Source of the DNA: Janthinobacterium rivuli
GTDB taxonomy: Bacteria > Pseudomonadota > Gammaproteobacteria > Burkholderiales > Burkholderiaceae_D
Length of the DNA: 64,000 nucleotides
NCBI RefSeq assembly: GCF_029690045.1
Contig: NZ_CP121464.1
Location: forward strand, 1,426,001 to 1,490,000
Reading direction: 5' to 3'
Part shown: positions 1 to 64,000 of the stretch, in pieces
Layout of the letters: each line of letters starts with the position of its first letter
Position numbering within the stretch: position 1 is the first letter of the stretch
The notes under the pieces: generated by a model
What the model saw: only the letters and a program-made list of their open reading frames with translations
Told to the model about the DNA's origin: nothing
The model's database searches: none
Made by a program: the position numbers and the translations under genes

Positions 1-625
1 GCAGCGCCGCACGGTCTTGCGCGGCGGCGGCCTGGTGGCGGCATTGGCCGCTTCCGGCCTGGCGGGGACGGCCCTGGCGCAGGATGGCGCAGTCAAGCGC
101 GCGAAACCAGCACTTGGCAAGAGTCCGTGGGGCGAGCATACGGACAAGGCGCCCACGCCGCGCCCCGTCAGCGTGCGGCCCGGCGAGGAAACCTTGCCGT
201 CAACACCGCGCGCCTACACAGATATCGAGAGCTATCACGCGCATATCTATTTTGACGAAGACAGTTACCAGAAGGCGGCGCTGATACGTCGCTGGGCGGC
301 CGAGCGCTTCCAGATCGAACTGGGCGACTGGAACCTGGAGCCGCGCGGCCCGCACGTGACGCCGTCGTTCTATTTCGGCTTTACCAATGATTTATTGCCC
401 GTGATCGTGCCGTGGCTGCAGCTCAATAGCCTGGGCCTGACGATACTGATCCACCCGAACACGGAAGACCCGCGCGCCGACCATTTGTATTACGCGCTGT
501 GGGTGAACCGGTCGCAGCCCGTGAATGGCTATGCGATGAAGAAGCCGGGACCGGGCGAGCCGCGGGTCGAGCAGATTTTTGTCAATACGCGTCCGACGGT
601 GAAAATCGAAACGTTGCGCGCATGA
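1..625 (+). CDS. DOPA 4,5-dioxygenase-like protein with Tat signal, 5' partial
   Basis: The reading frame is open from the left edge, so the start codon lies outside the window. The first visible residues, QRRTVLRGG followed by an alanine/leucine-rich stretch ending ALAQ, look like a twin-arginine export signal. The remainder resembles the small DOPA 4,5-dioxygenase family: an HAHIYFD block near residue 75 of the visible part, a GPH block, PWLQLNS, and an IHPNTEDP...DH block whose histidines are the likely metal ligands. In that family the enzyme opens the catechol ring of DOPA-like substrates (established knowledge); the substrate here is unknown. Export by Tat would suit a folded metalloprotein in the periplasm. 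The gene ends 16 bp before an IS element. Family assignment is fairly sure, activity is inferred. Confidence 0.72.
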   Translation, partial: QRRTVLRGGGLVAALAASGLAGTALAQDGAVKRAKPALGKSPWGEHTDKAPTPRPVSVRPGEETLPSTPRAYTDIESYHAHIYFDEDSYQKAALIRRWAAERFQIELGDWNLEPRGPHVTPSFYFGFTNDLLPVIVPWLQLNSLGLTILIHPNTEDPRADHLYYALWVNRSQPVNGYAMKKPGPGEPRVEQIFVNTRPTVKIETLRA

Positions 626-633
626 ACTGGGCA

Positions 634-641
634 TAAAAAAA
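634..641. repeat. 8-bp target-site duplication of the IS (left copy)
   Basis: The octamer TAAAAAAA directly precedes the left inverted repeat and is repeated exactly at 1703-1710 directly after the right inverted repeat. Eight-bp duplications are typical of IS1595-family insertion. The target is the A-run beside a terminator hairpin. Confidence 0.85.
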
Positions 642-1702
642 GGCTCTGTCATCGGCAACTAGGGGAAATTCTGGAATCTTCCCTGGACTGTGCTGTCTGA
701 CTCTGCATATCAATCACGTAGGGAGCAGATCATGCGGCCAGCCGAATGGATCACCTTGATTGCGCAGTTTGCTCAGTTGAGCCAGCGTCAGCGGCAAGCA
801 AGCATTGCCCTGCTGTGTGGCAGCGCGCCACACGACGCGACCGTCGCGCTGCTGGAAAGTGTGGTCCAGCCGCGATTGGCCTGTCACGCTTGCCATTCAG
901 AGCACCTGCATCGGCACGGTCATGCGCACGGCTTGCAGCGCTACCGCTGCGTGCCTTGCGGACGCACCTTCAATGCGCTCACCGGCACGCCGTTGGCCCG
1001 CTTGCGCCATAAATCGCTGTGGCTCGATTACGCCGATTGTCTGCTGGCATCGGATTCCGTACGCAAGGCGGCTAGCCAACTGGGCGTGCACCGCAACACC
1101 ACGTTTCGCTGGCGCCACAGGTTTTTATCGCTGGCAAAGACGGACCGGCCGCATGGCCTGCATGGCATCGCCGAGGCCGACGAGTTATATCTACTGGAGT
1201 CGGAAAAGGGATCGCGGCATCTGACGCGTCCGGCCCGCCGCCGGGGCGGCCATGCCCACAAACGCGGCATATCGAGTGAGCAGGTCTGCATCCTGATAGC
1301 GCGCGACCGCACGGGCCAGACCCTGGACTTCGTCACAGGCAAAGGGGCATTGACGAAAGCGCAGCTGCATCATTGCCTGTTACCCGTTATCGACAAGGAC
1401 GTCTTGTTGGTCACCGATGGCCATGCCGCCTATCGGGCTTTTTCCAGGGAAGCGGGCATCAGTCATCAGGCCGTCAACTTGCGCGCCGGCATTCGCGTGC
1501 AGGGTGCCGCCCATGTGCAGAACGTCAATGCCTATCACAGCCGATTGCGGCAATGGCTGGGGCCGTTTCACGGCGTGGCGACGCGCTATCTGCCGAACTA
1601 CCTGGGATGGCGGTGGATACTCGACGCCAGGCGTATCCGTTCACCGGAAGCGTTATTGAAAGCAACGCTGGGTGCATTCCCACATTTGACGGTGACATAG
1701 CC
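642..1702 (+). mobile_element. IS1595-family insertion sequence, complete
   Basis: The element is 1061 bp, with imperfect terminal inverted repeats. The left end begins GGCTCTGTCATCGGCAA; the right end read inwards begins GGCTATGTCACCGTCAA; 20 of the first 26 positions match. Both flanks carry the same octamer TAAAAAAA. It encodes one transposase (732-1700) whose stop codon lies inside the right inverted repeat. Intact ends, an uninterrupted ORF and an undecayed target duplication indicate recent and possibly still active transposition. The host site is the shared terminator between the convergent DOPA-dioxygenase-like gene and the PHB depolymerase gene. Confidence 0.9.
732..1700 (+). CDS. 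IS1595-family transposase
   Basis: The protein is 322 aa from ATG 732, which has AGGGAG about 8 nt upstream; an in-frame GTG at 690 lacks such a site. The N-terminal half carries a zinc ribbon (CHAC ... CVPC, about residues 55-85) and a helix-turn-helix-like segment (SQLGVHRNTTFRWRHRF). The C-terminal half has an ISXO2-like DDE/DDN catalytic fold: first Asp in EADELYL, second in LLVTDGHAAY, and an Asn-containing third motif (NVNAYHSRLRQWL). The Asn in place of Glu fits the IS1595 branches that use a DDN catalytic triad. The reading frame is intact, so the protein is probably functional. Confidence 0.88.
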   Translation: MRPAEWITLIAQFAQLSQRQRQASIALLCGSAPHDATVALLESVVQPRLACHACHSEHLHRHGHAHGLQRYRCVPCGRTFNALTGTPLARLRHKSLWLDYADCLLASDSVRKAASQLGVHRNTTFRWRHRFLSLAKTDRPHGLHGIAEADELYLLESEKGSRHLTRPARRRGGHAHKRGISSEQVCILIARDRTGQTLDFVTGKGALTKAQLHHCLLPVIDKDVLLVTDGHAAYRAFSREAGISHQAVNLRAGIRVQGAAHVQNVNAYHSRLRQWLGPFHGVATRYLPNYLGWRWILDARRIRSPEALLKATLGAFPHLTVT

Positions 1703-1742
1703 TAAAAAAACGCCACGCCAGTGTGAGCTGGCGTGGCGTTTT
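1703..1742. terminator. Intrinsic terminator shared by phaZ and, before the IS insertion, the gene to the left
   Basis: The 11-bp perfect stem ACGCCACGCCA / TGGCGTGGCGT (1710-1720 and 1729-1739) has an 8-nt loop. On the minus strand it is followed by T7 (the A-run 1704-1710), so it terminates phaZ. On the plus strand it is followed by TTTT. The A-run is the right copy of the IS target duplication, so insertion preserved the phaZ terminator while separating it from the DOPA-dioxygenase-like gene. Confidence 0.85.
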
Positions 1743-1759
1743 GACGGAAATGCCGTGTA

Positions 1760-2980
1760 TTAGCCGTGTTTCTGGATGAATTCGCCGATTTTCGGGCAAA
1801 TGATCTCGCGCCAGCGGCGGCCCGAGAAGATGCCGTAGTGGCCGCATTTCGGCGCCACGAAGTCTTGTTGCATCTCGGCAGGAATGCCGGAACACAAGTC
1901 ATGCGCCGCCTGCGTCTGGCCGGCGCCGGAAATGTCGTCCAGCTCGCCTTCGACCGTGAACAGCGCCACGTTCGTGATGTCTTGCGGACGCACCAGCTGG
2001 CCGCCCACTTTCCACGTGCCCATCGGCAGGCTGAATTCCTGGAAAACCGTTTTGATGGTTTCCAGGTAGTACTCGGCCGGCATGTCCAGCACGGCGTTGT
2101 ACTCGTTGTAGAACTGGCGATGGCCTTCCGCCGGCTCGTCGTCGCCCGTCACCAGGTGCATATAGAACTCGCGGTGGCTTTGCGCGTGGCGGCCCGGATT
2201 CATGGCGATGAAGCCGGCGTGCTGCAGGAAGCCCGGATACACCTTGCGGCCAAAGCCCGGATAGTTCGGCGGCACCGCGTAGATCACGGTGTTTTCAAAC
2301 CACGAGAATTTCTTTTCCGTCGCCAGGTTGTTCACTTGCGTGGGCGAACGGCGCGGGTCGATCGGGCCGCCCATCATCGTCATGGTTTTCGGCATGTGCG
2401 GATCTTTGGCCGTCGCCATCAGCGAGATGGCGGCCAGTACGGGCACGGTTGGTTGACAGACGGAAATGACGTGCAAATCAGGCGCCAGCAGGCGGATGAA
2501 TTCCTGCACATAATAAATGTAGTCGTCCAGGTGGAACGGGCCTTCCGTCAGCGGTACCATGCGCGCGTCCGTCCAGTCGGTGATGTAGACATCGTGCTCG
2601 GCCAGCAAGCCGCGCACGGTATCGCGCAGCAGGGTCGAGTGGTGACCGGACAGGGGGGCAACCAGCAGAACTTTGGGCTGTTGCAAGCCAGTGGCTTCTT
2701 TTTTGAAGTGAATCAGGCGGCAAAACGGTTTGGTGACGACAACGTGTTCGCGGATGTCGACGCTCTCGCCTTGGACGAGAACGGATTTGATGTCGAATTG
2801 TGGTTTTTCGTAGTCTTTGCCAAGGCGGTACATCAGCTCGTAGCCGGCTGCGATGCGTTGCGAAAACGGGGTGTGGGCCAGTGGAGAAACCGGGTTGGTA
2901 AATAACTTGGAGGACATGTCTGCCCATTGCATCACCGGAGTGAGGAAAGAGCGTTGCAGTTCGTGCAGTTGGTAAAGCAT
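1760..2980 (-). CDS. phaZ: Intracellular polyhydroxybutyrate depolymerase
   Basis: The product is 406 aa from the ATG at 2980 (MLYQLHELQ), preceded by AGGA; an upstream in-frame extension has no ribosome site. The sequence matches the intracellular PHB depolymerase family (PHB_depo_C): an alpha/beta hydrolase with the nucleophile-elbow motif SVCQP near residue 175. There the nucleophile is cysteine rather than the usual lipase serine, as described for Ralstonia PhaZ1. C-terminal motifs GELDDISGAGQT and GHYGIFSGRRW supply the likely Asp and His. It degrades native PHB granules in the cytoplasm to release 3-hydroxybutyrate. No signal peptide is visible. It is monocistronic. A PHA-system protein gene lies about 3 kb away. 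Confidence 0.93.
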   Translation of the reverse strand: MLYQLHELQRSFLTPVMQWADMSSKLFTNPVSPLAHTPFSQRIAAGYELMYRLGKDYEKPQFDIKSVLVQGESVDIREHVVVTKPFCRLIHFKKEATGLQQPKVLLVAPLSGHHSTLLRDTVRGLLAEHDVYITDWTDARMVPLTEGPFHLDDYIYYVQEFIRLLAPDLHVISVCQPTVPVLAAISLMATAKDPHMPKTMTMMGGPIDPRRSPTQVNNLATEKKFSWFENTVIYAVPPNYPGFGRKVYPGFLQHAGFIAMNPGRHAQSHREFYMHLVTGDDEPAEGHRQFYNEYNAVLDMPAEYYLETIKTVFQEFSLPMGTWKVGGQLVRPQDITNVALFTVEGELDDISGAGQTQAAHDLCSGIPAEMQQDFVAPKCGHYGIFSGRRWREIICPKIGEFIQKHG

Positions 2981-3150
2981 ATAGAGTCCTTGTTTAATTC
3001 CAAGCGCCAATATCGGCTCAAATATCATAATCCAATTTTACGATATTTGTTGAGGACAAAATGTGCATTACCACGCATAGATCCACAGTTTGCGCTTTGG
3101 TGTGACAGCGCGCCACACTTGCGTGGATAGACCTGCAACGATGCTTTAAA

Positions 3151-3180
3151 AGCAAAAAAAGCAGCGTTTCCGCTGCTTTT
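3151..3180 (-). terminator. Intrinsic terminator of fdxA
   Basis: Read on the minus strand, the hairpin AAAAGCAGCG / CGCTGCTTTT with a short loop is followed by a T7 tract (A-run 3154-3160). It lies between the end of fdxA and the phaZ promoter region, separating the two transcripts. Confidence 0.75.
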
Positions 3181-3253
3181 GTCTGTTTTTTTGCCGCTAC
3201 GCCCGTGCGGAAAAGAATCTTCCCGCCGGAACGGCCGCGGCATCGCCGTGCGT

Positions 3254-3577
3254 TTAGCGCACCAGCATGTCGAGCTTGTCCTTGACGTCCTTGAATTGCT
3301 CGGCTTCCGGCAAGGCAGCCTTCGTCTTGGTGATCGACGGCCAGTTACGCGCCAGATCGACGTTGATCTTGATGAAGGCTTGCTGGTCGCCCGGCACGTC
3401 TTCTTCCGCGAAAATCGCGTTCACCGGGCATTCTGCCACGCAGACGGCGCAGTCAATACATTCGTCCGGATCGATCGCCAGGAAGTTCGGGCCTTCCCGG
3501 AAACAATCTACCGGGCAGACATCGACGCAGTCGGTATAGCGACAGGCGATGCAGGATTCGGTGACAACGTGGGTCAT
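3254..3577 (-). CDS. fdxA: 7Fe ferredoxin (3Fe-4S and 4Fe-4S)
   Basis: The product is 107 aa from ATG 3577 (MTHVVTESC), with AGGA 6 nt upstream; the longer frame upstream has no ribosome site. The N-terminal cluster motif [17 protein letters not shown] and the second motif [12 protein letters not shown] are the FdxA pattern, with a C-terminal extension of about 45 residues ([19 protein letters not shown]). FdxA proteins are cytoplasmic low-potential electron carriers; the redox partner here is unknown. It is monocistronic with its own terminator. The promoter must lie in the 365-bp gap upstream. Confidence 0.95.
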
Positions 3578-3689
3578 AACAGTCCTATCAATTTTTGGGG
3601 AGGTGCTGTAGCGCCTGCAGGAAACTCGGCGGCGCATACTAAAGCAAAGCATTGTATTTTAAGGCAATTCGCTATTTCTCACAAATCCC

Positions 3690-3712
3690 GCTTATATACA
3701 ATACGTATAAGC
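3690..3712. promoter_or_regulatory. Dyad in the fdxA upstream gap
   Basis: The 365-bp gap 3578-3942 holds no gene I can support. It contains an inverted repeat GCTTATA - 9 nt - TATAAGC in an AT-rich stretch about 115 bp upstream of the fdxA start. This could be an operator or part of a promoter; no known regulator motif is recognised. Confidence 0.3.
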
Positions 3713-3895
3713 AAATTCATTTTTTGGCAGTGCCGTTGCCGCGCAGAGTGGGCAATTCAGCGACTATCCGGGACGTTGCCATGAAGAACGCGGCAAGAAA
3801 GCGACAGTCGCCCGCCGGTGCGGGGTGCAGGGCGGGCGACGCAAGGGCTTGCCGTGTGGTGTTTTTGTTTTACTCAAATCAAGATCAGTAAAAAT

Positions 3896-3939
3896 AAGTG
3901 CCAGGCATGTGCCAAACATGTGCCAAACAAGTGCCGGAA
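3896..3939. repeat. Four tandem 11-bp iterons
   Basis: The units are AAGTGCCAGGC, ATGTGCCAAAC, ATGTGCCAAAC and AAGTGCCGGAA, with an exact 11-bp period and no spacer. The array ends 3 bp before the stop codon end of the emfourin-like gene. The period is about one helical turn, so bound proteins would line up on one face of the DNA. Function unknown. Confidence 0.8.
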
Positions 3940-3942
3940 CAA

Positions 3943-4230
3943 TCAGGCGCTGGCGCGTATTTGCGTCAGTAACTGTTGCCAACGTGCATTTTCAGCACTG
4001 CCATCCTCGGCAAAGGTGATGGTGCGGCGCGCGGCAGGGGCGTCGACGGTGATCTGCCATTGAGGGATATCGGCGCCCACCTGTTCGCCCGTGGCTTGCG
4101 GGTGCGTGAAAAAGCCGCTGCTGGCCAGTGCCGCTTCCAGCCCGGGGCCGGCCGGGTGGGCCTGCGTATCGATCTCGTACTGTTCGCTCAGGCCGGCAAA
4201 GCCGCCGCTGCTGCGGGCTGAAATTTTCAT
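3943..4230 (-). CDS. Emfourin-like small protease inhibitor
   Basis: The product is 95 aa from ATG 4230 (MKISARSSGGFAG), preceded by AAGGAG. The N-terminal SGGFAGL block, the mid-protein acidic/aromatic stretch (DIPQWQITVD) and small cytoplasmic size resemble emfourin, the protealysin inhibitor encoded beside a protealysin-like M4 protease in Serratia. The gene directly follows the M4-like protease gene on the same strand with an 87-bp gap, which is the arrangement described for such pairs. The likely role is holding the protease inactive inside the cell. The assignment is by resemblance plus context. Inhibition of this particular, rather divergent protease is inferred. Confidence 0.72.
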   Translation of the reverse strand: MKISARSSGGFAGLSEQYEIDTQAHPAGPGLEAALASSGFFTHPQATGEQVGADIPQWQITVDAPAARRTITFAEDGSAENARWQQLLTQIRASA

Positions 4231-4317
4231 GCTGCTCCTTCTTGAGGATGGTGGTGGGGACGTGATGCGGCATGTCATCGCCTGTGGCTGAATGCTGGCT
4301 GGTGGGCGCGTACGGCG

Positions 4318-5712
4318 TTATCGGGGGGCGTAACTGCGGCACCAGGCCGCCAGCGCTTCGCGTTCCGCTTCCAGCAATTGATCGGACTCGCTGTATTCCG
4401 CATGGTTCATGGTACCGCAGCAGGCCCGCCTGTCTTGCACGGCACCTTCGTCATCGACGATGCCTGCGGCAAAGTTCATCTGTCCATCCCCCGTCATGGC
4501 GTTCTTGAGCACTTCGCGCACGGTAAAGCTGTTGCGGATGAAATCCAGGTAGGTAGTGTAGCCATCGGCCTGCGCCAGGGTCAGCATGTGGCCAGCCACG
4601 TCGGCGTACGTGGCTGCGTGATCGGGGGACGCCACCAGGGCGCGCAAGACCAGGCTGCGCAGGTAGTCGCCGCAACGGTGCAGCACGGCCGCGTCGTCTT
4701 CCAGCTGGGGCTGGCGTTCGTGGGCAAAGATGTCGGCCAGGATGTCGTAGATGGCGCCCGTAAACACTTGCGAGATGGCGTGCACTTCCGTGCCTGCTTC
4801 CGACAATTTGATGTCATTGTCTGCATTGCGCAAACCGTTAGGCCGGCCCAGCGCCAGGCCGAACTGCTCCGCCAGGTCGGCCAGGAAGGTTTTATCGTGG
4901 AGGTCGGATTTGGTTTGCGCGATCACGGCTTCGACCTGGTCCAGCTGCGACAGGGCCAGGAAGATGGCCGTCAGGTCGCCGAACGATTCATGCAAGCCGC
5001 CCGTCTGCGGTGGATTATTGTTGAGCAGCCAATTCGGCTTGAGGCCATCGAGGATGGCGTGTCCTGTTTCATGCGAAACGATGTCGAGCGAACGGCAGGT
5101 GTAGACGCGCTCGGTGGCTCCGCTGGGGATGAAGTCGCCGAACTTGAGGGCGTTGTCGCTGCGGCTGTAATAGGCATTCATGACGTTGGGCAAGCCGTGC
5201 GGGAACACGCGCAGCGGTTCCGTATTGTTGGCGTTGTTCCATTGCCAGGGCAGGGGCGGCGCCGTGTCGTTGCTGGCCATCGCGCGCTGGTACATGGTGA
5301 GCGTCATGCGCACGATGGCAAACGTGTGCACGGCGTCGAACTGGTCGGTGTTGGGCGAGACGATGAAGTCGCCAAAGGCGTTCGGGCTGACCCGGGCGAT
5401 GCCCGGCTCGCCGAACGTGATGCGCGCATCGCGCGGGCCTTGCAGGGTCAGGCCGGGCAGGAAGGTCTTGCGCGTGCCCAGTTCGCTCACGGACGGGTCT
5501 TGCTTCCAGATCAGCACGCGCGAACCGACAGGCACGGCGGCCAGGTCGCGGGCCGTTGCCTCGGTCAGGCGCGGCCGACCCGGCTGCAGGGTCAGTTGCG
5601 CATTCTTGCGGTGCTGGCGGTAGGGCGCCGAGGGGGTGGGGACATAGCCGACGGGCAAGGACACGCATTTGGTCAGCACGGCTTCGACCGGCACGATGAC
5701 TTTCTGGTCCAT
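4318..5712 (-). CDS. M4-like (protealysin-type) zinc metalloprotease
   Basis: The product is 464 aa from ATG 5712 (MDQKVIVPVEA), with TTGGAG upstream. An in-frame ATG at 5820 would add 36 residues but has no ribosome site. The zinc motif HETGH lies in SHETGHAILDGLKP (about residue 220). A gluzincin third-ligand motif GGLHESFGDLTAIF follows about 30 residues later. A conserved His in EVHAISQVFTGAIYDI, well downstream, resembles the catalytic His region of thermolysin-like enzymes. No signal peptide or thermolysin-type long propeptide is visible, so it probably acts in or is released from the cytoplasm. It is followed by an emfourin-like inhibitor gene. Family level is confident; substrate unknown. 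Confidence 0.8.
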   Translation of the reverse strand: MDQKVIVPVEAVLTKCVSLPVGYVPTPSAPYRQHRKNAQLTLQPGRPRLTEATARDLAAVPVGSRVLIWKQDPSVSELGTRKTFLPGLTLQGPRDARITFGEPGIARVSPNAFGDFIVSPNTDQFDAVHTFAIVRMTLTMYQRAMASNDTAPPLPWQWNNANNTEPLRVFPHGLPNVMNAYYSRSDNALKFGDFIPSGATERVYTCRSLDIVSHETGHAILDGLKPNWLLNNNPPQTGGLHESFGDLTAIFLALSQLDQVEAVIAQTKSDLHDKTFLADLAEQFGLALGRPNGLRNADNDIKLSEAGTEVHAISQVFTGAIYDILADIFAHERQPQLEDDAAVLHRCGDYLRSLVLRALVASPDHAATYADVAGHMLTLAQADGYTTYLDFIRNSFTVREVLKNAMTGDGQMNFAAGIVDDEGAVQDRRACCGTMNHAEYSESDQLLEAEREALAAWCRSYAPR

Positions 5713-5912
5713 GGTAGCTCTCCAAGACACTTGCAACTGGAATGGAGATAGTCGGCCTGCTTCGCTGGTTTCGGTTTGATGTGGCGCAAGCGCCGCACAG
5801 GAAAGCGCGGTTTTTTCCATGTGCCGGCATTCCCCATGGCTGCGGCTGCCGCGTGGCGGCTGGTATGATGCTGGCCGTATGGCACCCGTTTTTATAATAA
5901 AAGGATCGTTTG

Positions 5913-6197
5913 ATGGCGGATATAAATATAGTTCAGCAACATAAGCTGACAGCAGAAAAGGCGCGCGAAGCGGCGCAGCAAGTGGCCGACAAGCTGGCCC
6001 AGGAATATGACCTGGCGTGCGCCTGGGATGGCGACGTGCTGCGTTTCGAGCGCAGTGGCGTCGATGGGTCGCTGACCCTGGAAAAAGAGCAGGCGCAACT
6101 GCAAATCAAGCTGGGCTTCATGCTCAGCGCCTTCGCTTCCACGATTGAAGGCAAGATCGCCGAGAAGATGCGCAAGGTGTTTACCGAGACAGTTTGA
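5913..6197 (+). CDS. Polyhydroxyalkanoic acid system family protein
   Basis: The product is 94 aa from ATG 5913, with AAGGA at 5901-5905. The pattern of an N-terminal helix rich in Ala/Lys, then WDGDVLRFERSGVDGSLTLEKEQ and a LQIKLGFMLSAFASTIEGKI tail, fits the PHA granule-associated domain family (PHA_gran_rgn). Its biochemical role is not established; members co-occur with PHA synthesis genes. Two -10-like hexamers lie upstream (TGGTATGAT around 5860, TATAAT at 5893). With the depolymerase at 1760-2980 it indicates that the organism makes PHA granules. Confidence 0.8.
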   Translation: MADINIVQQHKLTAEKAREAAQQVADKLAQEYDLACAWDGDVLRFERSGVDGSLTLEKEQAQLQIKLGFMLSAFASTIEGKIAEKMRKVFTETV

Positions 6198-6246
6198 GTC
6201 GCTTGTCTGGCGCCATGTTTGGTGCTAGGGAACGTGTCGCAGTGAT

Positions 6247-6287
6247 GGGCGAAAAGACGATGAAAACACGTCGCTTTTCGCCTTTTT
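6247..6287 (+). terminator. Intrinsic terminator after the PHA-system gene
   Basis: The stem GGCGAAAAGACG / CGTCGCTTTTCGCC (one bulged base), with a 9-nt loop, is followed by TTTTT at 6283-6287. Confidence 0.75.
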
Positions 6288-6342
6288 CACGTCTGACTGT
6301 ACGCTGGCGAACATTGCTAGCACATTTCTATTTGGAAAGCCA

Positions 6343-6372
6343 TTGGACTTTGGTGGCTTTTTGCGTTATACT
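6343..6372 (+). promoter_or_regulatory. Candidate proVWX promoter
   Basis: TATACT (6367-6372) matches the -10 consensus at 5 of 6 positions. TTGGAC (6343-6348) lies 18 bp upstream as a weak -35. A small hairpin AAAGCCA/TGGCTTT (6336-6360) overlaps it. If used, transcription would start near 6379 and leave a leader of about 390 nt. Confidence 0.4.
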
Positions 6373-6378
6373 TGAGTC

Positions 6379-6769
6379 ATATTTACAACAGCTACACCGC
6401 GTTTCACCTTCTGCTTCGCAGTACTCCCCACTCGCTGAGTGGTGAATAATTCTTCGGGTTTTACACCCGCATCCAGTTAAAAAGTAGCTTGGTCGATTTT
6501 TTCGGTCAAATACATTTGGTGCCATGTATTTGCATGGCGCTAGCGTTGTTAAAAGTCCTGAACCACAGCCTCTTTTAGCACGCACACGGCACCCCGGCAC
6601 CGGCTTTGGCCATCCGCTGGTCACACGCGTGTCACCCCCTGTTACCTGTCGCTCCCGTGCGCTTTTTGCGCCGTGGCGTAGCCGACGCAACAGGGTTTGT
6701 TGATTCCCGCCGCAAGCTAGCAGCTTGCTGGGTTTCATTCCATTCGTCAAATCGAGGGAGAACCACATC
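6379..6769 (+). other. Long, structured untranslated leader of proV
   Basis: This stretch of about 390 bp has no supportable gene. It contains three clean hairpins: CCACTC-GCT-GAGTGG (6428-6442), CGGGT-TTTAC-ACCCG (6455-6469), and AAATACAT / ATGTATTT with an 8-nt loop (6508-6531). No known riboswitch class is recognised. It may regulate the downstream osmoprotectant transporter or contain an unrecognised small RNA; both are inference. Confidence 0.4.
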
Positions 6770-8002
6770 GTGGCAAAACAAATCATTATCGACCATGTGT
6801 TCAAAGTGTTCGGCGACAAGCCAGAAGAAGCACTTGAACTCGTTCATCAGGGCGCCAGCAAGCAGGACATCCTGGCCAAGACTGACTGCACCATCGGCGT
6901 TTTCGACGCCACCTTTACCATTGAAGCGGGCGAGATATTCGTCATCATGGGCCTGTCCGGTTCGGGCAAGTCGACCCTGGTGCGCATGCTGAACCGTTTG
7001 ATCGAGCCGACCGCCGGCCGCATCCTGATCGACGGCAACGACATCAATACCTTGCCGGACGCCCAGTTGCGCGCCCTGCGCCGCAAGGACATCAGCATGG
7101 TGTTCCAGTCGTTCGCGCTGCTGCCGCAAATTACCGTGCTCGACAACACTGCCTTCGGCATGGAACTGGCGGGCATGCCCAAGGCCGAGCGCCATGCGCT
7201 GGCCCAGCAAGCGTTGGAGCAGGTAGGCCTGGATGGCTACGGCGCCAGCTATCCCGACGAATTGTCGGGCGGCATGCAGCAGCGCGTGGGCCTGGCCCGT
7301 GCGCTGGCTTGCGATCCATCGATTTTGCTGATGGATGAAGCGTTTTCCGCGCTCGATCCAATTATCCGTACGGAAATGCAATCGGAACTGCTGCGCTTGC
7401 AGCAAATCAAGCGCCGCACCATCGTCTTCATTTCGCATGATCTCGACGAAGCCATGCGCATCGGCGACCGCGTCGCCATCATGAAAGACGGCCACGTGGT
7501 GCAAGTGGGCACGCCGGAAGAAATTCTGCGCAAACCAGCCAACGATTACGTGCGCAACTTCGTGCGCGGCGTCGATGCGGCGGCCGTGTTCAAGGCCAGC
7601 GATATTGCCCGCAAGAGCCAGATCGTCGTGTCGGAATCGCCGAGCCGCGGTTCGCGCGCCGCGCTGTCGATGCTGGAAGAGCAGGATCGCGCGTTTGCCT
7701 ACGTCGTCAATCCGCAGCGCAAGTTCCTTGGCGTCGTGTCGGCCGATTCGCTGCGCAGCGCGCTCGACGGCCATGTTGGTCCGCTGGGCCTGGCGCATGC
7801 CTACCTGCCCGACGTGCAGACCATCAACGCAGATGAGCCAGTCGCCGGCCTGTTCGGCCAGGTGGCGCAACTGCCTTACGCCGTCCCTGTGGTGGCCGAT
7901 GACGGCAGCTTCCGCGGCGCCATCAGCAAGACAACCTTGCTGAAGTTCCTTGACCGCGACACGCCAGCCATAGCCGAACAACAACAGAAAGGACAAGCAT
8001 GA
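6770..8002 (+). CDS. proV: Glycine betaine/proline ABC transporter, ATP-binding subunit
   Basis: The product is 410 aa from GTG 6770, with GAGGGAGA upstream. Walker [10 protein letters not shown] is near residue 65, the Q-loop is in [10 protein letters not shown], the signature is [15 protein letters not shown], and Walker B is [12 protein letters not shown]. The C-terminal region from about residue 290 corresponds to the paired CBS-like domains of ProV/OpuAA that sense ionic strength. The subunit energises uptake of glycine betaine or related osmoprotectants. Its stop overlaps the next start in ATGA, so it is translationally coupled to the permease gene. Confidence 0.95.
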
Positions 8003-9105
8003 ACCCCAGCACCGTTTCCACAGTAGAAGCTGTTGTTGAACAGCCAGCCGCGCAAATCAATCCCTGGGCGCTGACGCCGCCGACCGACGCCAGCACTGCC
8101 TGGCTGGACGCCGCCGCGCCTGCCGTGCAGCCGGAACATGCGACCGGCTTTCACCTGACGCAGATTTTCGACGGCTCGCTGCCGCTGGAAAGCTGGATCA
8201 ACCAGGGCCTGGGCTGGGTTGTCGCCCATTTCCGCCCTTTCTTCCAGGCAGTGCGCGCGCCGATCGACAGCGTGCTGTCCGGCGTGGAAGGCGTGCTGCT
8301 GGCGGCCCCGTCGCTGACGGTGATCGCCATCATCGGCTTGCTGGCGTGGCAATTTACCAGCCGCACGCTGGCCGTCGGCACCGTGCTGGCGCTGCTGGTC
8401 GTGTCGATGCTGGGCATCTGGCCCGAAGCCATGACGACCTTGTCGCTGGTATTGACGTCGCTGGCGTTCTGTCTGGCCATCGGCTTGCCGCTGGGTATTT
8501 TCCTTGCCAGCAGCGACCGCGCGCAGAATATCCTGCGCCCCCTGCTCGACGCCATGCAGACGACGCCTGCCTTCGTCTATCTGGTGCCGGTGGTGATGCT
8601 GTTTGGTATCGGTAATGCCCCAGGCGTGATCGTGACGATCATCTTTGCCCTGCCGCCGCTGGTGCGCTTGACCAACCTCGGTATCCGCCAGGTGCGTCCC
8701 GACCTGATCGAAGCGGCACGCGCCTATGGCGCCTCGCCGTGGCAGTTGCTGACCCGAGTGCAGTTTCCGCTGGCCATGCCATCGATCATGGCCGGTATCA
8801 ACCAGTCGCTGATGCTGTCGCTGTCGATGGTCGTGATCGCCTCGATGATCGCCGTCGGTGGCCTGGGCCAAATGGTATTGCGCGGTATCGGCCGCCTGGA
8901 CATGGGCCTGGCAACCGTCGGTGGCCTGGGCATCGTGCTGCTGGCCATCACCCTGGACCGCTTGACGCAAGCGATGGGCCAGCCACGCCGTGGCGTGCGC
9001 CACTGGTACCAGACGGGTCCTGCGGGTTTCGTGCTGCGCCTGGTGCGCGGCAATGCACAGAAAAATAATGTTGAACAGCAAGCTACGCTGGCCAACGCAC
9101 AATAA
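7999..9105 (+). CDS. proW: Glycine betaine/proline ABC transporter, permease
   Basis: The product is 368 aa, with AAAGGA upstream of ATG 7999. A cytoplasmic or periplasmic N-terminal stretch of about 90 residues precedes multiple membrane segments (for example [43 protein letters not shown]). The permease coupling motif [20 protein letters not shown] contacts the ATPase. The gene belongs to the proVWX operon and overlaps proV by 4 bp. Residues near the C-terminus (RRGVRHWYQ) are cytoplasmic. Confidence 0.94.
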
Positions 9106-9114
9106 AGGAAGCAC

Positions 9115-10173
9115 ATGCATCAAATTGACAATTTTAAAGTGACGCAAAAATCGCAACGCAAGTTCCAGCTGTTTTCCGCCCTGGCGATTGCCGCCATGGC
9201 CCTGACCACCAGTCTGGCCATGGCGCAGACGCCGGCCGTGGCCGCCGATGTGCTGCCCGGCAAGGGTGTCAAGGTGCAGCCGCTGCAAAGCTCGATCGCG
9301 GAAGAAACCTTCCAGACCATGCTGGTCGACAAGGCGCTGGAAAAGCTCGGTTATGAAGTGCAGCCGATCAAGGAAGTGGAATACCCGACGGCGCATATCG
9401 CCATCGCCAACGGCGACGCCACCTTCATGGCCGTGCACTGGGACCCGATGCACAAGGATTTTTATAACAATGCGGGCGGCGACGCCAAGCTGTTGCGCAC
9501 GGGCCAGTATGCCGGTCCTGCCGCGCAAGGTTATCTGATCGATAAGGCAACGGCGGAAAAGTACAACATCACGAATATCGACCAGCTGCGCGACCCGACC
9601 CTGGCCAAGCTGTTCGACCATGACGGCGATGGCAAGGCCGACTTGACGGGCTGCAACCCGGGCTGGGGCTGCGAAGCGCTGATCGAGAATCACATGGATG
9701 CGTATAAATTGCGCGAGACGGTGACGCACGTGCAGGGCAGCTATGCGGCCCTGATCGCCGATACCCTAGGCCGCTACAAGCGTGGCGAACCGATCCTGTA
9801 CTACACGTGGACGCCGTACTGGGTCAGTGGCGTGCTGGTGCCGGGCAAGGACGTGATCTGGCTGAAAGTGCCATTCTCGGCCAATCCGGACAAGGTGAAT
9901 ACCCGCCTCGACGATGGCAGCGATTACGGTTTTGCCGTCAACACGGCACGCATCGTGTCGAACAAGGCCTGGGCCGAGAAAAACCCGGCCGCGGCCAAGC
10001 TGTTCGAAGTGATGCAGCTGCCCGTGGCGGACATCAATGCGCAGAATGAGCGCATGCGCCGCGGCGAAAACACGCAGGCCGATATCGCCCGCCATACGGC
10101 CGGCTGGATCAAGTTCCACCAGCAAAAGTTTGACGGCTGGATCGCGCAGGCGCTGGCGGCAGCCAAGAAGTAA
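9115..10173 (+). CDS. proX: Glycine betaine-type periplasmic binding protein
   Basis: The product is 352 aa, with AAAGGA upstream of ATG 9115. A longish signal peptide ([19 protein letters not shown]) precedes the mature domain. Tryptophan/aromatic motifs ([25 protein letters not shown]) form the expected aromatic cage for quaternary ammonium ligands. A Cys pair in GCNPGWGCE may form a disulfide, as in Escherichia coli ProX. It is last in the operon, 9 bp after proW, and is followed by a strong terminator. Confidence 0.94.
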
Positions 10174-10196
10174 GTGTTAACGCCGTTTCAACATGA

Positions 10197-10227
10197 AAAA
10201 GTGGCTACCATTTTGGTAGCCACTTTT
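10197..10227. terminator. Terminator between proX and the GNAT gene
   Basis: A 14-bp perfect stem (AAAAGTGGCTACCA and its complement) has a short loop and A/T tracts on both sides. It can terminate proVWX on the plus strand and the convergent GNAT transcript on the minus strand. Confidence 0.85.
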
Positions 10228-10264
10228 GCGTTAACAGCCTGTTTTTGTGGTTTTTGGTGAGTTT

Positions 10265-10735
10265 TTAGCCGTTTTCGGCCAGTTTCAGGTGCAAAATGGG
10301 GAAAGGCTTGCCGAACGGGTCAAGCGGCGAGCGGTTTTCCACGGTAAAGCCCAGGTGGCGGTAAAAGCCATGCGCCTGCGTGTTGTGTTCGTTGACGTCG
10401 ACGGCCGTGGCTTGCAGCTTGACGATGGCGTACTGGACCAGATTGCGGCCGGCACCGCTGCCGCGCCGGTCCGGATGCACGAACAGCATTTCGATCCTGG
10501 CGTGCTCGACGCACAGGAAGGCGTAAGCGACGCCGTCATCGGCGCGCAGCACATGCAGCAGGCGTTCGGCCGTCACTCTGGCCAGCTCTTCGCGTACGAA
10601 GGGCATCAGGAAGGCGATATCGCTATCGGCGAGGAAATCGTGGGTGGCGCGTACGGACAGGTGCCAGACGTCGAACAAACGGGGCAGGTCGGCGGCATGC
10701 GCCAGCGAAACCTGGGAAATCAGTGATGGTGTCAT
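10265..10735 (-). CDS. GNAT family N-acetyltransferase
   Basis: The product is 156 aa. The pattern matches small GNAT enzymes of the YjaB type: the N-terminal SVRATHDFL block, the beta4 strand IEMLFVHPDRRGSGAGRNLV carrying the acetyl-CoA pyrophosphate loop (RRGSGAG), and the C-terminal GFYRHLGF block. The substrate is unknown. No Shine-Dalgarno site precedes ATG 10735. Instead a TATAAT hexamer ends about 6 nt before the ATG, so either the mRNA is nearly leaderless or the gene is read from the upstream acyl-CoA-binding protein transcript 47 bp away. Confidence 0.85.
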   Translation of the reverse strand: MTPSLISQVSLAHAADLPRLFDVWHLSVRATHDFLADSDIAFLMPFVREELARVTAERLLHVLRADDGVAYAFLCVEHARIEMLFVHPDRRGSGAGRNLVQYAIVKLQATAVDVNEHNTQAHGFYRHLGFTVENRSPLDPFGKPFPILHLKLAENG

Positions 10736-10782
10736 GCAGAAATTATACTGCCCCGACAGGCGCCGGGGCAGGGGAGGGACGA

Positions 10783-11037
10783 TCAGTCCTTCAAGTCTTC
10801 GATCAGGTCGATGTATTGCTGTTGCGCATCTTCCTTCGAGGTGCCGGCCAGGGCCGCCCAGGCGTCGAACTTGGCGCGGTTGACGAAGTCGGTCATGCCA
10901 GGACGCTCGCCCGTGGCGTCGCCGCTCGACGCTTGCTTGAACAAGGCGTAGATTTTCAACAAGGTCATATTGTCCGGACGCTCGGACAGGGTCTTGGAAT
11001 CGAGCTGCGCTTGTTCGAATTGCTCTTGTAAACTCAT
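10783..11037 (-). CDS. Acyl-CoA-binding protein
   Basis: The product is 84 aa from ATG 11037, with AGGAGC upstream. The sequence is a single ACBP fold: the LLKIYALFKQASSGD block and FDAWAAL align with the conserved YK.FKQA..GD and KWDAW motifs. It binds medium- to long-chain acyl-CoA esters in the cytoplasm; bacterial members are found in a limited set of lineages, including Burkholderiales. It lies upstream of the GNAT gene on the same strand. Confidence 0.92.
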   Translation of the reverse strand: MSLQEQFEQAQLDSKTLSERPDNMTLLKIYALFKQASSGDATGERPGMTDFVNRAKFDAWAALAGTSKEDAQQQYIDLIEDLKD

Positions 11038-11167
11038 GATGGCTCCTGTGTGCTGATGGAATCGCTGGAAAAGTGCGGCAGGCCCGGCGGAGTGGCCACC
11101 GTGCGTGCTGCAGTGCCTGACATCATAGTGAAAAAAGCGCGCCGTGCATTAGAGGACACCCTCAAAA

Positions 11168-11202
11168 CAAAAAACGCCGCCGCTGCGTGAACAGGGGCGG
11201 CG
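11168..11202 (-). terminator. Terminator of the FKBP gene
   Basis: On the minus strand the stem CGCCGCC / GGCGGCG (11175-11181, 11196-11202) is followed by TTTTTTG and a further T-rich stretch. Confidence 0.7.
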
Positions 11203-11237
11203 CCGGTACAGTCGCTTCAGCGCTGCGGAGTCGGTTC

Positions 11238-11594
11238 TTATACGCCCAGCAGTTCGACGTCGAAAATCAGGGTGGCGTTCGGTGGAATCACGCCGCCGGC
11301 GCCGCGTGCGCCATAGCCCAGTGCCGCAGGGATGATCAGCTGGCGCTTGCCGCCCACTTTCATGCCTTGCACGCCTTCGTCCCAACCCTGGATGACGCGG
11401 CCTGCGCCCAGCGGGAATTCGAATGGATCGTTGCGGTCCTTGCTCGAGTCAAATTTCGAGCCGGCGCTGCCGTCGTCGTTCTGCAGCCAGCCCGTGTAAT
11501 GCACGACAACATTGTTGCCGGCTTGCGCTTCAGCGCCTTCGCCAACGACGGTATCGATGTATTGCAGGCCGGAAGCGGTAGTGGTGGTGGTCAT
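11238..11594 (-). CDS. FKBP-type peptidyl-prolyl cis-trans isomerase
   Basis: The product is 118 aa from ATG 11594 (MTTTTTASGLQY), with AAGGAT upstream; the longer upstream frame is not supported. A single FKBP domain is complete: VVVHYTGWL, FEFPLGAGRVIQGWDEGVQGMKVGG, and the GYGARGAGGVIPPNATLIFDVELL core. No signal peptide is visible, so it is a cytoplasmic prolyl isomerase or folding helper. It is transcribed divergently from the beta-propeller gene, with its own terminator. Confidence 0.94.
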   Translation of the reverse strand: MTTTTTASGLQYIDTVVGEGAEAQAGNNVVVHYTGWLQNDDGSAGSKFDSSKDRNDPFEFPLGAGRVIQGWDEGVQGMKVGGKRQLIIPAALGYGARGAGGVIPPNATLIFDVELLGV

Positions 11595-11791
11595 GATAAT
11601 CCTTGTGTAGGCGATGAAAGCTTCAGATTGTAGAGCAATGAGTTGCAAAGCGCCATTCCAGGCCCGACACAGGGAAAAAACGGAAATTATGGCGATGTGT
11701 GGCTGCCGGCAGCATTTAAGGGGGGATTTCGCACAATAAATACAGTGTTCCACGTAAAATGCATGTTTTGTATTTAACAGTGATTTCTTCC

Positions 11792-12763
11792 ATGTTCCGC
11801 AGTCTACGCCGCCTTGTTTTTTCCTCGCTGTGCCTGGTTTCCGCAATATCGACGGCGCAAGCCGAAGTGGTGGTGGTGCTCAATTCCCGTGATGCCACGG
11901 TGCAACTGCTGGACCAGAAAACCTATGCTCCCCTGTCGACCTTTGCCGTCGGCAAGGAACCGCATCATCTGATGGAAACGCCGGACGGCAAGTCGCTGAT
12001 CGTCGCCAGTTCCGTCGGCAACGAGCTGATTTTCCTCGACCCCGTCTCGGGCCAGATCCAGCGCCGCATCAGCAACATCCTCGACCCGTACCAGATCGGT
12101 TTTTCGCCGGACCAGAAATGGTTCATTTCGAATTCGCTGCGCCTGGACCGCATCGACCTGTACCGCTACGACGGCAAGAACCTGACCCTGGCCAAGCGCA
12201 TCCCGCTGCCGAAACTGCCTAGCCACATGGCGTTCACGGCCGACAGCACCATGGCCTTCATTACGCAGCAGGGCAGCAACCAGGTCAGCGCCATCGATCT
12301 GGCCACGCAAACCGTCAAATGGACGATGCCTGTCGGCCCGGCGCCGGCCGGCATCACGATGACGCCCGATGGCAAGCATTTGCTGGTCGGCATCATGGGC
12401 AGCGATTACGTGGAAGTGATCGACTGGCGCACGCAAAAGACCGTCAAGCGCATCAAGGCGGGCGCCGGCACGCACAATTTCCGCGCGCTGGGCGACAACC
12501 GCATGACGTTCGTCTCGAACCGCGTGTCGAACACCATCAACATCATCGACCAGCAAACCCTGGAAAATGTGGGCACCATCAATGTGCCGGGCGGCCCCGA
12601 TTGCATGGAAATCACCCCGGACGGCAAGACCATGTGGGTGACCCTGCGCTGGATCAAGAAAGTAGCCGTGATCGATCTGACCACGCGCAAGGTCATCAAG
12701 ACCATACCGGTGGGCCGCTCGCCCCATGGCGTGTATTTCGCCACCCACTCGCCGCGCATGTGA
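11792..12763 (+). CDS. YncE-like beta-propeller protein (exported)
   Basis: The product is 323 aa from ATG 11792 (MFRSLRRLVFSS), chosen because it gives a compact signal peptide ending STAQA. ATG 11759 would add 11 residues; neither has a clear ribosome site. The mature part is a chain of YVTN/cytochrome-D1-like blades (for example PHHLMETPDGKSLIVAS, PAGITMTPDGKHLLVGI, PDCMEITPDGKTMWVT), about seven repeats. Such propellers are periplasmic scaffolds or binding proteins of varied function. Its stop is within about 12 bp of the polysaccharide deacetylase start, suggesting a joint role at the envelope. Confidence 0.8.
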   Translation: MFRSLRRLVFSSLCLVSAISTAQAEVVVVLNSRDATVQLLDQKTYAPLSTFAVGKEPHHLMETPDGKSLIVASSVGNELIFLDPVSGQIQRRISNILDPYQIGFSPDQKWFISNSLRLDRIDLYRYDGKNLTLAKRIPLPKLPSHMAFTADSTMAFITQQGSNQVSAIDLATQTVKWTMPVGPAPAGITMTPDGKHLLVGIMGSDYVEVIDWRTQKTVKRIKAGAGTHNFRALGDNRMTFVSNRVSNTINIIDQQTLENVGTINVPGGPDCMEITPDGKTMWVTLRWIKKVAVIDLTTRKVIKTIPVGRSPHGVYFATHSPRM

Positions 12764-12774
12764 TGGCGGGTGTG

Positions 12775-13626
12775 ATGATGAAACGCCTCACTTTCGCGGG
12801 CTGCGTGCCCGCCATGCTGCTGTGCGCCAGCGCCATGCTGTCGCCCGCGCATGCCGCCGCACCGGTGCCGGCAGCCCAAGCCGCACAGGCTCCAGCCGCA
12901 TCTTCGGCCCCGGCCGCTTGCAAGGGCACGATCTACATGACCTTCGACACGGGCAGCCAGTCGCAAGCGCAGCTGATCGCCGACGTGCTCAATCAGCGCC
13001 ATGTGAAGGCAACTTTCTTCCTGGCCAATGAAAAGACCACGCGCGGCGACTATTCGCTCGATGCCTCGTGGGCGCCGTACTGGAAAGCCAGGGTCGCCGA
13101 AGGCCATGCATTCGGCACGCATACGTTTGACCACGTGTACTGGAAGAAGGATCTGGCCAACGGCTTGATCCAGGTCAAGCCGCAGTTCGGCAAGGATGGC
13201 GGCAAGCTCGCTTCCTTCACCGACAAGCAGTTCTGCGAGGAATTGCGCCGCGTCGATACGCGCTTCCAGGAGTTGACCGGGCATAAGCTTGACCCGTTCT
13301 GGCGCGCGCCGGGCGGCTACACGTCGCCGCGCACCCAGGCGGCCGGCAGCGCCTGCGGCTACCAGCATGCGGGCTGGGCGCCGGCGGGGTATTCGGGCGA
13401 TGAACTGCCCAGCGATAAATATCCGAACGCCATGCTGCTGAAAAAAGCCCTGGCGAACTTGCGCAGCGGCGACATTTTCATTGCGCACATGGGCATCTGG
13501 TCGCGCAAGGATGCGTGGGCGCCGGCCAACCTCGACGCCCTGATTGGCGGATTGCAAGACAAGGGGTTCTGCTTTGCCACCCTGCGCGAGCATCCTGCCT
13601 ACGCGCAAAAGAAGGGCCAGCCATGA
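12775..13626 (+). CDS. Polysaccharide deacetylase (NodB-like), exported
   Basis: The product is 283 aa from ATG 12775; ATG 12763 (overlapping the previous stop) and ATG 12778 are alternatives. The signal peptide is MKRLTFAGCV...SPAHA. The NodB homology motifs are motif 1 YMTFDTG, motif 2 HTFDH, motif 3 FWRAPGGY and a late IFIAHMG. Motif 1 has Thr where the canonical second Asp (TFDDG, a metal ligand) sits, so metal binding may be altered. The family removes N-acetyl groups from peptidoglycan or exopolysaccharide in the periplasm. Its TGA overlaps the next ATG. Confidence 0.85.
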   Translation: MMKRLTFAGCVPAMLLCASAMLSPAHAAAPVPAAQAAQAPAASSAPAACKGTIYMTFDTGSQSQAQLIADVLNQRHVKATFFLANEKTTRGDYSLDASWAPYWKARVAEGHAFGTHTFDHVYWKKDLANGLIQVKPQFGKDGGKLASFTDKQFCEELRRVDTRFQELTGHKLDPFWRAPGGYTSPRTQAAGSACGYQHAGWAPAGYSGDELPSDKYPNAMLLKKALANLRSGDIFIAHMGIWSRKDAWAPANLDALIGGLQDKGFCFATLREHPAYAQKKGQP

Positions 13627-14663
13627 TCGCCGCCGATATCCTCGGCTACGTCACGCCCGTGATCGACACGGTGGTCGACGCTTTTGGCGTGGCGCAAGGC
13701 TGGCTGTTCCAGACCATCGTCAATCCGCTCGTGTATCACCTGGGCTTTGGCGAATTCACGGAAGAAGCGTTCGAGGGAACGGAATGGCTGCTGATCGGCC
13801 TGTGCGAACTGGTGCTGCTGTTTCTCGTGCTGCGTCCGCTCGAAGCCCTGATTCCCGCGCAAAAGATCACCGACCCGCGCGCCCGCTGGAACGATTTTTT
13901 GTACACCGTGCTGCACCGCATCGGCCTGTTTTCCGTCGTGGTCTTCTTTACGCTCGATCCGCTGATGGATGCCTTGGCGGGCGCCTTGCGTTTCGACAAT
14001 ATTCATCCCTTGAACCTGGAATCGCTGTTGCCCGGCATCAGTCCCTTGCTCAGTTTTATCATTTATTTTGTGATACTGGACTTCGTCGACTATTGCTACC
14101 ATCGGGCCTCGCACCATTTCGGCTGGTGGTGGGGCTTGCACAGCCTGCATCACAGCCAGCAAAACATGAACTTGTGGAGCGATGACCGCAACCACTTGCT
14201 CGACGATTTTTTACGCGACGTGGTGATGGCCCTGGTGGCGCTCGGTATCGGCGTGCCGCCGGGCCAGTATGTGCTGCTGGTGTCGATTTCGCGCATTCTG
14301 CAAAGCTTGCAGCATGCGAATGTGAGGATACACTTCGGCCGCATCGGCGAGCGGCTCTTGATCTCGCCCCGTTTCCACCGCACGCACCATGCGATCGGCG
14401 TGGGGCACGAGTCGAAGGGAAAGGGCAGCATGGGTGGTTGCAACTTCGGCGTGGTCTTGCCAATTTGGGATATGCTGCTGGGCACCGCGAATTTCTCGTC
14501 GGGCTATGCGCGCACGGGCGTGCGCGACCAGCTGGCCCGCATCGACAGCAATGGCGTGGGCCGCCCCGGACGCGAGTATGGCCGCGGCTTCTGGCAGCAG
14601 CAATGGCTGGGCCTGCGCCGCATGGTGGAATTTGCAAGAGTTAAACGAAAAGGACGCCGTTGA
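13623..14663 (+). CDS. Fatty acid hydroxylase / sterol desaturase family membrane protein
   Basis: The product is 346 aa. ATG 13623 overlaps the deacetylase stop (ATGA). Several membrane segments are visible (LLIGLCELVLLFLVL, IGLFSVVVFFTL, LLSFIIYFVILDFV). The three di-iron histidine clusters of the superfamily are present: HRASHH, HSLHH and HRTHHA. Members hydroxylate or desaturate lipids. The substrate here is unknown, but co-expression with a deacetylase suggests lipid or envelope modification (inference). Confidence 0.87.
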   Translation: MIAADILGYVTPVIDTVVDAFGVAQGWLFQTIVNPLVYHLGFGEFTEEAFEGTEWLLIGLCELVLLFLVLRPLEALIPAQKITDPRARWNDFLYTVLHRIGLFSVVVFFTLDPLMDALAGALRFDNIHPLNLESLLPGISPLLSFIIYFVILDFVDYCYHRASHHFGWWWGLHSLHHSQQNMNLWSDDRNHLLDDFLRDVVMALVALGIGVPPGQYVLLVSISRILQSLQHANVRIHFGRIGERLLISPRFHRTHHAIGVGHESKGKGSMGGCNFGVVLPIWDMLLGTANFSSGYARTGVRDQLARIDSNGVGRPGREYGRGFWQQQWLGLRRMVEFARVKRKGRR

Positions 14664-15490
14664 TGCGTAATGTGTTGAATTCGTATGGCCGTGCTTTCCT
14701 GTCGCAATTGCATGGCAGGATATTGCTGCTGAGCGTGGCGCCCTTCATCCTCTCACTGGTGCTCTGGGGCGGATTGCTGTATGTGGGCTTGCAGCCGCTG
14801 ATCGACAGCCTGCATGCGCTGTTCACGCAGTACGATTTCTTCCGCACCAGCGGCCAGGTGTTGTCCACCTTTGGCCTGGGCGTGCTGAAAGCCGTGATCG
14901 TGCCGCTGATCGCCATGTTCATGCTGCTGCCGCTGATGATCCTGACGGCGCTGATCTTCATGGGCCTGTTCGCCATGCCGGCCATCGGCCGCCATATTGG
15001 CGGACGGCACTTTCCGCAACTGGACAAGAAGCATGGCGGCAGCCTGCTCGGCAGCGTCGCCACTTCGCTGGCGACATTCCTGCTGTTTATCCTGGTCTGG
15101 GTGCTGATGCTGCCCCTGTACGCGTTTCCGCCGGCCGCACTGGCGGGGCAGGCCGTGCTGTGGGGCTGGCTGACGTACCGCGTGATGGCGTACGACGCCA
15201 TGGCCGACTACGCCAGCGCGGAAGAGCGCCACGCCATCATGCGCGAGCAGCGCTGGCCCCTGCTGGCCATCGGCATGGTGTCCGGCGCGGCCGGCGCCGT
15301 GCCGGGCATGCTGTGGATGGGCGGCGTGATGTCGGTGGTGTTTTTCCCCTTCCTGGCGGCGTTTGCCATCTGGCTGTATGTGCTGATCTTTATCTTTACG
15401 GGTTTGTGGTTCCAGTATTACTGCCTGGAAGCACTGTCGCGTTTGCGGGGCGTACGCGGCATGACCGACGTGGCGCCGGCCGACGCCTGA
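14663..15490 (+). CDS. EI24 / CysZ-like integral membrane protein
   Basis: The product is 275 aa. ATG 14663 overlaps the previous TGA and has AAAAGGA upstream. The protein has four or more long hydrophobic segments and the EI24 family pattern (N-terminal GRAFLSQLHGRIL, VLWGWLTYRVMAYDAMADYAS, C-terminal GLWFQYYCLEALSRLRG). CysZ, the characterised relative, is a sulfate permease; most EI24 proteins of this branch are uncharacterised. No sulfur genes are nearby, so a sulfate role is not supported. Confidence 0.8.
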   Translation: MRNVLNSYGRAFLSQLHGRILLLSVAPFILSLVLWGGLLYVGLQPLIDSLHALFTQYDFFRTSGQVLSTFGLGVLKAVIVPLIAMFMLLPLMILTALIFMGLFAMPAIGRHIGGRHFPQLDKKHGGSLLGSVATSLATFLLFILVWVLMLPLYAFPPAALAGQAVLWGWLTYRVMAYDAMADYASAEERHAIMREQRWPLLAIGMVSGAAGAVPGMLWMGGVMSVVFFPFLAAFAIWLYVLIFIFTGLWFQYYCLEALSRLRGVRGMTDVAPADA

Positions 15491-15521
15491 CCATTATTAT
15501 CGAATTCTACGAGGGAGCTTC

Positions 15522-16307
15522 ATGGCTATCGGATTGATCATCATCGGCGACGAAATCCTGTCGGGCAAGCGCACGGACCAGCATTTCCCGAAAGTAGTAC
15601 AAATGCTCAAGCAACGCGGATTGCAGCTGAGCTGGGCGGAATACGTGGGCGACGAGCCGGCCCGCCTGGTTGCCTTGCTCAAGCGCAGCTTTGCCAGCGG
15701 CGACATCGTCTTCAGCTTTGGCGGCATCGGCGCCACGCCGGACGACCATACGCGCCAGGCGGCGGCCGATGCGCTGGGCTTGCCATTGGTGCTGCATCCG
15801 CAGGGCAAGGTCAATATCCAGCAGCGCATCACGGAAATGGGAGCAGAGGCGGGCGTGCCGGCCGATTTGAACTCGCCGGAAAACCTGCACCGCCTGAAAA
15901 TGGCGGAATTTGTCGATGGCGCCGAGCTGATTCCGAATCCGTACAACAAGATTGCCGGCTTTGCCGTGCGCGAGCATTACTTCGTGCCGGGCTTTCCCGT
16001 CATGTCCTGGCCCATGATCGAATGGGTGCTCGACACGCATTACCCGCACCTGTTCAACCAGGTGCCGCACGCGGAACATGCCTTGCTCGTGTATGAAACG
16101 GCCGAATCCCTGCTGACGCCGCTGATGGTGCGCCTGGAAGCGGAGTTTCCGCTGATTAAGGTATTCAGCCTGCCCAGCGTGGGCGATGCGCAGACGCGCC
16201 GGCATATCGAACTGGGCGTCAAGGGCGAGCCCGCGCAAGCGACGGCCGCCTTCGCGCAGATGTGCGCCGCGCTCGATACCTTGCAGGCCGAATACACCAC
16301 CATCTGA
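15522..16307 (+). CDS. CinA-like molybdopterin-binding domain protein
   Basis: The product is 261 aa, with GAGGGAG upstream of ATG 15522. It contains the MoaB/Mog-type domain found at the N-terminus of CinA: IIIGDEILSGKRTDQHF at the start and FGGIGATPDDHTRQAAADALG near residue 70. It lacks the C-terminal nicotinamide-nucleotide amidase domain of full CinA. Proteins of this length are usually annotated competence/damage-inducible protein A; their function is unproven. It is last in the run starting at 11792 and lies 31 bp after the EI24 gene. Confidence 0.85.
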   Translation: MAIGLIIIGDEILSGKRTDQHFPKVVQMLKQRGLQLSWAEYVGDEPARLVALLKRSFASGDIVFSFGGIGATPDDHTRQAAADALGLPLVLHPQGKVNIQQRITEMGAEAGVPADLNSPENLHRLKMAEFVDGAELIPNPYNKIAGFAVREHYFVPGFPVMSWPMIEWVLDTHYPHLFNQVPHAEHALLVYETAESLLTPLMVRLEAEFPLIKVFSLPSVGDAQTRRHIELGVKGEPAQATAAFAQMCAALDTLQAEYTTI

Positions 16308-16671
16308 GCTGCAGCCAGCCCGGCGCCGGCGGCTTTTTCGCTGGCGTCCAGCCCGCTTTGCATCTATGTACGCAAGCGTACATTCCAAGACGTTGTTTTT
16401 TTGCGAAAATCTTCAATGAAGCAAGATTTTTGTGTGCGCTCGTCAGTCGTTTTCATGCCGATGTGGTGGAATGGTGAACAGGGGCCTTGCGTGTCGAACG
16501 CGGGGTCGCCTGCCTGTGCAGTAACGTGTTTTTTTGATTCACCGGTATGGACATCATGTTAAGCAAGCTTTGTTGTGACCGGCCCTGGCTGGCCCTCGTC
16601 TTATCCCGCGCGGAGCGGTATCGCTACCGCATTTCCCGCGCCGTCCAAACCCAACTTTATCCCAGCATCCC
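16308..16671. other. 364-bp gap with an 18-bp perfect dyad
   Basis: No gene is supported here. The notable feature is the perfect dyad ATGTACGC-AA-GCGTACAT at 16366-16383, which could be an operator or a short hairpin. The rest is presumably the promoter region of the penicillin-binding protein gene; I could not assign a convincing -35/-10 pair. Confidence 0.4.
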
Positions 16672-19600
16672 ATGAAAGACACAGGCGTCAATCTGGCCGC
16701 GCAAGAGCGGCCCCCTTCTGATCCACTTTCCGACACGGGCGCCGAGGCGCCGCCGCCGGCGAGTCCGCCGAAGAAGCGCCGTTCGCGCATCTGGCCCATC
16801 TTTGCCATCATCGCGCTGGCGCTGATCGCCGGCGTGGCATGGTTCGTCATGCGCGAAGTGCGCACCTCGGCCCTGCAGGCGGAGTTTTTCACGCGCCTGG
16901 ACCGCCAGCTGGCGTTCAAGGTCGAGCCCGGCCCCGCACCGGCGGGCGCCATCCGCTATCCGCAGCACGGCCCGTATGACGAGCGGCTCGGCTATGCCAG
17001 CTTGCCTGACTTCATCACCAAGCTCAACGCGCGCGACTATGCCGTGACGGCGCAGGCGCGCATGTCGCCGAAGATGGTGCAACTGGTCGACCGGGGCATT
17101 TTTGCCACGTATCACGAGAAAAACCGCGCAGGACTGACCATCCTCGATTGCCGCGCCGCACCGCTGTTCGCGGCCAGTTATCCCGAGCGCATGTTCGACG
17201 GCTTTGCCGAAGCGCCGCCCGCGCTCGTGCAAAGCCTGCTGTTCATCGAAAACCGCGAATTGCTGGACCCGGGCACGCCCGAGCGCAATCCCGCCGTGGA
17301 GTGGGACCGCCTGAGCAAGGCTGTCCTCGACAAGGCGCTGAACCTGTTCGGCGGCCACCGCGGTGGCGGCGGCAGCACCCTGGCCACGCAGATTGAAAAA
17401 TATCGCCATTCGGAAGACGGACGCACCAGTTCCATGCAGGACAAGCTGATGCAGATGATTTCGGCCAGTCTGCGCTCCTACCAGGATGGCGAAAACACCA
17501 TGGAAGCGCGGCGCAAGATCGTCGTCAACTACCTCAACACCGTGCCGCTGTCGGCCAAGAGCGGTTTTGGCGAAGTCAACGGCATTGGCGACGGCATGTG
17601 GGTCTGGTATGGCCGTCCATTTGCTGAAGTGAAAACTTTGCTCAAGGGTAATATGGACCAGCCGGGCAGTGCGCTGGCCTACAAGCAGGCGCTGAGCCTG
17701 CTGATCGCGCAGCGCCGTCCTTCGCATTACCTGGTGGCCGGCGGTGCTGACCTGGAAGAACTGACCAACAGCCATCTGCGCCTGCTGGCGCAAGCGGGCG
17801 TGATCTCGCCGCAGCTGCGCAACGCGGCCATCGCCGAGAAGCTGCGCCCGTCGACGGCCTCTGGCGTGCAATCGGAGGCATCGACCTCGTTCGTCACGCG
17901 CAAGGCCTCGAATGCCGTGCGCAACCACCTGGCCAGCATGCTCGGCGATCCGCGCTTGTACAACCTTGACCGCCTCGACCTGAAAGTGGTTAGCACGCTC
18001 GATGCGCAGGCGCAAAACGCCGTCACCAAGGTCTTGCGCGAATTGCGCGACCCGGAAGTGGCGAAAGCGGCCGGCTTGACGGGCAAAGGCATGCTGGGCA
18101 ATGGCGACCCGGCCAATGTCGTCTACAGCTTTACCTTGCTGCAAAAGGGCGACCAGGCCAACTTGCTGCGCGTGCAGACCGATAACTACGACCAGCCGCT
18201 CGACATCAACGAAGGCGCCAAGCTGGACTTGGGTTCCACGGCCAAGCTGCGCACCCTGGTGACGTATATGGACATCATCGACCAGTTGCACCAGCGCTAC
18301 AGCGGCATGGGTGCTAGCGAGCTTGGCAAGATCGCCGTCGATCCGAAGGACATGCTGTCGCAGTGGGCGATTGCCTATCTGAAACCATTGGCCATCGGCG
18401 AGGCGCGCAACCTGCCGGCCATGCTGGCGGCCGCCATGGAACGCAAATACTCGGGCAACCCGGGCGAAGGCTTCTTCACGGGCGGCGGCTTGCACCACTT
18501 CGGCAACTTCTCCAAGCTTGACGACAGCCGCATCATGACGGTGCAGCAGGCGCTGCGCCAGTCGACTAACCTGGTGTTCGTACGCCTGATGCGCGACGTG
18601 GCCCGCTACTACATGTTCTCGCGTCCCGATTCCTCGGCCTCGCTGCTGGCGGACGCCGATGATCCGCGCCGCGCCCAGTACCTGAGCCGTTTTGCCGACA
18701 AGGAGGGGCGCGAATTCCTGCACCGCTTCTACCAGAAGTACCGCGGCAAGAGCGTCGACGAGCAGGAAAAAATCCTGCTGGCCAGCATCCGCCCGACCCC
18801 CGTGCGCCTGGCCAATATCTTCCGCACCGTCAATCCGAAGGGGACCGTCGCGGAATTTGGCGATTTCCTCAACGCCAACCTGACGTCGCAAAACGAAGTG
18901 CCGCCCGAGCGCGTGGCCAGGATGTACCAGCAGTACGCGATGGAAAACTGGTCGCTGGCCGACCGCGGTTATCTGGCCAACGTGCATCCGCTGGAACTGT
19001 GGATGGTGGCGTATCTGCGCCAGCACGAAGGCTCCACCCTGTCGCAGATGGTGGCGGCCAGCGAGAAGGAACGCCAGGAAGTCTATAAATGGTTGTTCAA
19101 TACGCACCGCAAGCATGCGCAGGACCGCCGCATCGCCAACTTGCTGGAAGTGGAAGGTTTCCTGGAAATCCACCGCCAGTGGAAGAAGATGGGCTATCCC
19201 TTCGACTCGCTCGTGCCGTCGTATGCGACGACCCTGGGCGCCTCGGCCGACCGTCCTGCCGCGCTGGCCGAGTTGATGGGCATCATCATCAACGATGGCG
19301 TGCGCAAGCCGAGCGTGCGCATCGATTCCATGCATTTCGCCGCCAACACGCCGTATGACACCATGGTCAAGCGGGGCACGAAGGTGGAAGCGGAGCAAGT
19401 CCTGTCGCCGGACGTGGCGAAAGCGGTGGCCAAGGCCATCCGCGAAGTGGTGTCGGACGGCACGGCGAAACGGGCGAAGACGGCGTTTGTCGGCGCCGAC
19501 GGCGTGCCTATCCCGATGGGCGGCAAGACGGGCACGGGCGACCAGCGTTTCGACGTGTATGGCGCCGGTGGCCGCCTGATCGAGTCGCGCTATGTGAACC

Positions 19601-19800
19601 GTTCGGCCACGTTCGTCTTCAATATCGGCGAGCGCTTCTATGGCAGCATGACGGCGTATGTGCGGGGGCCGGAATCGAAAAACTACGATTTCACCAGCGC
19701 CTTGCCCGTGCAACTGCTGGTGTCGCTGGCGCCGAGTTTGATGCCGCTGATCGAGGCGCCCGCGCCGGCCGAAGGCGTGGCCAAGCAGTGCACTAACTAA
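16672..19800 (+). CDS. Large class A penicillin-binding protein (GT51 plus transpeptidase)
   Basis: The product is 1042 aa, long for the class. A cytoplasmic Pro/Lys-rich N-terminus is followed by one membrane anchor (about residues 40-60, IWPIFAIIALALIAG). The glycosyltransferase 51 region covers about residues 180-330, with FIENRELLDPG and GGGSTLATQIEKYRHS. The first motif reads E-N rather than the usual E-D. The transpeptidase part has the SxxK motif STAK near residue 520, a later STN (SxN) and KTGTG near residue 950. It would polymerise and cross-link peptidoglycan in the periplasm. It is monocistronic with a terminator. Confidence 0.85.
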   Translation: MKDTGVNLAAQERPPSDPLSDTGAEAPPPASPPKKRRSRIWPIFAIIALALIAGVAWFVMREVRTSALQAEFFTRLDRQLAFKVEPGPAPAGAIRYPQHGPYDERLGYASLPDFITKLNARDYAVTAQARMSPKMVQLVDRGIFATYHEKNRAGLTILDCRAAPLFAASYPERMFDGFAEAPPALVQSLLFIENRELLDPGTPERNPAVEWDRLSKAVLDKALNLFGGHRGGGGSTLATQIEKYRHSEDGRTSSMQDKLMQMISASLRSYQDGENTMEARRKIVVNYLNTVPLSAKSGFGEVNGIGDGMWVWYGRPFAEVKTLLKGNMDQPGSALAYKQALSLLIAQRRPSHYLVAGGADLEELTNSHLRLLAQAGVISPQLRNAAIAEKLRPSTASGVQSEASTSFVTRKASNAVRNHLASMLGDPRLYNLDRLDLKVVSTLDAQAQNAVTKVLRELRDPEVAKAAGLTGKGMLGNGDPANVVYSFTLLQKGDQANLLRVQTDNYDQPLDINEGAKLDLGSTAKLRTLVTYMDIIDQLHQRYSGMGASELGKIAVDPKDMLSQWAIAYLKPLAIGEARNLPAMLAAAMERKYSGNPGEGFFTGGGLHHFGNFSKLDDSRIMTVQQALRQSTNLVFVRLMRDVARYYMFSRPDSSASLLADADDPRRAQYLSRFADKEGREFLHRFYQKYRGKSVDEQEKILLASIRPTPVRLANIFRTVNPKGTVAEFGDFLNANLTSQNEVPPERVARMYQQYAMENWSLADRGYLANVHPLELWMVAYLRQHEGSTLSQMVAASEKERQEVYKWLFNTHRKHAQDRRIANLLEVEGFLEIHRQWKKMGYPFDSLVPSYATTLGASADRPAALAELMGIIINDGVRKPSVRIDSMHFAANTPYDTMVKRGTKVEAEQVLSPDVAKAVAKAIREVVSDGTAKRAKTAFVGADGVPIPMGGKTGTGDQRFDVYGAGGRLIESRYVNRSATFVFNIGERFYGSMTAYVRGPESKNYDFTSALPVQLLVSLAPSLMPLIEAPAPAEGVAKQCTN

Positions 19801-19819
19801 AAATATCTAGCCTGTGTGA

Positions 19820-19849
19820 ACGCCGGCCCGCAAGGCCGGCGTTTTTTTT
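19820..19849 (+). terminator. Terminator after the penicillin-binding protein gene
   Basis: The stem ACGCCGGCC / GGCCGGCGT with loop CGCAA is followed by T8. Confidence 0.9.
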
Positions 19850-19860
19850 GAGGAGTGCAA

Positions 19861-20241
19861 TTGGACAGGACGCAGCAGATTTTTCAGCAATACCACCGCT
19901 TTGACGATGGCGCGCTCGTGTCCATCGAGCAGCAGTATCAGCCCGGCGGCGTGCAGGCCGTGCGCATCGTCTTGTACGCAAGAAATCATGGGCTGGAAGG
20001 CAATGTTTGGCGCCAGGTCGCCGTCACCGTGGGCGACGTGCGCGAATTGATGATGAAGACGCCGGGCAACTTCATCAACCGCATCTGCTGCGGCGTGAAG
20101 CTGCTGCGTTACGGCGATGTCTGGTGCGTGGATATCGACGGCACCTACATGCACGATGAGCCGGCGACCCTGGATGAGGTGCGCCGCGATGGCGATTGCT
20201 ACGTCATCGGCGGCACGGTCGAGGCAATCGAACTCGATTAA
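19861..20241 (+). CDS. Hypothetical protein
   Basis: The product is 126 aa from a TTG at 19861 with AGGAG 5 nt upstream; a GTG at 19855 overlaps that ribosome site and is less likely. It is a soluble, mixed alpha/beta sequence (YQPGGVQAVRIVLYARNHGLEGNVWRQVAVTVGDV ... DVWCVDIDG) without signal peptide, membrane segment or motif I recognise. It begins 11 bp after a strong terminator, so it needs its own promoter, perhaps within or just before the hairpin, or it depends on read-through. Its stop overlaps the stop of the convergent GST gene. Confidence 0.65.
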   Translation: MDRTQQIFQQYHRFDDGALVSIEQQYQPGGVQAVRIVLYARNHGLEGNVWRQVAVTVGDVRELMMKTPGNFINRICCGVKLLRYGDVWCVDIDGTYMHDEPATLDEVRRDGDCYVIGGTVEAIELD

Positions 20242-20843
20242 CCGGCAAACACGGCCGTTTTATCTTCCAGGCGCGCGTGATACGCGGCGATGGCCGGGTA
20301 GTCGGGGCGTTGCATCGGCGCCATCAGCCAGCGCTTGACGGACAGGCCCAGCACGATATCGGCCAGGGTGAACGTTTCGCCGCAGACGAAGGCGCCCGTG
20401 CGCTGCAGCTGCTGTTCCAGCACGCCCATCATCTTGTTCCATCCGGAAATACCGGCCACCAGCTGGGCCGCATCCTGGTGCGCCGGGCTGTGGCGCACCA
20501 GCGACATGAAGGCGTAGCGCCAGTTGTTGTTCAGGTCACCCATCTGCCAATCCATCCATTTTTCCACTTCCGCGCGGGCGCGGGGCATGCTTGGCAGCAA
20601 GTCGTCGCGTCCCGCCTGGGCGCACAGGTAGCGGCATATCGTGTTCGACTCCCACAGCACCAGGTCGCCGTCGAGCAGCACGGGCACCATGGCGTTCGGG
20701 TTCAAGGTCAGGAAGGCCGGGTCGTCCGTGGCGCGAAAGCCGCTGCCCCAGTCTTCGCGTTCGTAGGGCAGGTCGAGTTCCTCGCACGTCCACAGGACTT
20801 TGCGGACATTGATCGAGGCGGCTTTTCCAAGAATTTTCAGCAT
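20238..20843 (-). CDS. Glutathione S-transferase family protein
   Basis: The product is 201 aa from ATG 20843 (MLKILGKAASINVRKV), with GGAG upstream. The N-terminal thioredoxin-like domain has the cis-Pro loop NAMVPVLLDGD and the ES(N) glutathione contact WESNTICRYL. The C-terminal helical domain includes TLADIVLGLSVKRW. This is the typical soluble bacterial GST; the substrate is unknown. The stop codons of this gene and the convergent hypothetical gene share the palindrome TTAA. Confidence 0.92.
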   Translation of the reverse strand: MLKILGKAASINVRKVLWTCEELDLPYEREDWGSGFRATDDPAFLTLNPNAMVPVLLDGDLVLWESNTICRYLCAQAGRDDLLPSMPRARAEVEKWMDWQMGDLNNNWRYAFMSLVRHSPAHQDAAQLVAGISGWNKMMGVLEQQLQRTGAFVCGETFTLADIVLGLSVKRWLMAPMQRPDYPAIAAYHARLEDKTAVFAG

Positions 20844-20953
20844 GCGGGGCTCCGGAGGACAAATGGTTGATCTTGCACTGTAGCGGATTTGGCCACGCCG
20901 CGCATGTGAAAGTGCCTTGCATAGTTGAGGTTTTCTTGGCATCGTAGCCACCC

Positions 20954-22327
20954 ATGAAACCTATGCGCCACCACATGTCCAAAATCCTCGCGTTCAGCCG
21001 CTTTTCCGTGCGCGATTTTCTCGCCACCGCCGGTCCCACCTTGCTGCTGGTCGGCGCGTTTTGCGCGCTCGCTTACTGGCTGGTCGACCCGGCGCCGCCA
21101 CGCCAGGTGAGCCTGTCGACGGGGCAGGACAATAGCGCGTACGAAGAATTCGGCAAGAAATATGCGGCTACCCTGGCCAAACACGGCATCAAGGTGACCT
21201 TGCAACCGTCGCTGGGTTCGCAGGAAAACCTGCAGCGCCTGAACGCGGGCAAGACCGATATTGCTTTCGTGCAAAGCGGCTCGACGGAACACGACGATGC
21301 CGAGCGCCATGGCCTCATTTCCCTGGGCAGCCTGTTTACGGAACCCGTCTGGCTCTTCATGCGCGAAGACAAGGCCGTGACGGAACTGACGCAACTGAAG
21401 GGCCTGAAGATCAACCTGGGGCCGGAGGGCACGGGCGTGCCCGGCCTGTTCCGGCAGTTGCTGTCTGTGAATGGCGTCGAAGCGAAGGAATTGACGGTGA
21501 GCGACTTGCAAAACACGCCCGCCACGGTGGAGCTGCTGGAGGGGCGCATCGACGGTCTCGTGTTCAGCTCGGCACCGGAAGCGCCGCTGATCCAGATGCT
21601 GCTGCAAACGCCGGGCATCAAGCTGTTTGATTTTTCGCAAGCGGAAGCCTACACGCGGCGTTTGCCTTTCCTCACGCATGTTGTCTTGCCACGCGGCATC
21701 GTCGACCTGGGGCAGAATATTCCCGCGCAGGATTATCATTTGATCGCGCCGACGGCCACCCTGGTGGCGCGCGAAGACTTGCATCCGGCCCTGGTCGACC
21801 TGTTCGTGCAGGCGGCGGCCGGCATCCATGGCGGCACGGGCTGGTTCCAGCAGCAGGGGCAGTTCCCGTCCGCGCGCTACACGGAAATTCCCGTGGCGCC
21901 GGAAGCGCTGAAATTCTACAAGGATGGCGCGCCCGTGCTGCAGCGCTACATGAGTTTCTGGCTGGCCAATTTCTTTGATCGCATGTGGGTGCTGGTGGTG
22001 GCCTTGGGCGCGCTGATTTTACCGCTGTCGCGCGTGGTGCCGCCCTTGTACGTGTGGCGCATCCGCTCACGCGTGTACCGCTGGTATGGCCAGTTGCGCA
22101 CGGTCGAGCAGGCGCTGGAAGACGTGCCGCCAGAGCAGCGTGCGCAAGTGTATGCGGCGCAATTGAAACGGCTGGACCAGATCGAGGAGATGGTCAACCA
22201 GATCTCGATTCCCCTGTCGTTTGCCGATGGTTTGTATGGCTTGCGCAGCCACATCAATTTCGTGCGCAAGCGCATCCTGTCCCTGATGGGCGAGCATCCT
22301 GCCGCCGAGGCGGGCGAGCCGGCCTGA
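20954..22327 (+). CDS. TAXI-family TRAP transporter solute-binding protein with C-terminal membrane anchor
   Basis: The product is 457 aa. An N-terminal membrane segment (TLLLVGAFCALAYWLV) precedes a TAXI-type ligand-binding domain (VSLSTGQDNSAYEEFGKKYA, TDIAFVQSGSTE, LKGLKINLGPEGTG). A second membrane segment (MWVLVVALGALILPL, about residue 350) and a cytoplasmic helical tail of about 100 residues follow. Free TAXI proteins deliver substrates to TRAP permeases, but no TRAP permease gene is next to it. The tethered form with a cytoplasmic tail suggests sensing or an unlinked partner (inference). The start at 20954 has no strong ribosome site; ATG 20975 is an alternative. Confidence 0.82.
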   Translation: MKPMRHHMSKILAFSRFSVRDFLATAGPTLLLVGAFCALAYWLVDPAPPRQVSLSTGQDNSAYEEFGKKYAATLAKHGIKVTLQPSLGSQENLQRLNAGKTDIAFVQSGSTEHDDAERHGLISLGSLFTEPVWLFMREDKAVTELTQLKGLKINLGPEGTGVPGLFRQLLSVNGVEAKELTVSDLQNTPATVELLEGRIDGLVFSSAPEAPLIQMLLQTPGIKLFDFSQAEAYTRRLPFLTHVVLPRGIVDLGQNIPAQDYHLIAPTATLVAREDLHPALVDLFVQAAAGIHGGTGWFQQQGQFPSARYTEIPVAPEALKFYKDGAPVLQRYMSFWLANFFDRMWVLVVALGALILPLSRVVPPLYVWRIRSRVYRWYGQLRTVEQALEDVPPEQRAQVYAAQLKRLDQIEEMVNQISIPLSFADGLYGLRSHINFVRKRILSLMGEHPAAEAGEPA

Positions 22328-22346
22328 GCAATTCACTCGCTTAACA

Positions 22347-22465
22347 ACGCCTAATAAAAACCGTAGCGAGCGGAAGGAAGTTGTGGTTGAGAAGCGCAAC
22401 TGTACGAAGGTACAGTGAGCATCGCAGACCGCAAATTACGACGCGTAGTAGGTTTTGATAGGCGT
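22347..22465 (-). repeat. Dispersed structured repeat, copy A (about 119 bp)
   Basis: Read on the minus strand, this is homologous to copy B (50648-50765). Blocks in common order are TACT-CGCGTCG, TTTGCGG, CTGCGATGCTCAC, a central hairpin, TGCGCTTCTC, CCACAA and CCGCTCGCTACG. The central hairpin is CTGTAC-CTTC-GTACAG (22400-22415). The ends pair imperfectly (ACGCCTA.. with ..TAGGCGT, plus an A-rich/T-rich extension). On its own strand it begins 1 nt after the TAG stop of the antitoxin gene. Confidence 0.85.
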
Positions 22466-22466
22466 A

Positions 22467-22751
22467 CTAAACGAGGGTGATCGACAGCTTGCGTCCCACC
22501 AGCGCGGCGGCCCGCTCCAGGGTCGACAGGGTGACGTCGCTGCTGGGGTCGAGCAGGCGGTCGAGTTGCGAGCGGCTCGTCTGCAGCAGGGCCGCCATGC
22601 GCGTCTTCGACATCGATTGTTCCTGCATCGCCTGCGTCAATTGCCAGGCGATCACTTCCTTGATGGCGCGGTTTTGCGTTTGTTCGAAGATGCCTTCTTC
22701 CTTGAGGAAGTCGTCGAGACTGCTGCCGAGGTGGGGTGAGGTGGCGTTCAT
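22467..22751 (-). CDS. HigA-type antitoxin (XRE helix-turn-helix)
   Basis: The product is 94 aa; ATG 22751 overlaps the toxin stop in ATGA. A helix-turn-helix region is visible at MSKTRMAALLQTSRSQLDRLLD, followed by SDVTLSTLERAAALVGRKL, as in XRE/HigA-type antitoxins. It would neutralise the toxin encoded just upstream and repress the operon by binding its promoter. The toxin-first gene order is the HigBA arrangement. Copy A of the dispersed repeat lies 1 nt downstream. Confidence 0.85.
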   Translation of the reverse strand: MNATSPHLGSSLDDFLKEEGIFEQTQNRAIKEVIAWQLTQAMQEQSMSKTRMAALLQTSRSQLDRLLDPSSDVTLSTLERAAALVGRKLSITLV

Positions 22752-23098
22752 GTCAGTTCCTTGTAGCGTTTTCGGGCCAGCGCCAGGTCGTCATCGGGCG
22801 TGGCACGGGTTTTCTTGATAAAGCCGTGCAGCGCCACCAGGCAGTCGCCGTGATGGCAGATCAGCACGCGCGCGATGCGGTTGCCGGGCAGGCTGCTGCG
22901 TACTTCCGACAATCCTTGCCCCAAATGGCGGCACAAGGGCATGCCGACGGGCCAGCGCCATTGCGCATGCATCAAGTCCTGCCCGATCATATGGCGCTCT
23001 TCAACTGGCAAGGACTTGAGCCAGTCGCGCACGGGTTCGCCGCCATTGCCGTTCGCATAGAACAGCAGGGTAATCTGCCGCAAGCCGGAAGCATCCAT
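22748..23098 (-). CDS. RelE/HigB-type toxin
   Basis: The product is 116 aa from ATG 23098, with GAGGTG upstream. The sequence fits the Gp49/HigB-like RelE superfamily: EPVRDWLKSLPVEERHMIGQDL, GLSEVRSSLPGNRIARVLICHHGDCLVALHGFIKKT and the basic tail ALARKRYKEL. In that pattern the Arg/Lys residues carry out ribosome-dependent mRNA cleavage. It is the first gene of a two-gene operon with its antitoxin. Type II toxin-antitoxin loci are often horizontally acquired; base composition here is not obviously different from neighbours. Confidence 0.85.
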   Translation of the reverse strand: MDASGLRQITLLFYANGNGGEPVRDWLKSLPVEERHMIGQDLMHAQWRWPVGMPLCRHLGQGLSEVRSSLPGNRIARVLICHHGDCLVALHGFIKKTRATPDDDLALARKRYKELT

Positions 23099-23254
23099 GA
23101 CGCACCTCTACGTTGTACTATATAAGGTACACGTTCGCAAGAAGAATTTGCGCCGCAGTTGAAAAAATCGGGCGCGCATGGATGGTTGTAGCCGATGGCG
23201 GGCCGCAAGGTGGCCCGCCAGATCAAACACTGTTCAGATAGTCAGTTGGCAGCG

Positions 23255-23716
23255 TCAGGCGCCCAGCCACGGCAACCCCGCCTTGCACCAGCCGCCGATC
23301 TGCTTGCGGTGGCCGTCGGCGTCCTTGTCGCCCTCGAAGCCTTCGAGGATGTCGAAGCAGTGCAGGTAGCCGTGCTCGGTCGCCAGCTTGGCGGCGTGGC
23401 GCGAACGCACGCCGGAGCGGCACAGGAACAGCAGCACCTCGTCCTTGCCGGCCTGGGCGGCCAGCTGCGCGAGGAAATCGGGATTCGGCACGCCACCGGG
23501 ATAGGTGGCCCACTGCACCGCACCATGCTGGGTATCGGCGATGTCGACCCGGCCCACCCAGTCGCGCTCGGCATTCGTGCGCACATCGATGAGCTTGACG
23601 GCGGGATCGCCCTGCAGCAGGTCATACGCTTCCTGCGGCGTGACGGCGCCGGCATACGGCGTACCTTCATTGGCCCGGCTGCGGGCGGTGGTCAGGATGT
23701 CGGCGGCGGTGGTCAT
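23255..23716 (-). CDS. Rhodanese-like domain protein
   Basis: The product is 153 aa from ATG 23716 (MTTAADILTTARSR), with GAGGA upstream. A single rhodanese domain is complete: AYDLLQGDPAVKLIDVRTNAERDWVG at the start, then LLFLCRSGVRSRHAA with the active-site cysteine and the CRSGVRS loop. It would transfer sulfane sulfur in the cytoplasm; the acceptor is unknown. It is transcribed divergently from glnA, so its promoter shares the 385-bp region carrying the NtrC boxes. Confidence 0.92.
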   Translation of the reverse strand: MTTAADILTTARSRANEGTPYAGAVTPQEAYDLLQGDPAVKLIDVRTNAERDWVGRVDIADTQHGAVQWATYPGGVPNPDFLAQLAAQAGKDEVLLFLCRSGVRSRHAAKLATEHGYLHCFDILEGFEGDKDADGHRKQIGGWCKAGLPWLGA

Positions 23717-23788
23717 GGCGTCCTCGATGAAAGTGGGCAGGTGTGGACGATTATAGTGCGCCGTCCGCGCCTCGCAAACGGAAAACCA

Positions 23789-23809
23789 TGGTGCATCGCG
23801 TATGCACCA
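23789..23809. promoter_or_regulatory. Upstream half-site palindrome of NtrC type
   Basis: TGGTGCAT-CGCGT-ATGCACCA is a perfect dyad built of NtrC half-sites, but in everted order (GGTGC before GCACC). It may contribute weak half-sites to the two proper boxes 33 and 62 bp downstream. Alternatively it may serve the divergent rhodanese gene. Confidence 0.35.
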
Positions 23810-23841
23810 CAACGAGGCATTTTTCAAGAATCGGCACAAAA

Positions 23842-23858
23842 TGCACGATAATGGTGCG
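23842..23858 (+). promoter_or_regulatory. NtrC-binding box 1 upstream of glnA
   Basis: TGCACGATAATGGTGCG matches the enteric NtrC site (TGCAC-N7-GGTGC type, for example TGCACCAACATGGTGCT) in both half-sites and spacing. It lies about 145 bp upstream of the sigma-54 promoter, a normal enhancer distance. Confidence 0.75.
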
Positions 23859-23870
23859 TTATTCGTTTTT

Positions 23871-23887
23871 TGCACTTGCTTAGTGCA
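23871..23887 (+). promoter_or_regulatory. NtrC-binding box 2 upstream of glnA
   Basis: TGCACTTGCTTAGTGCA is a 17-bp dyad with perfect TGCACT/AGTGCA arms and NtrC spacing. It is offset 29 bp from box 1, close to three helical turns, as expected for cooperative binding of two dimers. Confidence 0.72.
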
Positions 23888-23986
23888 TTCTTGATTTGAC
23901 GCAAACGCAGCAGGAAAATCGCGGGCAGGAAAACTTTCACTGGCAAGGCCGGGTTTTGACCTGGGCCGCCACATCCCATCAGAAGC

Positions 23987-24002
23987 TGGCATGGAATCTG
24001 CT
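23987..24002 (+). promoter_or_regulatory. Sigma-54 promoter of glnA
   Basis: TGGCATGGAATCTGCT has the GG (-24) and GC (-12) pairs exactly 10 bp apart and matches the sigma-54 consensus TGGCACG-N4-TTGC at all but two defined positions. Initiation is expected near 24012, leaving a leader of about 90 nt before glnA. Confidence 0.78.
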
Positions 24003-24101
24003 ATGATCCTTATGAGTTTTGGTGGCACGCAATGTTTGCTTCGCTTCATCAGCCCAGACGCACTAAGGTCGGCTCACCCCACATTCATTTAGGAGATACG
24101 C

Positions 24102-25517
24102 ATGGCAATGACAGCCGCAGAAGTCTTGAAGATGGTAGAAGAAAACGAAGTCAAATTCGTTGATTTCCGCTTTGCTGATACCCGTGGTAAAGAGCAGCAC
24201 GTGACGGTTCCCGTGTCGCACTTCGACATGGACAAATTCGAGTCGGGCCACGCCTTTGACGGTTCTTCGATCGCTGGCTGGAAAGGCATTGAAGCGTCCG
24301 ACATGATCTTGCTGCCGGATCCAAACACGGCCAATATCGACCCGTTCATGGAAGAAACGACCCTGTTCATGCAGTGCGACGTGATCGAACCGTCGGACGG
24401 CAAGGGCTACGACCGCGACCCGCGCTCGATCGCGAAACGCGCCGAAGCCTATCTGAAATCGTCGGGCATGGGCGACACCGCCTACTTCGGCCCTGAGCCA
24501 GAATTCTTCATCTTCGACAGCGTGCGCTGGAAGATCGACATGTCGGGCTGCTTCGTCAAGATCGGTTCGGACGAAGGTTCGTGGTCGACCGGCAAGGACA
24601 TCGAAGGCGGCAACAGCGGCCACCGTCCTACCGTCAAGGGCGGCTACTTCCCCGTGCCACCAGTGGACAGCTTCCAGGACATGCGTTCGGAAATGTGCCT
24701 GATTCTCGAGTCCTTGGGCATCCCGGTTGAGGTACATCATCACGAAGTGGCCGGCGCCGGCCAGAATGAAATCGGCACCAAGTTCTCGACCCTGGTCGAG
24801 CGCGCCGACTGGACGCAAAACCTGAAATACGTGGTGTGGAACGTGGCGCACAGCTATGGCAAGACCGCCACCTTCATGCCGAAACCTATCGTTGGCGACA
24901 ACGGTTCGGGCATGCACGTGCATCAATCCGTATGGAAAGATGGCAAAAACCTGTTCGCTGGCGACGGCTATGCCGGCCTGTCCGATTTCGCCCTGTACTA
25001 CATCGGCGGCATCATCAAGCACGCCAAGGCACTGAACGCGATCACCAACCCGGGCACCAACTCGTACAAGCGTCTGGTACCAGGCTACGAAGCACCAGTG
25101 AAACTGGCGTACTCGGCGAAAAACCGTTCCGCCTCGATCCGTATCCCGCACGTGGCCAATCCAAAAGGCCGCCGCGTCGAAGCGCGCTTCCCGGATCCAC
25201 TGGCGAACCCGTACCTGTGCTTCGCCGCACTGCTGATGGCTGGCCTGGACGGCGTTGCCAACAAGATCCATCCGGGCGAAGCCGCCTCGAAAGATCTGTA
25301 CCATCTGCCGCCAGAAGAAGACGCACTGATCCCGACCGTATGCGCTTCGCTGGAAGAAGCTCTGGATGCACTGGACAAGGACCGCGAGTTCCTGACCCGT
25401 GGCGGCGTGTTCAGCGATTCGATGATCGACGCTTACCTGGAACTGAAAATGCAGGACGTACAGCGCATGCGCATGACCACGCATCCTGCCGAGTTCGACA
25501 TGTACTACTCGCTGTAA
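24102..25517 (+). CDS. glnA: Type I glutamine synthetase
   Basis: The product is 471 aa, with AGGAGA upstream of ATG 24102. The GSI motifs are complete: [11 protein letters not shown], the ammonia/glutamate region EPEFFIFDS, the ATP-binding loop [14 protein letters not shown], and NRSASIRIP. The adenylylation tyrosine lies at about residue 400 in [10 protein letters not shown]. It forms glutamine from glutamate, ammonia and ATP. GlnE, encoded at 42641-45394, would control it by adenylylation of that Tyr. Transcription is from the sigma-54/NtrC region just upstream. It is followed by a terminator and then the ntrBC genes. Confidence 0.98.
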
Positions 25518-25552
25518 TGGCGCCACGCCGGCAATGTGCCGGTAGTGAATAA

Positions 25553-25591
25553 AAAACGCGGGTGAGGCGATGGTCTCGCCCGCGTTTTTTT
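25553..25591 (+). terminator. Terminator after glnA
   Basis: The stem ACGCGGG-TGAGG / TCTCG-CCCGCGT is followed by TTTTTT; an A-run on the 5' side makes it near-symmetrical. It reduces but may not abolish read-through into ntrBC. Confidence 0.82.
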
Positions 25592-25671
25592 ATGCAGTAC
25601 CAATGCGGCGCCAGTACGGTGTTGTATAGTCGGCCAAGGATTGATACGGCACGAGCCGACAGGAGTGAAGA

Positions 25672-26181
25672 TTGACCAAGCATTACAGAATGGCGCTGAT
25701 GGCAGGATTGCTGGGCGCGGCGGCACAGGCGCACGGGCAGCTGTATGTCTGCGCCGATGCGCAAGGACACAAGACGTACACGGACAAGCGGGCTGGCGCG
25801 CATTGCCAGCTGCTCGATTTGCCGGGCGCCATGACGGAGCCGCCACGCAGGACGGCGCCGCTGGCCGGCGCGCCGGCCCGGCCCGCCACGCAGGCGGCGG
25901 CCACGGCTGCGCCTGCCGCTGGCGCGTTTCCCAAGGTCGATGGCGCCGAACAGCGCGCGCGCGACCTGGACCGGCGCCAGATCCTGCAGGACGAATTGCG
26001 CAGCGAAGAGCAGAAGCTGGCGGCGCAGCGGCTGGAATTCAATGCCGGCCAGCCCGAGCGCCAGGGCAATGAGCGTAACTATGCGAAATACCAGGAAAGA
26101 GTGGCGCAGTTGAAGGACAACATTGGCCGGACACAGCAGAACGTCGAGGCCCTGAAACGCGAGATCGCGAATATTCGGTAA
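25672..26181 (+). CDS. DUF4124 domain-containing exported protein
   Basis: The product is 169 aa from TTG 25672 with AGGAG 6 nt upstream. A short signal peptide (MALMAGLLGAAAQAHGQ) is followed by the DUF4124 core LYVCADAQGHKTYTDKRAGAHC, whose two Cys residues may form a disulfide. A Pro/Ala-rich linker and a C-terminal coiled coil of about 80 residues (LRSEEQKLAAQRLEF ... NVEALKREIANI) complete it. The function is unknown. It lies 5 bp before ntrB, so it is almost certainly co-transcribed with ntrBC. A link to nitrogen control is only positional. Confidence 0.82.
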   Translation: MTKHYRMALMAGLLGAAAQAHGQLYVCADAQGHKTYTDKRAGAHCQLLDLPGAMTEPPRRTAPLAGAPARPATQAAATAAPAAGAFPKVDGAEQRARDLDRRQILQDELRSEEQKLAAQRLEFNAGQPERQGNERNYAKYQERVAQLKDNIGRTQQNVEALKREIANIR

Positions 26182-26186
26182 AGCAC

Positions 26187-27275
26187 ATGACACTAGACAA
26201 CCATTCCAGCCGTCCCGCCCACCTGGCCGGCCTTGATTTGCTGGCCTCGGCCGTGATCCTGCTCGATGGCGATGGCCGCATCAGCTATGCCAACGCGGCG
26301 GCGGAAAACTTGCTGGAAAGCTCATTGAAGGCCTTGTCGCGGCAAAAGCTGACGGCGCTGTTCTTGAATCCCGAGGAGCTGGCCGGCATTTGCGCGCAGG
26401 CGCTCGAACATAAATTTTCCGACTTGCGCCAGGATCTGAGCCTGGAGCGCCTGGGGCGCGAGCCGCTGCGCGTGCACAGCATCGTCAGCGCGCTCGACGC
26501 GCCGCGCGACGGCGTGCTGATCGAGCTGCGCGAAAACGTGCAGCAATTAAAACTCGACCGTGAGGAGCGCATCCTCGACCAGAGCCAGGTCAACAAGGAG
26601 CTGATCCGCAACCTGGCGCATGAAATCAAGAACCCGCTGGGCGGCATCCGCGGCGCGGCGCAGCTGCTGGAGCTGGAATTGCCGGCCCTGCACCTGAGCG
26701 AGCTGCGCGAATACACGCAAGTGATCATTAAGGAAGCGGACCGCCTGCAAACCCTGGTCGACCGCCTGCTGGCGCCGCACCGCCGCCCGCATATCGTCGG
26801 CGACGTGAATATCCACGAAGTGTGTGAAAGGGTCCGCAGCCTGATCCTGGCCGAGTTTCCCAGCGGCCTGACCATTTCGCGCGATTACGACGCGTCGATT
26901 CCCGAGTTTCGCGGCGACAAGGAGCAATTGATACAGACCGTGCTCAACATCGCGCATAACGCGGCGCAGGCACTGGCCGAACGCATCGAAGCGGGCGATG
27001 CCGAGCTCATTTTCAAGACGCGCGTGGCGCGCCAGGTGACCCTGGCCAAGGTCCGTTACGGCCTGGCATTAGACTTGCATATCATTGACAATGGACCGGG
27101 CATCGCACCCCAGATCTGCGACCGGATTTTCTACCCGCTGGTGTCGGGCAGGGAAGGCGGCAGTGGGTTGGGACTGACCTTGGCGCAAACCTTCGTGCAA
27201 CAGCACCTGGGCGTGATCGAGTGCGAAAGCCGGCCTGGATACACCGATTTCAGGATCGTTCTACCCTTGCCATAA
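26187..27275 (+). CDS. glnL: Nitrogen regulation sensor histidine kinase NtrB
   Basis: The product is 362 aa. An N-terminal PAS domain (LDLLASAVILLDGDGRISYANAAAENLL) precedes the dimerisation helix with the phosphorylated His in RNLAHEIKNPLGG. ATPase boxes follow: N-box LIQTVLNIAHNAAQAL, G1 IIDNGPGIAPQI and GREGGSGLGLTLAQ. There are no membrane segments, so it is the cytoplasmic kinase that, with PII, phosphorylates NtrC when nitrogen is limiting. It is 48 bp upstream of ntrC. Confidence 0.96.
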   Translation: MTLDNHSSRPAHLAGLDLLASAVILLDGDGRISYANAAAENLLESSLKALSRQKLTALFLNPEELAGICAQALEHKFSDLRQDLSLERLGREPLRVHSIVSALDAPRDGVLIELRENVQQLKLDREERILDQSQVNKELIRNLAHEIKNPLGGIRGAAQLLELELPALHLSELREYTQVIIKEADRLQTLVDRLLAPHRRPHIVGDVNIHEVCERVRSLILAEFPSGLTISRDYDASIPEFRGDKEQLIQTVLNIAHNAAQALAERIEAGDAELIFKTRVARQVTLAKVRYGLALDLHIIDNGPGIAPQICDRIFYPLVSGREGGSGLGLTLAQTFVQQHLGVIECESRPGYTDFRIVLPLP

Positions 27276-27323
27276 GCGAGGCGGTATCCCACCCATGAAA
27301 TCCATTGCGGGACGCACACACTA

Positions 27324-28814
27324 ATGAAGCCAATCTGGATAGTTGACGACGACGAATCAATCCGCTGGGTGCTGGAAAAAGCCCTGGCGCGGGAAAATCT
27401 CGCCACCAAGAGTTTTGCCAATGCGCGCGACGCCATCGCCGCGCTGGAATTTGACACGCCGCAAGTGCTCGTGTCCGATATCCGCATGCCGGGCGCGTCC
27501 GGCCTGGAATTGCTGCAGACGGTCAAGTCGCGCTTTCCCGGCTTGCCAGTCATCATCATCACGGCCTTTTCCGACCTCGATTCGGCCGTCGCAGCCTTCC
27601 AGGGCGGCGCCTTCGAATACCTGGCCAAGCCGTTTGACATCGACAAGGCTGTCGAGCTGATCCGCCGCGCGCTGGAAGAAAGCCTGCGCGAGACCAGCGT
27701 TGAGTCGGGCCCGTCGGAAACGCCGGAAATCCTCGGCCAGGCGCCGGCCATGCAGGAAGTGTTTCGCGCCATCGGCCGCCTGTCGCAATCGAATGTCACC
27801 GTGCTCATCACGGGCGAATCCGGTTCCGGCAAGGAACTCGTGGCGCGCGCGCTGCACAAGCACAGCCCGCGCGCGGCGCAGCCCTTCATTGCCCTGAACA
27901 CGGCGGCCATCCCCAAGGATTTGCTGGAATCGGAACTGTTCGGCCATGAACGCGGTGCCTTTACGGGCGCGCAGACGACGCGCCGCGGCCGCTTCGAGCA
28001 AGCCGAGAACGGCACCTTGTTCCTCGATGAAATCGGCGACATGCCGTTCGACCTGCAGACGCGCTTGCTGCGCGTATTGTCCGACGGCCATTTCTATCGC
28101 GTCGGCGGGCATCAGCCCATGAAGGCGAACGTGCGCGTCATTACGGCCACGCACCAGAACCTCGAGCAGCGCGTGCGTGACGGCCTGTTCCGCGAAGACT
28201 TGTATCACCGCCTGAACGTGATCCGGCTGCGCCTGCCCAGTTTGCGGGAGCGGCGCGAGGATATCCCCATTCTGGTGCGCCACTTCCTGGTGCAAAGCGC
28301 GCGTCAGCTGGGCGTGGAAGCCAAGCGCATGAGCGAGCCGACGATGCAGTTCTTGAGCAGCCTCGACTTGCCCGGCAATGTGCGTCAGCTGGAAAACCTG
28401 TGCAACTGGATCACCGTCATGGCGCCAGGCCAGACGGTGGAAATCAAGGACTTGCCGTTGGAACTGACGCAGGGGCAGGGCGATGGCGCCGCCACGGTGG
28501 CGGCGAGCGAAGCTGTGCCGGCGGCCGTTGCCCATGCGCAGGGCGGCCAGGTCTTTGAAGCGGCCGCGCCTGCCAATGGCGCGCCGCCGGGCTGGATTGG
28601 TTTACTGGAATTGCAGGCGGCCGGCATGCTGGGCGCAGGGCAGCAGGAAGTCATGGCCGTGCTGGGGCGGCAATTCGAGTCGGCCCTGATCAAGACGGCG
28701 CTCAAGCATACGCACGGGCGCAAGAATGACGCCGCCGTGCGCCTGGGCATCGGCCGCAACACCATCACCCGCAAGATATCCGAACTGGGCATCGACGGCG
28801 CCAAGGACGACTGA
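27324..28814 (+). CDS. glnG: Nitrogen regulation response regulator NtrC
   Basis: The product is 496 aa. The receiver domain has the phospho-acceptor at Asp52 (VSDIRMPG). The sigma-54 AAA+ domain has Walker A GESGSGKE, GAFTGAQ near residue 212 (contact with sigma-54) and Walker B TLFLDEIGDMP. A C-terminal Fis-type helix-turn-helix (TALKHTHGRKNDAAVRLGIGRNTITRKI) completes it. An Ala/Gly-rich linker of about 60 residues separates the AAA+ domain from the DNA-binding domain. It activates sigma-54 promoters such as the one before glnA. It pairs with NtrB upstream. Confidence 0.97.
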   Translation: MKPIWIVDDDESIRWVLEKALARENLATKSFANARDAIAALEFDTPQVLVSDIRMPGASGLELLQTVKSRFPGLPVIIITAFSDLDSAVAAFQGGAFEYLAKPFDIDKAVELIRRALEESLRETSVESGPSETPEILGQAPAMQEVFRAIGRLSQSNVTVLITGESGSGKELVARALHKHSPRAAQPFIALNTAAIPKDLLESELFGHERGAFTGAQTTRRGRFEQAENGTLFLDEIGDMPFDLQTRLLRVLSDGHFYRVGGHQPMKANVRVITATHQNLEQRVRDGLFREDLYHRLNVIRLRLPSLRERREDIPILVRHFLVQSARQLGVEAKRMSEPTMQFLSSLDLPGNVRQLENLCNWITVMAPGQTVEIKDLPLELTQGQGDGAATVAASEAVPAAVAHAQGGQVFEAAAPANGAPPGWIGLLELQAAGMLGAGQQEVMAVLGRQFESALIKTALKHTHGRKNDAAVRLGIGRNTITRKISELGIDGAKDD

Positions 28815-28821
28815 TTGCCGT

Positions 28822-28937
28822 CCGGACGGGGTTTATGCCCCGTCCGCTTCCCCTTGCGGCGTTTCTCGCACGCCACAACACCCACAACAATGACAGGCGA
28901 TAAGGTAAGCTGGCGCCTGCCGGACTGTTTCGTCCGG
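28822..28937 (+). terminator. Two GC-rich hairpins between ntrC and corA
   Basis: The first stem is CGGACGGGG / CCCCGTCCG (28823-28846). The second is CCGGAC / GTCCGG (28920-28937), followed by a T-rich stretch TCTTAACTTTATT. Neither has a full U-tract. The second sits 23 nt before the corA start and could act as a terminator or leader hairpin. Confidence 0.45.
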
Positions 28938-28960
28938 TCTTAACTTTATTGTGGAACTGT

Positions 28961-29926
28961 ATGCTGATTAACTGCGTGGCCTACCAGGATGGCAAAAAAC
29001 TGGCCGACTTGCCGATCGACGACATCAGCGATTACGTCGAGCGCCCCGATTGTTTCGTCTGGGTCGCCCTGCTCGACGCCACGCCGGACGAACTGAAACA
29101 GATGCAGCACGAGTTTTGCCTGCACGAACTGGCGGTCGAGGACGCACAGCGGGGCCACCAGCGCCCGAAGATCGAGGAATATGGCGATTCCCTGTTTGCC
29201 GTCGTGAAAACCGTGGAAATGGTCGAGAACGAACTGGTGCTGGGCGAAGTCGACATTTTTGTCGGCGCCAACTACGTGCTCTCGTCGCGCAGCAACAGCT
29301 CGCAAGGTTTCCTTGGTGTCCGCGCGCGCGCCGAGCGCGAACCGCACTTGCTGCGCCAGGGTTCGGCCTTCGTGCTGTACGCGCTGATGGACGCCGTCGT
29401 CGACCGTTACTTTCCCGTGCTCGACGCGCTGGAATCGGAGCTGGAACTGATCGAGGACCGCATCTTCGACCGTGGCACCGAGCGCGACAATATTGAACGG
29501 CTGTATCAGTTGAAACGCAAGGTCATGGTCTTGCGCCATGTGGTCGCGCCCCTGATGGAAGCGGTGGGCAAGCTGCACGGCGGCCGCGTGCCGCCGCTGT
29601 GCCACGATACCCAGGAGTATTTCCGCGACGTGCACGACCACTTGGCGCGCATCAACGGCACGCTCGACACCATCCGCGACACGATCAGCACGGCCATCCA
29701 GGTGAATCTGTCGATGGTGGCCATCGACGAGAGTGAAGTGAACAAGCAGTTGGCAGCCTGGGCGGCCATCTTTGCCGTGTTCACGGCGTTTGCCGGCATC
29801 TGGGGCATGAACTTCAAGTTCATGCCGGAGCTGGACTGGCATTATGGCTATCCGGCCGCCGTGGCAGTGATGAGCTGTGTCTGCGGTTATATGTATTACT
29901 TGTTCAAGCGTTCCGGCTGGCTGTAA
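28961..29926 (+). CDS. corA: CorA-type magnesium/cobalt transporter
   Basis: The product is 321 aa from ATG 28961 (MLINCVAYQDG). A long cytoplasmic alpha/beta and stalk-helix region is followed by two C-terminal membrane segments (AAIFAVFTAFAGIWGMNF, YPAAVAVMSCVCGYMYYLF). The diagnostic GMN motif ends the first membrane segment and forms the selectivity loop. It is a homopentameric Mg2+ channel in the inner membrane. It follows ntrC, but a nitrogen link is not indicated. A hairpin lies just upstream of its start. Confidence 0.95.
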   Translation: MLINCVAYQDGKKLADLPIDDISDYVERPDCFVWVALLDATPDELKQMQHEFCLHELAVEDAQRGHQRPKIEEYGDSLFAVVKTVEMVENELVLGEVDIFVGANYVLSSRSNSSQGFLGVRARAEREPHLLRQGSAFVLYALMDAVVDRYFPVLDALESELELIEDRIFDRGTERDNIERLYQLKRKVMVLRHVVAPLMEAVGKLHGGRVPPLCHDTQEYFRDVHDHLARINGTLDTIRDTISTAIQVNLSMVAIDESEVNKQLAAWAAIFAVFTAFAGIWGMNFKFMPELDWHYGYPAAVAVMSCVCGYMYYLFKRSGWL

Positions 29927-30060
29927 AAAATTCCTGTGTATCTGTATTATTAAGCAATAGCCAGGGGTACAATCGCGGCAGGTCCGCTGGGGCGGGCCAT
30001 GGCTGAGAGTCGCCGCGCCGGCAGGCGTGGCTGCGCTTGCGGTGCCGTGCAGGAGCATTC

Positions 30061-31434
30061 ATGAGTATTCCGTTGTTCGATGTGAATTCGCAAGAACCCC
30101 TGTTCGATGCCGAGCAGCGGCGCACCCTGGCGGAAGCGGCCCTGCGCTCGATTACCGCCTCGACGGCGCACGCCCGTGGCGACGACTTCCTGCGCATTCT
30201 CGTCAAAGACCTGGCCGAAGCACTCGACGTGCACTATGTGATCGCCGGGCGCCTGGTGCGCCTGGACGATGGCAGCGAAGGCATCCGCACCCTGGCCCTG
30301 TGGGGCGGCGATGGCTACCAGCCGAATATCGAATACAGCCTGCAGCACACGCCTTGCCAGGACGTGACCTGCCAGAGCATGTGTTTTCACGGCAGCGATA
30401 TCCAGCGTCGCTTTCCATTCGATAGCCTCCTGGTCGACATGCGGGCGGAAAGCTATGTCGGCATGCCGCTGATCGATACCGATGGCAAGACCCTGGGCAT
30501 CCTGTCGGCCATCGACACGCGGCCCATCGATGAAAACAAGCGTTTGCTGGCCTTGCTGCTGCTGTCGATCTTCTCGGCGCGCGGCGCGGCCGAGCTGCAG
30601 CACCAGGAGCGCACCCAACAGCTGGAAGAAATCGTGCGCCAGCGCAGCGAATCGCTGCTGGCGGCGCAGGCGAACCTGATCGAGCAGGAGCAGATGGCGG
30701 CCCTCGGTTCGCTGGTGGCCGGGGTCTCGCATGAAGTCAACACCCCCATCGGCGTGGCGCTGACGGCGGCGTCGAGCATGGGCAGCTATGCCGACCAGCT
30801 GGTGCAACTGCTGGGCGGCGCCAAGGTCAGCCGCGCCGAACTGATCGACATTGCCGAGTCGCTGAAAGGCGCGGCCGCCTTGATCGAGCGCAACCTGGCG
30901 CGCGCCGCCGACCTGATCGGCAACTTCAAGCAGCTGGCCGTGGACCAGGTCAGCGAATACGTGGCCGACCTGGCCCTGCACGACTATGTGCACGGCCTGG
31001 TGTCGGCGCACAGCCCGGAACTGCGCAAGGCGGCGCTGGGCGTGGAACTCGATATCGCGCCCGATTGCCAGGTGCGCCTGGCGGCCGGCAAGCTGTCGCA
31101 AATCCTCTCGAACCTGTTGATGAACAGCGCCCGCCACGGCTATCCGCAGGGCGGGCCGGGGCGCATCACGATACGCGCGCGCATCGAGGCGGACGGTGAT
31201 GAGGCGGCTACGCGCTGGCTGCTGCTGGAATTTTCCGACGACGGCATCGGCCTGGCGCCGGCCGTGCGCGAACACATGTTTGAACCGTTTTTCACCACCA
31301 AGCGGGGCCAGGGCGGCTCCGGCCTGGGCATGCACATCGTCTACACGATCGTGCAGCAACTGGGCGGCCAGGTGTGCGCCATCGACAGCACACCCGGCTG
31401 CCATATACAGATCAGGCTACCGCTGGCAGCCTGA
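30061..31434 (+). CDS. GAF-domain sensor histidine kinase
   Basis: The product is 457 aa from ATG 30061, with AGGAG upstream. An N-terminal GAF domain spans about residues 35-170 (YVIAGRLVRL, TPCQDVTCQSMCFHG, YVGMPLIDTDGKTLGIL). A coiled coil (QHQERTQQLEEIVRQRSESL) leads to the phospho-acceptor helix GVSHEVNTPIGVAL. The ATPase domain has LSQILSNLLMNSARHG, FSDDGIGLAP and GGSGLGMHIVY. There is no membrane segment and no adjacent response regulator, so it is an orphan cytoplasmic kinase. The signal is unknown; the Cys cluster in the GAF domain (C-x4-C-x3-C) could bind metal or sense redox (inference). Confidence 0.88.
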   Translation: MSIPLFDVNSQEPLFDAEQRRTLAEAALRSITASTAHARGDDFLRILVKDLAEALDVHYVIAGRLVRLDDGSEGIRTLALWGGDGYQPNIEYSLQHTPCQDVTCQSMCFHGSDIQRRFPFDSLLVDMRAESYVGMPLIDTDGKTLGILSAIDTRPIDENKRLLALLLLSIFSARGAAELQHQERTQQLEEIVRQRSESLLAAQANLIEQEQMAALGSLVAGVSHEVNTPIGVALTAASSMGSYADQLVQLLGGAKVSRAELIDIAESLKGAAALIERNLARAADLIGNFKQLAVDQVSEYVADLALHDYVHGLVSAHSPELRKAALGVELDIAPDCQVRLAAGKLSQILSNLLMNSARHGYPQGGPGRITIRARIEADGDEAATRWLLLEFSDDGIGLAPAVREHMFEPFFTTKRGQGGSGLGMHIVYTIVQQLGGQVCAIDSTPGCHIQIRLPLAA

Positions 31435-31449
31435 TCTGCTGTACGGACC

Positions 31450-33078
31450 TCAGGCGGCGGCCATCGACAGCGCTACCGCCTCTGCCACTTTGATGCCATC
31501 GACGGCCGCCGACAGGATGCCGCCCGCATAGCCGGCGCCTTCGCCAGCGGGGAACAGGCCGCGCGTGTTCAGGCTTTGCAGGTTGTCGTCGCGGCGCTTG
31601 ATGCGGATCGGCGACGAGGTACGCGTTTCCACGCCCGTCAGCACGGCGTCGGCCTTGTAGTAGCCCTTGATCTGCTTGTTGAACGCCGGAAACGCTTCAC
31701 GCAGGGCCGTGATCGCGTATTCGGGCAAGGACGGCGCCAGGTCCGTCAGGTGCACGGCCGGCTTGTAGGACGGCACCACGCTGCCGAACTCCGTCGAGGC
31801 GCGGCCAGCGACGAAGTCGCCGACCAATTGCCCCGGGGCATCGTAGTTGCCGCCGCCCAAGGCAAACGCGCGCTCTTCCAGTTCGCGCTGCAGGGCGATG
31901 CCGGCCAGCGGGTCGCCCGGGTAGTCGGCCGGCGTGATGCCGACGACGATGGCGCTGTTGGCGTTGCGCTCGTTGCGCGAATACTGGCTCATGCCGTTCG
32001 TCACCAGGCGGCCCGGTTCCGAGGCGGCCGCCACCACCGTGCCGCCCGGACACATGCAGAAGCTGTAGACGGAACGGCCATTGCTGGCGTGGTGCACGAG
32101 CTTGTAGTCGGCCGCGCCCAGGATAGGGTGGCCGGCGCTGGGGCCGAAGCGGCAGCTGTCGATCAAGGATTGCGGATGTTCCACGCGGAAGCCGATCGAG
32201 AACGGTTTCGCTTCGATGTACACGCCGCGCTTGTGCAGCATCTCGAAGGTGTCGCGCGCGCTGTGGCCGATGGCCAGCACGACGTGGTTGCTGGCGATGG
32301 TTTCACCATTGTCCAGCACCACGCCGCGCACCTGGCCACCGTCGGCACCGGGGACGATGTCGAGGTCGACCACCTTGCTGCTGAAACGGTATTCGCCGCC
32401 CAGTTGCTCGATGTTCGCGCGCATTTCTTCCACCATCTTGACCAGGCGGAAGGTGCCGATGTGCGGCTTGCTCACATACATGATTTCCTCGGGCGCGCCC
32501 GCCTTGACGAATTCCGTCAGGACCTTGCGGCCGTAATGCTTGGGATCCTTGATCTGGCTGTACAGCTTGCCGTCCGAGAAGGTGCCGGCGCCGCCTTCGC
32601 CGAACTGCACGTTCGATTCCGGATTCAGTTCGCGCTTGCGCCAGAAGCCGAAGGTGTCGACCGTGCGTTCGCGCACCTGCTTGCCCCGTTCCAGGATGAG
32701 GGGACGCAAGCCCATCTGCGCCAGGATCAGCGCCACGAACAGGCCGCACGGACCCGTGCCGATGACGATGGGGCGCGGTTCAGTGCTGTGGCCGGCCAGC
32801 TGTTCGCCGCCAGCGACGAATTTGTAGTCGGTATCGGGCGCGGGCATCAGGTGCACATCGTGCTGCAGGCGCGCCAGCACGGCCGCTTCATTTTTGACGT
32901 CCACATGCAGCGAGTAAATCAACACCACGGCGCTGCGCTTGCGCGCGTCATAGCTGCGTTTGAAGACGGTAAAGCCGAGCAAATCGGCGGCGGCTATGTC
33001 CAGGCGCGCCAGGATGGCGGCGGGCAGGGCCGCTTCGTCGTGTTCGAGGGGGAGTTTTACTTCGTTGAGTCGCAACAT
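31450..33078 (-). CDS. NAD(P)/FAD-dependent dehydrogenase (COG2509 type)
   Basis: The product is 542 aa from ATG 33078 (MLRLNEVKLPLEHD); no strong ribosome site. An N-terminal domain of about 90 residues precedes the FAD dinucleotide motif VIGTGPCGLFVALILAQMG with ILERG. NVQFGEGGAGTFSDGKLYS and the C-terminal GLFPAGEGAGYAGGILSAAVDG complete the flavoprotein pattern. These are conserved but poorly characterised cytoplasmic flavoproteins. It is convergent with the histidine kinase gene 15 bp away, and has a long upstream non-coding region. Confidence 0.88.
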   Translation of the reverse strand: MLRLNEVKLPLEHDEAALPAAILARLDIAAADLLGFTVFKRSYDARKRSAVVLIYSLHVDVKNEAAVLARLQHDVHLMPAPDTDYKFVAGGEQLAGHSTEPRPIVIGTGPCGLFVALILAQMGLRPLILERGKQVRERTVDTFGFWRKRELNPESNVQFGEGGAGTFSDGKLYSQIKDPKHYGRKVLTEFVKAGAPEEIMYVSKPHIGTFRLVKMVEEMRANIEQLGGEYRFSSKVVDLDIVPGADGGQVRGVVLDNGETIASNHVVLAIGHSARDTFEMLHKRGVYIEAKPFSIGFRVEHPQSLIDSCRFGPSAGHPILGAADYKLVHHASNGRSVYSFCMCPGGTVVAAASEPGRLVTNGMSQYSRNERNANSAIVVGITPADYPGDPLAGIALQRELEERAFALGGGNYDAPGQLVGDFVAGRASTEFGSVVPSYKPAVHLTDLAPSLPEYAITALREAFPAFNKQIKGYYKADAVLTGVETRTSSPIRIKRRDDNLQSLNTRGLFPAGEGAGYAGGILSAAVDGIKVAEAVALSMAAA

Positions 33079-34231
33079 GGTGTCTATCCGAAAAGTGCAG
33101 GGCTCCGTATCTAGCGGAGAGTGGGCAGCCGCGTGGCGTGGCGCAAGGCGGCATTTTACTCCTTCTGGCACGCAATGCATGGCGGCCCGGGCGGATGTCG
33201 GGCCATTTTCCTGCCCCATGGAAGTTGCCGGCGGCCGGGTTCAGCGCAGGAGGCGGCGCTTCCCCAGACGTCATGGTGGCATCGGCTACATGAGGCGATG
33301 GCATGACAGCAAACTTCCGCAATGCACCATTTGGGTGCGCCAGCCTGTCGTTGAACAGCCTCGGCTGGCATTTGCAATGCGGTAGGCAAACTCTGCCTGA
33401 AAAGTTGATGGCGAGGTGTTTTACCTGTCTTTGAGCACAGTTCATTTTGTGTGCTGGGGAGCTGTTTTTGCACGCTCAAATTACACACGTCCGTGCACCG
33501 GTTGATCAGGCGGGCTAGCGGTCAAATAAATTGATTATCAATATGTATAGGCAAATTCTGAATTTTCTTGCCAAGTTGAATGGACAAGAAGTGCAGCAGC
33601 GATACGGGGAGAGGGGATTTTTGGCAGCCTCGGGACGGCTGCCATCGTGGCATGGCGGGGCAGCGTGCTGCTGGGGCTGCCACATTGAAGCTTCGCGCGC
33701 GGGAAGGATGCTGCGCTCCGGCACCGGCCATCCAAGTCTGCTTTTTATTTCAAATTATTGCGTTTAATAACTGCGGAATTACTCGATGCGATTCTCCCGG
33801 AATGGCGAGGTTATTGCATTTCCGAGTTAATTTCTTTGATTGTTCAGATATGATTTTTTGATGGTGCTGATTTTTTTGTTTCTCAGAGGGGAGGGAATGC
33901 AGGGTATATTTCTATTTGTTATTTATTTTAATATTGAATATAAAAATTTCACTGCAGGATTTTGATAATCGTTGGTGTATCTAATAACTTATATTCAAAT
34001 GTGAATATTCTCGTTGAAGATATTCATACAATGTAATTGAAAACTTAAGATTTGAATAGTTCAATTCGATTGTGTGTTGTCAATCTGCAACAGGCCTGCC
34101 GCCATCCCACAGGCTTCGCGTGCTGAAAGGCAGGGTGCCAAGGGCTGCAGGCGCGCCACGCCAGGCATTTCAGATTGTGGCCATGCACGCGAGACGCACG
34201 CAACGTCATGTGTTTTTAAACAATAATTTTT

Positions 34232-34255
34232 CGCATATTAATATGCGTTTTTTTT
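34232..34255 (+). terminator. Orphan intrinsic terminator in the AT-rich region
   Basis: The 16-bp palindrome CGCATATTAATATGCG (stem CGCATA, loop TTAA) is followed by T8. No gene ends upstream, so it would terminate an unannotated transcript such as a small RNA. Confidence 0.5.
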
Positions 34256-34259
34256 GCAG

Positions 34260-34276
34260 TGCATCAAAATGGTGCA
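34260..34276 (+). promoter_or_regulatory. NtrC-like box upstream of the Oar-like receptor gene
   Basis: TGCATCAAAATGGTGCA agrees with the enteric NtrC consensus TGCACTAAAATGGTGCA at 15 of 17 positions. It is at least as good as the two boxes before glnA in this window. It lies about 290 bp upstream of the receptor start. I found no correctly spaced GG-N10-GC sigma-54 promoter between it and the gene, so its function is uncertain. Confidence 0.4.
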
Positions 34277-34358
34277 TTGCCGCACAATCTTGGACGCATT
34301 TGCCATTTCCCCGCTCCATTCATTTTGTTGTATCTTTGCATCATATTTTTCTCCTATG

Positions 34359-34388
34359 TTGACAGTGAACAATCGCCTATGGTTTTAT
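34359..34388 (+). promoter_or_regulatory. Candidate promoter of the Oar-like receptor gene
   Basis: A perfect -35 TTGACA (34359-34364) is followed after 18 bp by TTTTAT (34383-34388), a 4-of-6 match to the -10. This would give a leader of about 170 nt before ATG 34566. Confidence 0.45.
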
Positions 34389-34565
34389 GTATCGCTTAGG
34401 CAAGTAGGTTTTCCTGTTTTGTCTGAAGCCTGTCCTATCAGTGGCGGGGAGTGTCAAGTCATCAAAAACTAAAACCGGAAATAAAAACGTATTAAACATG
34501 ATTTAGTGCTTAAATTTACCAAGCAACTCTACCAGAGACGCTTAATCTAATAATTAGGAAACCAC

Positions 34566-37500
34566 ATGTTGAGAAAAACTGTTTTAGTACGCGCGCTGGC
34601 GCTGGCCTTCAGTGCCGGCGCCATGTCCGCCATGGTCGTTGCGCCCGTCATGGCGCAGTCGAACGCAGCAGGTAGTATTTTTGGTAAGGTCGGCAGCGGC
34701 ACCGGCGATACCGTCGTGTTGCAAAACAATGGTACCAACCAGACGCGTTCCACGGCAGTTGATGCAAACGGCTCATTCCGTGCTACGAGTCTGCCTATCG
34801 GTACTTATACCGTAACGCTGAAGAAGGGCGAATCGGTTGTTGGTACTACGTCGCTGGAAGTGCTGGCCGGTCAAGGTGTCGAGGCAATTTTCCCTGCCGC
34901 TGGCGGCGTTCAGGCCGTGCAAGTGACGGGGCGTCGCAACCGCATCGATATCTCGAGCTCGACCAATGGCGCGACCTTTACCGCACGCGAGCTGGACAAG
35001 TTGCCGATCGCACGTAACGTCGACGCAATCGTTCAACTCTCCCCGAACACCACCCGTGGCGACCCGACCTATCCTGCCGGAGCCAGCTTCGGCGGTGGCG
35101 GCGCTTCGGAAAATGCCTACTATATCAACGGTTTCCCGGTAACCAACCCGTTGTCGCAATTGGGCGCAATGGAACTCCCATTTGGCGCGATCGCTCAAGC
35201 TCAAGTTTTGACGGGCGGTTATGGCGTTGAGTTTGGCCGGTCGGTTGGCGGCGTGGTCAACGTCACGACCAAATCCGGTACCAACACCTGGGAAGCCGGT
35301 GCACTGGTATCGATCGCACCGAAGTCGTTGCGCGCCAAGTCCCGTGACATGTACTACGCCAATACCGGTGTTTTCCCGCAAACAGACGGGACCCTGCGTA
35401 TTCGCCGCGAAGACAATGAATTCGAGCAAAAACAGTACTCCGCCTATGTCGGTGGTCCGCTGATCAAGGATACCTTGTTCGGTTTCGTTGCACTGGAGCA
35501 AACGCGCGCCGAAAGCAATGGCGTCTTTGGCGGCCGTACCGCGCTGACTAACGGTGATAACGGCTGGCGCGATTACAAGACCACCACCGAGCGCTACTAC
35601 GGTAAGCTGGACTGGAATATTTCCGATAATCATCGTATCGAATTCACCACGATCGGTGACCTGCCGGAGACCAACACGCAATTCCGTTCGTATGATTACG
35701 CGACCCGCGCCGTCGGCAGCAAGGTCAACTCGTCAACCCACGAAGAATACGGCCCATTCAACCCGAACGGCGGCGAAGCAAATATCCTGCGCTACGTTGG
35801 TAACATTTCCGATAACCTGACCGTCACTGCCCTGTATGGCAAATCGCGTGCCAAGCATATCTATGAGCCTACAGGCTACGATCCAACGCTGGCACAAGTG
35901 AGTGCGGCAAAGGCGGATCAGGCACCAGGCTTGAACTACACGGGTGGTCAGCCGTTCTCGACCAATCAACCAGTCAATGGTTCCACCGACCGCGTAACGT
36001 CCAAGCGTCTGGATTTGGAATACAAGATTGGCAACCACACCCTGCGTGCTGGTCTGGACAATAACAAGATGTCCTCGGCAGACGCTGGCGACGCTTTGGC
36101 CGGTGGCGCACTGTGGTTGTACGGCAAGACCCCAGATGCTACCAAGCCATTTGACGTTCCTGGCGGCCAAGTTGGCGCGCTGGCAGGCAAGGGCCCGCTC
36201 GCATCGCAAGGTTTTTATGTGTCGCGTGTCCTGTCCTCGACCGTATCGAATGCTTTCGCTGGTCAGGATGCTCAGTACATTGAAGATCGCTGGCAAGTGA
36301 CGAAGGACGTGTTGTTGACCGCAGGTCTGCGTCGTGAGGGCTTCTACAATGCCAACCAGGACGGCACTAAGTATATTGAGATGAAGAACCAATACGCTCC
36401 ACGCGTAGCAGCAGTGTGGGATGTGAATGGCGATGCATCGTTTAAAGTATTTGGTAGCGCAGGCCGTTACACCCTGCAAATGCCAACCGTGATCGCTTTG
36501 CGCGGTGCAAACGGTTCGCTGAACACCAACCAGTACTACGCTTACACGGGTACGGATGCACATGGTGCGCCAACGGGCTTGACCCAGTTGACGGATGTCT
36601 TGTCTGCAAACAATGAATTCGGTCAAGCAAAAGATCCGAAAACCGTTGCTGCACTGGACATGAAGCCGTCGTATCAGGATGAGTTGACCCTGGGCTTTGA
36701 AAAGGCCTACAACCCTAGCCTGAATTTCGGTGCCAAGGTTACTTACCGTACCCTGAAATCGACGATCGATGACTTCTGCGATGGTCGCGTGTTCGCAAAA
36801 TACGCCAAGCGCAATGGTATCGATACTTCGAACTACGGCGGTTTTAACTGCGCATCGTTCAACCCAGGCGAAGCAAATGATTTCCTGGTTGACTTCGCTG
36901 GTACGCAGTCCAACTACACCCGCGTCCACCTGACGAAGGAAGACCTGGGCTTCGACAAGGCCAAGCGTACTTACGCTGCACTTGATGTGTTTGCTGAGCA
37001 TCCATACCGTAACGGCTGGTATGGTAAGATCAACTACACCCTGTCGCGCAGCAGCGGCAATACTGAAGGTCAGACGCTGTCCGATACCACGACTGGCCAG
37101 GCTGACGTTGCAGCTACCCAGACCTGGGATTACGCAGCACTGATGCGCTATGCGGATGGCCGCCTGCCAAATGATCGTAAGCATCAGATCAAGGCTTATG
37201 GCTTCTACGACGTGACCCCAGAGTGGACCCTGGGTGCCGCCGCCTTGCTCGCTTCGGGCCGCCCACGTTCGTGCGTCGGTACCAATCCGAACACGCAATC
37301 GGCAGACGATGTCGGCTTTAACTATCAGTCCGCTTCGCACTATTGCTTCGGTGCAACTGGCAATCAGAACGTTGTTTCGCCACGCGGAACCGTGGGCAAT
37401 CTGCCATGGGACAAAAACCTGGACTTGAACGTGTCGTACAAACCAGCTTATGTGCCAGGCCTGGCAGTTAAACTGGACATCTTCAATGTGTTCGACACGC

Positions 37501-37628
37501 AAACCACGCAAAAAGTGGTCGAGCGTTACAACACCAACCAGGCACGCTATGCTCTGTATGAATCGGTACTGAGCTATACCGCACCTCGTTCGATGAAGTT
37601 GACTGCTGAGTTCAACAAGAAGTTCTAA
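34566..37628 (+). CDS. Oar-like TonB-dependent receptor
   Basis: The product is 1020 aa. Signal peptide MLRKTVLVRALALAFSAG...APVMAQ. An N-terminal carboxypeptidase-regulatory-like beta-sandwich (SIFGKVGSGTGDTVVLQNNG ... LPIGTYTVTLKKG, about residues 36-110) precedes the plug domain (SENAYYINGFPVTNP, GGYGVEFGRSVGGVVNVTTKSG) and an outer-membrane barrel ending in Phe (MKLTAEFNKKF). This is the Oar/OmpA-related TonB receptor type used for large or unknown ligands. Its codons favour GCA, CCA, GGT and GTT more than its neighbours, suggesting very high expression. No TonB or ExbBD genes are nearby. Confidence 0.92.
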   Translation: MLRKTVLVRALALAFSAGAMSAMVVAPVMAQSNAAGSIFGKVGSGTGDTVVLQNNGTNQTRSTAVDANGSFRATSLPIGTYTVTLKKGESVVGTTSLEVLAGQGVEAIFPAAGGVQAVQVTGRRNRIDISSSTNGATFTARELDKLPIARNVDAIVQLSPNTTRGDPTYPAGASFGGGGASENAYYINGFPVTNPLSQLGAMELPFGAIAQAQVLTGGYGVEFGRSVGGVVNVTTKSGTNTWEAGALVSIAPKSLRAKSRDMYYANTGVFPQTDGTLRIRREDNEFEQKQYSAYVGGPLIKDTLFGFVALEQTRAESNGVFGGRTALTNGDNGWRDYKTTTERYYGKLDWNISDNHRIEFTTIGDLPETNTQFRSYDYATRAVGSKVNSSTHEEYGPFNPNGGEANILRYVGNISDNLTVTALYGKSRAKHIYEPTGYDPTLAQVSAAKADQAPGLNYTGGQPFSTNQPVNGSTDRVTSKRLDLEYKIGNHTLRAGLDNNKMSSADAGDALAGGALWLYGKTPDATKPFDVPGGQVGALAGKGPLASQGFYVSRVLSSTVSNAFAGQDAQYIEDRWQVTKDVLLTAGLRREGFYNANQDGTKYIEMKNQYAPRVAAVWDVNGDASFKVFGSAGRYTLQMPTVIALRGANGSLNTNQYYAYTGTDAHGAPTGLTQLTDVLSANNEFGQAKDPKTVAALDMKPSYQDELTLGFEKAYNPSLNFGAKVTYRTLKSTIDDFCDGRVFAKYAKRNGIDTSNYGGFNCASFNPGEANDFLVDFAGTQSNYTRVHLTKEDLGFDKAKRTYAALDVFAEHPYRNGWYGKINYTLSRSSGNTEGQTLSDTTTGQADVAATQTWDYAALMRYADGRLPNDRKHQIKAYGFYDVTPEWTLGAAALLASGRPRSCVGTNPNTQSADDVGFNYQSASHYCFGATGNQNVVSPRGTVGNLPWDKNLDLNVSYKPAYVPGLAVKLDIFNVFDTQTTQKVVERYNTNQARYALYESVLSYTAPRSMKLTAEFNKKF

Positions 37629-37637
37629 TCGTGTGAT

Positions 37638-37659
37638 GGCCGCCGGTTTGCCGGCGGCC
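37638..37659 (+). terminator. GC hairpin after the Oar-like receptor
   Basis: The perfect 9-bp stem GGCCGCCGG / CCGGCGGCC has a 4-nt loop and lies 10 bp after the stop. There is no U-tract, so it is more likely an mRNA-stabilising hairpin than a terminator. Confidence 0.5.
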
Positions 37660-37680
37660 TGCAAAAGACACGATTTCAGT

Positions 37681-37722
37681 AAAAATGCCGCGCCCTGTCA
37701 AACAGGGCGCGGCATTTTTTTT
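37681..37722. terminator. Bidirectional terminator between the Oar-like receptor and rsmE
   Basis: A 17-bp stem with core TGCCGCGCCCTGT and a 3-nt loop is flanked by an A-run on the left and T8 on the right. It serves both converging transcripts. Confidence 0.9.
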
Positions 37723-37785
37723 GGCTATGTCCACGGCAGGCGTGGGAGCGCCCCCGGCGTTGCCTTCAATATGGTTTCTCGCCTC

Positions 37786-38511
37786 TTACATCCCGCCCCA
37801 CAATGCCGCCAGGGTGGCCAGCGCCGTCAGGCCCGCCGTTTCCGTGCGCAGGATGCGCGGGCCCATGCTCAAGCCGATGGCGCCGGCGGCCAGGGCCGCC
37901 TTTTCTTCCGCTTCCGAAAATCCGCCTTCCGGTCCCACCATCACGGTGATGGCCTGCGGCGGCTGGTGACGCGCCCAGTCGGCCAGCGACTGCTCCGCGC
38001 GCGGCGTCAGGATGATGCGTTTGTGTAAGTCTTGCTGGCGGCTCCAGCTATTAAAATCTTGCAATGGCGCCAGCTGCGCCAGGCGGTTGCGCCCGCATTG
38101 TTCCGATGCTGACACGATAATGCCTTGCCAATGCGCGAGTTTTTTCTCGGCCCGCTCGGCGGACAAGCGCACGACGCAGCGCTGCGCCGACAGCGGCACG
38201 ATGCCCGCCGCACCCAGTTCGATGGCTTTTTCGATGATCCAGTCCATTTTGGACGCTTCCGGCAAGGCCTGCGCCAGGGTTACGGCGTACGGCAGCTCCG
38301 CTTCGCGCGCCACGTGTGTCTGGATGTCCGCCGTCACGCTGCGCTTGGCGACAGCCACCAGGCTCGCCTGCACTTCGCCGCCTTCGCCATTGAACAGGGT
38401 GATGACGTCGCCCGGCGCCAGGCGCACGACCTGGATATGGTGGGCGACAGCCTCCGGCAGGGCGATGGTGGTGCCGGCAACGAGCGGCTGGGGGCAGAAA
38501 AAACGCGGCAT
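37786..38511 (-). CDS. rsmE: 16S rRNA (uracil-1498-N3) methyltransferase
   Basis: The product is 241 aa from ATG 38511 (MPRFFCPQPL), with GAGGA upstream. An N-terminal PUA-like domain (GDVITLFNGEGGEVQASL) is followed by a SPOUT methyltransferase domain with the trefoil-knot motifs MVGPEGGFSEAE and LSMGPRILRTETA that bind S-adenosylmethionine. It methylates U1498 of 16S rRNA in the 30S subunit. The gene is divergent from transketolase. Confidence 0.95.
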   Translation of the reverse strand: MPRFFCPQPLVAGTTIALPEAVAHHIQVVRLAPGDVITLFNGEGGEVQASLVAVAKRSVTADIQTHVAREAELPYAVTLAQALPEASKMDWIIEKAIELGAAGIVPLSAQRCVVRLSAERAEKKLAHWQGIIVSASEQCGRNRLAQLAPLQDFNSWSRQQDLHKRIILTPRAEQSLADWARHQPPQAITVMVGPEGGFSEAEEKAALAAGAIGLSMGPRILRTETAGLTALATLAALWGGM

Positions 38512-38707
38512 GCAAATCCTCAACGGGGGTATATGTGGGGTGGAAAGACGTCAAAGTATAGCCATTTGGCTGGCCAGTACGCCGCAATTCTAATTTGCGG
38601 CCCCCTAGTCTGGTAAAATAGTTGACTACATAAAGCAGCCGGCCTGGGTTCTTTCTTGTCCGTGCTGTTGCAAACGAATCCCAAACTCGCGACTGACCCA
38701 CACCACC

Positions 38708-40705
38708 ATGACAACTACGCTCCCGACTACCAAAATGGCCAATGCGATCCGCGCACTGGCAATGGACGCTGTACAAAAGGCCAACTCCGGCCATCCAGGC
38801 ATGCCGATGGGCATGGCCGAGATCGCAGTTGCTCTGTGGAGTGGTCACTACCGCCACAATCCCGCGAATCCAAAATGGCAGAACCGCGACCGTTTCCTGT
38901 TGTCGAACGGCCATGGCTCGATGCTGCACTACGCGCTGCTGCACCTGACCGGCTACGAGCTGTCGATGGATGACATCAAGGCGTTCCGCCAGATGCATTC
39001 GAAAACCCCGGGCCACCCGGAAGTCGATATCACGCCGGGCATTGAGACGACCACCGGCCCGCTGGGCCAGGGCATCGCCAACGCCGTCGGCATGGCCCTG
39101 TCGGAGCAATTGCTGGCTGCTGAATTCAACAAGCCTGGCTACGACATCGTCAACCACTACACCTACGCCTTCGTCGGCGATGGTTGCCTGATGGAAGGTA
39201 TTTCGCACGAAGTGTGCGCGCTGGCCGGCACCCTGGGCTTGAACAAACTGATCGCCCTGTACGATGACAACGGCATTTCCATCGACGGCAAAGTCGAAGG
39301 CTGGTTCACGGACGACACCCCGGCGCGCTTCGAAGCGTACGGCTGGAACGTCATCCGCGCCGTCGATGGCCACGATGTTGCCGCCGTGGCTGCCGCCATC
39401 GCCGCCGCCAAGACCGCATCGAAGCCAACCCTGATCTGCTGCAAGACCATCATCGGCAAGGGTTCGCCGAACCTGCAAGGCGGCGACAAGGTCCACGGCG
39501 CCGCGCTGGGCGACAAGGAAATCGCTGCCGTACGCGAATACATCGGCTGGGATGCCGCACCGTTCGAGATGCCGGCCGACGTGTACGCTGCCTGGGATGC
39601 CAAGAAGCAAGGCGCCCTGCTGGAAGCGGACTGGAACGAGCGTTTCGCCGCCTACGGCCGTGAATTCCCGCAGCAAGCTGCGGAACTGAGCCGCCGCATG
39701 CAGGGCGAGCTGCCTGCTGCATTTGAAACGGCGCTGTCGGCCGCGATCGCTTCCTGCGTCGAGAAGAAAGAAAACATCGCCACCCGCAAGGCCAGCCAGA
39801 ACGCCATCCAGGCGCTGGCTTCGTCCCTGCCGGAATTCCTCGGCGGCTCGGCCGACCTGACCGGTTCGAACCTGACCAACTGGAAAGAATGCGTGGCTGT
39901 GCGTTCGGGCCAGCCTGGCAACCACATCAACTACGGCGTGCGTGAATTCGGCATGAGCGCCATCATGAACGGTATCACCCTGCACGGCGGCTACATCCCG
40001 TTCGGCGCCACGTTCCTGACGTTCTCCGACTACAGCCGCAATGCCCTGCGCATGGCCGCCTTGATGAAACTGCGTTCGATCTTCGTGTTTACCCACGACT
40101 CGATCGGCCTGGGCGAAGACGGCCCGACGCACCAATCGGTCGAGCATGTCTCGTCGATGCGTTTGATCCCGAACCTGGACAACTGGCGTCCATGCGACAC
40201 CGTCGAGTCGGCTGCTGCCTGGGGCGCCGCCGTGCGCCGCAAGGATGGCCCGTCGACCCTGATCTTCTCGCGCCAGAACCTGCCTTACCAGGAGCGTAGC
40301 GCCGAACAGATCGAGAACATCTACCGCGGCGGCTATGTGCTGAACGACGTGGCGGACGCCAAGGCGATCCTGATCGCCACCGGTTCCGAAGTGGAACTGG
40401 CCGTCGCCGCCGCCAGCGCGCTGGCGGCCGAAGGCATCAACGTGCGCGTGGTGTCGATGCCGTCGACCGACGTGTATGACCGCCAGGACGCCGCCTACAA
40501 GGCCAGCGTGCTGACCCGCGGCGTGCCGCGCGTGGCCATCGAAGCGGGCGTGACCAGCTTCTGGTACAAATACGTGGGCCTGGAAGGCGCCGTGGTCGGT
40601 ATCGACACGTTTGGCGAATCGGCGCCTGCCGGCGTGCTGTTCAAGCACTTCGGCTTCACGGTCGAGAACGTCGTAGCCAAGGTGAAAGCCGTTATCGCTG
40701 GCTAA
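38708..40705 (+). CDS. tkt: Transketolase
   Basis: The product is 665 aa, the usual bacterial length. The N-terminal thiamine-diphosphate domain has [24 protein letters not shown], and the TPP/Mg motif GDGCLMEG...[14 protein letters not shown]. The pyrimidine domain has [16 protein letters not shown], with the catalytic Glu region upstream in GVREFGMSA. It transfers two-carbon ketol units in the pentose phosphate and related pathways. It is 78 bp upstream of gapA on the same strand with no terminator between, so the two are probably co-transcribed. Confidence 0.97.
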
Positions 40706-40783
40706 TATTGATTTTGAGCAGACCCTGGCCATGTGCTGGCCGGGGGGCTGTGCTGATACCTTTTTTTTAATCAGGAGCAGAGT

Positions 40784-41794
40784 ATGACGATCAAAGTTGC
40801 AATCAATGGCTACGGCCGCATCGGCCGTAATGTATTGCGCGCTTTCTACGAAGGCGGCAAGAAACAGGATATCCAGATCGTTGCCATCAACGACCTGGGC
40901 GATGCCAAATCGAACGCCCACCTGACCCGCTACGACACCGCGCACGGCAAGTTCCCGGGCACGGTCACCGTCGAAGGCGACAACATGATCGTCAATGGCG
41001 ATCCGATCCGCGTATTCGCACAGCGCAATCCTGCTGAAATTCCATGGGGCGAGCTGGGCGTGGACGTCGTGCTGGAGTGCACGGGTTTCTTCACCACCAA
41101 AGAGAAAGCTTCGGCTCACTTGAAGGGCGGCGCGAAAAAAGTCATCATTTCGGCACCAGGCGGCAAGGACGTCGACGCGACCGTCGTGTTCGGCGTGAAC
41201 CACTCCGTGCTGAAATCGACCGATACCGTCATTTCGAACGCTTCGTGCACCACCAACTGCCTGGCACCGCTGGTCAAGCCACTCAACGACGCCATCGGCA
41301 TCGAAACGGGCCTGATGACCACCGTGCACGCCTACACCAACGACCAGGTGCTGTCCGACGTGATGCATGAAGACCTGCGCCGCGCCCGTTCGGCCACCAT
41401 GAGCATGATCCCGACCAAGACGGGCGCCGCCGCCGCCGTGGGCCTGGTGCTGCCTGAGCTGAATGGCAAACTGGACGGCTTCGCCATCCGTGTGCCGACC
41501 ATCAACGTCTCGCTGGTCGACCTGTCCTTCATCGCCAAGCGCGACACCACCGTGGAAGAAGTCAACGCCCTGATGAAAGCCGCGTCGGAAGGCGCCCTGG
41601 AAGGCATCCTGACGTACCAGACCGAACCACTGGTCTCGATCGACTTCAACCATAACCCGGCTTCGTCGAACTTCGATTCGACCCTGACCAAAGTGTCGGG
41701 CCGCCTGGTGAAAGTATCGTCGTGGTACGACAACGAGTGGGGTTTCTCGAACCGCATGCTCGACACCACCGTCGCACTGATGTCGGCCAAGTAA
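40784..41794 (+). CDS. gapA: Type I glyceraldehyde-3-phosphate dehydrogenase
   Basis: The product is 336 aa, with AGGAGCAG upstream of ATG 40784. The NAD-binding motif [15 protein letters not shown] is at the N-terminus, the catalytic Cys is at about residue 155 in SNASCTTNC, and the active-site His is in [10 protein letters not shown]. The C-terminal [12 protein letters not shown] is typical. It oxidises glyceraldehyde 3-phosphate to 1,3-bisphosphoglycerate in glycolysis. It follows transketolase and is closed by a strong terminator. Codon use favours major codons, as expected of a highly expressed gene. Confidence 0.98.
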
Positions 41795-41810
41795 TTTTTT
41801 GACCGCATAA

Positions 41811-41847
41811 GAAAAAACGCCCAGGTAGTTGCCTGGGCGTTTTTTCA
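41811..41847. terminator. Bidirectional terminator after gapA
   Basis: The stem AAAAACGCCCAGG / CCTGGGCGTTTTT with a 6-nt loop is flanked by A and T runs. The T-tract overlaps the stop codon of the convergent yoaK-type gene. Confidence 0.9.
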
Positions 41848-42627
41848 TTTATGGCTGTGCGAATAGAAACGGCGCCGGTAAAAACGCCACAGCAGGCGCA
41901 AGTCGCGCAGCACGGGCACGCCCGACAGCAGGGTCAGTACACCGGCGAGCAGGATGGTGGCGGCGGGAAAGCCGATGTGCTTGAAGGCCAGGGCGCCGCT
42001 GACGCCGCCGATGAAGAAGCAGGCGATCAGCAGGCTGTGCGTTCTCAGCTTGCCGCGGTTGACCTTGACCATCCGATCCGGCAGGTGGCGCCGGTTGTAA
42101 TACGCCATCTTGCCCAGTTCGATGCCGATGTCGGTCGACAGGCCCGTCACGTGCGTGGTGCGGATGACGGCGCCCGAAATCTTGGTGATGATGGCGTTCT
42201 GCAAGCCCATGACAAAGCACAGCAGCAAGATGGTGACGGGGCCCAGCACGTCGGGCATGGTGGCCAGGTAATTGCCCGTCAAGCCGAACAGCAGCAATAA
42301 GGCCGCTTCCAGCATCAGGCTGGCGGCGAATTGGCTGTGCAGCCGTCGTCGCTTGCCCCAGTTCACCATGATGGCCGTGACGGCCGCGCCGCTGACAAAG
42401 GCCAGCCAGGCGCCCAGCGCGGCCAGGGCCACCGTGATATTGCCCAGCGCCAGGTCGTCCGCCATGCCCGAGACGATGCCCGTCATGTGCGAGGTATAGC
42501 CGCCGATGGCAAGAAAGCCGCCCGCATTCACAGCGCCGGCCACCAGCGCCAGCACGCAGCCCAGCTGCAGATTGGCTTGCGTATCGCGCGCCGATCCGCT
42601 CAGCCGGGACAGGTAATGGAGTGGCAT
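41845..42627 (-). CDS. YoaK-type (DUF1275) membrane protein
   Basis: The product is 260 aa from ATG 42627 (MPLHYLSRLSG), 13 bp after the glnE stop. A longer TTG start would overlap the glnE stop. Six or so membrane segments are visible (LGCVLALVAGAVNAGGFLAI, FAASLMLEAALLLLFGL, VTILLLCFVMGLQNAI). The family motifs GGYTSHMTGIVSGMADD and TTHVTGLSTDIGIELG are present. Function unknown. The short gap suggests co-transcription with glnE. Confidence 0.87.
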   Translation of the reverse strand: MPLHYLSRLSGSARDTQANLQLGCVLALVAGAVNAGGFLAIGGYTSHMTGIVSGMADDLALGNITVALAALGAWLAFVSGAAVTAIMVNWGKRRRLHSQFAASLMLEAALLLLFGLTGNYLATMPDVLGPVTILLLCFVMGLQNAIITKISGAVIRTTHVTGLSTDIGIELGKMAYYNRRHLPDRMVKVNRGKLRTHSLLIACFFIGGVSGALAFKHIGFPAATILLAGVLTLLSGVPVLRDLRLLWRFYRRRFYSHSHK

Positions 42628-42640
42628 GCCCGGGTCGGCC

Positions 42641-45394
42641 TCAGGCAACGGCGCCGAAGATGGCTTGCCACAGGCGCATCACGTTGTCCGCATGCACGCG
42701 CAGGCGCTCCGGTTCCACGCGGGCCAGATCTTGCCCCTGCAGGCGCAACTGGTGCTGGAGCTTGCGCAGCGCGCGGTAGGCGTCGGCGACCTGGGCGGCC
42801 AGCTGGGCGTCGATCAACCCCAGTTCGCCGCACAGGCGCAGCAGGGCGATATTGCCCGAATTCGCCGTCAGCTGCGGATACTGCGCCGCATGCTGGAGCA
42901 CCAGGTATTGCACCATGAATTCGATGTCGATCATGCCGCCCGGATCCTGTTTCAGATCAAAGCTGCCGGGGCGGGGCGGATGCGCGTCCAGCATCTTTTT
43001 GCGCATGGCCACCACTTCGCCCTTGAGCGGGCCGTTTTCCGGCCGCTCCTTGCGCAGGATGGTGTCGCGGATGCGTTCGAAATGCTTGCCGATGGTGGTA
43101 TCTCCGGCGCAAAAGCGCGCGCGCGTGAGCGCCTGGTGTTCCCACACCCAGGCCGCGCTGCCCTGGTAGCGCTCGAACGCCTGCACGCTGGAGACCAGCA
43201 TGCCCGAGGCGCCGTCGGGGCGCAGGGCGATGTCGATGTCGAACAAAATGCCGGCCGAGGTGTGCGATGTCATCCAGGTAATGAAGCGTTGCGCCAGCTT
43301 GGCGTACAGGCCGGGCGCTTCCTGGTCGTCGTCATCGAAGAGGAAAATGACGTCGAGGTCCGAGACATAACCGAGTTCCTTGCCGCCCAGCTTGCCGTAC
43401 GCGATGACGGCGAATTTCGGCACGTCGCGGTGGCGCGTGGGCAAGGTTTGCCAGACCGCTTGCACGGTTGCGGCGACGATGATGTCGGCCAGCTGCGACA
43501 GGTAGTCGGCCAGCTTTTCCACGCTCAGGTCGCCCGCCAGGTCTTGCGCCAGGCACTGGAACAGTTGCGCATGGTGCATTTCGCGCAGGATATCCATTTG
43601 CCGCTCCGTGTCGCCGGGCGCGTCGTCGAGCTGGCGCTGCAGATCCAGCGCCAGGGCGGCCGGGTCCGGCACAGTGTTGCGGATGCGTTCGTCCAGCAGT
43701 TCATCGAGCAAAATCGGATGTTGCGTGAGGAAGGTGGCGGCCCAGCCGCTGGCGCACACCATGCGCACGACGCGCTCGAGCGTATGCGGGTATTCCGTCA
43801 GCAGCGACAGATAGGCCGAGCGGCGCGCGATCGCTTCCAGGAAATCGAGTAGCCGGCCCAGGGTCGCCAGCTGGCTGGCGTTACCATTGGAAACGGAGCA
43901 ATCGGTGATCAGGGGCAGGGCGGAATTGACGAGGGCCACCAGTCTCGTGCGGCTCGCCTCGGGCAAGGACTGCAAACGGGGCGCCTGCCACGTGGCCAGC
44001 AGGCGGCGCGCGCAGGCGGCCGGCTCATGGAAACCCAGGGCGGCAAAGCGCGCTTCGATGGCTTCCTGCTGGTCCGAGGCGGCGCAGTCGTTCGACGTCT
44101 GCGGGTCGATGCCCGTGTCGGCCGGCGGCGTGCCGCTGCTCTTGTCGCTGAACATTTCGTCGAATTGCCCGGCGACAAATACGCGGTGCGCTTCCAGCTG
44201 GGCCAGCAAGGTCGCCGTGTCAGGCAAGCCCATCATCTGCGCCACGCTCAGGCGGTCGACGTCATTCGCGGGCAGGGTGTGGGTTTGCGCATCGTCAAGA
44301 TACTGCAGCCGGTGTTCGAGGTTGCGCAGGAAAGTGTAGGAGCCGAGCAGTTGTTCCACGATGGCCGGTTCCAGCAAACCCTTGTCGGCCACCGTGCGCA
44401 GGGTGGCGCGCGTGGAGCGCTCGCGCAGTTCGGCGTCGCGCCCGCCCCGTATCAACTGAAACACTTGCGCGAGGAATTCGATTTCGCGGATGCCGCCACG
44501 GCCCAGCTTGACGTTGTTGCTGCGGTCAGGGTGCAGCCGTTCCTGGCGGTTGACCTCGGCGCGGATCTGGCCGTGCATGGTGCGGATGGCGTCGATGACG
44601 CCGAAATCGAGGTAGCGGCGAAAGACGAACGGGCGCACGATGGCGTCGAGCGAGGCAATGTCTTCCGGCTTGCCCGTCACGGCGCGCGCCTTGACCCAGG
44701 CGTAGCGCTCCCATTCGCGGCCTTGCACGATCAGGTATTGCTCCACCATGCTGAGGCTGGCGGCCAGCGGACCCGAGTTGCCGTTCGGACGCAAGGCCAT
44801 GTCCACGCGGAAAGTAAAACCATCCTGAGTGATCTCGGCCAGGGCGGCGATCAGTTTCTTGCCCATGCGAATGAAAAACTCGTGGTTGGACAGGCTGCGC
44901 TGACCCGGTACGGTGACGTGCGTGTCGCCGTCTTCCGGGTAGACAAAGATCAGGTCGATGTCCGACGACACATTGAGCTCGCCGCCGCCCTGCTTGCCCA
45001 TTGCCAACACCATCAAGGCCTGTTCCTCGCCCGATTCCTCGCCGACAGGCATGCCGTGCAGGGCCACCATCTCGGCCATGATGGCGTCCACATGCGTGCG
45101 GATGGCGAAATCGGCAAAGCTCGTCATGGCCGTGACGACTTCGTGCAAGTCGGCCCGGCCTTCCAGATCGCGCGCGATCAGGCCGCAGACGAGCAGGTTG
45201 CGCAGGCGGCGCATGGCCCGCTCGGGCGGCAGCGGCGGCGTGGCGGCGTTCGCCTGGGCGGCCAGCTCGGCGGCAAAGTCGAGCTTGTCCAGCGGCGCGC
45301 GCACCAGTTGCGCTACCTGCGCGGCGCGCTCGGGGGCGGCGTCCAGCCAGCGCTGGTAGAAACGGGAGGCGGAAATCAAAGGCTGTGTGCTCAT
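42641..45394 (-). CDS. glnE: Bifunctional glutamine-synthetase adenylyltransferase/deadenylylase
   Basis: The product is 917 aa from ATG 45394 (MSTQPLISASRFY). Two nucleotidyltransferase domains are present: the N-terminal deadenylylase with GGGELNVSSDIDLIFVYPEDGD (about residue 165) and the C-terminal adenylylase with GGKELGYVSDLDVIFLFDDDD (about residue 680). A central helical regulatory linker and a C-terminal helical domain complete the architecture. It adds or removes AMP on GlnA (Tyr near 400) in response to PII and glutamine. It is divergent from yhdP. Confidence 0.96.
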   Translation of the reverse strand: MSTQPLISASRFYQRWLDAAPERAAQVAQLVRAPLDKLDFAAELAAQANAATPPLPPERAMRRLRNLLVCGLIARDLEGRADLHEVVTAMTSFADFAIRTHVDAIMAEMVALHGMPVGEESGEEQALMVLAMGKQGGGELNVSSDIDLIFVYPEDGDTHVTVPGQRSLSNHEFFIRMGKKLIAALAEITQDGFTFRVDMALRPNGNSGPLAASLSMVEQYLIVQGREWERYAWVKARAVTGKPEDIASLDAIVRPFVFRRYLDFGVIDAIRTMHGQIRAEVNRQERLHPDRSNNVKLGRGGIREIEFLAQVFQLIRGGRDAELRERSTRATLRTVADKGLLEPAIVEQLLGSYTFLRNLEHRLQYLDDAQTHTLPANDVDRLSVAQMMGLPDTATLLAQLEAHRVFVAGQFDEMFSDKSSGTPPADTGIDPQTSNDCAASDQQEAIEARFAALGFHEPAACARRLLATWQAPRLQSLPEASRTRLVALVNSALPLITDCSVSNGNASQLATLGRLLDFLEAIARRSAYLSLLTEYPHTLERVVRMVCASGWAATFLTQHPILLDELLDERIRNTVPDPAALALDLQRQLDDAPGDTERQMDILREMHHAQLFQCLAQDLAGDLSVEKLADYLSQLADIIVAATVQAVWQTLPTRHRDVPKFAVIAYGKLGGKELGYVSDLDVIFLFDDDDQEAPGLYAKLAQRFITWMTSHTSAGILFDIDIALRPDGASGMLVSSVQAFERYQGSAAWVWEHQALTRARFCAGDTTIGKHFERIRDTILRKERPENGPLKGEVVAMRKKMLDAHPPRPGSFDLKQDPGGMIDIEFMVQYLVLQHAAQYPQLTANSGNIALLRLCGELGLIDAQLAAQVADAYRALRKLQHQLRLQGQDLARVEPERLRVHADNVMRLWQAIFGAVA

Positions 45395-45629
45395 GGTATC
45401 GGTAACTGTCTCGTGGATGCTGCGTGCATGTTCTTGTTTAACTTGGCTGCGAATGGCGGGGGATGCGGTAAAATTGTGCCGCTGGTAGCATACCGCCGGC
45501 AGTACGTGCTCTTCCGGACGATGGTAAGGGAGGCTTTGCTCAGACGCAAGCGCGGGGATGCAGGCGCGTACCACGAATGCAGACGATTTTTGCCATTATT
45601 TGACGCCGGGCCAGTTTATTAGCTTATTG

Positions 45630-48600
45630 ATGCAAAAACCGCCAGAAGCAAGCGTGACAGAACATGTGCCATTGGCCCTGCGCTGGCAGCGGCTGCGTGC
45701 CGCCTATCGCATGGCCAACCTGGCCACCCATCATGTATTGGGTTTTACCATCAAACTGGTGCTGCTGGCGTATTTCGCCTTCGCCGTGCTGTTTTTATTC
45801 CTGCGCTACGCCATTCTGCCGAATATCGATTATTACAAGGGCGATATCGAGCGGGCGGCCAGCCGAGCGCTGGGCAACCCTGTCAGCATTGCGCGTATTT
45901 ATGCCTCGTGGCATGGCGTGCGGCCGAATCTTTTCCTCGGCGACGTGACCCTGCGCGACCAAGCGGGACGCCAGGCGCTGAGTCTGCCGAGCATATCGGC
46001 CACCGTGTCGTGGTGGAGCGTGCTCGGTTCCGTGCGTTTTACAACCCTGGAAATCACGCGGCCCGACCTGGACGTGCGGCGCAGCAAGGATGGCAAGCTG
46101 TACGTGGCCGGGGTGTTGATCGACAGCACGCAAGGCAGCGATGGCAAGGGCGCCGACTGGCTGCTGTCGCAGCATGACATCATCATTCGCGACGGCAAGG
46201 TGCGCTGGACGGATGAAGCGCGCGGCACGCCCGAGCTGGCTTTATCACAGGTCAACGTGTTGCTGCGCAACCGCTGGCGCAGCCACCGGCTGGGCTTGCA
46301 AGCCACGCCGCCCGCCAGCCTGGCCGCGCCCATCGATGTGCGCGCTCACTTCACGCACCCGCCTTTCAGTACGCGCATCTCCGACGTGTCGATGTGGAAA
46401 GGCGAGCTGTACGCTGACCTGAAAAATGCCGACCTGGCCGCCTGGCGCCGCTACCTCGATTACCCGTTCGAACTGAGCCAGGGCAAGGGCGCCCTGCGCG
46501 CCTGGTTGAGCCTGGATCACGCGCGCCTGGCCGGCTTCACGGCCGATGTCGGCTTGACGGATGTGACGGCGCAGCTGGGCGAGCATATCGCGCCGCTCGA
46601 CCTGTTGTCCGTCAGCGGGCGCATTTCGGCAAAAGAAGAACTGTCGGCGCAGGTGCCGGACGGCAAGCCGACGTTTGGCGCGTATGGGCACCAGGTCGAG
46701 TTGACGAATTTCGCGGTGGAAACCCGAGATGGCCTCAGCCTGCCGCCCACGACCCTGTCCGAACGCTTTGTTGCCGCCACCAAACGCAAGCCGGCGCGCA
46801 CGGAAATCACGGCCAAGTCGCTCGATCTGCACACCCTGGCCGCGCTGGCCGACAAGCTGCCGCTGGGCGAACAGCAGCGCCAGCGCCTCGACGCCCTGGC
46901 GCCGCGCGGGCGTTTGCAGGATTTCTCGGCGCAATGGGAAGGCGAGATGGCGACGCCGGCCAGCTACCGTTTGCGCGGCAAGCTCATCGATCTTGGGCTG
47001 AATGCGCAGCCGGCGCGCCTGGCTGTGGCGAAGACGGCGACCAGCCCCGCGCAGGCGGCTGCACCGGCTATCCCCGGTTTCGATCATTTGACTGGCAGTC
47101 TCGACGCCAGTGACAAGGGCGGCAAGATCGATATCGATGCACAGGGATTGGTATTGCAACTGGCCTCCTATTTGAGTGAGCCCGCCTTGCCGTTCGAACA
47201 ATTCGAAATGGCGGCACGCTGGGCTTTCCAAGCAGACAATATGCTGCAAGTCGACCTGGACAGGCTTGATTTAAATCAACAAGGCATGCGAGTCGCCTTG
47301 CATGGCTCGCAGCGTTTGCCGCTCGACGGCAAGAATCTGGGCCAGGTCGACTTAACGGGCAGCATCGACAATTTCCAGATCAACACCATCGGCCGCTATC
47401 TGCCCCTGCAAACGCCGGAGCACCTGCGTCACTGGCTGACGGGCGCGCTGGAAGGCGGCGTGGCGCGCGATGTCAGCCTTCGCCTGCGCGGCGAACTCGA
47501 GCATTTCCCCTTCAAGGGCGATACGCCGGCCCAGCGCAATCGCGGCGACTTCCGCGTGGCCGGCAAGATCGAGAATGGCACCCTGAACTATGCGCCCGGC
47601 GAGTTTGCGGAAAGCGGCCCGCTGGCCGGCAAGGCGCCCCTGTGGCCGCAGGCGGACAAGATCAAGGGCAGTTTCGTGTTTGAACGGGCGCGCATGGAAA
47701 TTCGCGGCGACACGGCCACCACGGGCGGCGTGGCCCTGACGAATGTTAAAGCCGTGATCCCCGACCTGACCGTCTTCGACACCCTGCTCGATATTGAAGG
47801 CAACGCAGCTGGCCCGATGCAGGAATTTCTCAAGTACGTGACGGCCAGCCCCGTGCTGGGCTGGATCGAGCATTTCACGGATGAAACGACGGCGACGGGC
47901 AACGCCAGGCTGGCCCTCAAATTGCACTTGCCGACAGAGCGCATGCTCGAGTCGACCGTGCAGGGCAGCTTGCAGCTGGCGGGCAACGACGTGGTGCTGT
48001 TCCACGACATGCCGCCCGTGCTGGGCACGCAGGGCAAGATCGAATTCACTGAAAAGGGCGTCAACCTGAATGGCTTGAACGGCAACCTGCTGGGCGGGCC
48101 GCTGGCCATTTCGGGCGGCACGCAGGCGGACGATACCATCCAGGTCAAGATTGCCGGCAACATGACCATCGATGGCTTGCGCAAGACGTATCCGGCGCCC
48201 GTGCTGCAGCGCCTGGCAAAACACTTGAGTGGCGGCGCCCGTTACAGCGGCCTGATCACGGCGCGCGATCATCAGGTGGTGGTCAATGTCGAGTCGCCGC
48301 TGACGGGCCTGGGCCTGGATTTCCCCGCCCCCCTGAAAAAACCGGCCGGCGACAGCCTGCCCGTGAAATTTACCCTGACGGGCAATGCGGCCAATGGCGC
48401 GGGTCTGCGCACGGACGATATCCGCATCGCGCTGGGATCCGGCATCGCTGCGCGCTACCAGCGCCAGAAGCAGGGCAAGGACGCCTGGCGCCTGGTGCGC
48501 GGCGGCATCGGCGTGAATGTGCCAGCGCCGGAACCGGACAGCGGCATGATGTTCAACGTCAATATGAAAACCCTGGACGTGGACAGCTGGATCGCCGCCG

Positions 48601-49814
48601 GCAGCGAGATCGCCGGCAGCGCCACGGTGCCCGCCGACAGCGGCGCCGCCGACGATGCGCCCGATATCGCCCAATATGTGGTGCCGGACATGATGGCGGC
48701 CCGTGCCAGCGAATTGATGCTGGGTGAGCGCAAGCTGGAAAACGTGGTGGTGGGCGCCACGCACCAGAAGGATGTGTGGCAAGCCAATATTGATGCGAAA
48801 CAAGTGTCCGGCTATGTGACGTGGCTGGAAACGCCGTCCGGCCTGGGCAAGATGACGGCGCGCCTGTCGTCGCTGATCATTCCGGAGTCGGCCGCCAACG
48901 ACGTGAAAAATTTGCTGGAGGGAAAGAGCGGCGCCCAGTCGATTCCTTCGCTCGATATCGTCGCCGAGCAATTTGAACTGTTCAACAAGAAGATCGGCCG
49001 GCTGGAGTTGCAAGCCTATAACACCATGGCGGCGGGCGGGCGCGAGTGGCGCGTGGGCAAGCTGCAATTATCGAATGCCGATGGCGCCCTGAGCGGCAAT
49101 GGCAAATGGGTCATCAAGGATGGGCAAAGCACGACCAGCCTGCGTTTCGGCCTCGATATCGTCGACGCGGGCAAACTGCTCGACCGTTTCGGCTTTGCCG
49201 ACACGGTGCGCCGCGGCAAAGGCCGCCTGAGCGGCGACATCGCCTGGAACGGCTTGCCGTATTCGCTCGACATTCCCACCCTGTCGGGGCAGATCGAGAT
49301 GAACGTGGAGTCGGGCCAGTTCCTCAAGCAGGATCCGGGCGCCGCCAAGCTGTTGGGCGTGCTCAGCCTGCAAGCCTTGCCCCGCTTGCTGAAACTCGAT
49401 TTCCACGACGTGTTTTCCGAAGGCCTGGCCTTCGACGGCATCACGGCCAACGCCAGCATCAAACGCGGCGTCGTGACCACCGACAACCTCAAGATGCATG
49501 GCGTGGCGGCCACCGTGCTGATGGATGGCACGGCCGACATCGCCAATGAAACGACGAATCTGCACGTGGTGGTGATCCCGGAATTTAACCTGGGCACGGG
49601 GCCGCTCGTCTACGCGCTGGCCGTCAACCCCGTCATCGGCCTGGGTAGTTTCCTGGCGCAATTGTTCCTGCGCGCCCCCGTGATGAAGGCGCTCACCTAT
49701 CACATGCAGATCGCCGGCCCGTGGAAATCGCCCGTCGTGACCAAGCTCGATGGTGGTAAATTGGATCCCGTCGCCGTGCCTGCCGCCGCAGCCGTGGAGG
49801 CCGTGGCGAAATAG
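45630..49814 (+). CDS. yhdP: YhdP family AsmA-like envelope protein
   Basis: The product is 1394 aa from ATG 45630 (MQKPPEASVTEH); ATG 45558 would add 24 residues, and neither has a clear ribosome site. One N-terminal membrane segment (FTIKLVLLAYFAFAVLFLFLRY) anchors a very long periplasmic beta-rich domain (DUF3971, then an AsmA-like C-terminal region including YHMQIAGPWKSPVVTKLDGG). In Escherichia coli YhdP is one of the AsmA-like bridge proteins that move phospholipids to the outer membrane. Nitrilase-like and TldD genes follow on the same strand, an order common in Burkholderiales. Confidence 0.92.
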   Translation: MQKPPEASVTEHVPLALRWQRLRAAYRMANLATHHVLGFTIKLVLLAYFAFAVLFLFLRYAILPNIDYYKGDIERAASRALGNPVSIARIYASWHGVRPNLFLGDVTLRDQAGRQALSLPSISATVSWWSVLGSVRFTTLEITRPDLDVRRSKDGKLYVAGVLIDSTQGSDGKGADWLLSQHDIIIRDGKVRWTDEARGTPELALSQVNVLLRNRWRSHRLGLQATPPASLAAPIDVRAHFTHPPFSTRISDVSMWKGELYADLKNADLAAWRRYLDYPFELSQGKGALRAWLSLDHARLAGFTADVGLTDVTAQLGEHIAPLDLLSVSGRISAKEELSAQVPDGKPTFGAYGHQVELTNFAVETRDGLSLPPTTLSERFVAATKRKPARTEITAKSLDLHTLAALADKLPLGEQQRQRLDALAPRGRLQDFSAQWEGEMATPASYRLRGKLIDLGLNAQPARLAVAKTATSPAQAAAPAIPGFDHLTGSLDASDKGGKIDIDAQGLVLQLASYLSEPALPFEQFEMAARWAFQADNMLQVDLDRLDLNQQGMRVALHGSQRLPLDGKNLGQVDLTGSIDNFQINTIGRYLPLQTPEHLRHWLTGALEGGVARDVSLRLRGELEHFPFKGDTPAQRNRGDFRVAGKIENGTLNYAPGEFAESGPLAGKAPLWPQADKIKGSFVFERARMEIRGDTATTGGVALTNVKAVIPDLTVFDTLLDIEGNAAGPMQEFLKYVTASPVLGWIEHFTDETTATGNARLALKLHLPTERMLESTVQGSLQLAGNDVVLFHDMPPVLGTQGKIEFTEKGVNLNGLNGNLLGGPLAISGGTQADDTIQVKIAGNMTIDGLRKTYPAPVLQRLAKHLSGGARYSGLITARDHQVVVNVESPLTGLGLDFPAPLKKPAGDSLPVKFTLTGNAANGAGLRTDDIRIALGSGIAARYQRQKQGKDAWRLVRGGIGVNVPAPEPDSGMMFNVNMKTLDVDSWIAAGSEIAGSATVPADSGAADDAPDIAQYVVPDMMAARASELMLGERKLENVVVGATHQKDVWQANIDAKQVSGYVTWLETPSGLGKMTARLSSLIIPESAANDVKNLLEGKSGAQSIPSLDIVAEQFELFNKKIGRLELQAYNTMAAGGREWRVGKLQLSNADGALSGNGKWVIKDGQSTTSLRFGLDIVDAGKLLDRFGFADTVRRGKGRLSGDIAWNGLPYSLDIPTLSGQIEMNVESGQFLKQDPGAAKLLGVLSLQALPRLLKLDFHDVFSEGLAFDGITANASIKRGVVTTDNLKMHGVAATVLMDGTADIANETTNLHVVVIPEFNLGTGPLVYALAVNPVIGLGSFLAQLFLRAPVMKALTYHMQIAGPWKSPVVTKLDGGKLDPVAVPAAAAVEAVAK

Positions 49815-49844
49815 GCGAGGCGTTCGAATGGAGAAAAGGTGGCA

Positions 49845-50645
49845 ATGATGCATACAGTCGCAGCAGTACAAATGATTTCCTCGCCATCCGTGGACGACAA
49901 CCTGGCCACGGCACGGCGTCTGGTGGCGCAGGCCGCCGCCGCTGGCGCGCAACTTGTGGTGCTGCCCGAATACTGGGCCATCATGGGCAAGCAGGAAACG
50001 GACAAGCTGGCCCATGCGGAACAGCCCGGCAGCGGCCCCATCCAGGATGGCATGGCGCAGATGGCGCGCCAGCACGGCATCTGGCTGATCGGCGGCACCT
50101 TGCCACTGATTTCCGGCGAGGAGGGCAAGGTACTCAATACCACGCTGGTGTACGACCCGCAAGGCGCGCCTGCCGGCCGCTACGACAAGATCCACCTGTT
50201 TGGTTTTACGCGCGGCACCGAGTCGTACAACGAATCGCGCACCATCGTGCCGGGCGCGCAGGTGCGCTCGATCGAGACGCCGTTCGGCCGGGTCGGCCTG
50301 TCCATCTGCTATGACCTGCGCTTTCCAGAGCTGTACCGCGCCATGGGCGATTGCGCGCTGATCGTCGTGCCGGCCGCGTTTACCCATACGACGGGCAGCG
50401 CCCACTGGGAAGTGCTGCTGCGCGCGCGCGCCATCGAAAACCAGTGCTATGTGCTGGCCTCGGCGCAGGGCGGGCTGCATCCGAACGGCCGCCGCACCTG
50501 GGGCCACAGTATGCTGATCGACCCGTGGGGCGAAGTGAAAGCCGTGTTGCCCGAAGGCGAGGGCGTGGTGAGCGGCGAGATCGACCTGCTGTTTTTGGCC
50601 GGCGTGCGCGAGTCGCTGCCAGCCCTGGCGCACCGCACTATGTGA
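49845..50645 (+). CDS. Carbon-nitrogen hydrolase (Nit1/Nit2-type omega-amidase family)
   Basis: The product is 266 aa from ATG 49845, with AAGG upstream; GTG 49839 would overlap that site. The Glu-Lys-Cys triad is visible: Glu in VVLPEYWAIMG, Lys in RYDKIHLFGF, Cys in LSICYDLRFPELYR. This Nit branch repairs deaminated glutathione or acts as an omega-amidase; the substrate here is not determined. It is 30 bp downstream of yhdP. Copy B of the dispersed repeat starts 2 nt after its stop codon. Confidence 0.93.
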   Translation: MMHTVAAVQMISSPSVDDNLATARRLVAQAAAAGAQLVVLPEYWAIMGKQETDKLAHAEQPGSGPIQDGMAQMARQHGIWLIGGTLPLISGEEGKVLNTTLVYDPQGAPAGRYDKIHLFGFTRGTESYNESRTIVPGAQVRSIETPFGRVGLSICYDLRFPELYRAMGDCALIVVPAAFTHTTGSAHWEVLLRARAIENQCYVLASAQGGLHPNGRRTWGHSMLIDPWGEVKAVLPEGEGVVSGEIDLLFLAGVRESLPALAHRTM

Positions 50646-50647
50646 GG

Positions 50648-50765
50648 GTACCTGACATAAGCTACTGCGCGTCGCGCTTTGCGGCCTGCGATGCTCACCG
50701 TGCTCAAGCACGGCTGCGCTTCTCGGCCACAAATCACTGCCGCTCGCTACGCTTCTGTCAGGTAC
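50648..50765 (+). repeat. Dispersed structured repeat, copy B (118 bp)
   Basis: Homologous to copy A (22347-22465, opposite strand) over its whole length. The ends form a 15-bp terminal inverted repeat with one mismatch (GTACCTGACATAAGC against its partner ending TGTCAGGTAC). The central hairpin is CCGTGC-TCAA-GCACGG (50698-50713). It starts 2 nt after the nitrilase-like gene stop and separates that gene from tldD. Confidence 0.87.
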
Positions 50766-50786
50766 TGAGAATGAGTTGAATATAAT
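50758..50786 (+). promoter_or_regulatory. Possible tldD promoter at the repeat edge
   Basis: A perfect -10 TATAAT at 50781-50786 is 17 bp downstream of TCAGGT (50758-50763), a poor -35 lying in the right arm of repeat copy B. Transcription would start near 50793, about 10 nt before ATG 50803. Confidence 0.35.
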
Positions 50787-50802
50787 TAGCGAGTGCAAAG
50801 TT

Positions 50803-52263
50803 ATGAAGCCATTTGAACCCAATCTGTCCAGCCTGGCCGTGGCGCGCGATATCCTGCTCACGCCGTTTGGCCTGGACGAAGACAAGCTGTTGAAAGCCCT
50901 GGGCACGATGTTTACGCACAAGGTCGACTATGCCGACCTGTACTTCCAGTCGACCAGGAGCGAAGGCTGGAGCCTGGAAGAGGGTATCGTCAAGACGGGC
51001 AGTTTTTCCATCGACCAGGGCGTGGGCGTGCGCGCCGTGTCTGGCGACAAGACGGCGTTTGCGTACTCCGACGACATTTCCGAGCGGGCCCTGCTGGAAG
51101 CGGCGGTGGCCACGCGCACGATTGCGCGCGCCGGCGCCGGCAAAATCAAGATTGCGGGCCAGATGCAGCCGCAGGGTGGACGTTCCTTGTACTTGCCCAA
51201 CGATCCGCTCGCCTCGCTGGACGCCACGGCCAAGGTGCAATTGCTTGAACGCGTGGAAAAGATGGCGCGGGCGAAAGATCCCCGGGTGGTGCAAGTGATG
51301 GCGGGCCTGGCCGGTGAATATGATGTAGTGCTGGTGCTGCGCAGCGACGGCGTGCTGGCGGCCGACATCCGTCCGCTGGTGCGCGTCTCGCTGACCGTGA
51401 TCGCGGAACAGAATGGCCGCCGCGAAACGGGCTCGGCCGGTGGCGGCGGGCGTTTCAGCTATGACTATTTCAGCGATGCCGTGCTGGAACAATACGCGAC
51501 GGACGCCGTCAATTCGGCGCTGGTGAACCTGGAAGCGCGCCCGGCGCCTGCCGGCCCCATGACCATCGTGCTGGGCCCTGGCTGGCCCGGCATCCTGCTG
51601 CACGAAGCGATCGGCCATGGCCTGGAAGGCGATTTCAACCGCAAGGGTTCGTCCGCATTTTCCGGGTGCATCGGCGAGCGCGTTGCCGCCAAGGGCGTCA
51701 CCGTGGTCGACGACGGCACCCTGGCGGGCCGGCGCGGTTCCCTGAATATCGATGACGAGGGCAACCCCACGCAGTGCACGACCCTGATCGAGGATGGCAT
51801 CCTGAAGGGGTACATCCAGGACACCATGAATGCGCGCCTGATGAAGATGCCCGTGACGGGCAATGCGCGCCGCGAATCGTTCGCTCACCTGCCCATGCCG
51901 CGCATGACGAACACGTATATGCTGGGTGGCGACAAGGATCCGGGCGAGATCCTCGCATCCGTCAAGAACGGCTTGTATGCCGTCAACTTCGGCGGCGGCC
52001 AGGTCGACATCACGAATGGCAAGTTCGTCTTTTCGGCCAGCGAAGCGTACATGATCGAAAACGGCAAGCTCAACTACCCTGTGAAGGGCGCCACCCTGAT
52101 CGGCAACGGCCCTGACGTGCTCAACCGCGTTTCCATGATCGGCAACGACATGCGCCTGGACTCGGGCGTCGGCGTGTGCGGCAAGGAAGGGCAAAGCGTG
52201 CCCGTGGGCGTGGGGCAGCCAACCCTGCGCCTGGACGGTATTACCGTCGGCGGTACGGCGTAA
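50803..52263 (+). CDS. tldD: Metalloprotease TldD
   Basis: The product is 486 aa from ATG 50803 (MKPFEPNLSSL); upstream in-frame codons are not supported. The zinc-binding HExxxH motif is HEAIGHGLEGD at about residue 267. SRSLDQG-like N-terminal strands and the C-terminal GVCGKEGQSVPVGVGQPTLRLDGITVGG are typical. TldD forms a heterodimeric peptidase with TldE/PmbA, acting on unfolded peptides and peptide-derived natural products. No tldE is in the window. It may be co-transcribed with yhdP and the nitrilase-like gene through the repeat, or use its own promoter. Confidence 0.95.
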   Translation: MKPFEPNLSSLAVARDILLTPFGLDEDKLLKALGTMFTHKVDYADLYFQSTRSEGWSLEEGIVKTGSFSIDQGVGVRAVSGDKTAFAYSDDISERALLEAAVATRTIARAGAGKIKIAGQMQPQGGRSLYLPNDPLASLDATAKVQLLERVEKMARAKDPRVVQVMAGLAGEYDVVLVLRSDGVLAADIRPLVRVSLTVIAEQNGRRETGSAGGGGRFSYDYFSDAVLEQYATDAVNSALVNLEARPAPAGPMTIVLGPGWPGILLHEAIGHGLEGDFNRKGSSAFSGCIGERVAAKGVTVVDDGTLAGRRGSLNIDDEGNPTQCTTLIEDGILKGYIQDTMNARLMKMPVTGNARRESFAHLPMPRMTNTYMLGGDKDPGEILASVKNGLYAVNFGGGQVDITNGKFVFSASEAYMIENGKLNYPVKGATLIGNGPDVLNRVSMIGNDMRLDSGVGVCGKEGQSVPVGVGQPTLRLDGITVGGTA

Positions 52264-52273
52264 GTGCTGAAGC

Positions 52274-52307
52274 AGGCATTTCAGGAGCCTGCAGTTCCTG
52301 AAATGCC
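52274..52307. terminator. Hairpin between tldD and the convergent receptor gene
   Basis: The perfect 12-bp stem GGCATTTCAGGA / TCCTGAAATGCC (loop of 10 nt) lies between two converging genes. It lacks a U-tract on either side, so termination is likely but not certain. Confidence 0.55.
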
Positions 52308-52333
52308 CGGCACGTCCGGTAGTTTGACGCATA

Positions 52334-55180
52334 TCAGAACTTGTATTTCACCCCCGCACTGATAAACCGTCCGGCCGCGCCCGCGTAGTCGAGCGGGTTG
52401 TAGCCCGTGGCGCCATAGGTCAGCGGGTCGAGCGGGGCGATCTTGTCGAACAGGTTTTGCACCATCGCAAACACTTCCAGCTTGGGCGTGGCCAGCCAGC
52501 GGGCCGTCAGGTCCACCGTGGTGAACGAGGCGATGCGGCAACCGCGCGGCGCGTCCGTGCCATCGGCGAAATGTGTGGCGCAGCCGTCCGGGTCATTCTT
52601 GAACAGCACGTTATCGAGCGGCGCGCGGTAGTTGACGTTGGCCGTGACGCGCCAGTTCTGGCGTTCCCAGGTTGCGCCCAGGTTGATGCGGTCGTCCGGC
52701 GTGCCCATGCAGTTGGACACGTCGCAATTGCCGTGCGTGCCCGCAAAATCGCGCTGCGTGCCATCCTGTTCCGTGCGCAGCCATTTGTACAAGTGCGTCC
52801 ATTTCAGGTCGAACACCAGGCTGCCATAGTCGTTGCCCAGGCTGAAGCGCTGGCGCGCGTCGATATCGATGCCGCGCACCGTCGTTTGCGCCGAATTCAC
52901 ATAATTGGCCAGCACGGCCGTGATGGCGCCCGGATCGCCGGCGATGCCGGTAGCCGTCGACGGGTCGCGCGCCACATGGCCTTCGGCGATGGCCGTGTCC
53001 GTTTGCTCCTGGTTGATTTCATTCTTGCGGCGGATTTGCCACAGGTCGACGGAAATGCTGGTACGCGGCAGCGGGTCCCAGATGGCGCCCACGGAATAGC
53101 TGCGCGAACGCTCGGGCGACAGGTTGGGATTGGGCGAGGTGATGACGGCGATTGCCGCTGGATCGCACGCCACTTCCACACCCAGCGCGCAGCGCAGCGG
53201 ATCGCTGGCGGTGGAGAATGCTGCAAGGCCGCCGACGCCGTTTTCCGCCGCGCTGGGGGCGCGAAAGCCCTTGGCGAAGGTACCGCGCAGGGCCAGTTCG
53301 CGCACGGGTGTCCATTTCACGCCCACTTTCGGCGTGTAGGAATTGCCCACATCGGTGAAATGGTCGGCGCGCAGGGCGCCAGACAGTTCCACGGTCTTCA
53401 GCACGGGCGCCAGCACCTCGGCATAGATGGCCGAGGCGTTGCGGCTGCCTTTGTAGGCGGAATAGCCGAGGCCGATGATATTGCCCCGTTCCGTGCCCGT
53501 GGTGGGCTTGAGTTCCGTCGATTCGTGGCGGAATTCCGCGCCCACGGCCACGCCCAGGCTGCCGCCGTCGAGCTTGCCCAATTCGCGGCTGGCCTTGAAA
53601 TCGATCTGCGCGATATGCGTCTTGGCGTCATTCGAGATGCGCGGCGACAGGGCCGCGTATAGCTCGGCGGAATTGAGGCCCGCGTTTTCCGCGATGCGCC
53701 ACAGGCTGCCGGCTGGCAGGGCCGCATACGCGGGGTTCAGGCTGGCCGCCGCCACACTGGCGGCAGTCGGGTTGAGCAGGGCGAAGGCCACGTCGCGCTG
53801 CAGGTAGCCGTCCAGGTCGTTTGACACCTTGTTCTGCGAGTACAGCAGGGCGCTGTCGATATCCCAGCCCGCCACGCTGCCCTTGATGCCGGCGACAAAA
53901 CGCGTGAAGGTGGAATTGACTTCCGACAGGCGCGGCCCCACGTCGGCCGCCAGGTAGCGCAGCCGCGCCGCCGTGCCGAAATACGGGTTGTCCGGATGGG
54001 CTGCGCCCAGCGACACGCCCGCATTGCTGACAGGGCCGCCCGGGTAGCCGACCGAGCCGCTGACCGTCGATGGCGTGGTGGCCGAGTTCGACTTGCTGTG
54101 ATACAGGTTCAATTCGGCATACGTTTGCAGCGCTGGCGTCAATTGCCAGGCGGCGCGGCCGAAGAAATTGATGTTCTTTTGCTTGGGCTGGATCTGGCCG
54201 TATTGTTGGGCGGCATCGGTCAGGCAACCGCCGCCCGGATCACCTTGCGGATGCGTGGTGAAGTTGCCGCAGGCGGCGCCGGGGAAGGTGCGCGTAAAAT
54301 CCGCGCCGGCCAGGTTGCCGCGGTTGTAGTAGTCGAGCGTGTCGGGATTGCGCACATTGCCGTTGACGGCGCTGCCGGCCGCATTGTTGGTGGTGATGGC
54401 CCCCGCGCCGCTCAGCGATTCCTGCGCGCTGAAGCCCAAGTCGCGCAAGTCGCTGCGCCCGATGGCGCCGCGCCCGGCCCGGTTGCGGTTCCAGATGGCG
54501 GCCTTTTCGCTGTATTCGAGGTTCAACAGCACGTTGTAGCGGTCGCTGTCGATGTCGCCGAAGCCGTGCGTGATGGCGGCGCGCGCATCGCGCCCGTCCC
54601 ACTCCTTCGTCTTGCCGTAATTGCCCTTGATGGCCGTGCCCTGGTAGTCGCGCCGCAGGATCACGTTGACGACGCCGGCGATGGCGTCGGAGCCATAGAT
54701 GGCCGAGGCGCCATCCTTGAGAATTTCCACCCGTTCCACCGCTTCCAGGGGAATGATGTTCAGGTCGGCAAATACTTTCTGGCCATCATCTGCCAGGCCA
54801 TACGGCGCGACGCGGCGGCCATTCAGCAGCACCAGGGTCGAGGCCGTGCCGAGACCGCGCAGCGACACGCCGGAAGCGCCGGCGGCAAAGCCGTTGCCGA
54901 AGGTGGTGGGGACGGAACCCTGGTTGTCGACGGCCAGGGTCTGCAGCAGCTCGGCCACGCTGGACTTGCCCGACTTTTCAATGTCGGCTGCGTTCAGGGT
55001 TTGTACGGCAGAAGCCGTTTCTGCTTGTGCGCGGCGGATGTTCGAGCCGGTGATTTCCACGCGGGCAATCGGCGCGGCGTCCTGTGCCAGGACGGGTAGA
55101 CTCAGCAGCGCACTGGCCAGTGCCAGGCCCAGTCTGGGTGGTGAAAAGGCAGCGGACTGTAGGGATGATGTAGGGATCAT
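52334..55180 (-). CDS. TonB-dependent receptor (type I of this cluster)
   Basis: The product is 948 aa from ATG 55180, with GGAG 6 nt upstream; ATG 55216 (AAGGA upstream) would add 12 residues and is also possible. A signal peptide ends SLPVLAQ. The plug domain begins VEITGSNIRRAQAE and includes LLNGRRVAPYGL and ILKDGASAIYGSDAIAGVVNVIL. The barrel ends with FISAGVKYKF, a terminal Phe as in outer-membrane proteins. It closely resembles the partial gene at 62879 (shared C-terminal DKIAPLDPLTYG). It is single, with no TonB, ExbBD or sigma-regulator genes nearby; ligand unknown. Confidence 0.92.
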   Translation of the reverse strand: MIPTSSLQSAAFSPPRLGLALASALLSLPVLAQDAAPIARVEITGSNIRRAQAETASAVQTLNAADIEKSGKSSVAELLQTLAVDNQGSVPTTFGNGFAAGASGVSLRGLGTASTLVLLNGRRVAPYGLADDGQKVFADLNIIPLEAVERVEILKDGASAIYGSDAIAGVVNVILRRDYQGTAIKGNYGKTKEWDGRDARAAITHGFGDIDSDRYNVLLNLEYSEKAAIWNRNRAGRGAIGRSDLRDLGFSAQESLSGAGAITTNNAAGSAVNGNVRNPDTLDYYNRGNLAGADFTRTFPGAACGNFTTHPQGDPGGGCLTDAAQQYGQIQPKQKNINFFGRAAWQLTPALQTYAELNLYHSKSNSATTPSTVSGSVGYPGGPVSNAGVSLGAAHPDNPYFGTAARLRYLAADVGPRLSEVNSTFTRFVAGIKGSVAGWDIDSALLYSQNKVSNDLDGYLQRDVAFALLNPTAASVAAASLNPAYAALPAGSLWRIAENAGLNSAELYAALSPRISNDAKTHIAQIDFKASRELGKLDGGSLGVAVGAEFRHESTELKPTTGTERGNIIGLGYSAYKGSRNASAIYAEVLAPVLKTVELSGALRADHFTDVGNSYTPKVGVKWTPVRELALRGTFAKGFRAPSAAENGVGGLAAFSTASDPLRCALGVEVACDPAAIAVITSPNPNLSPERSRSYSVGAIWDPLPRTSISVDLWQIRRKNEINQEQTDTAIAEGHVARDPSTATGIAGDPGAITAVLANYVNSAQTTVRGIDIDARQRFSLGNDYGSLVFDLKWTHLYKWLRTEQDGTQRDFAGTHGNCDVSNCMGTPDDRINLGATWERQNWRVTANVNYRAPLDNVLFKNDPDGCATHFADGTDAPRGCRIASFTTVDLTARWLATPKLEVFAMVQNLFDKIAPLDPLTYGATGYNPLDYAGAAGRFISAGVKYKF

Positions 55181-55440
55181 GCGGTTCTCCGGAAAGGTCA
55201 GGCGGTCAAAGGTCATCGATACGTCCTTGAGTTTTGTCCGTGCGGCGACGCCGGGACTAGATCTAGATCAAGTAGTGCCCCGCTTGTCGTCGATAGAATG
55301 GCCGGCGTGGCGTGGTTGCCACGACGAGCACAGCGGTAGGGGCGAACAGGCGGGTATCGGCAGCGCGCAACTTTTTATGCTTTTTTGCGTGTTGTGCAGT
55401 GTAAAACGGCGGCGGCATGCGGCTTTGCCAACAAATATGC

Positions 55441-55470
55441 TTGCCAACCGTTGCAATTTAGGTTTATAGT
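55441..55470 (+). promoter_or_regulatory. aroG: Promoter of the aroG leader
   Basis: TTGCCA (55441-55446; 5 of 6) and TATAGT (55465-55470; 5 of 6) are separated by 18 bp. Transcription would start near 55477, about 10-20 nt before the leader peptide start. The remainder of the gap back to 55181 shows no gene; it must hold the promoter of the divergent receptor and contains the palindrome CTAGATCTAG near 55258. Confidence 0.65.
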
Positions 55471-55486
55471 CGTTCATCACTTACGG

Positions 55487-55564
55487 ATGACTCGCATGTT
55501 CGCTCGCCACTTTTTTACCGCTTATTTTTACTTTAGCAATTCCAACCCAAAGGCGGTGGAGTAG
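55487..55564 (+). CDS. aroG leader peptide, Phe/Tyr-rich (25 aa)
   Basis: The open frame ATG 55487 to TAG 55564 has seven aromatic residues in 25 codons: Phe at 5, 9, 10, 14 and 16, Tyr at 13 and 15. The run TTT TTT ACC GCT TAT TTT TAC TTT is at 55511-55534. An alternative start ATG 55496 has GGAT 7 nt upstream and keeps all aromatic codons. It matches the design of attenuator leader peptides such as PheL, and precedes the gene for DAHP synthase, the first enzyme leading to Phe and Tyr. Its stop codon lies just after the antiterminator hexamer. Confidence 0.75.
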   Translation: MTRMFARHFFTAYFYFSNSNPKAVE

Positions 55565-55607
55565 CGGTCGGTTCACGTAGCAGCAACACGAGATCCCAGC
55601 AAATTCT

Positions 55608-55638
55608 AAAAAACCGCCACTGATGGCGGTTTTTTTTT
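55608..55638 (+). terminator. Attenuator terminator upstream of aroG
   Basis: The stem AAAAAACCGCCA / TGGCGGTTTTTT with loop CTGA is followed by a U-tract (T8 at 55631-55638). The 5' arm hexamer ACCGCC (55613-55618) is complementary to GGCGGT (55552-55557) at the 3' end of the leader ORF and to GCGGT and CGGTT at 55564-55573, giving a mutually exclusive antiterminator. A complete intrinsic terminator 41 bp before the gene it would block only makes sense as a regulated one. Confidence 0.8.
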
Positions 55639-55678
55639 ACCCAGATGTTTTACCCTTCCTTAAATTTTGGAGAAAATG

Positions 55679-56743
55679 ATGCCCCGCACCGATGATTTGC
55701 GTATTCGCGAAATGAAGGAATTGACTCCGCCGTCCCACCTGATCCGCGAATTCGCCTGCTCGGAGCAAGCCGAACAGACCGCCGCCAGCGCCCGCATTGC
55801 CCTGCACCGTATCCTGCATGGCCAGGACGACCGCCTGATGGTGGTGATCGGCCCTTGCTCCATCCACGACACCAAGGCGGCGATGGAATATGCGCGCCTG
55901 CTCGTCAAGGAGCGCGCGCGTTTCGCCGGCGAACTGGAAATCGTCATGCGCGTCTACTTCGAGAAGCCGCGCACCACGGTGGGCTGGAAGGGCCTGATCA
56001 ACGACCCGTACATGGACAACAGCTTCCGCATCAACGACGGCTTGCGCATGGCACGTGAGCTGTTGCGCGATATCAATGAGCTGGGCTTGCCGGCCGGCAC
56101 CGAGTTCCTCGACGTCATCAGCCCGCAATACATCGCCGACCTGATCAGCTGGGGCGCCATCGGCGCACGCACGACGGAGTCGCAGGTGCACCGCGAGCTG
56201 GCGTCGGGATTGTCCTGTCCCGTCGGCTTCAAGAATGGCACGGACGGCAATGTGAAAATCGCCGTGGAAGCCATCAAGGCCGCCTCGCAGCCGCACCATT
56301 TTCTCTCCGTCACGAAGGGCGGCCACTCGGCCATCGTCTCGACCAATGGCAACGAGGATTGCCACATCATCTTGCGCGGCGGAAAAACCCCGAACTATGA
56401 CGCGGCCAGCGTGGACGAGGCGTGCAAGGCCATCGCCGCGCAAGGCCTGGCGGCGCGCCTGATGATCGATGCCTCGCATGCGAACAGCTCGAAAAAACCG
56501 GAAAACCAGATCCCCGTGTGTGCCGACATCGCCAGCCAGGTGGCAGGCGGCGATGGCCGCATCGTCGGCGTGATGGTGGAATCGCATCTGGTGGCGGGGC
56601 GCCAGGATTTAATCCCGGGCAAGGAATTGATCTATGGCCAGTCCGTCACGGATGGTTGCATCGACTGGAGCGCCAGTGTGGCCGTGCTGGAAAACCTGGC
56701 CGCGGCCGTGAAGCAGCGCCGCTTGCAGGGCGACGCGGAATAA
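55679..56743 (+). CDS. aroG: 3-deoxy-7-phosphoheptulonate (DAHP) synthase, AroG type
   Basis: The product is 354 aa from ATG 55679 (MPRTDDLRIREMKEL), with GGAG 6 nt upstream; ATG 55676 is too close to the ribosome site. It aligns from end to end with the class I enzyme AroG of Escherichia coli: DDRLMVVIGPCSIHD, EKPRTTVGWKGLINDP, SWGAIGARTTESQVHRE, GFKNGTDG and DASHANSSKK. It condenses phosphoenolpyruvate with erythrose 4-phosphate to begin the shikimate pathway. The N-terminal segment is that of the Phe/Tyr-feedback-inhibited class. Expression is likely controlled by the upstream attenuator, consistent with regulation by Phe and/or Tyr. Confidence 0.96.
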   Translation: MPRTDDLRIREMKELTPPSHLIREFACSEQAEQTAASARIALHRILHGQDDRLMVVIGPCSIHDTKAAMEYARLLVKERARFAGELEIVMRVYFEKPRTTVGWKGLINDPYMDNSFRINDGLRMARELLRDINELGLPAGTEFLDVISPQYIADLISWGAIGARTTESQVHRELASGLSCPVGFKNGTDGNVKIAVEAIKAASQPHHFLSVTKGGHSAIVSTNGNEDCHIILRGGKTPNYDAASVDEACKAIAAQGLAARLMIDASHANSSKKPENQIPVCADIASQVAGGDGRIVGVMVESHLVAGRQDLIPGKELIYGQSVTDGCIDWSASVAVLENLAAAVKQRRLQGDAE

Positions 56744-56764
56744 AATGACGTGCCGCGCAGCATG

Positions 56765-56800
56765 AAAAAAAGCCCGGAAAGCTAAGCTTTCCGGGCTTTT
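56765..56800. terminator. Bidirectional terminator between aroG and a receptor gene
   Basis: The stem AAAAGCCCGGAAAGC and its complement GCTTTCCGGGCTTTT have a very short loop, with A7 before and TTTT after. It serves both converging transcripts. Confidence 0.9.
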
Positions 56801-56822
56801 CAGTTTTCAGCTCACGATGAGC

Positions 56823-59669
56823 TTAGAACTTGTAGGAACCGCTCAGGTAGAACTGGCGGCCCAGGGCGCTCGAGTACGATGGGTTGTAGCCAATTTGATG
56901 CGAACCCGTGTTGCGCAGGGTGAATGGCGGATTGCGGTCGAACAGGTTCAGGATGCCGCCTGTGATTTCCACGTTCTTCAAAGGACGGTAAGCCGTCTGG
57001 AAGTCGAAGGTGGTGTAGCTCGGCACTTCCAGCTGGATGCCATAGCATTCGCCAGGGCTGCCGGCGACGATCACGGCGCAATCGTCGACAGTCTGTTCCT
57101 TGTCCGTGTAGCCATTGCGGTAGCTGGCGCTCAGCGTATGCGTGAACTTGGCCGTCTCATACGAGGTGGTGGCGCGGATGATGTTGCGGAAGCTGACCTT
57201 GTCGTTCGAGCCGTAGCGATTCAGGCTGGTTTCCCACTGATCATCGGTGCCCGGTGTCGTGTAGCGCGAACGCAGCAGGTAGGTACCCATCAGGCGGCTC
57301 GTCAGACGGCCGTCCAGCAACTTCATCTTGTGGGTGAAGTCGTAGTCGATACCGCGGTTTTCCACCTTGCCGATGTTAATCGGCAGCAGCTTGATGGCCA
57401 GCACGTCGAGGCCCGTCGAGGTGATGTGCTTTGTGGTGAACAGGTTGGCATACTTGGCTGGATTGTTGAAGATCAAGCCTTCGGAAACCGCCGTGACCTG
57501 GTCGCGGATTTCCACGTTCCACAGGTCGAACGACATCGACAAGCTATCGATCGGCTCGAACACGGTACCGATGCTCCATTGCTTCGACGTTTCCGGCTTC
57601 AGCTCAGGATTGCCGCCCTGGAAGGCTTCGAATTGCTGACGTCCAACGCCACTGCAGTAGCTGGCCAGCGGGTGACCGCCCATGCCGTTCGCTGCCGTCA
57701 ATGGGCATTGATAGTTACCACCGGTAACGCCCCAGTCTTCCAGCGGACCGGCGATTTCTTGCATGCTGGCGGCGCGGAAGCCGGTGCCGGCAGCGGCGCG
57801 GAACATCAGGCTCTTGGTCGCGGAATACTTGCCGCTGACTTTCCAGGTGGTGGCGTTTTCTTTCTTGCCTACCGTTTTGCCCGTCAGTTTGTCGTCGATG
57901 GCGCCGATCTGGTCATAACGCAGCGAGCCGGTCACTTCCAGTTTTTTTGAAATCGGCAGCATCAGTTCGGCATACGCGCCCGCATTGTCGCGAGCGTATT
58001 CGCTGTCGACTTGCGCATTGTCAAACAGGATTTGCGCCTGCTTAGCGACGTCCGCCTGTTGCATCTTGAACGAAGTGTTGCGGTAGTCTGCGCCCACGCC
58101 CAGCATGGCGGTTCCGCCCGGCAGCGAGAACACAGGGCGCGAAGCGCGGCCATCGACGCCCTTCATTTCCACGGTTTGCGTGTTGTAGGTGCCGCTGAAG
58201 CCAGTGCCCAGCAGGGCCTGACGCATGGCGTTCGGCATGGCGCCCACAGGGTAGGCGAACGGGTCGATAGTGCCGGCGTCGAGCAGGGCGTTGAACTTGT
58301 CGGACAGCGGGAAGCCGCTGACGTAGTCCTGCGTTTGCTTGTTTTTCGAGTACGTCACGGCTGTGTTGATATCCCAGCCGAATGCACTGCCTTCCACGCC
58401 ACCGACGAGGTGGGTCGCCTTGTTGCCGTAGTCGTACACGCGGTTACCCATTTCGGACAGGCGGTACTTGGCGACGCCGCTCACGGCATTAGCCAGCTGC
58501 GACGGGCTCAACTGCGAGGCAATGTATTTGCTGAACAGGGGCGAATCCGGGGAAATGGAGAAATCGGCCGGGTACGGCGCGATGCTGGCCTTGATGCTCG
58601 CTTCGGTGTAGGCGAAGTCGTAGAAACCCTGCCAGCCGGTCTTGCCCAACTTGACGGTACCCGAACTGAACAGCGAGTCGCGCTTCGATTCGGGATTGAT
58701 TTCAATGGTGGACGGCGAGTCGAAATAGCAGTTGCCATCACCGTAGAAGTCCATATTGCTTGGCGCGCACTTGCCGCCATGGGCCAGTGCATACGGATTG
58801 GCCAGGTTGACGCTGTCGACGAACGGTTTGTTGGTTTCCGGGTTGATCACCACGTTGCCGTTTGCATCGGTACGGTTGTAGGTGGCAGCGGCATTGGCCG
58901 CCGACGAACGCGAGGAACCGTTGATGAATTGCAGCGCCTTGCCGGTCTTCGGATCGTTGAAATTGATGATGCCGCTTTTTGCGAAGCTGCGCTGCGATGC
59001 TTTCAGCGATTTTTGTTCGTCATGGCTGGCCGATACGAAGATGCTGTAGCCATCGTCGTCGATGTCGCCGAAGCCCTTGCTGATCGAAATCGAGTTGCTG
59101 GCGCCGCCTTTTTCTTCAGGGCGCGAGTACTTGGCATTGATTTCCAGCGGCGAAGCGCCTTTTTTCAGGATGAAGTTGACCACGCCGGCGATGGCGTCGG
59201 CGCCATACAGGGCCGAGGCGCCGTCCGTCAGCACTTCCACGCGCTCGATGGCCGACAGGGGGATCGAGTTCAGGTCGATGGTGGTGCCGGAATTGGATGG
59301 CGCCAAGCGGCGGCCGTTCAGCAGCACCAGCGTGTAGGCTGCGCCGATATCGTGGATCGAGGCCGTGGTGACGCCGCCGCCGCCGCCGCCCACCGAATCG
59401 GCGGCCACGGAGAAGCCCTGCATCGCAGGAATCTGCTGAATGAAATCGGTCACTGTGGTGACGCCGGTTTTCTTGATGTCTTTCTGGTTGAACGACTGCA
59501 CCGGCAGCGACGCTTCGGAAGCGATGCGCTTGATGCTCGAACCCGTGACTTCCACGCGTTGCATGGTGCCATCTGTTGTTTCTTGCGCATACGCGGCGTG
59601 CATGCTCAGGGCCATGCCGCCTGCAAACATCAGGCGCAGCGACCGCGATATTACATTTTCTATCATCAT
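56823..59669 (-). CDS. TonB-dependent receptor (type II of this cluster)
   Basis: The product is 948 aa from ATG 59669, with AAGGA 7 nt upstream. Signal peptide (SLRLMFAGGMALSMHAAYAQ) and a plug starting VEVTGSSIKRIASEASLPVQ. The plug includes LLNGRRLAPSNSG and VLTDGASALYGADAIAGVVNFILKK; a Gly run (GGGGGG) lies near residue 95. The barrel ends FYLSGSYKF. It resembles the receptor at 60027 (shared SSIKR start, R-PPF near the end). Ligand unknown; monocistronic with its own promoter and terminators. Confidence 0.92.
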   Translation of the reverse strand: MMIENVISRSLRLMFAGGMALSMHAAYAQETTDGTMQRVEVTGSSIKRIASEASLPVQSFNQKDIKKTGVTTVTDFIQQIPAMQGFSVAADSVGGGGGGVTTASIHDIGAAYTLVLLNGRRLAPSNSGTTIDLNSIPLSAIERVEVLTDGASALYGADAIAGVVNFILKKGASPLEINAKYSRPEEKGGASNSISISKGFGDIDDDGYSIFVSASHDEQKSLKASQRSFAKSGIINFNDPKTGKALQFINGSSRSSAANAAATYNRTDANGNVVINPETNKPFVDSVNLANPYALAHGGKCAPSNMDFYGDGNCYFDSPSTIEINPESKRDSLFSSGTVKLGKTGWQGFYDFAYTEASIKASIAPYPADFSISPDSPLFSKYIASQLSPSQLANAVSGVAKYRLSEMGNRVYDYGNKATHLVGGVEGSAFGWDINTAVTYSKNKQTQDYVSGFPLSDKFNALLDAGTIDPFAYPVGAMPNAMRQALLGTGFSGTYNTQTVEMKGVDGRASRPVFSLPGGTAMLGVGADYRNTSFKMQQADVAKQAQILFDNAQVDSEYARDNAGAYAELMLPISKKLEVTGSLRYDQIGAIDDKLTGKTVGKKENATTWKVSGKYSATKSLMFRAAAGTGFRAASMQEIAGPLEDWGVTGGNYQCPLTAANGMGGHPLASYCSGVGRQQFEAFQGGNPELKPETSKQWSIGTVFEPIDSLSMSFDLWNVEIRDQVTAVSEGLIFNNPAKYANLFTTKHITSTGLDVLAIKLLPINIGKVENRGIDYDFTHKMKLLDGRLTSRLMGTYLLRSRYTTPGTDDQWETSLNRYGSNDKVSFRNIIRATTSYETAKFTHTLSASYRNGYTDKEQTVDDCAVIVAGSPGECYGIQLEVPSYTTFDFQTAYRPLKNVEITGGILNLFDRNPPFTLRNTGSHQIGYNPSYSSALGRQFYLSGSYKF

Positions 59670-59792
59670 CTGAAATTCCTTGTTATTGTGATAAAGGCGG
59701 CAATTATTTTGAAATAACTTGTTGCTCGCCAACAATTTATTTGCCTTTTTACAAATCCACCAATGAAAATTCTGTAAATTTTCAGGGCCCTC

Positions 59793-59821
59793 ATCAAAAC
59801 ATTCACCATTCAGATTGTCAA
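59793..59821 (-). promoter_or_regulatory. Candidate promoter of the 56823-59669 receptor
   Basis: On the minus strand a perfect TTGACA (59821-59816) is followed after 17 bp by TTTGAT (59798-59793). This gives a leader of about 115 nt. The rest of the 357-bp gap 59670-60026 is AT-rich and holds the terminator of the next receptor; no gene seen. Confidence 0.45.
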
Positions 59822-59924
59822 TTTCGTGCGGACTTTTTGGACAAAATGCAACATTTTCCTGTTTTTTTTATAATCCTTCAGCAATAAAGTATCGTGAACC
59901 CTTGTCAGTCCTGCTCAGATGCGT

Positions 59925-59960
59925 AAAATAAAACGGCGCACATCATCGCTGATGGCGCCG
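59925..59960 (-). terminator. Terminator of the 60027-62702 receptor gene
   Basis: On the minus strand the stem CGGCGC-CATCA / TGATG-GCGCCG (one bulge) is followed by TTTTATTTT. Confidence 0.7.
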
Positions 59961-60026
59961 CTTTTCTGTCGCTGGCACGCTGTTGCCAGCGCTGCCTGTT
60001 TTATCTGTCGACCTGAACTTTTCCCC

Positions 60027-62702
60027 TTAAAACGTATAGCTGCCGCGCAGGTAATACGCACGCCCGACCGGGTCCGTGTAGCGCGGGTCATAGCCTTTCT
60101 GGAACAAGGTGCCCTGGTTCGAGAACGGCGGCTCCCTGTCCAGCAGGTTCTTCACGCCGGCCGTCAGCAGCAAGCCCTTCCACGCATAGCTGCCCGACAG
60201 TCCCAGCAGGCTGTACGACGACACATCGTGCCGGTATGGCGGCTCGACCAGGTTCTGGTCCGTGTAGCGCGACTTGAACGATTGCGACAGGGTGGCGCCC
60301 CAGTTGCCCTTGCGCCAGTTCAGCGCGGCCGTGTGCTTCCAGCGAAATACCGGGTTGTTGTCGGCATAGCGGCCCACGTTGGCGATGAAGGCGCCATTGC
60401 GTTCGTTCTGGTAGTCGTACTTGTGGGTCCACGTGCCATCGACCGTGACGCTGACATCGCCATACACGCCGCGTGCCAGGCGCGCATTCAGGCTGACGTC
60501 GATGCCGTCGGTTTTCACTTCACCGATGTTATCGTTCAGGTCGAGAATGGCGTACGGCGAACCATCGGGATTGCGCAGGAACAAGGCCTTGTATTTTTCG
60601 TAGTTGCCGAAGATCGATTGCTCGGGCAAGGAGCCAATCTTGTCCTTCAAATGGATGTTCCAGTAGTCGATGGCGACGGTCACTTCTTTGATCGGCTCGA
60701 GCACCAGGCCGAAGGCGAAAGTCGTGGATTTTTCCGGTTTCAGGTTTTCATTGCCGCCTTGTAGCTTGAACTGCTGCAAGTCGCAATCGCGCAAGGGATT
60801 GGCGCCAGGCTGCGGCACGCCACCGGGGCACAAAATCGGGTCGTCATAGCTGTCGTTGGTATCGTTCTTCGACGGCGGCGCATTCTTTTCAAACAGGGTG
60901 GGGGCGCGGAAACCCGTGCTGGCCGAGCCGCGCAGCACCAGCGCGCTGCTGGCCTGGTAGCGCAGGGCCAGCTTCGGATTGGTGGTGCTGCCCACGTCGC
61001 TGTAATGGTCGAAACGGGCGGCCAGCTGCACTTCCAGGTCCTTGATCAGCGGTAAGTTGATTTCGCCGAAGACGGCCTGGATGGTGCGCGAGCCGCGCTT
61101 CGACAGCGAGCCCGACAAGCCGGAACTGGTGGCCTGGCCGGCGATGTCGCGGTTGACGTTGAAGTCGGCCTTTTCGCGCCGCACTTCGCCGCCCAAAGCG
61201 ATGGCCAGCGGGCCGCCGGCCAGCTGCATCAGGTCGTGGCTGCCCTTGAGGTCGAAGCCCGTGGTGGTGACCCTGGCGTTCTGCACTTCGCCGCGCAGGG
61301 CCGTGCTGTCGAGGTAAGCCTTGCCGGGGGCATCCTGCACCCCAAACGGGTTCAGGATGCCGTTCAGCACGCCAGCGGCAAAGCTCGCATCCTGCACATA
61401 GCCGTTGGTAAATTTCTCCGACGACTTGCTGATCGCATGGCTCAGTCCCGTCTTGTAATCCCAGCCCGCCAGTTCGCCTTCCAGCGCCAGCACCAGGCGG
61501 TCGGCTTTGCCGGTGGAATCGATTTGCCGCTGGCCTGCCTCGACGGGACGCCAGTTGACGCTCAGCGGCTGTCCCGACAGTCCCGGCTGGGCCGGCACGC
61601 CGCCCGCATTGCCCGGATAGTATTTGCTGGTATTGGGCAAGATCAAGCCAATTTGCGGCGGCGGCGCCGTGCGCGCCTTCACCTTGTTTTCCGAATGCAG
61701 GTATTCCACCGTGGCCAGGTGGCCGCCGCCCAGCTTGAAGGCGCCCTTGCCGAAGAAGGCCAGCTGTTCCTGCGCTGGCAGGTCGTCGATCTGGCGCGTG
61801 TAATCCTGGCGGCAAGTGCCGTTCGCCGGCACGGCCGGCACCGACAGCGGCGGCAGGCAGCCGCTGGCCGCGTACGGATTGCCGGCCAGGCCCTTGCCGC
61901 CGTTGGCGGCCGCATCGAAGTAATTGCCGGGGAAGGTCGTGCCGCTGGTAATGGACAGGCCGCGCGAGGGGATGATGCCGGTGGCCGAGAAGGCGCGGTC
62001 CTGCGAGGTCAGCACCTCCTGCTTGTGATAGTCGAGCACGCCGAAAATATTGTAGCCGTCCGTGTCGAGCTCGCCAAAGCCCGTCGACAGGTTGAGGCGG
62101 TGCTCGTCGCCGCCCTTGTGCTGGGGGGCGATGATTTCGGCCGTGATGTTCGTGACGTTGACGGAGCGCTTGGTGATGAAGTTGATGACGCCGCCGATGG
62201 CGTCCGTGCCGTAGATGGCCGAGGCGCCGTCGCGCAGCACTTCGACTCTTTCCAGGGCGGCGATGGGAATGATGTTCAGGTCGACGCTGGCGCCGTCATA
62301 CGGATGGTTGGCGATGCGCCGGCCATTGAGCAGCACCAGGGTCTTGTCGCCGCCCAGTCCGCGCAAGTCGGCGCTGGCCTGGCCGCCCGTGGGCAAGCCG
62401 CTGGTATTGCCGCCGACGGCATTGCCGCTGCCCATGCTCGACGCGTTCGCGGGGATCCTGCCCAGCACTTCCTGGGCCGTCGTCAAGCCCTGTCTGGCGA
62501 AATCCTCGGCCTTGAAGATGGACAAGGGCGTCGCCGTTTCCGCGACGAGGCGCTTGATGGAGGAACCGGTGACTTCGACTCTTTGCATGGCGGGCGTGCC
62601 GGCTGTGTCGGTGTCCTGCGCCATGGCCGCATGGCCATAAACACCGAGCAAGGCTGCGCACAGCAGGCGCAAGGCAGGGAAGGGACTGCGGGTTGGCATC
62701 AT
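60027..62702 (-). CDS. TonB-dependent receptor (type II of this cluster)
   Basis: The product is 891 aa from ATG 62702, with AGGAG upstream. Signal peptide (ALRLLCAALLGVYGHAAMAQ). The plug begins VEVTGSSIKRLVAETATPLS and contains LLNGRRIANHPYDG and VLRDGASAIYGTDAIGGVINFITKR. The barrel ends YYLRGSYTF. Cys residues in a loop (PILCPGGVPQ ... CDLQQ) suggest a surface disulfide. It is the look-alike of the neighbouring receptor at 56823; ligand unknown. Confidence 0.92.
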   Translation of the reverse strand: MMPTRSPFPALRLLCAALLGVYGHAAMAQDTDTAGTPAMQRVEVTGSSIKRLVAETATPLSIFKAEDFARQGLTTAQEVLGRIPANASSMGSGNAVGGNTSGLPTGGQASADLRGLGGDKTLVLLNGRRIANHPYDGASVDLNIIPIAALERVEVLRDGASAIYGTDAIGGVINFITKRSVNVTNITAEIIAPQHKGGDEHRLNLSTGFGELDTDGYNIFGVLDYHKQEVLTSQDRAFSATGIIPSRGLSITSGTTFPGNYFDAAANGGKGLAGNPYAASGCLPPLSVPAVPANGTCRQDYTRQIDDLPAQEQLAFFGKGAFKLGGGHLATVEYLHSENKVKARTAPPPQIGLILPNTSKYYPGNAGGVPAQPGLSGQPLSVNWRPVEAGQRQIDSTGKADRLVLALEGELAGWDYKTGLSHAISKSSEKFTNGYVQDASFAAGVLNGILNPFGVQDAPGKAYLDSTALRGEVQNARVTTTGFDLKGSHDLMQLAGGPLAIALGGEVRREKADFNVNRDIAGQATSSGLSGSLSKRGSRTIQAVFGEINLPLIKDLEVQLAARFDHYSDVGSTTNPKLALRYQASSALVLRGSASTGFRAPTLFEKNAPPSKNDTNDSYDDPILCPGGVPQPGANPLRDCDLQQFKLQGGNENLKPEKSTTFAFGLVLEPIKEVTVAIDYWNIHLKDKIGSLPEQSIFGNYEKYKALFLRNPDGSPYAILDLNDNIGEVKTDGIDVSLNARLARGVYGDVSVTVDGTWTHKYDYQNERNGAFIANVGRYADNNPVFRWKHTAALNWRKGNWGATLSQSFKSRYTDQNLVEPPYRHDVSSYSLLGLSGSYAWKGLLLTAGVKNLLDREPPFSNQGTLFQKGYDPRYTDPVGRAYYLRGSYTF

Positions 62703-62827
62703 CTGACACTCCTGTGGCGTGGGTTTGGCCAAGTGGCCTGCAAGGGAGTTTTACAGGCGCGCGGGAGCTAAGGTTTGCGTTTGCGCAATAGGCATGTGGA
62801 TGCGTGTCCGCGCGCCACAGTCGGAAC

Positions 62828-62854
62828 AAAAAAAGGCGGTGATTGCTCACCGCC
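62828..62854 (-). terminator. Terminator of the right-edge receptor gene
   Basis: On the minus strand the stem GGCGGTGA / TCACCGCC with loop GCAA is followed by T7. Confidence 0.88.
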
Positions 62855-62878
62855 TCGGGTTAGGATGCCTGCGTCAGC

Positions 62879-64000
62879 TTAGAAGAACTTGTAGCTGGCG
62901 CCCAGTTTGAAGTAGCGGCCGATGGCGCCGCTGGCATCCATCGGGTTGTAGCTCATGCCGCCATAGGTCAGCGGGTCGAGCGGGGCGATCTTGTCGGTCA
63001 CGTTGTTGATCGAGGCAAACAATTGCAACTGTTTGTTGACGTTCCAACGGCTAGACAGGTCGAGCGTGGTGAACGAGGCGAGCTTGCAACCGTTCGGCGC
63101 CGGTGTGCCGTCGGCCAGTTTGGAGGAGCAAGGAATGCCCTCAAACTTGATATTCTTCATGTCCGAACGGTAGTTCAGCACGCCGCTGACGTTCCAGTTG
63201 CCCAGGTCCCACGAGCCGGTGAGATTGATCTTGTCCTTCGGCGTGCCGGCGCAGTTGGAAGTGTCGCAATTGCCATGCGTGCCGGCGAACTGGTAGCGCA
63301 CGGTGGACGACTCGGCCCGCACCCACGAGGCGATGTGGGTCCAGGTCAGGCCGAACGTGGCGCGGCCGTAGTCGCCCAGGCGCACGCGCTGCTTGATGTC
63401 CAGGTCGATACCCTTGATCTCCGTGAAGCTGGAGTTGCGGTAGGGCGCCTTGGTGATCAGCAAGACGCCCGTGTTCGGCGTGACGACGCCATTGATGGTC
63501 AGGTTGCTGTCGGAACGGATGGCGGTCGGCAGGGCGGCCGCTTCGTTGTACGGCAGGGGATTGATCTCGTTTTCGCGCTTGATCTTCCAGCCATCGAGCG
63601 ACAGGCTGGTATCGTTGAACGGATCCCACACGATGCCCAGGGTGTAGCCCTTGGATTTTTCCGGCTTGAGGCTGGGGTCGCCGACCTTGACGGCCGCCAC
63701 CTGCAGTTCGCAGTCGCTGGCATTGGCGCCCGGCAGGCGGGTGCCGCCCGGGCAGCGCACGGGATCGCTTACGGTCGCGGTGCCCGTCGATTGCGAATCG
63801 GCATTGCTTTCGGCCGGGCCCGGTGCGCGGAAGCCTTCCGAATACGTGCCGCGCACGGCGAAGGTTTTCAGTGGCGTCCACTTGGCGCCCAGTTTCGGCG
63901 TGGTCGACGAGAAACGGTCGTATTTGTCGTAACGCAAGGCGCCCGACAGTTCCACCGTTTTGAAGACGGGCGCCAGCACTTCCAGGAACACGGCCGACAC
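62879..64000 (-). CDS. TonB-dependent receptor, C-terminal part (runs off the right edge)
   Basis: The visible 373 residues are the distal barrel of a receptor like that at 52334. Shared features are the strand YDKYDRFSSTTPKLGAKWTPL, the Cys-rich loops (RCPGG ... DCELQ, HGNCDTSNCAGTP) and the C-terminus IAPLDPLTYGGMSYNPMD...GASYKFF, ending in aromatic residues. The N-terminus, plug and signal peptide lie beyond the window. It is closed by a strong terminator. Confidence 0.9.
   Translation of the reverse strand: MSAVFLEVLAPVFKTVELSGALRYDKYDRFSSTTPKLGAKWTPLKTFAVRGTYSEGFRAPGPAESNADSQSTGTATVSDPVRCPGGTRLPGANASDCELQVAAVKVGDPSLKPEKSKGYTLGIVWDPFNDTSLSLDGWKIKRENEINPLPYNEAAALPTAIRSDSNLTINGVVTPNTGVLLITKAPYRNSSFTEIKGIDLDIKQRVRLGDYGRATFGLTWTHIASWVRAESSTVRYQFAGTHGNCDTSNCAGTPKDKINLTGSWDLGNWNVSGVLNYRSDMKNIKFEGIPCSSKLADGTPAPNGCKLASFTTLDLSSRWNVNKQLQLFASINNVTDKIAPLDPLTYGGMSYNPMDASGAIGRYFKLGASYKFF

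Follow-up and report, generated by a model that had tools for sequence, protein, structure and literature searches.

The aroG locus within the 64,000 nucleotides of Janthinobacterium rivuli DNA analysed here (the window) raises the question of how inflow into the aromatic pathway could be adjusted in bacteria that lack TrpR and TyrR. Neither TrpR (PF01371) nor the TyrR helix-turn-helix domain (TIGR04381) was matched in this genome, and both were found in E. coli, a result consistent with the contrast to enteric repressor control that had been drawn in an earlier note on this DNA. Excerpts of Leyn et al. (2016; PMC5343134) describe TrpR and TyrR as absent outside gammaproteobacteria, and control of the entry enzyme at the RNA level would fit the gap left by the missing TrpR and TyrR. 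We consider it about 90% probable that aroG is controlled by a ribosome-mediated transcription attenuator of the trp/phe type (Table 1), which would provide a testable answer to this question.

The promoter-like pair claimed previously, TTGCCA-18-TATAGT, is present and is the only promoter-like site between 55000 and 56200 (shuffled mean 0.4); scores of at least 10 of 12 were reached by 33 of 99 related upstreams versus 4 of 495 shuffles. The protein encoded downstream matched NCBIfam AroG with 581.8 bits, above the cut-off of 568. The region running from the promoter through the leader and terminator to aroG is flanked by two ORFs on the minus strand (960 and 970 aa), which by eye look like TonB-dependent receptors. 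Directly 3' of aroG, at 56764-56800, lies a hairpin (AAAAAAAGCCCGGAAAGC...GCTTTCCGGGCTTTT) that has runs of A and T and by eye looks like a bidirectional terminator common to aroG and the convergent ORF. The same genome also encodes a second DAHP synthase (L002, G000:C1:5618366-5619394), which is 51% identical to AroG, and no terminator of the type described here was found upstream of this paralogue.

Table 1. Elements of the proposed aroG attenuator, in window coordinates
Feature	Position	Strand	Basis
Sigma-70-type promoter, TTGCCA-18-TATAGT	55441..55470	+	Promoter scan; high scores in related upstreams
Leader ORF (favoured start), MFARHFFTAYFYFSNSNPKAVE and stop, 22 codons	55496..55564	+	ORF reading; ATG column conserved
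Control codons, Phe Phe Thr Ala Tyr Phe Tyr Phe	55511..55534	+	Leader translation
Segment 1 (GCAATTCCAACCC), 5' arm of predicted 1:2 hairpin	55536..55548	+	RNAfold; weak at equilibrium
Segment 2 (GGCGGTGGAGT), common to predicted 1:2 hairpin and 2:3 antiterminator	55552..55562	+	Folding, alignment
Segment 3 (ATTCTAAAAAACCGCC), predicted antiterminator partner of segment 2; ACCGCC also in terminator 5' arm	55603..55618	+	
Intrinsic terminator, AAAAAACCGCCA-CTGA-TGGCGGTTTTTT-TTT (segments 3:4)	55608..55638	+	Own scan, RNAfold, covariation
aroG, 3-deoxy-7-phosphoheptulonate (DAHP) synthase, regulated gene	55679..56743	+	NCBIfam NF006723.0 AroG

The arrangement was formulated as a joint rule: a short ORF had to encode at least five aromatic residues in eight codons, a terminator had to lie no more than 150 nt away, and 6 nt or more near the ORF end had to be complementary to the 5' arm of that terminator. 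On both strands of the window this rule was matched once, by the aroG leader, and second-order Markov sequence totalling 23.1 Mb, searched on one strand, gave no match. Regions upstream of aroG were then sampled from the best-matching loci of the same genus, of named genomes (best 80 of 587) and of the family, giving 139 sequences that represent 138 loci and a second copy of the window. A CCGCC...GGCGG-T terminator was found in 136 of the 139 and, with the paralogue and the window copy set aside, in 135 of 137 close aroG loci and 126 of 127 distinct upstreams. The three sequences that lack it are the paralogue L002 and two loci, L051 and L124, with one common upstream sequence, in which the leader is absent and aroG lies directly behind another reading frame, whose end presumably resembles TldD. 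A relaxed rule requiring four aromatic residues in eight codons, the Markov null having been run for five, was satisfied by 127 of the 139 sequences. Removal of rows with at least 88% identity reduced the 118 distinct leaders to 73 representatives, which form the first alignment (A1).

The leader is a short ORF, predicted to be translated, in which the codons for the aromatic end products cluster. It had been described as a 25-codon ORF with five Phe and two Tyr codons; the count of Phe and Tyr codons is borne out (Phe at 55499, 55511, 55514, 55526 and 55532, Tyr at 55523 and 55529, together seven of 22 codons), but the start and length probably are not. We regard the ATG at 55496 as the more likely start because an ATG is kept in this column in 71 of the 73 representatives, while the in-frame upstream ATG at 55487, which would make the leader 25 codons long, occurs in one of the 73, namely the row of the window itself. 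Six aromatic codons do fall within 55511-55534, as the note had it. The last Phe codon (55532-55534) is retained in all 64 representatives that are not of the Burkholderia type, where it precedes a Ser or Cys codon (translations compared by eye), and in the peptides of the 64 rows without the Burkholderia-type motif the number of aromatic residues (Phe, Tyr or Trp) ranges from 3 to 11. Within the ORF, 126 of 128 gap cells of the 73-row alignment belong to gaps of a multiple of three, versus 29 of 348 after the stop, these being counts of cells and not of events. Codon-position entropies of 0.79, 0.81 and 0.76 bits revealed no third-position excess of variation in the leader ORF, perhaps owing to a pairing constraint of the RNA on the same bases; as a coding test this measure gave no signal and was dropped, and gap-length and frame tests were used instead.

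The terminator, which was missed by a simple scanner and recovered by our own terminator scan and by RNAfold, has a stem at 55608-55635 and a predicted folding energy of -15.3 to -15.7 kcal/mol (RNAfold). Its previous description holds for the hairpin and for the ACCGCC of the 5' arm (55613-55618), but not for the tract of eight T, which is a run of nine (55630-55638) lying partly inside the stem. The hexamer GGCGGT is located at 55552-55557, just before the leader stop, as reported, and its proposed pairing with ACCGCC is supported by the folding. An antiterminator of these six base pairs alone was nevertheless replaced, since the predicted fold is longer: GGAGT (55558-55562) also pairs with ATTCT (55603-55607), so that 55552-55562 is joined to 55603-55607 and 55613-55618 in a stretch folding at -18.4 kcal/mol, with 55565-55600, behind the leader stop, supplying the inner arms. 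The GCGGT/CGGTT at 55564-55573, previously considered a back-up, is not the main partner in this fold, in which GGAGT:ATTCT prolongs the helix. Also overlooked was a hairpin at 55536-55565 (-9.0 kcal/mol, z -2.1, RNAfold) that would compete for GGCGGT and complete the classical 1:2 / 2:3 / 3:4 scheme; its strength is uncertain, with z ranging from -0.7 to 0.5 in nine Burkholderia-type leaders. Segment 2 is predicted to pair with segment 3 in 73 of 73 representatives, a pairing that, together with the retention of GGCGG across three reading frames (below), argues for an antiterminator excluding the terminator.

Conservation of the ORF and of the paired hexamers, which the earlier note had proposed as a check, extends well beyond the genus and family samples. 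AroG was matched in 126 of 160 genomes of the order (each at least 90% complete), and the relaxed joint rule was satisfied by 25 of 87 upstream regions from the order, one of which is that of the window. A second alignment (A2) comprised 46 diverse leaders chosen for having GGCGG, with identical cores removed first; L156 and L215, which have a terminator and no GGCGG, were removed beforehand, and each of them carries another stretch complementary to its own terminator arm. Across the order the leader peptides diverge (FYFYFFWHLKPLADREG, FYFYFYGFPMPLAEEG, FFYYFYFFCTPAEG, FYFWFSVPGGRE, FYFFYFFGFFRQRRDE) while GGCGG and CCGCC persist. The GGCGG motif stands at frame offsets 2, 0 and 1 in 37, 7 and 2 of the 46 leaders, respectively, and is thus read as Ala, Gly-Gly or Arg-Arg; this use of every reading frame shows that conservation acts on the RNA and not on the peptide. 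The five core 2:3 pairs are invariant across the 46 leaders, and the base beside segment 2 varies in part with the terminator arm, forming with it a U-A pair in 19 leaders, C-G in six, A-U in one, U-G in one and no pair in 19. Three of five measures of 2:3 covariation lay above nearly all shuffles, and the other two did not exceed them (285/500 and 328/500). In the terminator, four of ten pairs changed on both sides across the 46 leaders, and for each of the five measures between 0 and 5 of 500 shuffles attained the observed value. These covarying pairs and the 135 of 137 close loci point to an intrinsic terminator between the leader ORF and aroG.

A covariance model of the element (R2) was searched in the same 160 order genomes and gave 37 whole-model matches of at least 60.9 bits in 13 families. 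Comparison of coordinates by hand revealed that all 37 lie on the same strand as, and within 150 nt upstream of, an AroG gene. Together with the NCBIfam assignment, this places the regulated gene in the pathway of the same amino acids that the leader codons specify. The model itself contains 28 of the 37 as rows; of the other nine, G209 reproduces a row exactly, G066 and G200 are near-copies, and six (G056, G151, G152, G146, G184, G098) differ clearly from the model rows. In the other 123 of the 160 genomes no match of that strength was obtained. At an E value of 0.01 or better, at least 76 of the 160 genomes contain some match, although most of the other matches, among those listed, cover the terminator end only. 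The genome of J. rivuli itself has one strong match (88.3 bits, the next scoring 28.5), and no leader match was found on plasmids.

We propose that transcription starts near 55477 and that a ribosome would translate the leader peptide behind the polymerase. With Phe- and Tyr-tRNAs plentiful, the ribosome would reach the stop codon and cover segment 2, which lets the terminator form and stops transcription short of aroG. A ribosome stalled on Tyr-Phe-Tyr-Phe (55523-55534) would instead cover or disturb segment 1 and leave segment 2 free to capture segment 3 before segment 4 is made, with the result that aroG is read. The aminoacyl-tRNA of most relevance would be that of Phe first, and probably also that of Tyr. 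In an untranslated leader, segment 1 and other RNA upstream would probably keep segment 2 occupied, and the terminator would form. The logic put forward in the earlier note, in which a stall frees GGCGGT for ACCGCC and a ribosome at the stop codon covers GGCGGT, is supported by the conservation and by a model of the nascent RNA, with a longer antiterminator, an added hairpin and a later start.

In the folding calculations, masking of segment 1 in RNA ending before segment 4 gave a 2:3 pairing probability, P(2:3), above 0.5 in 73 of 73 representatives, and with a ribosome at the stop this level was exceeded in none of the 73 (P(2:3) of 0 in the window). For the window, stalls on Tyr 55529 and on the last Phe, 55532, gave P(2:3) of 0.93-0.96 (about 0.96 for the latter), those with Tyr 55523 or Phe 55526 in the A site gave 0.40-0.96 depending on the footprint assumed, and those on Phe 55511 or 55514 gave 0.5-0.7, compared with 0.00-0.02 without a ribosome for nascent 3' ends up to 55626. 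Stalls on the non-aromatic codons Arg/His (55505-55508) and Ser/Asn/Ser (55535-55541) would by geometry also antiterminate, so specificity has to depend on which codons become limiting. How an untranslated leader behaves is uncertain, since 2:3 was still dominant in 59 of 73 nascent representatives when only segment 1 was free and in 18 of 73 when about 60 nt upstream of segment 2 were free without a ribosome. At full-length equilibrium the terminator formed in 71 of 73 representatives without a ribosome, and with segment 1 masked or in the stalled states the antiterminator formed in 0 of 73. Thermodynamic switching at full length was rejected on this result and kinetic switching was kept after nascent 3' ends had been modelled: as the terminator wins once segment 4 is complete, the choice would have to fall during transcription. 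Of two E. coli controls, the trpL leader behaves alike in the same calculation and pheL does not. Shuffled upstreams also sequester segment 3 (514 of 730 trials), and we therefore treat the folding as illustration and the conservation as evidence.

Several other explanations of the locus were weighed against this evidence. Since short ORFs abound and Phe and Tyr are encoded by AT-rich codons, an AT-rich upstream ORF might by chance precede a plain terminator; the absence of joint-rule matches from the Markov sequence and the occurrence of strong R2 matches in 13 families leave this with a negligible probability. Nascent peptides such as TnaC and the macrolide leader peptides cause ribosome arrest, and the aromatic run could likewise be an arrest motif through which the peptide itself stops the ribosome, rather than a gauge of tRNA charging. 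The rather constant C-terminal SxSxPxAVE of the Oxalobacteraceae-like leaders would agree with such a role. Between families, however, the tails differ (AVE, LADREG, LAEEG, GGRE, RRDE) while GGCGG stays, leaders with shifted tails (L043, L049, L066) retain GGCGG, and the aromatic residues swap among Phe, Tyr, Trp and sometimes His, all of which make arrest by the peptide very improbable.

The trp leader of Sinorhizobium is reportedly a trans-acting small RNA, and the terminated leader RNA of about 160 nt could similarly act mainly in trans, with control of aroG secondary. Within the Janthinobacterium/Massilia/Duganella group the post-stop stretch at 55565-55600 looks well conserved by eye, as a small RNA might be; yet the same stretch forms the inner arms of the predicted antiterminator, it is by eye not retained in the diverse set, and every one of the 37 strong R2 matches adjoins AroG. 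We judge a mainly trans-acting RNA to be unlikely, if a little less so than an arrest peptide, and the leader RNA may have a trans role in addition to attenuation.

The proposed aroG attenuator would share its three-structure logic, with a terminator before the gene, with pheL-pheA and trpL-trpE of E. coli. Leader-peptide attenuation of this kind is a textbook principle. The E. coli leaders serve terminal branches and use codons for one amino acid (Phe in pheL, Trp in trpL), whereas the aroG leader precedes the gene for the first common enzyme and has mixed Phe and Tyr codons, elsewhere with Trp codons too. A close described counterpart is the aroF (DAHP synthase) operon of Corynebacterium glutamicum, where, according to excerpts of PMC11802643 and PMC7356990, an AroR leader peptide with Phe-Tyr-Phe likewise precedes the DAHP synthase gene; Phe limitation raises transcription and Tyr availability is without effect. 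That host is an actinobacterium, and the likeness to the aroG leader lies in these described features.

Against the Rfam family Phe_leader (RF01859) the window scored 21.4 bits, below the gathering score of 55, and no Rfam family reached its gathering score in 13 related loci or in the window, where the sub-threshold matches were judged to be chance. The model described here supplies a covariance-model family missing from Rfam 15. In the following, aroAI is taken to denote DAHP synthase. Table 7 of PMC1173090, drawn from Merino's database, includes computed attenuators that precede DAHP synthase-tyrA operons of Vibrio, as well as further aroAI operons in other phyla; as here, the Vibrio attenuators were computed before a DAHP synthase gene, but the operons include tyrA and belong to other bacteria, and the Table 7 material does not mention a leader peptide. 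The main text of Naville and Gautheret (2010; PMC2965389) contains no occurrence of aroG, and full-text literature searches did not find an aroG attenuator in these bacteria, which does not prove its absence from print. Such attenuation has previously been reported for the DAHP synthase gene of C. glutamicum; what appears to be new here is its probable occurrence in these bacteria, its wide and patchy range and its mixed-codon sensor. Besides Corynebacterium, this order too has a probable attenuator of the common entry enzyme, and a widespread one.

Phe codons occur in all 46 diverse leaders, Tyr codons in 42 and Trp codons in 22, and in 21 of the 46 all three are present in the 15 codons before segment 2. 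This mix allows one to ask whether a single RNA integrates several end products. Some leaders, given the 22 of 46 with Trp codons, may sense all three; that one leader reads all three pathway end products in many of these bacteria is a tentative suggestion, to which we give somewhat less than even odds. If it is true, a shortage of any aromatic aminoacyl-tRNA would suffice to switch on the common first enzyme, and the leader would be an OR gate at the entry to the pathway, replacing repression by TyrR and TrpR.

A class-wide R2 search of 276 genomes gave seven matches at an E value of 1e-5, three of them in this order and four outside it (L241, L242, L243 and L245, in G397, G493, G261 and G492). 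The four outsiders belong to two families and again stand before AroG. In a tree of 51 chosen AroG proteins they fall into one clade with three members of a family of this order (f4; support 97/97), two of which carry similar leaders, suggesting that the aroG gene and its attenuator probably moved between orders together. The label 'leader' requires at least six changes on this tree, four of them forced by well-supported branches, and losses or repeated gains have thus occurred. The next-best order match after the 37, at 41.6 bits in G207, was rejected as an aroG leader because it does not lie before AroG. At this locus (L246, minus strand of G207:C20:46200-49200), an ORF of 204 aa is preceded by a leader-like ORF, MVTFSVVYNVYFYWYRSSGGAKGC, and a CCGCC/GGCGG hairpin.
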